23,326 nt of DNA from a virus: positions 1 to 23,326 of IMG/VR virus record IMGVR_UViG_3300042434_000776, one strand, 5' to 3'. The notes under the pieces are model-generated. The model made no database searches and had not been told where the DNA came from. It saw nothing but the letters and a program-made list of their open reading frames with translations. Positions 1 to 23,326 of the stretch are shown here, one piece after another; position 1 is the stretch's first letter, and each line of letters starts with the position of its first letter. The translations under genes were made by a program, and so were the position numbers.

Positions 1-1
1 T

Positions 2-130
2 GGTGATCCAAATAATAATCAATTAATTAACTTTAGAATTATATGTAATAATTGCGATGCTATACTTCCAACATTCAAAGGAAAAAATAGAGGTAAAGGA
101 AGAACTAATAGATACAATTGTTCTACCTAA
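2..130 (+). CDS. C-terminal end of an unidentified protein (partial)
   Basis: An open frame enters from the left edge and stops at TAA 128-130, giving 42 visible residues. The tail has a C-x2-C pair (ICNNC), then a basic Gly/Lys/Arg-rich stretch and a last Cys three residues from the end, which suggests the end of a small zinc-ribbon or nucleic-acid-binding module. Its last codons fall inside the first copy of the 52-nt repeated element. The start is outside the window and the function is unknown. Confidence 0.5.
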   Translation, partial: GDPNNNQLINFRIICNNCDAILPTFKGKNRGKGRTNRYNCST

Positions 131-170
131 TCCTATGGATTGGTTTTTTTGGTGGTAGTCAGCGAAAATT
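119..170 (+). repeat. 52-nt G-tract leader element, copy 1
   Basis: First and most diverged of three 52-nt copies. It begins TGTTCTACCTA, has four GG tracts in the middle, and ends GGTAGTCAGCGAAAATT. It overlaps the 3' end of the preceding open frame and is not directly followed by a gene start. Confidence 0.6.
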
Positions 171-186
171 AGCGGCACTATAGAAT

Positions 187-238
187 TGTCTCACCTTATC
201 ATTTAGGGTTGGTTTTTGTGGTTGTAGTCAGCGAGATT
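187..238 (+). repeat. 52-nt G-tract leader element, copy 2
   Basis: Second copy, running from TGTCTCACC to GTAGTCAGCGAGATT, with a G/T-rich middle (GGG, GG, GG). It ends exactly one base before the ATG at 239, so it acts as the leader of that gene. GUCUC near its 5' end could pair with GAGAU at its 3' end (five pairs including one G-U), which would bring the G tracts into a loop. Confidence 0.65.
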
Positions 239-427
239 ATGAGATACTTTAAAATTAATAAAAATGATATTAACGATATGAATTACTGGAATAGAATTAT
301 TAAAGATTTACATAGTAGTCTGATTAAACAACAAGATCTTGATAATAAGATACTAGTAGTCAAACTTCAAGAGATAACCAGCGACGATAACAACATGATT
401 CCTAAACTAGAATATAAAAACTCATAG
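239..427 (+). CDS. Small hypothetical protein, 62 aa
   Basis: Charged 62-residue protein rich in Asn, Asp, Lys and Ile, with no recognised domain. The ATG at 239 is chosen because it follows leader copy 2 directly; the upstream in-frame ATG at 209 lies inside the repeat and would add a Val-rich stretch encoded by the repeat itself. There is no good Shine-Dalgarno, only GCGAG at 231-235, so initiation may depend on the leader. Function unknown. Confidence 0.55.
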   Translation: MRYFKINKNDINDMNYWNRIIKDLHSSLIKQQDLDNKILVVKLQEITSDDNNMIPKLEYKNS

Positions 428-455
428 TTGTCTTTTGTTCGGCCACCCTTATAAT
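428..455 (+). promoter_or_regulatory. Possible sigma-70 promoter before leader copy 3
   Basis: TTGTCT (428-433), 16 nt, then a perfect TATAAT (450-455). The -10 box lies inside the palindrome CCCTTATAATAAGGG (446-460), which could be an operator or a small hairpin. The -35 match is only four of six. Confidence 0.35.
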
Positions 456-470
456 AAGGGAGACTATTAC

Positions 471-522
471 TGTCTCACCCTATGTAATGGATTTGGGCGG
501 GATGGGCGCAGTCAGCGAGATT
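471..522 (+). repeat. 52-nt G-tract leader element, copy 3
   Basis: Third copy, from TGTCTCACC to GCAGTCAGCGAGATT. The middle differs from copy 2 but keeps four G tracts (GG, GGG, GGG, GGG). It ends six bases before the ATG at 529. Conserved ends with a diverged but still G-tract-rich middle suggest that composition or structure is kept rather than sequence. Confidence 0.65.
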
Positions 523-528
523 TTTTAT

Positions 529-720
529 ATGACTAATAAAAAGAAAAAAACCAATATTAAATCTAAGAAAAAAAGTATCAAAAGAGAAAAGGCTTATGGT
601 GATCCTATGGTTGTAAGACCAGTTAGTGAATACTATAATTTAGAGACTGGGGAAATTTATCCAAAGATTTTCTTCAGAGAAAGTTTGTGGACAAGACTAA
701 AAAGATTTTTTGGTTTATGA
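529..720 (+). CDS. Small basic protein, 63 aa
   Basis: The N-terminal 24 residues are almost entirely Lys, Asn, Ser, Thr and Arg, followed by a mixed region and a basic aromatic end (TRLKRFFGL). This suggests nucleic-acid or membrane binding, but no family is recognised. The ATG at 529 is preferred over 487 because 487 lies inside leader copy 3. The stop TGA (718-720) overlaps the next ATG (717-719), so it is translationally coupled to the membrane proteins downstream. Confidence 0.6.
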   Translation: MTNKKKKTNIKSKKKSIKREKAYGDPMVVRPVSEYYNLETGEIYPKIFFRESLWTRLKRFFGL

Positions 721-809
721 TAATATACAATCCATTCATAATGCCACTACTACTAGGAGCATACTTGCTGGTGGCCCTTTTTGTTCAGTGGGATTTGAGT
801 AATGAGTGA
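717..809 (+). CDS. Tiny membrane protein, 30 aa
   Basis: Thirty residues forming one hydrophobic helix (PLLLGAYLLVALFV) with a short acidic C-terminus. The start overlaps the previous stop in ATGA, and its last codons overlap the next start at 802. It belongs to a run of three coupled small membrane proteins. Phage proteins of this kind can act on the host envelope, but nothing here shows the role. Confidence 0.55.
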   Translation: MIIYNPFIMPLLLGAYLLVALFVQWDLSNE

Positions 810-897
810 ATTTAAATTCTGGATATTTATGGTCATACTTTATTCCTTCTGCATAATTTCCACATATTTCATAGTTAAGGGAGAAAATAGAAAATGA
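802..897 (+). CDS. Tiny membrane protein, 31 aa
   Basis: One strongly hydrophobic helix (about residues 6-25: WIFMVILYSFCIISTYFIV) followed by a basic tail. It overlaps the preceding gene by 8 nt and the following ATG by 4 nt (ATGA at 894-897). GGGAGAA near its end is the ribosome site for the next gene. No family recognised. Confidence 0.55.
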   Translation: MSEFKFWIFMVILYSFCIISTYFIVKGENRK

Positions 898-1064
898 ACG
901 AATTTCATAAGCCTTTTATTAAAAGTTTGGTACTTATTGCTGTAGTTACTATGTTTGCTATGGTTCTTAGTGACAAAATAGTAAAATATTATTCATCCCA
1001 AACATATAATTCCCACATTTTTACCTCTCACAATTCCTATAATGAAGCCAAAGCGGCAGAATAA
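894..1064 (+). CDS. Small single-pass membrane protein, 56 aa
   Basis: Short charged N-terminus, hydrophobic segment at about residues 10-26 (KSLVLIAVVTMFAMVLS), then a polar Ser/Asn/Tyr-rich tail. The helix is anchor-like, probably with the tail outside the membrane. It is well started: GGGAGAA lies about 10 nt upstream in the preceding gene. Last gene of the first small operon; about 120 nt of non-coding DNA follows before the next promoter. Confidence 0.6.
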   Translation: MNEFHKPFIKSLVLIAVVTMFAMVLSDKIVKYYSSQTYNSHIFTSHNSYNEAKAAE

Positions 1065-1116
1065 TAGGTTATAACATCTGTTTCTTGATAAATTCGCCGG
1101 ATTTTTACTTATTGAA

Positions 1117-1179
1117 TATACCGGTCATCTAATGGTGGAAAAAAACAGGCTAAAGTTCTCTTTTGGAAATGACCGATAA
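1117..1179 (+). promoter_or_regulatory. Inverted TGACCGRTA motif pair upstream of promoter P1
   Basis: TATACCGGTCA (1117-1127, TGACCGGTATA on the minus strand) and TGACCGATAA (1170-1179) face each other about 40 nt apart just before promoter P1. A second direct TGACCGATAA lies in the first gene after P1 (1288-1297). The core CCGATAA also occurs inside several promoter spacers in this window. Possible protein-binding sites. Confidence 0.35.
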
Positions 1180-1185
1180 TCCCTA

Positions 1186-1214
1186 TTGACAAGGTTCAAC
1201 CTGTCGAGTATACT
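1186..1214 (+). promoter_or_regulatory. Promoter P1 (TTGACA-17-TATACT)
   Basis: Consensus -35 (1186-1191), 17-nt spacer, TATACT (1209-1214). The spacer contains a near-perfect inverted repeat, GACAAGGTT-C-AACCTGTC (one base missing in the right arm), a likely operator. It drives the small-gene run starting at 1269. Confidence 0.8.
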
Positions 1215-1268
1215 AGTCAGTCTGGTAGGTGGATTTTTCTTAATATTTAACGGGGAAAATGAAAGTTT

Positions 1269-1445
1269 ATGTACAGGAATGTTTTGTTGACCGATAAAGA
1301 AATCGCTCTACTCAAGACTATTATTAGCCAAACTCTACATGAGAAAATCGTTCCTCAAGCCAATAATTTGACCATTATTCATAACCGTCTTAGGGAAATC
1401 AAGCCCCTTGTTACTAATAATCAATTCTTTAATTATGGCAAATGA
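1269..1445 (+). CDS. Small hypothetical protein, 58 aa
   Basis: First gene after promoter P1. Predicted helical, with Leu/Ile-rich segments (EIALLKTIISQTLHEKI) and no known domain. GGGGAAAA at 1252-1259 could serve the ATG at 1269 with long spacing, or the ATG at 1259, which encodes only 12 residues (ending DR-stop) and might be a leader peptide for this gene. Confidence in the exact start is low. Confidence 0.5.
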   Translation: MYRNVLLTDKEIALLKTIISQTLHEKIVPQANNLTIIHNRLREIKPLVTNNQFFNYGK

Positions 1446-1463
1446 GGATCGAATCCCACAGAA

Positions 1464-1823
1464 ATGAAAAGAACAGATATAAGTAAGGGAAAGAAACCCA
1501 CAAATGTGGGAAAAGAGTTGGTAAAAAGAACCAAAAACTTGAATAGGAACATAGAGTCTATTATGGGAAATTCGGCTAAATCACAAACAAATAAAGAATC
1601 ACTACCACTAAAGCGTTCACAACCCACAAAAACAGAATCTTTTGTCATTGAGGATGATTGTCTGGTAATGTATTTGTATGATGCTGGAGATAAGAGAAAG
1701 AAATATATTAGACTAGACTTTAATGACTATGCTAATTGTGATGATTTTTATATGATCTTGGATAAGCCAACTCTAAAGGGAATGGCCGATTTTATTTATA
1801 AGTATTTGGAGAATAACTCATGA
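1464..1823 (+). CDS. Hypothetical protein, 119 aa, basic N-terminus
   Basis: The first 55 residues are Lys/Asn/Ser/Thr-rich, basic and probably unstructured. The second half is a compact alpha/beta-like domain (VIEDDCLVMYLYDAGDKRKK onward) ending DFIYKYLENNS. That C-terminal half resembles the whole of the next protein in layout and tail, suggesting duplication with an added basic arm. The last codons contain the ribosome site of the next gene, and the stop overlaps its ATG (ATGA). Confidence 0.65.
   Translation: MKRTDISKGKKPTNVGKELVKRTKNLNRNIESIMGNSAKSQTNKESLPLKRSQPTKTESFVIEDDCLVMYLYDAGDKRKKYIRLDFNDYANCDDFYMILDKPTLKGMADFIYKYLENNS
1803..1822 (+). repeat. Shared gene-junction sequence, copy 1
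   Basis: TATTTGGAGAATAACTCATG spans the 3' end of one gene, the ribosome-binding site (GGAG) and the start codon of the next. In the upstream frame it encodes YLENN. The same block recurs at several other junctions in the next 4.5 kb. Confidence 0.6.
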
Positions 1824-2002
1824 AAACATTTGAAATCAATTGTTATACTAATGAAAATTATGATAAAGAATATGAATTAATTTTTTCCAGTGTTAATAGT
1901 AATGGCAGGAATTACTATATACTCAGTATGATAAGGAATATGACTAGAGAAGATCTAGATAGGTTTTCATCTTTTCTTAAAGACTATTTGGAGAATAACT
2001 AA
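1820..2002 (+). CDS. Small hypothetical protein, 60 aa
   Basis: Sixty residues: likely two beta strands (TFEINCYTN, YELIFSSV), a strand (RNYYILSMI) and a C-terminal helix ending FLKDYLENN. It resembles the C-terminal half of the preceding protein in spacing and ending. Coupled at both ends: ATGA with the gene before, TAATG with the gene after. No function can be assigned. Confidence 0.6.
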   Translation: MKTFEINCYTNENYDKEYELIFSSVNSNGRNYYILSMIRNMTREDLDRFSSFLKDYLENN

Positions 2003-2004
2003 TG
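1985..2004 (+). repeat. Shared gene-junction sequence, copy 2
   Basis: TATTTGGAGAATAACTAATG: codes for YLENN, carries the ribosome site and ends in the next start codon. It differs from copy 1 at one base. Confidence 0.6.
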
Positions 2005-2187
2005 AACATTAATCTTGAAAAGCATGATATTGGTCTAATTCTGGATGCTCTAGAAGATTATAAGATTGAGATTGAGCATTGGGCTAATAGTAAAACTATT
2101 CAGTCTAACTTTTATCCTTGGAGCAAGAATGAAGTGGGGAATTTGGTCAATTATTTGAATGATACTTTGGAGGAAAATAATGAGTAA
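2002..2187 (+). CDS. Small helical protein, 61 aa (IEKHD-type paralogue A)
   Basis: It starts MNINLEKHDIGLILDALEDY and contains YPW then a helix (EVGNLVNYLND). The same plan (EKHD, ILDALE, about 20 polar residues, YPWT/S, EV..L) appears in the protein at 5459-5647 and more weakly at 3219-3416, so these are likely diverged copies. No enzymatic motif. GGAGAATAA precedes the start; the end overlaps the next gene by 8 nt. Confidence 0.65.
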   Translation: MNINLEKHDIGLILDALEDYKIEIEHWANSKTIQSNFYPWSKNEVGNLVNYLNDTLEENNE

Positions 2188-2422
2188 TCAACTATATAAA
2201 AAATTTGTTGTCGATCTTAAACTTGCAGCATATTCTTGCCATGTTGATTTTAAAATTATTGAGGATGCTCTAAAATATTATGTTGAACATCTCAATAAAG
2301 ATAGTTTTATTGATGGTCGTGAGTATAATAAGATTGATGTAGAATTCTTATTGAACGAGTTGGAAAATGAAAATTGGTCGCCGTACAATTATTTGAATAA
2401 ATCTATTGGGGAAAAGAAATGA
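2180..2422 (+). CDS. Small hypothetical protein, 80 aa
   Basis: Start chosen at 2180 because GGAGG sits 8 nt upstream; the longer in-frame form from 2159 has no ribosome site. The protein is mostly helical with Tyr and Asn. The segment DFKIIEDALKYYVEHLN resembles the ILDALE segment of the neighbouring paralogues, so it may be a distant member of that group. The stop overlaps the next ATG. Confidence 0.6.
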   Translation: MSNQLYKKFVVDLKLAAYSCHVDFKIIEDALKYYVEHLNKDSFIDGREYNKIDVEFLLNELENENWSPYNYLNKSIGEKK

Positions 2423-2499
2423 AGGCTAAATATAGTCCAATGTTGAAATACTATATGAATAATCAAATCAAAAAAAGAAATGCTCAAGTTGAGTGTTGA
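2419..2499 (+). CDS. Mini-protein, 26 aa
   Basis: ATG overlaps the previous stop (ATGA at 2419-2422), and GGGGAAAAG is the ribosome site. Encodes 26 residues, Tyr/Met/Lys-rich, ending VEC. Its TGA stop is the TGA of the TTGACA -35 box of promoter P2, so it may be the stump of a longer gene cut by insertion or formation of that promoter. Confidence 0.4.
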   Translation: MKAKYSPMLKYYMNNQIKKRNAQVEC

Positions 2500-2523
2500 C
2501 AAGTGCCGATGTTGTGGTAGACT
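2496..2523 (+). promoter_or_regulatory. Promoter P2 (GCCGAT type)
   Basis: TTGACA (2496-2501), 16-nt spacer with GCCGAT at its fourth base and TGG at its end, then TAGACT (2518-2523). It drives the gene at 2576. The stretch from here to 2575 also reads as an open frame ending VDFINKYLENK, a relic of the upstream gene type. Confidence 0.75.
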
Positions 2524-2558
2524 ACTTACATGAGGGTTTGGTCGATTTTATCAATAAA

Positions 2559-2578
2559 TATTTGGAGAATAAATAATG
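2559..2578 (+). repeat. Shared gene-junction sequence, copy 3
   Basis: TATTTGGAGAATAAATAATG. It supplies the ribosome site and start of the gene at 2576, although no intact gene precedes it; upstream, the frame encoding YLENK is only a fragment. Confidence 0.55.
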
Positions 2579-2908
2579 GATTGGATTTGTCCTAAACAAT
2601 TTCCTCCTAAAAATGGAGATATTTTATTTGGATTAACAGTTGATGACTATGATGCTAATGAGCAACCGTTTGTCGGACGTTATATGGTTGTTGATGAGCC
2701 AGAACCAAATCCATACAATAGGTTTTCCTACTTCTTTGTTGATGAAAACAACAATATCGTTGATAACGAAGAAACAGAAAGTATACTGACCCAAAGGTAT
2801 AGCGTAATTTTGTATAAGATCCTAAAATTAGGAGATCTACAAATGGATGTAGCAAAACAAGTAATGATTGAGGATAGTGAGTGTCTGAAAAAATTGGAGA
2901 ATAACTAA
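2576..2908 (+). CDS. Hypothetical protein, 110 aa
   Basis: Soluble acidic protein starting MDWICPKQFPPKNGDILFG, with a beta-rich middle and a C-terminal helix ending CLKKLENN. The N-terminal P-P-x-N/D-G-D-I pattern resembles small beta-barrel phage proteins, but no family can be named. First complete gene behind promoter P2, with the GGAG junction sequence as ribosome site. The tail LENN is encoded by another junction copy. Confidence 0.65.
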   Translation: MDWICPKQFPPKNGDILFGLTVDDYDANEQPFVGRYMVVDEPEPNPYNRFSYFFVDENNNIVDNEETESILTQRYSVILYKILKLGDLQMDVAKQVMIEDSECLKKLENN

Positions 2909-2910
2909 TG
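2894..2910 (+). repeat. Shared gene-junction sequence, copy 4
   Basis: TTGGAGAATAACTAATG at the end of the 2576 gene, encoding LENN-stop and starting the 15-codon frame at 2908. Confidence 0.55.
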
Positions 2911-2955
2911 AAGTATATTGAAATCGTTCGATTTTATACACTTGCCAAGGGTTAA
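2908..2955 (+). CDS. Very short frame, 15 aa, probably a gene remnant
   Basis: ATG behind a perfect copy of the junction sequence, encoding MKYIEIVRFYTLAKG-stop. The initiation signals are as good as those of real genes, but the product is only 15 residues. Either a mini-peptide or the N-terminal remnant of a deleted gene. Confidence 0.3.
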   Translation: MKYIEIVRFYTLAKG

Positions 2956-2960
2956 TATAA

Positions 2961-3203
2961 ATGAATCTTAACAATTACAAAGCCAGTCGATTCCCTGTAA
3001 AGGTTCCGAGCAATTTTGAAGTTCAAGTAGACGATTACCATGAATTTAGAAATATTCAACATATTCTTAAAACGACGGTGGGATTAAATTATAAGTTTGA
3101 AGAAGTGGGTTGCGACGGAAAGTATTACGCTGTTTTTTGGATTGGTAAAAAGCCGATCCAACTTATTAAAGCAACTAAAAAGTCTTTTGAAGATTACGTG
3201 TAG
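2961..3203 (+). CDS. Small hypothetical protein, 80 aa
   Basis: Soluble mixed protein with a likely helix (EFRNIQHILKTTVG) and an aromatic strand (KYYAVFWIGKKPIQLI). A possible small alpha/beta fold; no domain recognised. Ribosome site is weak: AAGGG at 2947-2951, about 9 nt before the ATG. It is followed after 15 nt by the next gene. Confidence 0.55.
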   Translation: MNLNNYKASRFPVKVPSNFEVQVDDYHEFRNIQHILKTTVGLNYKFEEVGCDGKYYAVFWIGKKPIQLIKATKKSFEDYV

Positions 3204-3218
3204 TGATTGGAGAAAATA

Positions 3219-3416
3219 ATGACTAAAAACTATTGGATCGAAGAAGGTGATATGAGTATTGTGTTTGATGCTATTGAATTGCTGAAAGAAAATATGCAAA
3301 ATCAGCAACAATTTGGCCTAAATAGTACAGTCTCTTATTCCGTAAGGGATATTGAAAATCTTCGTAATAAATATTATGGGTGGCCTTGGCCTAAATTTTC
3401 TACAGAACAAATATGA
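3219..3416 (+). CDS. Small helical protein, 65 aa (IEKHD-type, diverged)
   Basis: Start set at 3219 because TTGGAGAAAATA precedes it, the same junction style as its neighbours. It opens MTKNYWIEEGDMSIVFDAIE, comparable to the EKHDMQIILDALE opening of the gene at 5459, and has DIENL near the end where the paralogues have DEVxxL. It ends with the ATGA start of the next gene. Confidence 0.6.
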   Translation: MTKNYWIEEGDMSIVFDAIELLKENMQNQQQFGLNSTVSYSVRDIENLRNKYYGWPWPKFSTEQI

Positions 3417-3649
3417 GATATGGGAATTGTTTAATTGGGGCTGTATTTTTAATGTGGAGAGAACGCAAAAATAATCCACAATTAATAATTCAACCCATAC
3501 CATATAGTTTAATTCCTCATATTATGGTCAAAACTATTAATGGAATTTATCACTACAAAGTAGAAAAAGATTTTTTGCCTTGGCCCTTTTGTTATTTGTT
3601 TTTTAAAGGTTATATTGAAAATATTGTAATTTTGTCCAAGACTTATTGA
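3413..3649 (+). CDS. Hypothetical protein, 78 aa, aromatic and hydrophobic
   Basis: ATGA overlap with the previous gene. Hydrophobic segments near residues 6-14 and 50-70 (WPFCYLFFKGYIENIVIL) with many Ile, Tyr and Pro; it may be membrane-associated, but no clean transmembrane helix pair is visible. No ribosome site of its own beyond coupling. Product not recognised. Confidence 0.5.
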   Translation: MRYGNCLIGAVFLMWRERKNNPQLIIQPIPYSLIPHIMVKTINGIYHYKVEKDFLPWPFCYLFFKGYIENIVILSKTY

Positions 3650-3661
3650 AAGAGATAAGAA

Positions 3662-3928
3662 ATGAATAAACTAATGGAAAATGGAACAGTTGTAGTATTT
3701 GAACCCAAAAATTTTAATCCAGAGTTTTGGAATAACCTTCCAGAAAAAGATAGGATTAAGTATTACGGGCCTTTGGGTTATGGATCGGATAAGAAGAAGT
3801 TTTTTGTATTTTTGACCGAAATTAAAAATGCTCCCGGCCATTGTGTTCTTGTTGATCTTGATGATGGACATTTAGAGGTTATGCGTCATGTTTCTGATTT
3901 TAGAGAAGTTAATGAAGAAGAATTTTAG
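3662..3928 (+). CDS. Hypothetical phage protein, 88 aa
   Basis: Compact, apparently beta-rich protein: a helix with NPEFWNNLPEKDRIKYYG, then strands KKFFVFLTEI, HCVLVDLDDGHLEVM and an acidic end. The arrangement resembles small phage proteins that carry a short barrel or SH3-like fold, but no family can be named safely. AGAGATAAGAA precedes the ATG. The stop TAG overlaps an AGGAG ribosome site for the next gene. Confidence 0.65.
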   Translation: MNKLMENGTVVVFEPKNFNPEFWNNLPEKDRIKYYGPLGYGSDKKKFFVFLTEIKNAPGHCVLVDLDDGHLEVMRHVSDFREVNEEEF

Positions 3929-3942
3929 GAGAATAACTAATG
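3927..3942 (+). repeat. Shared gene-junction sequence, copy 5
   Basis: AGGAGAATAACTAATG. Here the stop codon TAG of the upstream gene precedes the block, so the tail LENN is not encoded, but the ribosome-site and start part is the same as in copies 2 and 4. Confidence 0.5.
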
Positions 3943-4377
3943 ACAACTACTGGAAATCGTCTTAATTATGAGTCTAATATTCGTTATGATATAGCAGAAA
4001 GGGCTGCTGAACTATTAATAAATGATCTCGACTTTAAGTGTGATATTACTTCTTTGAATAATTTAGAGTTGTATACTAAAGGAATATCCTATACTGAAAA
4101 ACTCAATAATTTATTTAAGCCTCCAAAAAACCCTCTGTATGTTTCAATTGATGGATTTGGAATTAAAGGCTCTGTCGAAATTCCCACAAATATTAATTGG
4201 TTAGATAGTTTAAATATATCTCCATTTATAGTAATAGATCTAATAGTAAACAAACTTATTATAGACTATAATTTCCGTCTTGATAAAGACTTTTTTATAC
4301 CAGAAAAACGAACAATGGGAATTAATCACAAGATTTTTGGAATGAATCTAATAAATAATAGGATGAAGAATATTTAA
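3940..4377 (+). CDS. Hypothetical protein, 145 aa, possibly frameshifted at its end
   Basis: Soluble protein: N-terminal helical part (YDIAERAAELLINDLDFKCD), a beta segment (NPLYVSIDGFGIKGSVEIP) and a hydrophobic stretch (PFIVIDLIVNKLIIDY). It stops with MKNI-stop, but the overlapping frame -1 continues from 4362 as a well-formed charged helix of 31 residues with no start codon of its own. This suggests the protein once ended, or still ends by frameshifting, in that coiled tail. Confidence 0.6.
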   Translation: MTTTGNRLNYESNIRYDIAERAAELLINDLDFKCDITSLNNLELYTKGISYTEKLNNLFKPPKNPLYVSIDGFGIKGSVEIPTNINWLDSLNISPFIVIDLIVNKLIIDYNFRLDKDFFIPEKRTMGINHKIFGMNLINNRMKNI

Positions 4378-4457
4378 AGAGAATTCAAGCGGAGCAACTT
4401 GCCAACGAAACAAAACGCAGAAAATATGAAGAATTAAAGAAAGAATTTGAAGTATAA
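4362..4457 (+). pseudogene. Out-of-frame coiled-coil tail of the preceding gene
   Basis: Frame -1 relative to the 3940 gene. It runs DEEYLKRIQAEQLANETK and on to KKEFEV-stop, a typical Lys/Glu-rich helix, and lacks any ATG. TAG precedes it immediately (4359-4361), so a switch must happen at about 4360-4364. Either a natural frameshift mutation, a programmed shift or a read error. Confidence 0.45.
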
Positions 4458-4475
4458 CTTATATGGAGAAAAGAA

Positions 4476-4697
4476 ATGACCACTTATACTATTCTAATTG
4501 TTAAAAATAAAATTGCTGGTTGGGATATTCTAGGTGGTAAATATGATAACAAAACACCGCTAAATAAGTTTAGTAAATTGAGTAATATTACATTCGATAG
4601 GATAAATTCTCTACTTTCTACTGTTATTGAAAGATTATCAAGAAAAATGATTCCTTATAAGTTAGAAATTATTAATATTATTGGTGAAAAGAAATGA
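4476..4697 (+). CDS. Small hypothetical protein, 73 aa
   Basis: Starts behind GGAGAAAAGAA. N-terminal strand (TTYTILIVKNKIAGWDILGG), basic middle and C-terminal helix (DRINSLLSTVIERLS). It looks like a single small alpha/beta domain. It ends with EKK-stop, overlapping the next gene by ATGA. Not recognised. Confidence 0.6.
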   Translation: MTTYTILIVKNKIAGWDILGGKYDNKTPLNKFSKLSNITFDRINSLLSTVIERLSRKMIPYKLEIINIIGEKK

Positions 4698-4858
4698 TCT
4701 CAAACATAGTGATAACTGATGAATTATGGACAAATTTAAGATTTTTGTCTGAACATGGTATTCTAAGACCACTTGCAGAATTGATTGAAAAACTAGATTT
4801 GAATGAGGAAGATATGAAGATGCTTAGTGATCTTATTAGTAGAAAGATTAAGAAATGA
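4694..4858 (+). CDS. Small helical protein, 54 aa
   Basis: Coupled to the gene before (ATGA at 4694-4697), with GGTGAAAAG as ribosome site. All-helical composition, with two Leu-rich helices (LRPLAELIEKLDLNEEDMK and MLSDLISRKIKK). It could be a small dimerising or protein-binding module. Coupled to the next gene by another ATGA. Confidence 0.6.
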   Translation: MISNIVITDELWTNLRFLSEHGILRPLAELIEKLDLNEEDMKMLSDLISRKIKK

Positions 4859-5085
4859 ATCTTATTACATGTTTTAGTAATGTTATTGGTCACAAAGAGG
4901 CTCAAGAATTAGTGGTCGATTTGAACCAAATGAAATCAGATTTGTCTGAAAATTTTTATATTAAGTATGATCCAGACCAAGACTACTCCCAAAGTGACAA
5001 CTATTTGGTAGTTGGTAATGTTACGCAAGAAGATTGGGATGAACTAAATCTGGATATGGACTTTATGGAAACTGATATTATCTAA
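4855..5085 (+). CDS. Small acidic protein, 76 aa
   Basis: ATGA overlap with the previous gene. N-terminal hydrophobic patch (NLITCFSNVIG), then a helix (EAQELVVDLNQMKSDL) and a very acidic C-terminal half with DPDQDYSQSDN and DELNLDMDFME. No domain recognised; strong negative charge is its main feature. Confidence 0.6.
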   Translation: MNLITCFSNVIGHKEAQELVVDLNQMKSDLSENFYIKYDPDQDYSQSDNYLVVGNVTQEDWDELNLDMDFMETDII

Positions 5086-5086
5086 T

Positions 5087-5257
5087 ATGAGAGATATTAA
5101 TACTGAATTGGATATTGTGAGTGTTTTTATTAGAGATGCGGAAAAATACGGTCTTGTTGCAGAAGTTGTTCTTTTTGCTCTCAAATATATGAAACAAAAT
5201 CCTGACTCCAATATTGAGGATGCTATGAATTATGGATATGACGAATGGGTTAAGTAG
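5087..5257 (+). CDS. Small helical protein, 56 aa
   Basis: ATG one base after the preceding stop. Helical throughout: DIVSVFIRDAEKYGLVAEVV, then ALKYMKQNPDSNIEDAMNYG and DEWVK. The layout recalls small helical phage proteins that end with a D/E-W motif. Ends in TAG just before promoter P3, closing the operon that began at P2. Confidence 0.6.
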   Translation: MRDINTELDIVSVFIRDAEKYGLVAEVVLFALKYMKQNPDSNIEDAMNYGYDEWVK

Positions 5258-5260
5258 TGT

Positions 5261-5289
5261 TTGACAAATGCCGATAAGTGTTGTATACT
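5261..5289 (+). promoter_or_regulatory. Promoter P3 (GCCGAT type)
   Basis: TTGACA (5261-5266), a 17-nt spacer with GCCGATAA near its start, TATACT (5284-5289). Followed 12-16 nt later by GGAGG and the gene at 5310. Confidence 0.85.
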
Positions 5290-5309
5290 GGTAGCACAAC
5301 GGAGGAAAC

Positions 5310-5462
5310 ATGAAACGATATGTTGTGAAATACTATTGGCCTAAAAATCATCACGAAGTTTACGCTTTCTTTTGTATGGCAGATGATAAAGAACACGCTA
5401 TCGAACAGTGTGAAGATGCGTATCCAAATAATTGTCATATTCTTTCTGTGGAGGAAAAATGA
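5310..5462 (+). CDS. Small hypothetical protein, 50 aa
   Basis: Excellent ribosome site (CGGAGGAAAC) directly behind promoter P3. A compact alpha/beta-looking chain: strand (KRYVVKYYWP), strand (HEVYAFFCMA), helix (DDKEHAIEQCEDAYP), strand (CHILSVEEK). This resembles small proteins with a KTSC- or DUF-like beta-beta-alpha-beta fold, but no exact family is recognised. Coupled to the next gene by ATGA. Confidence 0.65.
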   Translation: MKRYVVKYYWPKNHHEVYAFFCMADDKEHAIEQCEDAYPNNCHILSVEEK

Positions 5463-5647
5463 ATTACTATATTGAAAAGCATGATATGCAAATAATTTTG
5501 GATGCTCTTGAGTGTTTGAGCGAACATATCAAGCATTATGAAGATAACAGTCCTAATTATCCTTGGACTCTGGATGAAGTTGATGGTCTTTTTCAGAGTT
5601 TTGACAATAGTTTCGTGACTGATTTTGATCCAAATGAGTTAAAATGA
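5459..5647 (+). CDS. Small helical protein, 62 aa (IEKHD-type paralogue B)
   Basis: Start placed at 5459, overlapping the preceding TGA, with GGAGG upstream; an in-frame ATG at 5432 is inside the previous gene. It reads MNYYIEKHDMQIILDALECL, then YPWTLDEVDGLF. The match to the gene at 2002 (EKHD, ILDALE, YPW, EV..L) shows shared ancestry. It overlaps the ASCH gene by ATGA. Confidence 0.65.
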   Translation: MNYYIEKHDMQIILDALECLSEHIKHYEDNSPNYPWTLDEVDGLFQSFDNSFVTDFDPNELK

Positions 5648-6054
5648 GTCAAACAATGATCGGTTTAAATATCCAGATTCCTTGGTCATTCCTTTTAATT
5701 AATGGCGATAAAAGTGTGGAAACACGCTCGTATGCTCTACCCAAAAAGTATGAGGGAGTTGAACTGGCATTAATTGAAACGCCAGGAAAATATGGTCGAT
5801 TTAAATCTCATATTATTGGTACAATAACCTTTAGTCATAGTTTTCAATATCCAGATAAGCAGGCTTGGATAGATGATTATAATAGACATAAAGTAGAAGA
5901 ACTAGATGAGTTTTATAGTTGGAATCCAGACAAACCCAAATATGGATGGGTAGTAAGCGATATTAAAAAATTTGATCATCATATTCCAGCCCCAAAGAAA
6001 AAGGGAATTGTATTTACCAAAAACTGTAAAGTACCTCTTGACAACTGCCGATAA
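5644..6054 (+). CDS. ASCH-domain protein, 136 aa
   Basis: Likely RNA-binding protein of the ASCH family (PUA-like beta barrel). Visible hallmarks: IQIPWSFLLINGDKSVETRS at residues 10-29, containing the family pattern G-x-K-x-x-E-x-R (21-28), then ALPKKYEG, LALIETPGKYG and IIGTITFS, followed by a helical DDYNRHKVEE segment. ASCH proteins are linked to RNA metabolism or to hydrolysis of modified cytidine; the phage role is unknown. The last six residues (PLDNCR) and the stop are encoded by promoter P4, so the original C-terminus was probably changed when the promoter arose. Confidence 0.85.
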   Translation: MSQTMIGLNIQIPWSFLLINGDKSVETRSYALPKKYEGVELALIETPGKYGRFKSHIIGTITFSHSFQYPDKQAWIDDYNRHKVEELDEFYSWNPDKPKYGWVVSDIKKFDHHIPAPKKKGIVFTKNCKVPLDNCR

Positions 6055-6065
6055 CATGGTAGAAT
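6038..6065 (+). promoter_or_regulatory. Promoter P4 (GCCGAT type) overlapping the ASCH gene end
   Basis: TTGACA (6038-6043), 16 nt with GCCGATAA and TGG, TAGAAT (6060-6065). The TAA inside GCCGATAA is the stop codon of the ASCH gene. Confidence 0.8.
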
Positions 6066-6088
6066 CAACCGTATCACAAGGGTAAATA

Positions 6089-6325
6089 ATGAGTAATCAA
6101 TCACGATATTCGTCTTTTCAAGAATACCTTCATGCCGTTGCTGATTATATCAGTATGGAATATGGAGATATTGAAAGCGACCAAAGGTTAAGTGATGATG
6201 AAAAGTGGACTATTAAAACCATAGCCACCGCTCATTATGATATGGATGATAATGCGTCAAATGCGGCAAATTATATTATGAACTTTATCAACTCTAGCAG
6301 AAATTGGAGTAAGGAGAATATCTAA
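6089..6325 (+). CDS. Small acidic helical protein, 78 aa
   Basis: First gene after P4, with AAGGGTAAATA as ribosome site. It contains VADYISMEYGDI and ends SNAANYIMNFINSSRNW. The same framework (EYI-MEY-I, long spacer, A-x-Y-hydrophobic-helix) is seen in the protein at 13401-13619, so the two may be paralogues. The final codons again come from a GGAGAATA ribosome site for the next gene. Confidence 0.6.
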   Translation: MSNQSRYSSFQEYLHAVADYISMEYGDIESDQRLSDDEKWTIKTIATAHYDMDDNASNAANYIMNFINSSRNWSKENI

Positions 6326-6327
6326 TG
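6312..6327 (+). repeat. Shared gene-junction sequence, diverged copy
   Basis: AGGAGAATATCTAATG, one to two bases different from copies 2, 4 and 5. It gives the tail KENI of the upstream protein and the start of the next. Confidence 0.45.
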
Positions 6328-6546
6328 AAAACTCAAACTGAAATCAATTATACTGATGCTGCTATGGAATGTGCTAGATATATTTTTGATAGTGATGCTG
6401 AACAGATCAGTTATCAAGAGTATATTACTGATGGAAATGATCCTAGAGAGCATATTCTATACTGTGCTGCTGTAGTTTTGGGCGAAACAGAAGATTTTCA
6501 GACTGATATTGATGAATACCTTACCCTTAGACATGGAGAATATTGA
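6325..6546 (+). CDS. Small acidic protein, 73 aa
   Basis: Helical, strongly acidic: DAAMECARYIFDSDAEQ, then HILYCAAVVLGETEDF and DIDEYLTLRHGEY. No motif of known function. Coupled on both sides (TAATG at the start, TGATG at the end). Confidence 0.6.
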   Translation: MKTQTEINYTDAAMECARYIFDSDAEQISYQEYITDGNDPREHILYCAAVVLGETEDFQTDIDEYLTLRHGEY

Positions 6547-6743
6547 TGAGCAAGATTTACGGTATTGTGCAGAAGAACGGCAAGTTTGTTGTGACCAAGA
6601 ATGGCGAGCCTATTTTGTTGCCCAAGAGTGATGGTCAGAGTATTGTGACTGAATTTGATTCCAGGGAAGATGCTCAACAGTATCTTAGTATTCTTGAGAA
6701 TCTTTTGAAGCGTAAGGAACACAAGAAGGTTGCTCACGCTTAA
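6546..6743 (+). CDS. Small hypothetical protein, 65 aa
   Basis: ATG at 6546 shares its first base with the upstream TGA. Two beta hairpins (KIYGIVQKNGKFVVTKNGEP, ILLPKSDGQSIVTEF) then a helix (REDAQQYLSILENLLKRK) and a basic His/Lys tail. Looks like a compact beta-beta-alpha domain. Last gene before promoter P5; codon use here is less AT-biased than in the preceding run. Confidence 0.6.
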   Translation: MSKIYGIVQKNGKFVVTKNGEPILLPKSDGQSIVTEFDSREDAQQYLSILENLLKRKEHKKVAHA

Positions 6744-6751
6744 AGTTTTTC

Positions 6752-6779
6752 TTGACAGCGGACGATAGTAGGGTATACT
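6752..6779 (+). promoter_or_regulatory. Promoter P5 (GACGAT variant)
   Basis: TTGACA (6752-6757), 16 nt with GACGATA in the place where others have GCCGATA, TATACT (6774-6779). Followed by AAGGAG and the gene at 6808. Confidence 0.8.
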
Positions 6780-6807
6780 GGCAGAACCACTAAGGAGAAT
6801 ATTAATT

Positions 6808-7293
6808 ATGGCAATGGGTAGTTTTGCTGTTGGAAGTTTTGTTATTGAATATAAGGACTTGAAGAAAATCTGTCCAGATGAAATTAAGGCTATTGAGAAG
6901 GCTAACTATTTTGATGTTATTGGTTGGGATGGTATTGGTCGATGGCTAAGTTGGGACGATCCTGACCAGATTAAAGATGTCTTGTTTTACGCTGTGCTTA
7001 ATGATAAGTCTGAGCCTGTTATTAGACTTGGACTGATGCCAGAAGATCAAATCGTAGAAGATATTTTTAATGACTATGAAAAACTTGTGATTGATCTGAA
7101 GAATTCTTTTAATAAAAATACTGGATTGACTCTTTATTTTGACCACTATGATGAAGAAGGTGGCGATAGGTATGATAATCCCGGTGATAAGGATGGTTGT
7201 ATTTTTTGTGTCGATGGCATGGTGCAACTAACTCCTGCTGGAGAAAAGTTTAAGGATATTATCTCTGAAAGAAAGTGGACACAATATGGGTGA
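6808..7293 (+). CDS. Hypothetical protein, 161 aa
   Basis: Good ribosome site (AAGGAG). Acidic soluble protein: MAMGSFAVGSFVIEYKDL, a segment DVIGWDGIGRWLSW, strands VLFYAVLND and PVIRLGLMP, helix, then an Asp/Gly-rich stretch (DEEGGDRYDNPGDKDG) that could bind metal, and VQLTPAGEKF near the end. It resembles conserved hypothetical proteins of large phages; no function can be named. Overlaps the next gene by 8 nt. Confidence 0.7.
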   Translation: MAMGSFAVGSFVIEYKDLKKICPDEIKAIEKANYFDVIGWDGIGRWLSWDDPDQIKDVLFYAVLNDKSEPVIRLGLMPEDQIVEDIFNDYEKLVIDLKNSFNKNTGLTLYFDHYDEEGGDRYDNPGDKDGCIFCVDGMVQLTPAGEKFKDIISERKWTQYG

Positions 7294-7501
7294 TTATTAT
7301 TGGTTTGGTGGTATTAAGAAAATTGTTGATAGTGTGACTAAAGGATATTGTGACACTAAATTGCCGCTTGTTGATCCTTATCTAGTTCCAGAGACTAGAA
7401 TCAATAATATGTATCCATATACTTGTGAACAAACCATTCGTGTTACTCATTATAACAAACCAAAAAGGCGTGACCCTGCTAGAAAGGCTAATAGACGATG
7501 A
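7286..7501 (+). CDS. Hypothetical protein, 71 aa, basic C-terminus
   Basis: Aromatic N-terminus (MGDYYWFGGIKKIVD), middle with Pro/Tyr and two Cys far apart, and a strongly basic end (NKPKRRDPARKANRR) suggesting nucleic-acid binding. Overlaps both neighbours (8 nt before, ATGA after). Not recognised. Confidence 0.55.
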   Translation: MGDYYWFGGIKKIVDSVTKGYCDTKLPLVDPYLVPETRINNMYPYTCEQTIRVTHYNKPKRRDPARKANRR

Positions 7502-7911
7502 TTAAACACTTTCCCATCACTAATACCGATAAAGTTTGTTACACCTATTCTGCCAAAGATGGTGAGCCTATCAACTATGTTTGTACCACAGACTTTAAAA
7601 AGAGCGATGCTCCTGTAGATATTTTCTATAGAGAAACTCCGCATCCAGAATTTGGTAACAGATATTTTGGGATAGCACCAAACTATGAAGATGGATCTTA
7701 TGTTATTTTTAATGCTGATGATATAGAAGATTTCTCTTTTGGATTGGTAGAAGATGATGATGGAAATCTACAGTATAGTCAATATCATCATGATTATAAA
7801 AGTTTTGATAATGGTAACATGATTGATGGCGGTCGATCTTATACAAGATATAGCGGTAAAATTAAATACTATAAAGTTAAAGATGGACAAATGGTGAAAG
7901 ATGTATCGTAG
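7498..7911 (+). CDS. Hypothetical protein, 137 aa
   Basis: Soluble, acidic, beta-rich: DKVCYTYSAKDGEPINYVCT, NRYFGIAPNYEDGSYVIFN, then an Asp-rich DDIEDFSFGLVEDDDGN and YSGKIKYYKVKDG near the end. No signal peptide or membrane segment. It may be partner to the next gene, which begins inside its last codons (11-nt overlap). Family not recognised. Confidence 0.6.
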   Translation: MIKHFPITNTDKVCYTYSAKDGEPINYVCTTDFKKSDAPVDIFYRETPHPEFGNRYFGIAPNYEDGSYVIFNADDIEDFSFGLVEDDDGNLQYSQYHHDYKSFDNGNMIDGGRSYTRYSGKIKYYKVKDGQMVKDVS

Positions 7912-8596
7912 CAGATTGAATCGTTGGAATTGTTCTAAAGTTGCCGATGTTATTCGTGGCAGCAAAAAACCATTTGCTTTAGAATGGAAAGAATGGGATG
8001 TCTGGCATAAAAATACCAAACAAAAACACCCATTTAGATATTATTTGGCTGAAACTGGATTGAAAACTCTACAAAATATTGTGTATTTTCCGTATGATGT
8101 TTATCATAATGTTGAAGTTTATGTACGAAATCGTTGGATAGACAAAACTCATATGATTAATACGGGACTGCAACCGGGTCAGTATTATGAGTTTGATACC
8201 AAAATTCTGCACGGTCTTTTTAATGAACTGGTTGATTATGTTGAGACTGAAATTTCTCATAGTATGAAGGCTTATGAGGATAGAAATTATAAATTTAAAA
8301 ATGGTCGCTGTAAACAGGCCGGATTAGATCATCTTGATTGGGCTATTGGCTTGACTTTTGGTGCTGACTATGGTATAAATGAGGATGATCCCGACTACAA
8401 CAAACCAACTCAGCAAGCCATTTCCGCGATGGCTATTAAAGAGTTGTATTTGTGGTGGACAGAAACTCGTCCTAATCGTCCCGATCTTAATAATTTAAAT
8501 TTTGACCAGATCAATCAAATTGAAATCAAATATTATCAAGAAGATACCGATATGATGATTAAACTTATTTCTATTAGAGAAAGCATATGGTGCTAA
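7901..8596 (+). CDS. Hypothetical phage protein, 231 aa
   Basis: One of the longest proteins here. Basic N-terminal 30 residues, then a helical region with WKEWDVWHKNTKQKHPFRYY, a segment with DVYHNVEVYVRNRW, a predicted long helix (LFNELVDYVETEISHSMKAY) and a C-terminal part with AIKELYLWWTETRPNRPDLN. The W-W-T-x-x-R-P-N-R-P-D stretch looks strongly conserved and is reminiscent of a hypothetical protein found in several large phages. No catalytic motif is obvious. Start at 7901 overlaps the gene before by 11 nt. Confidence 0.65.
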   Translation: MYRSRLNRWNCSKVADVIRGSKKPFALEWKEWDVWHKNTKQKHPFRYYLAETGLKTLQNIVYFPYDVYHNVEVYVRNRWIDKTHMINTGLQPGQYYEFDTKILHGLFNELVDYVETEISHSMKAYEDRNYKFKNGRCKQAGLDHLDWAIGLTFGADYGINEDDPDYNKPTQQAISAMAIKELYLWWTETRPNRPDLNNLNFDQINQIEIKYYQEDTDMMIKLISIRESIWC

Positions 8597-8597
8597 A

Positions 8598-9044
8598 ATG
8601 GATGCTGAACTAGAAAACAAACTATACGAAAAATATCCACAACTATTTTCTAATAGGACTAAATCTCCTATGGAATCGTGTATGAGTTTCGGCATAGAGT
8701 GCAACAATGGCTGGTACGAATTGTTATCATCTATATGTTGGCGTATATCTCAACACGAAAAAACTATTGAGTCTACAAAAAGAATATTTGAAGATAAACC
8801 AGAGCAAATCAAAGAGGAACTAGAGTATTATCCTGTAAAATTTGATCAAATTAAAGAAAAGTTTGGAGGATTAAGGGTTTACTTTACTGGTGGCGACGAT
8901 TATGTAGAAGGTGTTATTGGTATGGCAGAAGAATATAGTTATAAAGTTTGTGAAGTTTGTGGTAACTCTGGTAAACCCAATAAAGGTGGATGGATAACTA
9001 CTCTTTGTGATAGTTGTAGGGCTAAAACTAATGCCACAGGATGA
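8598..9044 (+). CDS. Zinc-ribbon phage protein, 148 aa
   Basis: N-terminal helical domain (residues 1-75), then YPVKFDQIKEKFGGLRVYFT and an acidic turn, then a zinc ribbon: C118-x2-C121 and C137-x2-C140 (CEVCG and LCDSC). The combination 'KFDQIKEKFGGLR...GGDD... zinc ribbon' is a recurrent phage hypothetical family. A structural zinc and nucleic-acid or protein binding are likely; the exact role is unknown. Starts one base after the preceding stop and overlaps the next gene by 14 nt. Confidence 0.7.
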   Translation: MDAELENKLYEKYPQLFSNRTKSPMESCMSFGIECNNGWYELLSSICWRISQHEKTIESTKRIFEDKPEQIKEELEYYPVKFDQIKEKFGGLRVYFTGGDDYVEGVIGMAEEYSYKVCEVCGNSGKPNKGGWITTLCDSCRAKTNATG

Positions 9045-9267
9045 TTTTAATCTAATAAGTTTATTGTATTTTCTACTAAGTAATTTAACAGTATTAATAC
9101 TTGCTGGTGGGGTTTTCTTTCTGTTTATGTTATTGTCTGGATACAAGAGTATTACAGTAAAACTACGCAAAGATAAAGAGCATAAGCAACTTAATAAGCA
9201 ACAGTATTCTCAAGAGCAAAGGTATCTTAATAGACTAGAGAAGAACATTAAGAAGAAAAAGAAATGA
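9031..9267 (+). CDS. Small membrane protein with basic coil, 78 aa
   Basis: Start at 9031 inside the previous gene; the longer form from 9007 would overlap more. Residues 7-35 form a long hydrophobic segment (SLLYFLLSNLTVLILAGGVF and following), then a basic Lys/Gln-rich coil to the end (KNIKKKKK). Predicted topology is a single-pass membrane protein with a large positive cytoplasmic tail. Coupled to the next gene by ATGA. Confidence 0.6.
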   Translation: MPQDDFNLISLLYFLLSNLTVLILAGGVFFLFMLLSGYKSITVKLRKDKEHKQLNKQQYSQEQRYLNRLEKNIKKKKK

Positions 9268-9458
9268 ATCACCTAAACCAGCAAGATTTGGATGATATAA
9301 AGGTTATCGTACAAGAAGTTCAAAAAATGACTATAGATTTTGATCTTAGTTATGATCAAGGATATGTAGCAGAATTACTTTATGATGTTGATATGAGCAT
9401 GAGAGTGATATTAGAGATTATTAATGGGCCAAGTGGTACTGTGGAAAGAATGATATGA
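9264..9458 (+). CDS. Small acidic helical protein, 64 aa
   Basis: Helical, Asp/Val-rich: NQQDLDDIKVIVQEVQKM and YVAELLYDVDMSMRVILEII. No motif recognised. ATGA coupling at both ends. Confidence 0.55.
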   Translation: MNHLNQQDLDDIKVIVQEVQKMTIDFDLSYDQGYVAELLYDVDMSMRVILEIINGPSGTVERMI

Positions 9459-9640
9459 GTTCAGATGAACTAGATATTATCAAAGAAAGATATGAGAGTG
9501 CTAAAAAATTAGCACAAGAATTGTGGCTAGATGGAGATAATGAAGGGACGCCAAATGACTTTTATTATTTTCAGTGTGGATTTGTGGCGGGAATGAACTA
9601 TAAGTTATATAAGGATTATTCTGGTGAAAATACAAAATAA
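9455..9640 (+). CDS. Small hypothetical protein, 61 aa
   Basis: Helix (ELDIIKERYESAKKLAQELW), then a turn and FYYFQCGFVAGMNYKLY. The F-x-x-G-F-x-A-G pattern also occurs in the protein at 15346 (YMEGFAAGYV); it is common in short phage proteins with two packed helices. Overlaps the gene before by ATGA and the next by 17 nt. Confidence 0.55.
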   Translation: MSSDELDIIKERYESAKKLAQELWLDGDNEGTPNDFYYFQCGFVAGMNYKLYKDYSGENTK

Positions 9641-9857
9641 ACAGGTCTTGACTACCAAAATAATTACAGAAATAGATCTTTCTATAGATAATTTAAGAGA
9701 TATTATTGTTAGTCATCTTAACAAAGAAGGTATCAGTGGTAAAGCCTGGGATTTTAATTTTAGAGTAGTAAATAAGCCAATCAACAGCAGTCTATATCCA
9801 TCTGATAGTATTGATCGTTATGAATTTGATGGAGTAAAAGTAATAGTATCAAAATGA
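9624..9857 (+). CDS. Small hypothetical protein, 77 aa, GTG start
   Basis: The only start giving a full frame is GTG at 9624, with AAGGATT upstream at 9611. Beta-rich: VLTTKIITEIDLSIDNLRDIIV, then a Gly-rich turn and strands DFNFRVVNKP and EFDGVKVIVSK. It may be a small beta-sandwich or ferredoxin-like domain. Coupled to the next gene by ATGA. Confidence 0.55.
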   Translation: MKIQNKQVLTTKIITEIDLSIDNLRDIIVSHLNKEGISGKAWDFNFRVVNKPINSSLYPSDSIDRYEFDGVKVIVSK

Positions 9858-10213
9858 ATAATAAAATTTTTAACAGTTATGACGAAGCCCAAAGTTATAG
9901 TTTAACTGTACCCTGGAAATTAACCACCTGTAATGTTGGAGAAGAATGTTGGTGCAGAATTATACTACCCACAGAAAAGATACTATATAAGAATAAAGTG
10001 GGCGATACCGAAAGAGTTGATGAATTTGAATATATTATTCCAGATGGAAGCGTAGATAAAGAAACGGCTGAATATATTGTAGAATTACACAATAGATCAG
10101 TAGCCATATATACTGGTCAAAAAGAAAGATTAGCAATTTTAAAAGAATTAAATAGACTAGATCAAGAACTGGGAATTGATATACCGGTAATTAAAAGGAA
10201 AGAGATTGATTAG
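9854..10213 (+). CDS. Hypothetical protein, 119 aa
   Basis: Starts MNNKIFNSYDEAQSYSL, a beta region with CNVGEECWCRIILP, then an acidic stretch and a long helix (EYIVELHNRSVAIYTGQ and KERLAILKELNRLDQEL). It lies directly before the antitoxin-domain gene, so it was examined as a possible toxin partner, but it shows no RES-type or other toxin signature. Ends in TAG; function unknown. Confidence 0.6.
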   Translation: MNNKIFNSYDEAQSYSLTVPWKLTTCNVGEECWCRIILPTEKILYKNKVGDTERVDEFEYIIPDGSVDKETAEYIVELHNRSVAIYTGQKERLAILKELNRLDQELGIDIPVIKRKEID

Positions 10214-10220
10214 AATTCCA

Positions 10221-10406
10221 ATGAAAACCACAGACGAACTTAAAGAAAGACTAAAAAGAATAGTTCAAGAAGAAGTTATTGATGCTTGGTTAGACTCTCC
10301 TAATCCAGCATTTAATAATAAAACTCCACGACAAATGGTTATAGAGCAAAATACCTCTCAAATAGAGGCTATGCTATATAGACTAGAGGGCGGAATACCG
10401 GGTTGA
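10221..10406 (+). CDS. Stand-alone MbcA/ParS/Xre-type antitoxin domain, 61 aa
   Basis: After a short helix (residues 1-19) the chain reads DAWLDSPNPAF (21-31), KTPRQMV (34-40) and IEAMLYRLEGGIPG (48-61). This matches the toxin-binding C-terminal domain of MbcA/ParS/Xre antitoxins (DUF2384), whose pattern is W-L-x-x-P-N-P-x-L/F...T-P, then a helix and 'L-x-R-x-x-x-G'. Those proteins usually carry an N-terminal DNA-binding helix-turn-helix and neutralise RES-domain NAD-degrading toxins; both are missing here. The true start is taken as ATG 10221; the stop TGA lies in the -35 box of P6. Confidence 0.75.
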   Translation: MKTTDELKERLKRIVQEEVIDAWLDSPNPAFNNKTPRQMVIEQNTSQIEAMLYRLEGGIPG

Positions 10407-10430
10407 CAAACGGAAAATTTCTGTTAAACT
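10403..10430 (+). promoter_or_regulatory. Promoter P6 with spacer palindrome
   Basis: TTGACA (10403-10408), 16 nt, TAAACT (10425-10430). The spacer holds the inverted repeat ACGGAAA-A-TTTCTGT (one mismatched pair) at 10410-10424 in place of GCCGAT. It overlaps the stop of the antitoxin-like gene. Confidence 0.7.
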
Positions 10431-10439
10431 ACACCTACC

Positions 10440-10616
10440 ATGAGTACCGATAAACAAATTAATGTTGGTCAGGAGTTGGTCGAAAGACTACAAAATCTGA
10501 ACAAAATGCTGGACGCTGTTAGATCAGCACAGTTTGATGAGTTGAATCTTCCAGAAATAAACGAACAAAATAAATCTACTGTAAAGCCTAAAAAATTGCC
10601 CAAAAGAAAGAAATAA
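10440..10616 (+). CDS. Small basic-tailed helical protein, 58 aa
   Basis: ATG follows P6 so closely (10 nt after the -10 box) that the mRNA would be leaderless or nearly so; no Shine-Dalgarno is visible. Helical N-terminal half (GQELVERLQNLNKMLDAVRS), then a polar linker and a basic tail (KPKKLPKRKK). Possibly a nucleic-acid-binding accessory protein. Confidence 0.6.
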   Translation: MSTDKQINVGQELVERLQNLNKMLDAVRSAQFDELNLPEINEQNKSTVKPKKLPKRKK

Positions 10617-10617
10617 T

Positions 10618-10863
10618 ATGAGTATAGACCATAATAAAATTCAGTCCGCTCTTAAAGCGATTGATGTCGATCAAGAAAATTTGAAGAAGTATTTTTATGA
10701 AATAATCCTCGACTCCCTTGGCCTCATGCACAAAACTATGATGGATAAGAAAAATTTGGGAATACCACATAATAAAGGCTATTCTCTTGATGATCTGGCA
10801 AATCTGTATCTAGTTTTTAATTCACAACAATCAAAAGCATATAAAAATGAAACTAATAACTGA
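10618..10863 (+). CDS. Small hypothetical protein, 81 aa
   Basis: ATG one base after the previous stop. Helical: DHNKIQSALKAIDVDQENLK, then FYEIILDSLGLMHKTMMDKK, GIPHNKGYSLDDLANLYLVF. No motif known. Overlaps the next gene by 17 nt; TNN at its end corresponds to the next gene's opening codons. Confidence 0.55.
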   Translation: MSIDHNKIQSALKAIDVDQENLKKYFYEIILDSLGLMHKTMMDKKNLGIPHNKGYSLDDLANLYLVFNSQQSKAYKNETNN

Positions 10864-11056
10864 AGGAAAACTAGACGGATTATGTATTAGAATACTTCAA
10901 TATGAAGAAACAAAACAATGGTATTGTATAGATATTTATCATACTAGGGCTTATGATAGGGGTATTCGTATTGAAGGCACAAAACAAGATATGCAAAAAT
11001 TAGTAGATGTGTTAAACATTGGAATTAATCATAACGAAAATGAAACCAACAACTAA
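10847..11056 (+). CDS. Small hypothetical protein, 69 aa
   Basis: Beta-rich with a C-terminal helix: KLDGLCIRILQYEETKQWYC, DIYHTRAYDRGIRIEG, then KQDMQKLVDVLN. The alternating strands followed by a helix suggest a small single domain. Overlaps both neighbours by 17 nt. Both this gene and the previous one end in ETNN followed by stop, from a duplicated AATGAAAC..CAAC segment at the overlaps. Confidence 0.55.
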   Translation: MKLITEGKLDGLCIRILQYEETKQWYCIDIYHTRAYDRGIRIEGTKQDMQKLVDVLNIGINHNENETNN

Positions 11057-11261
11057 ACAACTTAAAGTTATAGAATTTCTAGAACAACAACTAAAGTTTT
11101 GGAAAAATACCAATGATATAGGTTCGCCTACTCATATTCCTCACGGCGATATTAGTGAGTTTTCTAGAGCAAATCTAGATGATAGTTTTTCAGAAGATGA
11201 GATTGAGGATGTTGATATACTAACTACAGAATTGTATATAAATATTTTGGAGATAACATAA
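11040..11261 (+). CDS. Small acidic helical protein, 73 aa
   Basis: Start at 11040 chosen over 11019 to limit overlap. Helix KQLKVIEFLEQQLKFWKNT, then an acidic C-terminal part with DDSFSEDEIEDVDILTTELY. The tail NILEIT comes from a TTGGAGATAACATAATG junction, a variant of the repeated cassette boundary. Not recognised. Confidence 0.55.
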   Translation: MKPTTKQLKVIEFLEQQLKFWKNTNDIGSPTHIPHGDISEFSRANLDDSFSEDEIEDVDILTTELYINILEIT

Positions 11262-11494
11262 TGAGTTGGGAATATAGGGTGGTTCAAAAAGTAACTAAAA
11301 TTCCTCTTGGGGAAACTGATATTACTTATGAAATTCATGATGTATATTTTGATGAAAATCTAGATATTGTGAATATTGGTAGACTATCATTTCCTATGGG
11401 TGATGATGTTGAGTCATTACAATGGAGTCTAGAAAGAATGATGGAGGCTTGTAAAAAGCCCGTCATTGACTATAATACTGGAGAAGAAGTGTGA
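11261..11494 (+). CDS. Conserved-type phage protein, 77 aa
   Basis: Begins MSWEYRVVQK, then ETDITYEIHDVYFDENLDIV, a turn, LQWSLERMMEACKKPVIDY. The 'WEYRV...Y.IH.VYYDE' strand pattern followed by 'L...M..A..KPV.DY' matches a small beta-beta-alpha hypothetical protein found in many phages and some bacteria. Biochemical role unknown. GGAG ribosome site; overlaps the next GTG start. Confidence 0.7.
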   Translation: MSWEYRVVQKVTKIPLGETDITYEIHDVYFDENLDIVNIGRLSFPMGDDVESLQWSLERMMEACKKPVIDYNTGEEV

Positions 11495-11715
11495 ATATTT
11501 TAGATTTTATAGGAAAATTCTTACTAAGCATGGCATTGGCCTGTGTAATATCTATTGCTTGTTCTATAGGTATAACAGCACTAACATTTAATGTTGTTCA
11601 TGCTTTTGATTTAAATCCTGGTCGTGATAATTACTGGGTTTTTAATGTGACCATAATTTCACTAATAGTTAGTTGGATAATTAGTTTTGGTTGTTTTATG
11701 AGCGTGATCAAATGA
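11491..11715 (+). CDS. Two-helix membrane protein, 74 aa, GTG start
   Basis: Starts with GTG overlapping the upstream TGA (GTGTGA). Two hydrophobic segments: about residues 9-36 (LLSMALACVISIACSIGITA) and 51-73 (NVTIISLIVSWIISFGCFMS), separated by a short polar loop with NPGRDN. An integral membrane protein of unknown role. Coupled to the next gene by ATGA. Confidence 0.65.
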   Translation: MNILDFIGKFLLSMALACVISIACSIGITALTFNVVHAFDLNPGRDNYWVFNVTIISLIVSWIISFGCFMSVIK

Positions 11716-11963
11716 AAATTATCAGCGAAAGACGGTCTGTTACAGATGATAATTTCATTATTTCTTGCATTATAGAATATGGTAATAGATTATTTAAAAT
11801 TGCTGACTGTCCACCGACTAAATTATTTATATGGTCAGGATTAAGTGGTTGGCTATTTATAGATTATGGAGACACCAAAAGAACAACCCACGAAAGCATA
11901 GATCAATTTATTAAACTTATGGAGGCTTATACTAATGAAAAAGAAAACGAAAAAACAAAATAG
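11712..11963 (+). CDS. Small hypothetical protein, 83 aa
   Basis: ATGA overlap with the membrane protein. Beta-rich: NFIISCIIEYGNRLFKIADC, then KLFIWSGLSGWLFIDYGDTK and a Lys/Glu-rich helix to the end. Two Trp-containing strands suggest a small barrel. Overlaps the next gene by 29 nt, the largest overlap in this run. Confidence 0.55.
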   Translation: MKIISERRSVTDDNFIISCIIEYGNRLFKIADCPPTKLFIWSGLSGWLFIDYGDTKRTTHESIDQFIKLMEAYTNEKENEKTK

Positions 11964-12207
11964 ACGCAAGCAAAAGATTGATGTGGTATTAGAGTCACTA
12001 CTTAATCTTGAGAAACAAGTTAAAGAACTAATTAAAGAAGTTAACCAACTAAAAAATAAAAATCATCATTATTATCCTCCATACCAACCGCCAAAAGATG
12101 ATAATAAGTATTGGCCCAATACCCAGCCACCTTTTAAGTACAAAGATATAATGTGGAATGATAATTCAAGTAGTAAATGGGATGCTATTGATCTAGGTTT
12201 ACAGTAA
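11935..12207 (+). CDS. Coiled-coil, Pro/Tyr-rich protein, 90 aa
   Basis: Basic N-terminus (KKKTKKQNRRKQK), then a heptad-like coiled coil (VVLESLLNLEKQVKELIKEV), a His/Tyr/Pro-rich linker (HHYYPPYQPPK) and an aromatic C-terminus. Likely an oligomeric adaptor; no enzyme motif. Placed next to membrane proteins. Confidence 0.6.
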   Translation: MKKKTKKQNRRKQKIDVVLESLLNLEKQVKELIKEVNQLKNKNHHYYPPYQPPKDDNKYWPNTQPPFKYKDIMWNDNSSSKWDAIDLGLQ

Positions 12208-12420
12208 ATGTTTTGTATAAAATGGTTTCATCCTTTTAATTTCTTATTTATCAAGCGTCCTAAAATGGATACAGAATGGCATCCAAGTGATGATCTTTAT
12301 CAATGGGGCTTTAGTCTTGATCTTACAACGGAGTTGTATTATTATACATACGATTGGGGTAAAGGGTTTAATTTTAGAATTTTAGGTTGGGGTTTTGAAA
12401 TAGTTAAGGTGGGAATATAA
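12208..12420 (+). CDS. Aromatic hypothetical protein, 70 aa
   Basis: Directly follows the preceding stop. Very rich in Phe, Trp and Tyr (CIKWFHPFNFLFIKRPK, LYQWGFSLDLT, LYYYTYDWGKGFNFRILGWG). Alternating aromatic strands suggest a small beta structure, perhaps membrane-associated. No ribosome site is obvious, so coupling is likely. Confidence 0.5.
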   Translation: MFCIKWFHPFNFLFIKRPKMDTEWHPSDDLYQWGFSLDLTTELYYYTYDWGKGFNFRILGWGFEIVKVGI

Positions 12421-12449
12421 TCCTATTAAGAAAGTAGAGTGCGTTGATT

Positions 12450-12578
12450 ATGTATGAGCCTGACCCAGTATTTAAATTACTATTTTGTTTAGTAGCAACC
12501 CTAGCAACTTTAGGTATGATAACACTATTATGTCTTATGGGACTAGGAGTATGGAAATTTGTGGAAATGATATCATGA
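12450..12578 (+). CDS. Tiny membrane protein, 42 aa
   Basis: One long hydrophobic helix (residues 8-36: FKLLFCLVATLATLGMITLL and following) after a short acidic N-terminus. ATGA overlap with the next gene, which is also a membrane protein, so the two may form a pair. The 29 nt before it hold only a weak purine stretch (AAGAAAG). Confidence 0.55.
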   Translation: MYEPDPVFKLLFCLVATLATLGMITLLCLMGLGVWKFVEMIS

Positions 12579-13033
12579 AGATATACTATGAATTAGCAAT
12601 AATTGCTACTATAGGACTTTTGCTGTGCTTACTGGTGCTAAATCCTTTACATCAGAAGAATCTTAAAAAAGATAAACCTCCACTATTAATCTGTATGTAT
12701 TGTAAAGGTACTGGAGAAAGAGTGGAAGATGTAAATAAACTCATGTTTATGGCAAAGGTGCAACTTTATTTTAATAAACATATGATGGTTGACAAATGCG
12801 AAAAGTGTATTAAATTACCCAATGGTGAATATGATTATTGCGATGAAGTGAAAGAAAAATATAATAGTTTTTTCAAAGACTATGAAAAAGAAGGATCAAA
12901 ATTTGAGAAAACAATGTGCGGAGAATGTATGGGTGCTGGTCAATTTCAAATATTAAGTAAAAATCCCAAAACAAATAAATGGTACACTCAAGAAAATTAT
13001 GAAGAAGATGAGCGAGCAAAAACCAATGAATAA
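12575..13033 (+). CDS. Membrane-anchored CXXCXGXG zinc protein, 152 aa
   Basis: Start at 12575, coupled to the upstream TGA; an in-frame ATG at 12485 lies inside the previous gene. N-terminal anchor (about residues 6-24), then cysteine motifs: C40-M-Y-C43-K-G-T-G, C75-E-K-C78 and C115-G-E-C118-M-G-A-G. The first and third are the CXXCXGXG repeats known from the DnaJ zinc domain, here separated by a long helical insert, with no J domain. Likely binds one or two zinc ions; role unknown, possibly protein binding at the membrane. Confidence 0.7.
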   Translation: MKIYYELAIIATIGLLLCLLVLNPLHQKNLKKDKPPLLICMYCKGTGERVEDVNKLMFMAKVQLYFNKHMMVDKCEKCIKLPNGEYDYCDEVKEKYNSFFKDYEKEGSKFEKTMCGECMGAGQFQILSKNPKTNKWYTQENYEEDERAKTNE

Positions 13034-13190
13034 TCTAACAAAAGAACAAAAGTTTGTTATCTTCTGGCTATACAACAGAGTGGCCGAAAAGATGCCTATT
13101 AATCCAATTAAAGGTGGAGGCAACGATATTACTGTTAATGGAATTAATGTAACAAATGCTGTAAGAGAACTGCTTCTAGAAAAGGAATGA
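13008..13190 (+). CDS. Small hypothetical protein, 60 aa
   Basis: Overlaps the previous gene. The start is uncertain: ATG 12999, 13008 and 13026 are all in frame, and 13008 is taken as a compromise. Contains a helix (KEQKFVIFWLYNRVAEKMP), a Gly-rich turn (KGGGNDITVNG) and a final helix. Function not recognised. Confidence 0.5.
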   Translation: MSEQKPMNNLTKEQKFVIFWLYNRVAEKMPINPIKGGGNDITVNGINVTNAVRELLLEKE

Positions 13191-13191
13191 C

Positions 13192-13404
13192 ATGAAAGAC
13201 CGATTTGATCTTGAGCATGAAATCACTTGTCTCTATTTTTTTGGAGAAAATTTAAAAACTCTTAACGAAGGAGTTGTTGAACAAAGTTTAAGTAATGACG
13301 AAATTGCTAATGCTATTGAGGGTATTAGGGTTTTGTTAGATTTACATACTCATAAGTTGTTTGATACTATGAGTCAATGTTTTAAATTGGATGGATACAA
13401 ATGA
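13192..13404 (+). CDS. Small acidic helical protein, 70 aa
   Basis: Starts one base after the preceding stop, with AAAGGAA as ribosome site. Helical with LEHEITCLYFFGENLKTL and NDEIANAIEGIRVLLDLHTH. Resembles the other small helical proteins in this run, but sequence similarity is too weak to claim a family. ATGA to the next gene. Confidence 0.55.
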   Translation: MKDRFDLEHEITCLYFFGENLKTLNEGVVEQSLSNDEIANAIEGIRVLLDLHTHKLFDTMSQCFKLDGYK

Positions 13405-13619
13405 CGGAAAAATTATATAATCAAATAATGATATTCGGCAATAGTGTTGGTGAGTATATCCGTATGGAATATGAACCAATCTACTATGAACAGTTTAATG
13501 CTAAAAATCTAAATATGTTTGATTTTATTGGTAGTTATTATATGGGTGGTAGTAACGTACCAGATACAGCAAGATATGTTGTTGAACTTATTAAGATGAA
13601 TAATAGAACAGAAAATTAA
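13401..13619 (+). CDS. Small hypothetical protein, 72 aa (paralogue of 6089 gene?)
   Basis: Contains VGEYIRMEYEPIYYEQ and then DTARYVVELIKMN. The gene at 6089 has VADYISMEYGDIESDQ and NAANYIMNFIN in the same order, with similar spacing, so the two could be distant duplicates. No catalytic motif. Coupled to the preceding gene by ATGA. Confidence 0.55.
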   Translation: MTEKLYNQIMIFGNSVGEYIRMEYEPIYYEQFNAKNLNMFDFIGSYYMGGSNVPDTARYVVELIKMNNRTEN

Positions 13620-13642
13620 TTACTTTATTTAAGGAGATAACT

Positions 13643-13933
13643 ATGAAAAATATAGCACGATGCTTGTTAGTAATATCAATGACAATTGTATGTGGTAATA
13701 TTTATGCTCAAGAGTGGATACCATATCAACCACAAAATCACGTTGTTCAAACTACTGTAACTCAACAATCCTATGTTTATCAACCTCAACCAGTAGTTGT
13801 TTATCAATATGTTCCTTATGTTGTTAATCAACCAGTAGTTGTAGAACAAAGATGTTTGCTTTATAGAACACAAAGAGTAGTATATGTTCCTCAAACTCAA
13901 TATGTTTACCAACCAGTAGTAGTATACCGATGA
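13643..13933 (+). CDS. Secreted Val/Tyr/Gln/Pro-repeat protein, 96 aa
   Basis: Strong ribosome site (AAGGAGATAAC). Residues 1-23 are a classic signal peptide (KNIARCLLVISMTIVCGNIYAQ), with cleavage likely after YAQ or IYA. The mature chain is low complexity, built from repeats of VYQPQPVVV, YVPYVV, NQPVVV and YVYQP, with one Cys (RCLLYR). No enzymatic features. A phage-coded exported protein of this type could coat or modify the host envelope. The DNA repeats CAACCAGTAGTTGT (13787, 13829) and CAACCAGTAGTAGT (13910) show internal duplication. Overlaps the next gene by ATGA. Confidence 0.7.
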   Translation: MKNIARCLLVISMTIVCGNIYAQEWIPYQPQNHVVQTTVTQQSYVYQPQPVVVYQYVPYVVNQPVVVEQRCLLYRTQRVVYVPQTQYVYQPVVVYR

Positions 13934-14253
13934 AACCAGACCTAGAACAAGATTTATTTGCTAATTCAACAATAAAAGATAAGTGTAAATATAGCAAAGT
14001 TTATAGCCAAAATTTATATGCGGCTATGTGTAATAATCGTTTTTTTTATGGTGAACACGAATGGACTTGTTCGTGGAGAATGAGTGGTGGAATAGTAGCA
14101 GACCTTAGAGATTGTGGAGAGGATTATCTGAACTACTACTGTTCTGGTATGATTAATCTTGATGGTTCTGTTAGTGAAAGTGTTGTAACAGATGAAATAC
14201 GATTAGACTTGGCAAAAATGGGCTGGATTATTAAGCCATATGAAAAACGATGA
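13930..14253 (+). CDS. Conserved-type phage protein, 107 aa
   Basis: Contains YAAMCNNRFFYGEHEWTCSW, RMSGGIVADLR, GEDYLNYYCSG and later TDEIRLDLAKMGW. This order (CNN, CSWR-GG-VADLR, DYL-YCSG, EI-DL-GW) is characteristic of a hypothetical protein seen repeatedly in large phages. Highly conserved residues suggest a real fold or enzyme, but its activity is not known. Starts in the end of the secreted protein gene. Confidence 0.7.
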   Translation: MKPDLEQDLFANSTIKDKCKYSKVYSQNLYAAMCNNRFFYGEHEWTCSWRMSGGIVADLRDCGEDYLNYYCSGMINLDGSVSESVVTDEIRLDLAKMGWIIKPYEKR

Positions 14254-14356
14254 AACAACTCCACCAATCTTAGGATCAGTTATTAATGATGGAGAAAATG
14301 CTCCGTTCGCTGATTTATATTATGACATTTTCCCAGAATGGTATGATGTAGAATGA
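14240..14356 (+). CDS. Small acidic protein, 38 aa
   Basis: Begins inside the previous gene (14-nt overlap) and ends with ATGA into the next. Acidic, with DGENAPFADLYYDIFPEWY. Too short for a fold assignment; real because it is coupled at both ends. Confidence 0.5.
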   Translation: MKNDETTPPILGSVINDGENAPFADLYYDIFPEWYDVE

Positions 14357-14550
14357 TTTTTGAAGAATTCCTAAAACTAGTAGATCAAACCTACGATAGT
14401 TTTAACTGGCGTTATGGTCAATGCTTAATGAATGTTCTTTATTCTGTAGATAAAACTAAATATGAAAATCTACTAGCCACGGAAAACGATTGCTACTATG
14501 ATGATAGTATGGTACGCATCACTCTGGATAAATTACAAAAAGAATGGTAG
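14353..14550 (+). CDS. Small hypothetical protein, 65 aa
   Basis: Helical, with MIFEEFLKLVDQTYDSFNWR, YGQCLMNVLYSV and DSMVRITLDKLQKEW. The spacing of aromatic residues recalls small phage proteins annotated as hypothetical. ATGA upstream, 7-nt overlap downstream. Not recognised. Confidence 0.55.
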   Translation: MIFEEFLKLVDQTYDSFNWRYGQCLMNVLYSVDKTKYENLLATENDCYYDDSMVRITLDKLQKEW

Positions 14551-14726
14551 ATATAGACGATTATATTAATAAATTACTATCAGAGATTGAGCATTTAAAA
14601 TCTGTGAATGAGTCTTTACGCAAAGAAATAAGAACTCAAAGAGCAGAAATTGCACAGTATAGAAATACGATCAATGTATTACTAGATAGTGATAAACCAC
14701 CAATGTATCAGGCTAGGACAGCATAA
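14544..14726 (+). CDS. Short coiled-coil protein, 60 aa
   Basis: Leucine-based heptads from about residue 5 to 45 (DYINKLLSEIEHLKSVNESL, RKEIRTQRAEIAQYRNTINV), then a short Pro/Met/Tyr tail. Likely a dimerising adaptor. Its stop shares one base with the next start (TAATG). Confidence 0.6.
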   Translation: MVDIDDYINKLLSEIEHLKSVNESLRKEIRTQRAEIAQYRNTINVLLDSDKPPMYQARTA

Positions 14727-15346
14727 TGCTAAATATTAAAAAACAGCCATATAATAGCGTTTGGATTTGGGCCGATTCTCAAGATGAATTAGGCTTAACC
14801 TTTATGCGTTTTCAAGAACACTATGAAAGTGATAATCCTAAATTTCGTAATAATATTTTCACTGTAGGACAATTACGACACTGGTATTCTGAAACATATG
14901 GGGCTAATAATTATCATAATACATGGATTGGATTTAATTTTCCTAGTAAGGTATTAATTCCTTTTAAGGAGGGCTTATTTGATCCATTAACTCCAGAAGA
15001 AAATAGACTGTTAGAATTGTTACGCTATCGTAAAGATGAATTCTATATTATAGGCGCTCAAAATAATAGCGTTTTACGACATGAACTATCTCATGCCTTA
15101 TATGCCAGTAATCCAAAATATAAAGCAGAAATAGATAACTTTTTATACAAACATAAGTCTAAATTAACTAAAACAAATCAATATATCTTGAATAAGGGCT
15201 ATTGTAAAGATGTATTAAATGATGAAATACAGGCTTATATTACAGATAATGATGACAATGAATTGATCAATGTTACTTGTCCAACAATAATTGCTGGTAT
15301 CAATCAAATATTTAATAAATATAACAAAGCAAAGGTGAAGAAATAA
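14726..15346 (+). CDS. HExxH metallopeptidase-like protein, 206 aa
   Basis: Residues 117-126 read LRHELSHALY, giving the zinc motif H119-E120-L-S-H123. DEIQAYI at 166-172 provides E167, 44 residues after the second His, in the position expected of the third ligand in gluzincin-type peptidases. The N-terminal 110 residues have a WIGFNFPSKVLIPF strand region leading into the helix. Phage proteins with VLRHELSHALY-type motifs are known as hypothetical; the target could be a host protein or a phage precursor. No signal peptide, so cytoplasmic. Confidence 0.7.
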   Translation: MLNIKKQPYNSVWIWADSQDELGLTFMRFQEHYESDNPKFRNNIFTVGQLRHWYSETYGANNYHNTWIGFNFPSKVLIPFKEGLFDPLTPEENRLLELLRYRKDEFYIIGAQNNSVLRHELSHALYASNPKYKAEIDNFLYKHKSKLTKTNQYILNKGYCKDVLNDEIQAYITDNDDNELINVTCPTIIAGINQIFNKYNKAKVKK

Positions 15347-15522
15347 TGGAAGATATTTGCGATGAAGAACGTAGTTATAATGACTGGGTATCTTATAACC
15401 TAGACTATATTAATCAGAACAAATCGCACATTAGTGTTATGAAAAGATTATATATGGAAGGATTTGCTGCTGGTTATGTACATCACGGTAAAATCAACAT
15501 TGAGGAACAACTACAAAAATGA
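15346..15522 (+). CDS. Small hypothetical protein, 58 aa
   Basis: Its first base is the last of the upstream TAA. Helical (SYNDWVSYNLDYINQNKSHI) with MEGFAAGYVHHGKINIEEQL at the end. It resembles the gene at 9455 in the G-F-x-A-G stretch. Coupled to the next by ATGA. Confidence 0.55.
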   Translation: MEDICDEERSYNDWVSYNLDYINQNKSHISVMKRLYMEGFAAGYVHHGKINIEEQLQK

Positions 15523-15818
15523 GTCCAATGTATAATCCAGATGATTGGAGTGAAGAATTTGATATTGTATTAAAGTACGAACCAATGAGTAGTAGTACAA
15601 TTAATAAAATACTAACTCAATATAAACATGATGAAGTTTTAAACTATATCAAAGAATTGTGGAATCTCATTGATTATCAAAGAAAACTTCTGAACGAACA
15701 AACAAAACAAATTGTTGCCCTAAAACATAAAGAATCTTGGAAAAGATATGATCTACCAGAACAATCTTTTAAAGTCTCTGTTGACAAACCGCCGAAATCT
15801 GGTAATATGAGTTGTTAG
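15519..15818 (+). CDS. Hypothetical protein, 99 aa, helical
   Basis: Acidic N-terminus (YNPDDWSEEFDIVLKYE), then helices STINKILTQYKHDEVLNYIK and a coiled segment LWNLIDYQRKLLNEQ. The last 13 residues are encoded by promoter P7, so the original tail may have been replaced. ATGA start. Confidence 0.55.
   Translation: MSPMYNPDDWSEEFDIVLKYEPMSSSTINKILTQYKHDEVLNYIKELWNLIDYQRKLLNEQTKQIVALKHKESWKRYDLPEQSFKVSVDKPPKSGNMSC
15781..15808 (+). promoter_or_regulatory. Promoter P7 (GCCGAA variant) inside a gene end
   Basis: TTGACA (15781-15786), 16 nt with CGCCGAA and TGG, TAATAT (15803-15808). Lies in the last codons of the 15519 gene and feeds the thyX operon. AGGAG at 15817 would be within a few bases of the transcript start. 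Confidence 0.75.
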
Positions 15819-15832
15819 GAGTATCCACCAAA

Positions 15833-16084
15833 ATGTTCGTTTGGACTGAAATAAGACGTTGGGCCAAGTCTCATGGCTACGAAACATTAAAAGACAAAGG
15901 CGACGAAGAAAACGGAGACAAAGTACAGTATTATTGGAGTAAAATTGACGATCCATCTTGTAGTGGCGTCAGTCCTAGTGTGAGTAAACTCGCTAGAGAT
16001 ATATATAATGATATTACTGATGGTGCTTGGATTGACCATCAAATAGCCCATAAGGAATCAGTAGATGAACGTAAAATTAGTTAG
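15833..16084 (+). CDS. Hypothetical phage protein, 83 aa
   Basis: Start ATG 15833 with AGGAG upstream; a longer TTG form from 15812 would include the ribosome site. Contains WTEIRRWAKSHGY, a polar loop, YYWSKIDD, SVSKLARDIYNDITDGAWID. The Y-x-W strand and the helix 'LARDIYNDIT' look like a conserved small phage protein of unknown role. Overlaps thyX by 20 nt. Confidence 0.65.
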   Translation: MFVWTEIRRWAKSHGYETLKDKGDEENGDKVQYYWSKIDDPSCSGVSPSVSKLARDIYNDITDGAWIDHQIAHKESVDERKIS

Positions 16085-16712
16085 TGTAACTCCAGACGCA
16101 GAAAAAACTATGGCTTATTGTGCCAGAGTGTCCAACCCAAACAACCAAGGTTCAGATAATTATGCTAAATTACTGAAATATTGCATTGACCATCAACATT
16201 GGAGCATATTTGAGATGGCATTTGTTACTCTAGAAATTAATACTACAAGAGGATTAGCAGCACAGATTCTCAGGCATCGTAGTTTTACTTTTCAAGAATT
16301 TTCTCAAAGATATGCTGATACAACTCTTTTAGCAGAAGATATTCCGTTGTTTGAGTTGCGTAGCCAAGATCATAAAAATAGACAAAATAGTATAGATGAT
16401 GTTTCTCCAGAAATTAAATCTAAATGGACTATGCAAGTTCGTGAGCATTTTGCTAAGGCTAAAGTGTTATACGATGGAATGATAGCAGATGGTATCGCTA
16501 AAGAATGTGCCAGATTTATTCTTCCTTTAGCAACTCCAACCCGTCTTTATATGAGCGGTAGTGTTCGTAGTTGGATTCATTATATTAATTTGCGTTCTGG
16601 TCATGGAACTCAAAAAGAACATATGAATATTGCTAATGAATGTAAGCAAATTTTTATTGAACAATTTCCTACTATTTCAGAATCTCTTGGGTGGAAAAAT
16701 GAAAACATTTAA
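16065..16712 (+). CDS. thyX: Flavin-dependent thymidylate synthase ThyX, 215 aa
   Basis: Makes dTMP from dUMP using FAD, NAD(P)H and methylene-tetrahydrofolate, supplying thymidine for phage DNA synthesis. The family signature RHR-x7-S-x-R is present at residues 70-82 (RHRSFTFQEFSQR). HWSIFE (45-50) corresponds to the conserved H-x-S...E region, and the C-terminal R-S-W-I-H-Y-I-N-L-R and HGTQKEH segments fit the nucleotide/flavin-binding end. Full length for the family. It starts within the previous gene and lies in the operon of P7, just before the repair gene. Confidence 0.97.
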   Translation: MNVKLVSVTPDAEKTMAYCARVSNPNNQGSDNYAKLLKYCIDHQHWSIFEMAFVTLEINTTRGLAAQILRHRSFTFQEFSQRYADTTLLAEDIPLFELRSQDHKNRQNSIDDVSPEIKSKWTMQVREHFAKAKVLYDGMIADGIAKECARFILPLATPTRLYMSGSVRSWIHYINLRSGHGTQKEHMNIANECKQIFIEQFPTISESLGWKNENI

Positions 16713-16881
16713 TATTACAGCACAGGTTTACAAGAATAATGATCGTTCAAAACAGAATCTATTAATTTGTGAATTTCATACTGGTTCATCATCTGATGAA
16801 GCATTATCTAATTTTAAACTACATTTTCCTGTTATAGAATATTCTCTTGTAAAAGTTCTCTCAGTTGAAGAAATTGTTTAA
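16699..16881 (+). CDS. Small hypothetical protein, 60 aa
   Basis: Starts in the last codons of thyX, after GGTGGAAAA. Strand-helix-strand layout (FNITAQVYKNNDRSKQNLLI, SSDEALSNFKLHF, YSLVKVLSVEEI). A single small alpha/beta domain; unrelated to thymidylate synthesis by sequence. Last gene before promoter P8. Confidence 0.55.
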   Translation: MKTFNITAQVYKNNDRSKQNLLICEFHTGSSSDEALSNFKLHFPVIEYSLVKVLSVEEIV

Positions 16882-16889
16882 GAACACGC

Positions 16890-16917
16890 TTGACTCTGGC
16901 CGATAATCTGATATACT
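16890..16917 (+). promoter_or_regulatory. Promoter P8 (GCCGAT type)
   Basis: TTGACT (16890-16895), 16 nt with GCCGATAA at its fourth base, TATACT (16912-16917). Drives the UV endonuclease gene; AAGGAG follows. Confidence 0.8.
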
Positions 16918-16934
16918 GCGACCAAGGAGATTTT

Positions 16935-17852
16935 ATGAATAGATTCGGCCTCTGTTGTATTTCGCTCAAACTCAAAGAGCAAGGTATTAGTCATCAGACA
17001 ATGACTTTTAAGCGTTTTAATAGTTTGCCAAGAGAAGAAGCACTAACTATTCTTGGCGAACGTATTCTTAATAATCTTGTTACTACTCGTAAGACTATTG
17101 AATTTTGTGGCGAGAATAATTATGTTTATCGTGTAAGTAGCGATATTTTTCCGCTCATTACATACAATGAAGCCAATGTTAATCTAGATGATTTGCCGAA
17201 CCATGATGATATTCAAGATGAGTTCGACAATATTGAACAGAGCATTAAGGATGCTGGTGTTCGCGTATCTTGCCATCCATCAGAGTTCAATGTTCTTGCT
17301 TCTACAAATCAAAAAGCAGTAGATAAAACTATTACTGAACTTAATTTTTACAGTAGTTTTTTTGACAGAATTGGTTTGCCTGCTAATTATGATTCCCCCA
17401 TGAATCTTCATGTGCATAATAAAAATGGAACACACTCTGAAATCATCGAACGCTTCATGCAAAACTTTAATCGCCTGGACGATAATTGTAAGGCTAGGCT
17501 TGTTATTGAAAATGATGACAAAATCAACTGCTGGAGTGTGAGAGAATTGATAACTCATTTTCATCCAAAAACTAATATTCCTATCACTTTCGACTATCTT
17601 CATCACAAGTGCCATCCAGATATGCTGGATGAAGAAACTGCTATTAAGGCTTGCCATGATACATGGCATGGACATAAGCCATTATTTCATTATAGCGAAA
17701 GCAGAGAAGGGAATAATCCTAGAGCGCACGCAGATTATGCTTATAATAAATTTCAGACGTATGGACTAGAGTTTGATGTTGATATGGAACTAAAAGCAAA
17801 ATGCCTCGCTATTGCTCAATATGAGTCATCGGTGCTATGTCAAGAAGTGTAA
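16935..17852 (+). CDS. uvsE: UV-damage endonuclease (UVDE/UvsE family), 305 aa
   Basis: Nicks DNA beside UV photoproducts as the first step of an alternative excision repair. The TIM-barrel family hallmarks are visible in order: RFGLCC at the N-terminus, VSCHPSEF (H114), NLHVHNK (H159), LVIENDD (E192), ITFDYLHH (D220, H223), FHYSESRE (H252) and DVDMELKAK (E285), which fit the metal-binding His, Glu and Asp set of the bacterial enzyme. Start at ATG 16935 behind AAGGAG, downstream of P8. Length is normal for the family. It overlaps the HNH gene by 16 nt. Confidence 0.95.
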   Translation: MNRFGLCCISLKLKEQGISHQTMTFKRFNSLPREEALTILGERILNNLVTTRKTIEFCGENNYVYRVSSDIFPLITYNEANVNLDDLPNHDDIQDEFDNIEQSIKDAGVRVSCHPSEFNVLASTNQKAVDKTITELNFYSSFFDRIGLPANYDSPMNLHVHNKNGTHSEIIERFMQNFNRLDDNCKARLVIENDDKINCWSVRELITHFHPKTNIPITFDYLHHKCHPDMLDEETAIKACHDTWHGHKPLFHYSESREGNNPRAHADYAYNKFQTYGLEFDVDMELKAKCLAIAQYESSVLCQEV

Positions 17853-18283
17853 AAGAAACTATAATCAAAAAATTAAACAACTTTAAAGGCCACAGAGATA
17901 ATTATAAAAAGAAACCCAAATACATCCCTGTTCCTTCTAAAGAAAAAGATATACACACAATACTAAAAAATAAAATTGTTCGATTTCATAGAGATAAAAA
18001 ACTGTGGAAGTATCCTCCTATGACATTTAAAGTAAAAGATTTATTGGAGAAAATTGGTGACAATCCAGTGTGCTACTTAACTGGTAGAAAAATAGATTTA
18101 TTAGACGGTAAATCGTATCATTTGGATCATATTATACCAAAGAATAAAGGTGGTACTAATACATTAGATAATTGTAATATTGCTTGTAAGGATGCTAATC
18201 AAGCAAAAGGTAATTTATTGTATTCTGAATTTATTCTGTTGTGCGAAACAGTATTGACTCATCATAAAAATAAAGGAAATTAA
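17837..18283 (+). CDS. HNH endonuclease, 148 aa
   Basis: Basic N-terminal 70 residues (probable DNA binding), then an HNH nuclease: CYLTGRKIDL (79-88), YHLDHIIPKNKGG (94-106), TLDNCNIACKDANQAKGN (109-126). DH at 97-98 and the later Asn residues form the beta-beta-alpha-metal site. In phages such enzymes are usually homing endonucleases, though some act in packaging or host DNA degradation. It begins inside the last codons of uvsE, which may mark an insertion that kept the neighbour intact. Confidence 0.85.
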   Translation: MSRSVKETIIKKLNNFKGHRDNYKKKPKYIPVPSKEKDIHTILKNKIVRFHRDKKLWKYPPMTFKVKDLLEKIGDNPVCYLTGRKIDLLDGKSYHLDHIIPKNKGGTNTLDNCNIACKDANQAKGNLLYSEFILLCETVLTHHKNKGN

Positions 18284-18284
18284 T

Positions 18285-18431
18285 ATGAGCGGATGGTTAA
18301 TAGCATTAACTGGTTGCGTCTACGCATACGTTAGTTTAGAACAATTTATGAAAGGTAATATAGGATTAGGCATAGCATATGCTGGTTATAGTTTTGCTAA
18401 TGTTGGTCTTTATATGCTAGCATCAAAATAG
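18285..18431 (+). CDS. Small membrane protein, 48 aa
   Basis: One base after the HNH stop, with AAAGGAA as ribosome site. Two hydrophobic stretches (GWLIALTGCVYAYVSL and GLGIAYAGYSFANVGLYML) around a short basic turn (MKGN), suggesting a hairpin of two helices. Family not recognised. Confidence 0.55.
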   Translation: MSGWLIALTGCVYAYVSLEQFMKGNIGLGIAYAGYSFANVGLYMLASK

Positions 18432-18439
18432 GTAATTAT

Positions 18440-18619
18440 ATGGACGAACTACCACCTGTTCCAAGAAATACTGTTGGTGAAATAAAAGTTAAATACATGA
18501 GTGGAAAAACTATACTTCCTACTCCTTACGATATTGAAATGACAGATGATATTTGGATAAAAGATGAAGATCATAACCAAAACAATTCGCAAAGCATATC
18601 AGAATTGGAGTCCTTGTAA
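18440..18619 (+). CDS. Small acidic protein, 59 aa
   Basis: AGGTAATTAT precedes the ATG. Pro-rich N-terminus (DELPPVPRNTVGEIKVKYMS), acidic middle, Ser/Asn tail. It overlaps the deaminase gene by 56 nt in another frame, which is unusually much; its C-terminus may have been extended over the neighbour. Unrecognised. Confidence 0.45.
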   Translation: MDELPPVPRNTVGEIKVKYMSGKTILPTPYDIEMTDDIWIKDEDHNQNNSQSISELESL

Positions 18620-19022
18620 AGAGATTCGTTGTTGGCATTATGCGGGGTGTTTTGATGGAACAAAAATGATTTGTTTCACCCAAAATAATCCTATTAAAAC
18701 ACACACTGGTGCTTATCGCATAGGAGAAGATTTTAATCTCCCCAAATATAAGGAACATCCATTTTATCATGCTGAAAGTCATCTTATTTCTAAATTACTT
18801 GATCGCTATAATACCATTGATCCTAATTGGACAGTATGTGTGCTTAGAATTAACCGAAAAGGATTAATTCTTGGAAGTAAACCTTGTGAAAATTGTAGCA
18901 AACTATTGAGTGCTGTTGGATTGAACGATATTTATTATAGCACTGATGATGGAAATTTTAGTGATAGTTTTGGAAATTTGACTACAGTAGACGAGTTGAC
19001 AATGCCGACACTAGTGGTATAA
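18564..19022 (+). CDS. Zinc-dependent nucleoside/nucleotide deaminase-like protein, 152 aa
   Basis: The cytidine/deoxycytidylate deaminase zinc site is visible: H69-A-E71 (HAES) and P107-C108-E-N-C111, with LNDIYYST after it as the next strand. Such enzymes convert C to U in (deoxy)cytidine or dCMP, or a base in nucleic acid. The N-terminal half carries extra cysteines (C18, C23, C29, C37) and a CWHYAGCFDG segment. It is not a close match to T4-type dCMP deaminase; substrate unknown. With ThyX nearby, a dCMP-to-dUMP role would fit. The stop codon lies in the TATAAT of promoter P9. Confidence 0.75.
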   Translation: MKIITKTIRKAYQNWSPCKEIRCWHYAGCFDGTKMICFTQNNPIKTHTGAYRIGEDFNLPKYKEHPFYHAESHLISKLLDRYNTIDPNWTVCVLRINRKGLILGSKPCENCSKLLSAVGLNDIYYSTDDGNFSDSFGNLTTVDELTMPTLVV

Positions 19023-19023
19023 T
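18996..19023 (+). promoter_or_regulatory. Promoter P9 (GCCGA type, perfect consensus boxes)
   Basis: TTGACA (18996-19001), 16 nt containing GCCGAC and the palindrome CACTAGTG (19009-19016), then TGG and TATAAT (19018-19023). The end of the deaminase (MPTLVV) is encoded by this promoter. Confidence 0.85.
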
Positions 19024-19042
19024 CCGCTCTACGGAGGCAACT

Positions 19043-19261
19043 ATGAACTGTATTTACTGCAAAAATTGTGTTGGCGTTGATCGTTATGAGTTTCTTGTTG
19101 AAACTGGTCGCAAAATTATCTGCAAAGATTGTAGCGTAGAAAAGAAAGCCGTTGGCTTTTTAGATTGGTCGCATAAAACAGCACCAGCATTGGTTTTGGT
19201 TCCCGCTAATGCTACAGAAACTATTCGTAAACTTGATAGAGCAAACCGGAGGGCTAGATAA
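19043..19261 (+). CDS. Small zinc-ribbon protein, 72 aa
   Basis: N-terminal Cys motifs CIYCKNC (C3, C6, C9) and CKDC (C27, C30) form a zinc knuckle or ribbon, followed by hydrophobic Pro/Val and a basic C-terminus (RKLDRANRRAR) that suggests nucleic-acid binding. Ribosome site ACGGAGG, directly behind promoter P9. Could be a transcription- or RNA-related regulator; not recognised further. Confidence 0.7.
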   Translation: MNCIYCKNCVGVDRYEFLVETGRKIICKDCSVEKKAVGFLDWSHKTAPALVLVPANATETIRKLDRANRRAR

Positions 19262-19465
19262 ATGACTTGGCTTGATCTTTATAACTTTCTTTATGAAAGA
19301 GCAAATGATGTTAAAAACCCAGGATCTTTTCCTTGGCAGGAAGAAGTGGCAGTATTTGATTTTGAAACACTAGAATATTATCCTATAGATTTTATAGAAA
19401 TGCCAGATGGAAAAATTGGATTTGAAATAGACACATATCAATCGGAGACTGCTAATGGATCTTGA
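19262..19465 (+). CDS. Small acidic protein, 67 aa
   Basis: Directly follows the stop of the zinc-ribbon gene; GGAGG at 19249-19253 could serve it. Reads MTWLDLYNFLYERANDVKNP, then PWQEEVAVFDFETLEYYPID and KIGFEIDTYQSE. The 'TW..L...L........L..EV.V.D..T.E..P....' layout resembles small phage proteins with a compact beta fold. Overlaps the next by 11 nt. Confidence 0.6.
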   Translation: MTWLDLYNFLYERANDVKNPGSFPWQEEVAVFDFETLEYYPIDFIEMPDGKIGFEIDTYQSETANGS

Positions 19466-19700
19466 AATTGAAAGTTTGCTTTTTAAGCAAGTTGAAAAAC
19501 CTAAGCATTATCTTATGACTCGTATTATTAATGTATGGGAGAATAGGTATCGTATTAATGTATATATTGAAATTGAAGAAGATAATCTGACTAAGAAACG
19601 TATTCATAGCAGTTATTTTTGTCATTATCATCCTGGCAAACTCACTATTTTTCCAGACAAAGATAAAAAAATCGAAGAACCACTAAAGAAACGCTCTTGA
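19455..19700 (+). CDS. Hypothetical protein, 81 aa
   Basis: Beta-rich and basic: HYLMTRIINVWENRYRINVY, then KRIHSSYFCHYHPGKLTIFP and a Lys/Glu-rich end. No known motif. The TGA stop is inside TTGACA of promoter P10. Confidence 0.55.
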   Translation: MDLEIESLLFKQVEKPKHYLMTRIINVWENRYRINVYIEIEEDNLTKKRIHSSYFCHYHPGKLTIFPDKDKKIEEPLKKRS

Positions 19701-19724
19701 CAATGCCGATTGCTATGGTATGCT
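19697..19724 (+). promoter_or_regulatory. Promoter P10 (GCCGAT type)
   Basis: TTGACA (19697-19702), 16 nt with ATGCCGAT and TGG, TATGCT (19719-19724). Almost a copy of P9 over the first 13 bases and around the -10 box. Drives the zinc-ribbon gene at 19755. Confidence 0.8.
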
Positions 19725-19754
19725 TAGAGCATCACTTTAACAGGAGAACAGAAC

Positions 19755-20162
19755 ATGGCTAAGGGTCAGAAAACTTGTGACAACTGTGGATCGTCTACTG
19801 GGCCGCGAGCATATATTTGTAAGAAATGCAATACACCTTTTGTGTTTAAGGTTAAGAGCAAAGAGAAGCGAAATACTAAAATTATTCGTGATTTTAACTG
19901 GAGAGAATTGGTTAAAGGTGACAGAATCAAGGTTAATGGCGGCCCATATTTTGTGAGTAAGGGTGAATTTATTCCTATGGGTTATCGTGGACGTTTTGTG
20001 GTTGATTCTATTGACGCTAATGGTATTCTTGCATGGGGATTGGATAAGCACCAGGGATTTTGTCATATTTATATGTCTGGAGATATTCAAAATAAAGAGA
20101 CTGGCGTTTGGAAAACTGCCCATAAACTTCTTAAACTTAAACCAAAGGAAGTTCAGGTATGA
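19755..20162 (+). CDS. Zinc-ribbon phage protein, 135 aa
   Basis: N-terminal ribbon CDNC (C8, C11) and CKKC (C22, C25), then a basic linker and a beta-rich domain: DFNWRELVKGDRIKVNGGPY, GYRGRFVVDSIDANGILAWG, GFCHIYMSG, ending WKTAHKLLKLKP. The second part looks like an SH3-like or PUA-like barrel. The pairing of zinc ribbon and barrel suggests RNA or ribosome contact; a conserved-type hypothetical in large phages. GGAG ribosome site. Confidence 0.7.
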   Translation: MAKGQKTCDNCGSSTGPRAYICKKCNTPFVFKVKSKEKRNTKIIRDFNWRELVKGDRIKVNGGPYFVSKGEFIPMGYRGRFVVDSIDANGILAWGLDKHQGFCHIYMSGDIQNKETGVWKTAHKLLKLKPKEVQV

Positions 20163-20431
20163 TGTTGAATAACGAACAGAAACATCAGTTTGCTAAATTT
20201 ATTGATCATAGAAATGAAATTAGTAATAGTTTATTTCATATGGAGCGTATTCTAAAGGAGTATTTTCCTAATGAATATGATTTGGCCTATCAACACTGGA
20301 TTCCTCAAATATTGACCGCACTACATGACGATGATAGATGGTTGTCTAGAGGGCAGTATTGTGTACAAGATACGATTGATCATATTAATGATATTGATTC
20401 TGGTTCTGGTGTAAATAAGTATATCAAATAA
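20159..20431 (+). CDS. Hypothetical phage protein, 90 aa
   Basis: ATG 20159 overlaps the upstream TGA; a second ATG at 20162 is also possible. Helical: HQFAKFIDHRNEISNSLFHM, then AYQHWIPQILTALHDDDRWL and TIDHINDID. Conserved-looking (HWIPQI, DDDRWL), but not a family whose role is known to me. Confidence 0.65.
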   Translation: MMLNNEQKHQFAKFIDHRNEISNSLFHMERILKEYFPNEYDLAYQHWIPQILTALHDDDRWLSRGQYCVQDTIDHINDIDSGSGVNKYIK

Positions 20432-20447
20432 AATATTGGAGATCATT

Positions 20448-20852
20448 ATGTCTGAAGTTTATGCAATTGTTGATGTTGATGGATATGCTATTCAAATGCG
20501 TGATGCTGCGGCACAAAGTATTTCTTCAGATACTAATGAAAATCTAGACGAATATATTTCATTGAAACAAATGACCAATTTGGTAGAAGAATTTTGTCTT
20601 GGTCACGATGATGAAGATAGACCTTTGCTTGATGAAGATACTAATGAAAAGATTTTTGAAGAAGCGGCATTGTGGATTCACGATGTTGGATTGGCTAAAC
20701 TTGCAGCAAAAGATTTGGTTGAATGTGCTTGGGATAACGAAATAAATCAAATGGTATTTTGGAGTAAACCCGAAAAGCAGGAGACTAAAAATGTACGAAC
20801 TAAGTCCAGAGGAAAGAATAAAAAAACTAAAGGATCAGATAGCGGAATGTAG
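20448..20852 (+). CDS. Acidic protein with basic tail, 134 aa
   Basis: Start at 20448 with TTGGAGATC upstream. N-terminal beta-alpha region (SEVYAIVDVDGYAIQMRDAA), a helical part with KQMTNLVEEFCLG, an acidic DDEDRPLLDEDTNE stretch and IFEEAALWIHDVGLAKLAAK, then WDNEINQMVFW and a Lys/Arg-rich tail (RTKSRGKNKKTKG). The body is a phage-conserved type; the tail may bind nucleic acid. It overlaps the next gene by 62 nt. Confidence 0.65.
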   Translation: MSEVYAIVDVDGYAIQMRDAAAQSISSDTNENLDEYISLKQMTNLVEEFCLGHDDEDRPLLDEDTNEKIFEEAALWIHDVGLAKLAAKDLVECAWDNEINQMVFWSKPEKQETKNVRTKSRGKNKKTKGSDSGM

Positions 20853-20955
20853 AGATTATATATCCTCTGACTTTTGTAAAAGTTGTATGGATATGTACGA
20901 TAAAATTACAAAGTATGAAGAAGAATTATACAGACTACAAAAACAAATGAATTGA
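20791..20955 (+). CDS. Small coiled-coil protein with three Cys, 54 aa
   Basis: Lies in the +1 frame of the basic tail of the previous gene and continues past its stop. Helical: PEERIKKLKDQIAECRDYIS, DFCKSCMDMYDKITKYEEEL, ending YRLQKQMN. C20, C29 and C32 could bind a metal. GCAGGAG is a good ribosome site. Its TGA stop is in the TTGACA of promoter P11. Confidence 0.6.
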   Translation: MYELSPEERIKKLKDQIAECRDYISSDFCKSCMDMYDKITKYEEELYRLQKQMN

Positions 20956-20980
20956 CACAGGCTTGTCAATAGTGTAGAAT
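20951..20980 (+). promoter_or_regulatory. Promoter P11 for the tRNA, with operator-like palindrome
   Basis: TTGACA (20952-20957), 17 nt, TAGAAT (20975-20980). The -35 box is the left arm of a perfect inverted repeat ATTGACA-CAGGCT-TGTCAAT (20951-20970). Transcription would start within a few bases of the tRNA 5' end. Confidence 0.8.
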
Positions 20981-20989
20981 ACATCATAC

Positions 20990-21069
20990 GCTCCTGTGCC
21001 AGTGGTTCCTGGCAATTACTCTTATAAGGTAATCCGAAAGGGGACTTGGTTCGATTCCAAGCAGGAGTA
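20990..21069 (+). tRNA. tRNA with anticodon UAU (reads AUA), long variable arm
   Basis: Acceptor GCTCCTG pairs with CAGGAGT (one G-U); D-arm GCCA/TGGC with GG in its loop; anticodon stem TTACT/GGTAA, loop CTTATAA giving anticodon UAU; T-arm CTTGG-TTCGATT-CCAAG; discriminator A, CCA not encoded. The variable region is 12 nt with a CC-GAAA-GG mini-hairpin, as in class II tRNAs (Leu, Ser, bacterial Tyr), not in usual tRNA-Ile. The loop differs at one base from that of tRNA-Leu(UAA). Amino-acid identity is therefore open: Ile by codon, Leu by shape. Confidence 0.85.
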
Positions 21070-21099
21070 TTCGATTCATTGATAATATCAAGGAGATTT

Positions 21100-21324
21100 A
21101 TGACAAATCGTTCAAATCATTTAACAGTTTATTCTTTTTTATTTGGTCTATTGTTTGTATCACTATTATTTAATATTCATTTCTATGATAGGTTGTCTAA
21201 TTTAGAATCCGATTCTGTATTGTGGCGTTGTGGAACTAGTCAATTAGAATTTCAACAAATTCAAAACGAAATTAAGAGACTAGAAAATGATCCATTTTTT
21301 AATGCTTGTGATCCACCAAAATAG
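21100..21324 (+). CDS. Single-pass membrane protein, 74 aa
   Basis: Start at 21100 behind AAGGAGATTT; the in-frame extension from 21046 is inside the tRNA. Hydrophobic residues 10-26 (VYSFLFGLLFVSLLFNI), then a helical polar region (YDRLSNLESDSVL, FQQIQNEIKRLEND) and two Cys (CGT, ACDPPK). A type II-like anchored protein with a soluble coil. Sits between tRNA and tmRNA. Confidence 0.65.
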   Translation: MTNRSNHLTVYSFLFGLLFVSLLFNIHFYDRLSNLESDSVLWRCGTSQLEFQQIQNEIKRLENDPFFNACDPPK

Positions 21325-21339
21325 TGTAACTTAATATAA

Positions 21340-21693
21340 GGGGGCGTAATGGTATCGACTGGATATGGAAGATTGTATTAGCAAGTAGTGGTTAATCGAC
21401 CGGCCACTTTAAAAGTCGATTAAATGCTTTAACTGGCACAAATCAGTTAGCCCTTGCTGCTTAATTAAATAGCAGCAACAATCTTAGAAAGCGATGAAGG
21501 TAGCGTTCAAAAGATTGTCGTAAAATCCTTCGGCTGCTAGAATAGCCAACGGGTTCTAGCCTGAGATTAGTTGGTACGGAAAGATGAATGTTGTTTGTTC
21601 TTTAATCTTTCTTAAAATTTATGAATAAAATAAACTTGTAGAAAATGTAATTAGAAATATCACAGCACGGCAGTTCGACTCTGCCCGCCTCCA
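21340..21693 (+). ncRNA. ssrA: tmRNA (transfer-messenger RNA)
   Basis: Rescues stalled ribosomes and tags the unfinished protein for degradation. One-piece form: 5' GGGGGCG (21340-21346) pairs with CGCCTCC (21686-21692), discriminator A, CCA not encoded; T-arm GGCAG-TTCGACT-CTGCC. After GGTATCGACTGG comes pseudoknot 1 (AGTGG with CCACT; AATCGAC with GTCGATT). The tag frame starts at GCT 21426: ALTGTNQLALAA, stop TAA 21462-21464, in the loop of a GCTGC/GCAGC hairpin as in other tmRNAs. Length of about 354 nt is normal. The tag ends LAA, the usual protease signal. Confidence 0.95.
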
Positions 21694-21698
21694 CTTTT

Positions 21699-22085
21699 AT
21701 GCCTAAAACAAATAAACAAATACAAAATTTTAGACACGCCGCTGTTGATATTTACAAAATATCAGTCGGTTGTTGTATTTGTGGCTATAATAAACATCCA
21801 TCAGCACTTTGTTTTGATCACTTACCAGATACAGATAAGTCTGATTTGATAAAAAATGGATATGCTAAAAATAAAGTTGGAGTTGGTGGTGGTATGTATA
21901 ATATGTATTATAAATCAACAAAGGTTGAGGATTTGATCAAAGAAATTAAAAAATGCAGAGTTGTCTGTGCTAACTGCCATATGGAATTAACGCATCAAAA
22001 TAATACCAGAACTAAAAATAATATTGATTTCAGTATCAATATTCAGCAACTAGAAGAATCTCTAGTTACATTTGAAAATGAGTAA
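21699..22085 (+). CDS. HNH endonuclease directly behind tmRNA, 128 aa
   Basis: HNH nuclease with zinc: C25-x2-C28 (CCICG), CFDHLPD (DH at 40-41), VVCANCHMELTHQ with C90-x2-C93-H and H99. The middle holds a Gly-rich loop (GVGGG). Probable homing-type enzyme; in phages such genes often sit beside tRNA-like genes or conserved targets. The ATG is only 5 nt after the tmRNA end and no ribosome site is visible outside the tmRNA itself. Overlaps the next gene by ATGAGTAA. Confidence 0.85.
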   Translation: MPKTNKQIQNFRHAAVDIYKISVGCCICGYNKHPSALCFDHLPDTDKSDLIKNGYAKNKVGVGGGMYNMYYKSTKVEDLIKEIKKCRVVCANCHMELTHQNNTRTKNNIDFSINIQQLEESLVTFENE

Positions 22086-22743
22086 CTATCTAAATATAGA
22101 TATTCCAGTTTTTATAGCATATATAGATACTAGTTTTTTCTATAATAAACCACCAGATATTAACGCTAACAGAATTCCTGTTGAAGTTTTTAATTTTACT
22201 AGCATACCACAAAGATGTGGTTTGTTTTCTGTAATGACAGAATATGGCAGTCAACACGCTAGAGTGCCTATTCATTATTTAAGAGTAAATGAATCTGGAG
22301 GCACAGACTATCCTTTAGATTGGATTCAATTATGGGATAGTATGAGTTATTATGCAAGTGTGAAAATTGATCAATACTCTAAAAACAGAGCGGCCAATGT
22401 TCTACTTAAAAATAAAACATTACATAAAGTTAAATATTTATTTACTATTGATTGGTGTTTAGGGCCACAGTATCAATCTGGATATGGAGAAATGTCTGCT
22501 GGTCATAAATGCGGTCATGTATTTGAGGGTGATGGACAATATTTTATTCAACCAAATAATAGAGTATTGTGGATGGATGGCGGTGCTTTTATAAGTAAAA
22601 AATTTGATAAAAAACCAGATTGGAAAGTATTTAGTCAAGAATTTAGTTGTGAACATACTGGTAGTAGATGGGTGAGTGAAAGTCATGAAGAATTATTCTT
22701 CTATGACTTTAAAGAAAAAGATCAAGTTCCAGAAAACGAATAA
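22078..22743 (+). CDS. Conserved-type phage protein, 221 aa
   Basis: ATG at 22078 overlaps the HNH stop. Reads MSNYLNIDIPVFIAYIDTSF, then EVFNFTSIPQRCGLFSVMTE, PLDWIQLWDSMSYYASV, KVKYLFTIDWCLG, GEMSAGHKCGHVFEGDGQYF, NRVLWMDGGAFISKKF and an acidic end. The HKC-G-H segment could bind a metal. It resembles a hypothetical protein common to large phages; no activity can be named. Confidence 0.65.
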   Translation: MSNYLNIDIPVFIAYIDTSFFYNKPPDINANRIPVEVFNFTSIPQRCGLFSVMTEYGSQHARVPIHYLRVNESGGTDYPLDWIQLWDSMSYYASVKIDQYSKNRAANVLLKNKTLHKVKYLFTIDWCLGPQYQSGYGEMSAGHKCGHVFEGDGQYFIQPNNRVLWMDGGAFISKKFDKKPDWKVFSQEFSCEHTGSRWVSESHEELFFYDFKEKDQVPENE

Positions 22744-22749
22744 CGATAC

Positions 22750-22784
22750 TTGACAACAGGAATAGCGTATGATATACTACGCTA
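22750..22784 (+). promoter_or_regulatory. Promoter P12 for the ligase, with operator palindrome
   Basis: TTGACA (22750-22755), 17 nt, TATACT (22773-22778). The perfect inverted repeat TAGCGTA (22763-22769) ... TACGCTA (22778-22784) embraces the -10 box. No GCCGAT motif. Confidence 0.8.
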
Positions 22785-22803
22785 AACACAGGAGACTATT
22801 TGG

Positions 22804-23326
22804 ATGATTCACGATTTTAATTATGTTATGGGAATGGTTCGTGATCTTCGTGCCACTAGTAGCACTAAGGATAAGGAAGGTATTATTCTGGATTATTGTG
22901 GACACAATAGTGCCGCAGCATCTTTCACCAAGAATATTTTGCTTTATACCTATCATCCGTTGTGGCAATACAATGTTACTAGTGATAATCTCAAGAAGAA
23001 GAATCATCTTGTAGCCAGAAAAAATGAATACAAAAATTTCTTTGATTTGCTTGATGCTCTAAAGAGTCGAAAGATTACTGGACATGACGCTATCTCTGCT
23101 GTGAATAGTTTTATCGAACACTATTCCGAATACGAAGAACTTATCCATTGTATTATCGACAAAGATTTGAAAACCCGTGCTGGTGATAAGATTATCAATA
23201 AGGCTATTCCTGACCATATTCCAGAGTTTAGTGTTGCTCTGGCAGATAAGTACGAGCCTAAACTTGTAGATTGGAAGGATGGGTGGTATGTTAGCAGAAA
23301 AATTGATGGTGCTAGATGTGTTGCTA
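22804..23326 (+). CDS. ATP-dependent DNA ligase (N-terminal part, cut by window edge)
   Basis: Seals nicks in DNA during phage replication and repair. Starts at ATG 22804 behind AGGAGACT and runs off the right edge with 174 codons visible. The nucleotidyltransferase motif I is at residues 166-171 (KIDGAR), with K166 as the adenylated lysine, preceded by YEPKLVDWKDGWYVSR. About 160 residues of helical DNA-binding domain precede it, as in T4-type phage ligases (motif I lysine near residue 160). The catalytic and OB domains continue outside the window. Confidence 0.9.
   Translation, partial: MIHDFNYVMGMVRDLRATSSTKDKEGIILDYCGHNSAAASFTKNILLYTYHPLWQYNVTSDNLKKKNHLVARKNEYKNFFDLLDALKSRKITGHDAISAVNSFIEHYSEYEELIHCIIDKDLKTRAGDKIINKAIPDHIPEFSVALADKYEPKLVDWKDGWYVSRKIDGARCVA

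Follow-up and report, generated by a model that had tools for sequence, protein, structure and literature searches.

Three similar sequences of about fifty bases lie within the first 520 bases of a 23,326-base virus fragment from IMG/VR (the window, meaning the whole stretch of DNA analysed), which raises the question of what this element is and what it may do for the phages that carry it. A preliminary description had regarded it as a 52-nt leader with a variable G-tract core, possibly a G-quadruplex, and had considered translational control, recombination and the binding of a regulator by the RNA among its potential roles. The element belongs to a family, apparently not previously described, of about 50 bases in length, which sits between early genes and tRNA genes of large T4-like metagenomic phages, has a single orientation and contains two direct repeats whose identity is coupled.

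The element in the window and its relatives

All three copies were recovered by a family model built without the window (E 1e-11 to 4e-10; Table 1), confirming the leader elements first described, and a profile scan of the window revealed no copy beyond them. The conserved ends and the number of GG tracts (three in copy 2 and four in each of the others) were also as claimed. On the other hand, the extent had to be revised: the core comprises 49-50 nt instead of 52, although the two extra 3' bases are partly conserved as well, and the equal length holds for copies 2 and 3, which are 50-mers, but is partly coincidental for copy 1, a 49-nt variant with 59 instances in the collected set. The middles do differ between copies, but it had been missed that each middle consists of two direct repeats. 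A perfect palindrome, CCCTTATAATAAGGG, is located at positions 446-460, shortly 5' of copy 3.

Table 1. Positions of the element copies, their internal parts and the two adjoining ORFs in the window.
Feature	Position	Strand	Basis or remark
Element copy 1 (49-nt variant)	119-167	+	nhmmer E 1.9e-10, model excluding the window
Copy 1, repeat TGGTT	141-145	+	Sequence
Copy 1, repeat TGGTG	150-154	+	Sequence
Copy 1, invariant AGTCAG	157-162	+	Sequence
Element copy 2 (exact 50-mer)	187-236	+	E 1.4e-11, model excluding the window
Copy 2, repeats TGGTT	210-214, 219-223	+	Sequence
Copy 2, AGTCAG	226-231	+	Sequence
Element copy 3 (exact 50-mer)	471-520	+	E 3.7e-10, model excluding the window
Copy 3, repeats TGGGC	494-498, 503-507	+	Sequence
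Copy 3, AGTCAG	510-515	+	Sequence
Matched direct repeats, 9-nt offset, core of coupled variation (copy 3)	494-507	+	
ORF A, 62 aa, small conserved phage protein	239-427	+	Begins directly after copy 2
ORF B, 63 aa, lysine-rich	529-720	+	Starts 6 nt past the copy 3 end first given

The relationship of copies 2 and 3 to the ATGs at 239 and 529 was correctly described, and both starts lack an upstream GGAG-type site, which many other genes of the window possess. Homologues of ORF A were detected by tblastn in more than 20 loci, in most of which the element ends about 0-13 nt before the start; this arrangement is retained across 27-58% protein identity, and tandem element pairs, like copies 1 and 2, precede several of the homologues. 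ORF A could be assigned to no Pfam or PHROG family. A PHROG search with ORF B gave no convincing match, and related phages (such as G014) have lysine-rich ORFs at the corresponding position.

Relatives were gathered by pattern scans of IMG/VR followed by an iterated profile. The full profile gave 536 matches in the fetched loci, corresponding to 428 copies in 166 loci after duplicate removal, a total that is not an unbiased census since the loci were fetched by pattern; the same DNA reversed as a control gave zero matches. The element is not confined to the window but widespread in metagenomic phages, and it is enriched before start codons, 51 of 210 copies having an ATG (frame of at least 30 codons) 0-12 nt downstream. 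Rfam covariance models produced no match at E up to 1 or 5, and sequenced phages and plasmids (INPHARED and PLSDB) yielded weak matches only, none of them convincing. Among GTDB genomes, a first pattern had 0 matches and a second one matched three short MAG contigs. A site in Tunturiibacter phage Tunturi_5 (PP885688, 212531-212554), with a GGCCT...GGCCT repeat upstream of a gene beside tail assembly genes, resembles only the 5' half of the element (blastn E about 1) and is probably a chance match.

Several other features of the copy-bearing loci were observed. Three near-identical copies stand in tandem in L030 (1395-1572), repeating every 64 nt with a short spacer, the GC-rich ATGCGGGGCCGTTT. 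Short motifs show a genome-wide strand bias in these loci (GACTGA, 289 on the same strand vs. 123 on the opposite one; GTGACT, 333 vs. 141), which is possibly a second repeated signal. The window itself encodes a tmRNA (21340-21696; Rfam E 1.4e-48) with the predicted tag GTNQLALAA, close to a tRNA-Ile(TAT) gene (20990-21069), and a ThyX-type thymidylate synthase adjoining a UvdE-like UV endonuclease (16065-17852).

With regard to the phages, a related 238-kb record encodes rIIA, a DnaB-type helicase, a primase, a RecA-family protein and ribonucleotide reductase, and a sigma-like protein is present in 13 of 16 related records, a gene content in line with distant T4-like myoviruses. No multisubunit RNA polymerase was detected in the 16 records, nor was a T7-like RNA polymerase in a search without a positive control. 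The 238-kb record also contains a DUF1501 protein (L242:17866-19107, E 1.8e-103), a family known mainly from Planctomycetes and neighbours, which hints at a possible host.

Layout of the element and the coupled repeats

From 5' to 3', WGT and a weak hairpin are followed by two TGXXX units that enclose four free bases, and then by RYAGTCAGC. Numbered by the 50 columns of copies 2 and 3, the positions invariant among 56 diverse copies are G2, T3, A12, T23, A40, G41, T42, C43, A44 and G45. The weak inverted repeat occupies columns 9-15 and 19-25, repeat 1 is T24 G25 X26 X27 X28, and repeat 2 is T33 G34 X35 X36 X37, followed by R38, Y39 and A40; the last of the four free bases between the repeats is D32, where A, G or T is found and C is almost absent. 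Columns 26 and 35, 27 and 36, and 28 and 37 are identical in 81, 80 and 63% of weighted copies, compared with 55, 31 and 28% expected, and no such coupling is found in neighbouring columns. With offsets of 8-11 allowed, the mean identity of the five-base repeats is 4.11 vs. 3.14 (sd 0.04) after shuffling.

The repeats also change together. Among pairs of close copies (at most 6 differences), 45 change both bases at 27/36 and 53 only one, and the whole switches observed there (AA-CC, AA-GG, AA-TT, CC-GG and CC-TT) represent five of the six possible. At an orthologous locus, GGGATTTATGGGAAC is found in L012 and L013 and GGAATTTATGGAAAC in L023; after the same tRNA-Ser, GCT/GCT is present in L082 and GTT/GTT in L083. 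Across a group of 30 elements that share their flanks, the hairpin hardly varies, whereas the inner block is swapped as a unit, each time with the repeats largely matching. Divergent relatives follow the same scheme with other letters, such as TGACA ATAA TGACA GTCAGC (L082 and L191), TGTTC AGGA TGTTC (L151) and TGCTG ACGG TGCTG (L039). In some copies the repeats match at offset 10 (GGAAGCTGTGGGAATAG in L044; also L004), and it is therefore not the codon phase that is maintained. L082, L171, L191, L158 and L224-L226 contain a shorter sister element, AGCCGATCCTATCGGCTGACAATAATGACAGTCAGCC, whose hairpin is strong and whose TGACA repeats stand at offset 9.

The exchange of the inner block at orthologous sites would be expected if the element were a recombination cassette boundary of the PeSL (promoter-early stem-loop) type, offering short homology for the shuffling of early genes, promoters and tRNAs between phages. 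Flank linkage is 0.33 and 0.55 at the element vs. 0.48-0.85 at 700 nt distance, and L013 resembles a deletion between two tandem copies that are retained in L023. However, comparable linkage is found 300 nt upstream, suggesting that the whole region is shuffled, and recombination alone explains neither the repeat identity nor the conservation before gene A; we consider this explanation quite unlikely.

Other roles for the matched repeats were considered and rejected. A coding sequence or leader peptide does not agree with the occurrence of stops, which are not avoided, or with the lack of an open frame; ribosome bypass does not agree with these features either, as no frame is open into the matched codons and offset 10 occurs. 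Codon synonymy of the triplets is only suggestive, the few GAN-box mismatches being mostly non-synonymous. Anticodon or tRNA matching was dismissed, as the inner block differs at the same tRNA-Glu site. The proposed G-quadruplex was also abandoned: four GG tracts occur in only 25% of 219 diverse copies vs. 14% of column-shuffled ones, and GG is swapped for GC, AC or TT while repeat identity persists.

Structural signals are modest. The hairpin arms co-vary, in that arms shuffled between copies have lower complementarity, with a variable register; RNAalifold on the 56 diverse copies gave no consensus structure, and a fixed hairpin scored barely above shuffles. No partner for the repeats was found within the element, in its flanks or elsewhere in the locus; complements of the repeats were absent within 250 nt, and the rest of the locus contained none of the inner block. 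Complementarity was not in excess for an outer stem joining positions 1-12 to 38-56 at the two ends of the element, nor for stems with the flanks, and none of the structures or pairings tested accounts for the coupled change of the repeats. Y39 varies among pyrimidines only and R38 among purines (95%), a pattern compatible with a predicted pairing of the invariant G2 and T3 with Y39 and R38.

Two bases of the same strand that are equal cannot form a pair, and no protein would be expected to require that arbitrary triplets be equal; we therefore infer that the repeats would either meet a single complementary strand one after the other or be homogenised by a copying process. On one reading, the element might carry a self-referring signal, in which the repeats are largely free in sequence but must be equal, because a nascent or other complementary strand leaves one and re-pairs with the other beside the hairpin in a template-realignment or hopping step; we consider this improbable. 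Another reading, to which we give a still slimmer chance, assumes that a polymerase copying the element stalls at the hairpin, after which it slips from repeat 1 back to repeat 2, the repeats being equal since one complementary strand re-pairs with both, as a telomerase-like template function or as a mutational side effect. Such slippage would agree with the range of whole switches at 27/36, the excess of first-C/second-T mismatches over the reverse at these columns, the matches at offset 10, which need no codon phase, and the repeat identity, strongest beside the hairpin and fading outward (81, 80 and 63%, then none). Yet no RVT_1 reverse transcriptase was detected in the 16 related records, and extension after slippage would make column 23 drift towards column 32, a drift that is not seen.

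Orientation, placement and a possible role in the transcript

A single orientation was found in 24 of 24 records searched whole, with 0 matches to the reversed pattern and no mixed-orientation locus, and the copies in a record run in the same direction as the genes. On the 5' side, 51 of 296 copies lie 3' of a same-strand tRNA, many of them 0-6 nt from its 3' end, and 4 precede a tRNA. The stop codon of an upstream ORF, often TAA, falls at element positions 10-12 in 21 of 146 cases, and a canonical terminator is found directly 5' of 8 of 219 copies (about 1.5 expected) and 3' of 1. The hairpin has no following T-run, TTTT occurring within 10 nt after the element in only 6% of copies. On the 3' side, a sigma-70 promoter is present within 75 nt downstream of 43% of the copies not adjacent to an ATG, 14% of the ATG-adjacent ones and 9% of the background. 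Some copies have a terminator or tRNA on one side and an ATG on the other with no further promoter between, and others lie directly upstream of a sigma-70 -35 box. One copy in G014 begins about 15 nt past the expected transcript start and ends just before an ATG. In the 238-kb record, all seven copies fall within one 14-kb early region, which together with its surroundings contains ten of the twelve tRNAs and is rich in small ORFs and in TTGACA promoters. Several early promoters of G014 (G014:C1:140001-160000; L241) share an extended TTGACAA-(C)CGATAA before the -10 box.

The translational control considered earlier agrees with the enrichment before starts, but a purely translational element is doubtful because most copies are not ATG-adjacent, lying instead after tRNA genes or ORFs, and because 43% of these non-adjacent copies are followed by a promoter. 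A regulator-binding RNA, also among the roles first considered, may apply, and so, with the low probability given above, may a recombination site. Alternatively, the element might be a DNA operator or auxiliary promoter: a 50-bp site bound by a phage or host protein, with conserved TG and AGTCAG contacts, inverted arms and direct half-sites, that regulates the adjacent early promoter, or a site where transcription starts at Y39-A40 and yields mRNAs with short leaders. This would suit the copies that separate a terminator or tRNA from an ATG with no other promoter, those just upstream of a -35 box, the usual YR start-site pattern of Y39/A40, and the sigma-like proteins of the related records. 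We nevertheless regard it as unlikely, given that some copies precede -35 boxes and others follow probable start sites, all in the same orientation, that no -10 is conserved, and that a protein is not expected to read arbitrary triplet identity differing within one genome.

Our preferred explanation, put forward tentatively and with rather less than even confidence, is that in the tRNA-rich early region of large T4-like phages the element acts in cis as a boundary at the transcript level. The element, comprising a 5' WGU, the weak hairpin, two matched TGXXX repeats and the invariant AGUCAGC tail, would mark where two successive transcription units adjoin. Most probably it would work within the transcript, where it would form either a 3' trailer behind a tRNA or ORF or a 5' leader ahead of the following gene, and its binding or cleavage may allow two RNAs to be separated, stabilised or translated independently. 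We infer that RNA is the active form and that the element controls or processes the transcript; a trailer or leader is preferred because it best fits the orientation and both placements. Counted in favour of a boundary element are the one orientation, the tRNAs, stops and terminators 5' and ATGs or promoters 3', the conservation before gene A, the co-varying hairpin arms and the clustering in the 14-kb early region. Counted against it are the failure of RNAalifold to find a consensus and the weakness of the fixed hairpin relative to shuffles; in addition, copies that precede a promoter would not be part of the mRNA made from it, and the repeat identity is not an RNA pairing. The DNA-based explanations stay alive because structural covariation is weak.

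Relation to known systems and significance

Translational bypassing in T4 gene 60 involves about 50 nt, a hairpin and two matching triplets. The process has been described (PMC11194080), and the element resembles it in all three respects, but it lies outside reading frames, does not avoid stops and allows a spacing of 10. Theta ribozymes, which are HDV-like and located at the 3' ends of phage tRNA genes, have been proposed to process trailers (PMC10879173). The present element is likewise a small phage element at tRNA gene 3' ends; unlike theta ribozymes, it has no Rfam match, and its 5' strand and post-hairpin segment do not pair in the HDV manner, a window scan of segment pairs having shown no excess complementarity for such a P1 helix. 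Furthermore, most copies are not beside tRNAs, and the phages are environmental rather than from the gut. Theta ribozymes set a precedent for where the element lies but not for how it folds.

The PeSLs of T4-like phages, as outlined in PMC4503421, which cites Arbiol 2010 and Comeau 2014, are likewise multi-copy intergenic modules in regions rich in small ORFs. They adjoin early promoters and are associated with shuffled genes, two features for which the element gives mixed results: a promoter follows 43% of the copies away from an ATG but only 14% of the ATG-adjacent ones, and flank linkage is lower at the element but also 300 nt upstream. Compared with PeSLs as outlined there, the element has no terminator stem-loop of its own, canonical terminators lying 5' of it, many copies precede an ATG with no promoter, and the invariant AGTCAGC tail and identity-coupled repeats are distinguishing features.

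Taken as a family, the element is a strongly conserved, multi-copy sequence, absent from Rfam, that marks the early region in one group of large phages from the environment. Should it be an RNA boundary signal, it would reveal the wiring of tRNAs and small early genes in these phages. A functional rule of repeat identity would point to copying or re-pairing by a mechanism that, to our knowledge, is known in no phage leader, and a self-referring signal, if true, would add a cis element of a new kind to phage gene expression or replication. Either way, the element provides a handle for annotating the early regions of metagenomic phages.

Follow-up and report, generated by a model that had tools for sequence, protein, structure and literature searches.

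Why should a virus carry a domain of the antitoxin type as a protein on its own? The question is raised by a small gene in a viral record 23,326 bases long, the whole of which is termed the window below. The preliminary description of the locus had assigned its product to the PF09722 (DUF2384) toxin-binding domain, and a profile search against that family was named beforehand as a test that could refute this.

The gene encodes an isolated Xre/MbcA/ParS C-terminal domain

10221–10406, + strand: 61-aa PF09722-domain gene (PF09722 match, 20 viral homologues, AlphaFold2 model)

The translation of the open reading frame is MKTTDELKERLKRIVQEEVIDAWLDSPNPAFNNKTPRQMVIEQNTSQIEAMLYRLEGGIPG. Nearly all relatives retain its ATG start and the N-terminal sequence MKT[TS]DELKERLK; a start at the in-frame TTG at 10206 would lengthen the protein by five amino acids. 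The motif passes the profile search, and the assignment stands. Pfam PF09722 (Xre_MbcA_ParS_C) matches with 34.7 bits (cut-off 24.5, E = 1.8e-8), and residues 17–58 of the protein align with positions 10–51 of the 51 in the profile, i.e. to its very end. The NCBIfam model Xre_ParS_antitoxin gives a weak match of 24.2 bits (cut-off 90). When all PDB sequences were searched with a profile of the family and its relatives the top three were MbcA, ParS and Xre. AlphaFold2, run on the family alignment, confidently predicts a three-helix domain (mean pLDDT 89) with helices at residues 4–24, 36–43 and 45–55, of which the last residues of the protein are the least certain. In structure-only comparison, which is weak here, Foldseek and VIA-align returned only Xre and MbcA chains and none significantly, Foldseek E values being 1–3 and all VIA Z scores below 2. 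A search of PHROGs found no meaningful match for the gene, and PADLOC matched neither the phage protein nor the antitoxin and RES toxin of L023. The protein is thus an isolated Xre/MbcA/ParS C-terminal domain, and it is conserved within a lineage of large phages.

Conservation among phages

Scans of IMG/VR revealed a copy on 20 further viral contigs, 66–92% identical, and in all but one (L002) it is a separate small gene. Pairwise dN/dS of the homologues against the copy at 10221–10406 is about 0.1–0.4 (0.10–0.38), and 29 positions are invariant among 14 aligned copies. Close relatives have one PF09722 gene per record as a rule. Given the 20 homologues on other phage contigs and the purifying selection acting on them, the open reading frame is a real gene. 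The record has no DNA similarity to known phages, and other proteins of the window have relatives in huge uncultured phages and in Lak phages.

On L002 (5506–6186) a DnaJ-like zinc protein, a homologue of that encoded at 12485–13033 of the window, precedes the domain without a break in the reading frame. This is either a natural fusion or a lost stop codon.

A movable cassette

The gene is flanked by the following features.

9854–10213, + strand: u119, the 119-aa gene on the 5′ side, which marks the left cassette border; no meaningful family match
10403–10430, + strand: promoter-like TTGACA-N16-TAAACT, with 0.04 expected by chance
10440–10616, + strand: d58, the 58-aa gene on the 3′ side, which marks the right cassette border; no meaningful family match

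The first hexamer of the promoter-like element overlaps the stop codon of the 61-aa gene, and d58 follows the element. In most relatives the element is kept 3′ of the 61-aa gene, and it is also present at both of the empty sites found. There (L239 and L229) the 119-aa gene runs directly into the same element, and nothing of the cassette is seen. The gene immediately 5′ varies among the relatives, being the 119-aa gene, a 90-aa gene, a zinc protein or a 61-aa gene, and at least four different upstream genes occur in this position. Because of these multiple upstream contexts and the two clean empty sites at the same promoter-like element, we conclude that the 61-aa gene is a movable cassette. 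The simplest reading is that it has been gained or lost as a unit, in either direction. Among contigs sharing a marker gene, all possibly incomplete, the cassette is present in 11 of 34 and absent from the other 23, and the idea of a core gene was rejected on that count. By eye, d58 resembles the N-terminal part of a 119-aa protein encoded at 1464–1823 of the window.

No RES or HTH partner was found

A RES–Xre module has a RES gene beside the antitoxin and a helix–turn–helix (HTH) N-terminal to the toxin-binding domain, and neither is found at 10221–10406. No RES gene (PF08808) was detected in 28 phage records, comprising that of the window and 27 related ones; most of these are fragments, and five are huge phages of 462–642 kb. 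Nor was an HTH found in the flanking genes that were scanned, and the 61-aa protein is the C-terminal domain alone. The earlier remark that neither a toxin gene nor an HTH lies nearby therefore holds for the available whole records and scanned flanking genes, most records being fragments.

The lack of a partner in the phages, together with the patchy presence of the gene, is what might be expected of a functionless relic of a captured RES–Xre module. Yet 20 homologues have remained intact, with dN/dS of 0.1–0.4 and in several gene contexts, and we regard such a relic as scarcely likely at all.

Most of the closest bacterial relatives adjoin RES genes

Bacterial relatives were sought with a profile made from the phage sequences only, applied to 392 genomes of Planctomycetota, the sole phylum searched in depth. 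The nine best matches (G344, G111, G380, G397, G290, G345, G275, G024 and G349) have E values from 2.9e-11 to 5.3e-5. A RES gene is found in only 34 of the 392 genomes, and by coordinates one adjoins seven of the nine matches (G344, G111, G380, G397, G275, G024 and G349), where the antitoxin is either convergent with the RES gene or on the same strand. The genomes of the remaining two, G290 and G345, contain no RES match, and none was seen in the metagenome-assembled genome of L022. With a mixed profile RES lies beside seven of nine strong matches, or six of eight when the seed locus G111 is left out.

The similarity extends to the end of the chain. The planctomycete protein L055 aligns without gaps across all 61 residues, and N-terminal to the aligned region it has sequence resembling an HTH. 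In the antitoxin relatives the match runs through to the final residues of the phage protein, and most of them share with it an unusual G-x-P-x C-terminus: G-I-P-G/D, G-E-P-T or similar in the phages, and G-A-P-N, G-I-P-A, G-V-P-S, G-V-P-G, G-N-P-G, G-Q-P-T and G-T-P-I in the close bacterial relatives. The exceptions are one RES-less relative (G-I-A-S) and the more distant, RES-paired G024 (G-G-F-G). The RES proteins beside the relatives share a stretch of the type D-[LV]-[LI]-x-G-x-G-x-R-x-x-[GS]-x-R-W, so that the G-x-P-x antitoxins and their RES neighbors look like one coherent RES–Xre subtype. In Planctomycetota this subtype (L055, L070, L073–L077) has its antitoxin convergent with or downstream of the RES gene.

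Given the adjacency of RES to seven of the nine best matches, the end-to-end alignment and the G-x-P-x tail, the phage protein most likely arose by excision of the toxin-binding domain from one subfamily of RES antitoxins. Profile and shared C-terminal end place it in the G-x-P-x subfamily; a domain tree of 62 columns does not place the phage rows, neither resolving the phage group nor separating it from the SEC-C type of protein described below, and was set aside as evidence of placement. Profiles and gene neighborhood thus make an origin in this subfamily well supported, and the descent from RES-paired antitoxins that had been assumed at the outset gains support from the phage-only search. 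The closest bacterial copies found, in a search deep in Planctomycetota, are planctomycete.

PF09722 also occurs in RES-less proteins

How specific is PF09722 for RES antitoxins? The family also matches near or at the C-terminus of planctomycete proteins of ∼500–560 aa, one with a SEC-C motif, in genomes such as G027 and G169 that have no RES match, and it is present in a SEC-C protein of Methylomonas. Across L043–L049 and L063 it likewise falls on the C-terminal part of RES-less proteins of ∼500–560 aa, some having SEC-C motifs. For these RES-less proteins the ‘toxin-binding’ of the Pfam name may mislead. Since RES-less and SEC-C proteins match as well, PF09722 is no proof of RES binding, and we therefore compared profiles directly. 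The phage sequences score 46–59 bits on an HMM of RES antitoxins against 22–33 bits on one of the SEC-C type, the former being higher in 17 of 17. The RES-antitoxin HMM was built from nine mostly RES-adjacent antitoxins and is not fully clean, as it includes L055 of the closest subfamily and L066 with no evident RES; the phage-only search is its clean counterpart, and there the SEC-C-type proteins come only after the nine best matches. These proteins also continue for some 20–40 residues beyond the shared end of the phage protein and the antitoxins. With its lower score on their profile and no such extension, the phage protein does not group with the SEC-C type, and a SEC-C origin, as suggested by a T-P-R motif, is not favored.

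Distant copies of the domain are found in huge phages, LR756511 (L024) and L025/L026, where they end proteins of 223–227 aa with a CxxC...HH...CxxC pattern and have the tail G-[QE]-F-x.

L024, 3500–4171: zinc-finger-like protein with a C-terminal distant copy of the domain; no Pfam match
L025, 5488–6171: zinc-finger-like protein with a C-terminal distant copy of the domain

These fusions keep alive the reading that the 61-aa protein is a RES-independent adaptor, a descendant of the antitoxin fold now making protein–protein contacts within a phage or host complex, as the copies in SEC-C metal-binding proteins and in the zinc-finger fusions might do. The in-frame arrangement on L002, the RES-less proteins of G027 and G169 and the SEC-C protein of Methylomonas would fit, and by eye the phage W-L-D-x-P-x-P and T-P-R motifs resemble the SEC-C type, from which the tree does not separate them. 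Against this stand the profile scores, better for RES antitoxins in each of the 17 phage sequences scored, and the lower rank and C-terminal extension of the SEC-C-type proteins, and we consider such an adaptor rather unlikely.

A probable inhibitor of RES toxins

We think it probable that the 61-aa protein acts as a free inhibitor of RES toxins, this being its likeliest function. An ancestor would have acquired the toxin-binding half of a RES antitoxin and lost the half that binds DNA. The phage domain would bind the RES toxin of the host, its C-terminal helix and G-x-P-x tail entering the NAD-binding cleft as in known RES–Xre pairs; NAD+ would then be spared and infection could proceed. Having no HTH, the protein would leave the host operon unrepressed. 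In the NatR–NatT pair, NatR extends its C-terminal helix into the groove of the active site (PMC11535050), and a C-terminal antitoxin helix in the toxin cleft is likewise predicted for GndX–GndR (PMC12457610). The phage protein corresponds to the part that sits in the NAD cleft in RES–Xre pairs, and nothing more; the ParS entry of 72 residues in the PDB is itself named an antitoxin fragment by its depositors.

The preliminary description also proposed an anti-defense role, which would be a further step. The fuller account, which we find plausible without quite leaning towards it, is that RES–Xre is an anti-phage defense in some bacteria, and that the gene encodes an anti-RES protein, made from an excised toxin-binding domain of the subfamily, which has travelled between large phages as a movable cassette. 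Two points count against the anti-RES reading: deletion of natT left susceptibility to more than 50 Pseudomonas aeruginosa phages unchanged, and as of 2024 RES systems were not implicated in immunity (both PMC11535050).

Might the protein, rather than simply neutralizing toxin, steer a host RES–Xre operon, for example through competition with the HTH-bearing antitoxin and consequent derepression, or by stabilizing the toxin? Higher-order Xre–RES complexes are needed for repression in P. putida (PMC12204516), and NatR both inhibits and stabilizes NatT (PMC11535050). More toxin activity would seem harmful to a lytic phage, however, and we judge steering distinctly improbable.

Comparison with known systems

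The toxin-binding domain of the RES–Xre antitoxins MbcA, ParS, XrePp and NatR (PF09722) is homologous to the phage protein, and like it MbcA and XrePp end three residues past the conserved glycine. In contrast to these antitoxins the phage protein has no HTH and no RES gene, and its tail is G-x-P-x where theirs is G-x-F/Y-x. The planctomycete G-x-P-x proteins of Xre type beside RES (L055/L069, L070, L073–L077) are the closest relatives found, differing in having a RES gene next to them and extra N-terminal sequence, which in L055 includes an HTH.

If RES inhibition is indeed its function, the 61-aa protein would resemble the phage antitoxin mimics AdfB of ICP1, which acts against DarT (PMC11481870), and T4 AdfA and Dmd, in which a small phage protein replaces an antitoxin. 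Those proteins are directed at other toxin families and have been tested experimentally. Nip of phage Phi3T, an inhibitor of the TIR NADase SpbK (PMC11984713), is likewise a phage block on an NAD-consuming effector, although the enzyme it acts on is of the TIR type.

What RES toxins do physiologically is a matter of debate. A conserved, partnerless RES-antitoxin domain in phages hints indirectly that phages encounter at least one RES subfamily during infection, and phage-borne pieces of antitoxins may point more generally to those toxin–antitoxin systems that are defensive. The analysis supplies a defined 61-aa protein along with specific candidate RES partners.

Other features of the record

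The window contains several further genes. A protein with a HELSHAL motif, possibly a zinc metallopeptidase, is encoded at 14726–15346 and has no Pfam match. ThyX, a UvdE-type UV endonuclease and an HNH endonuclease lie in a row at 16065–18283. A tRNA-Ile(tat) gene is located at 20990–21069, and a tmRNA gene with the tag GTNQLALAA at 21340–21694.
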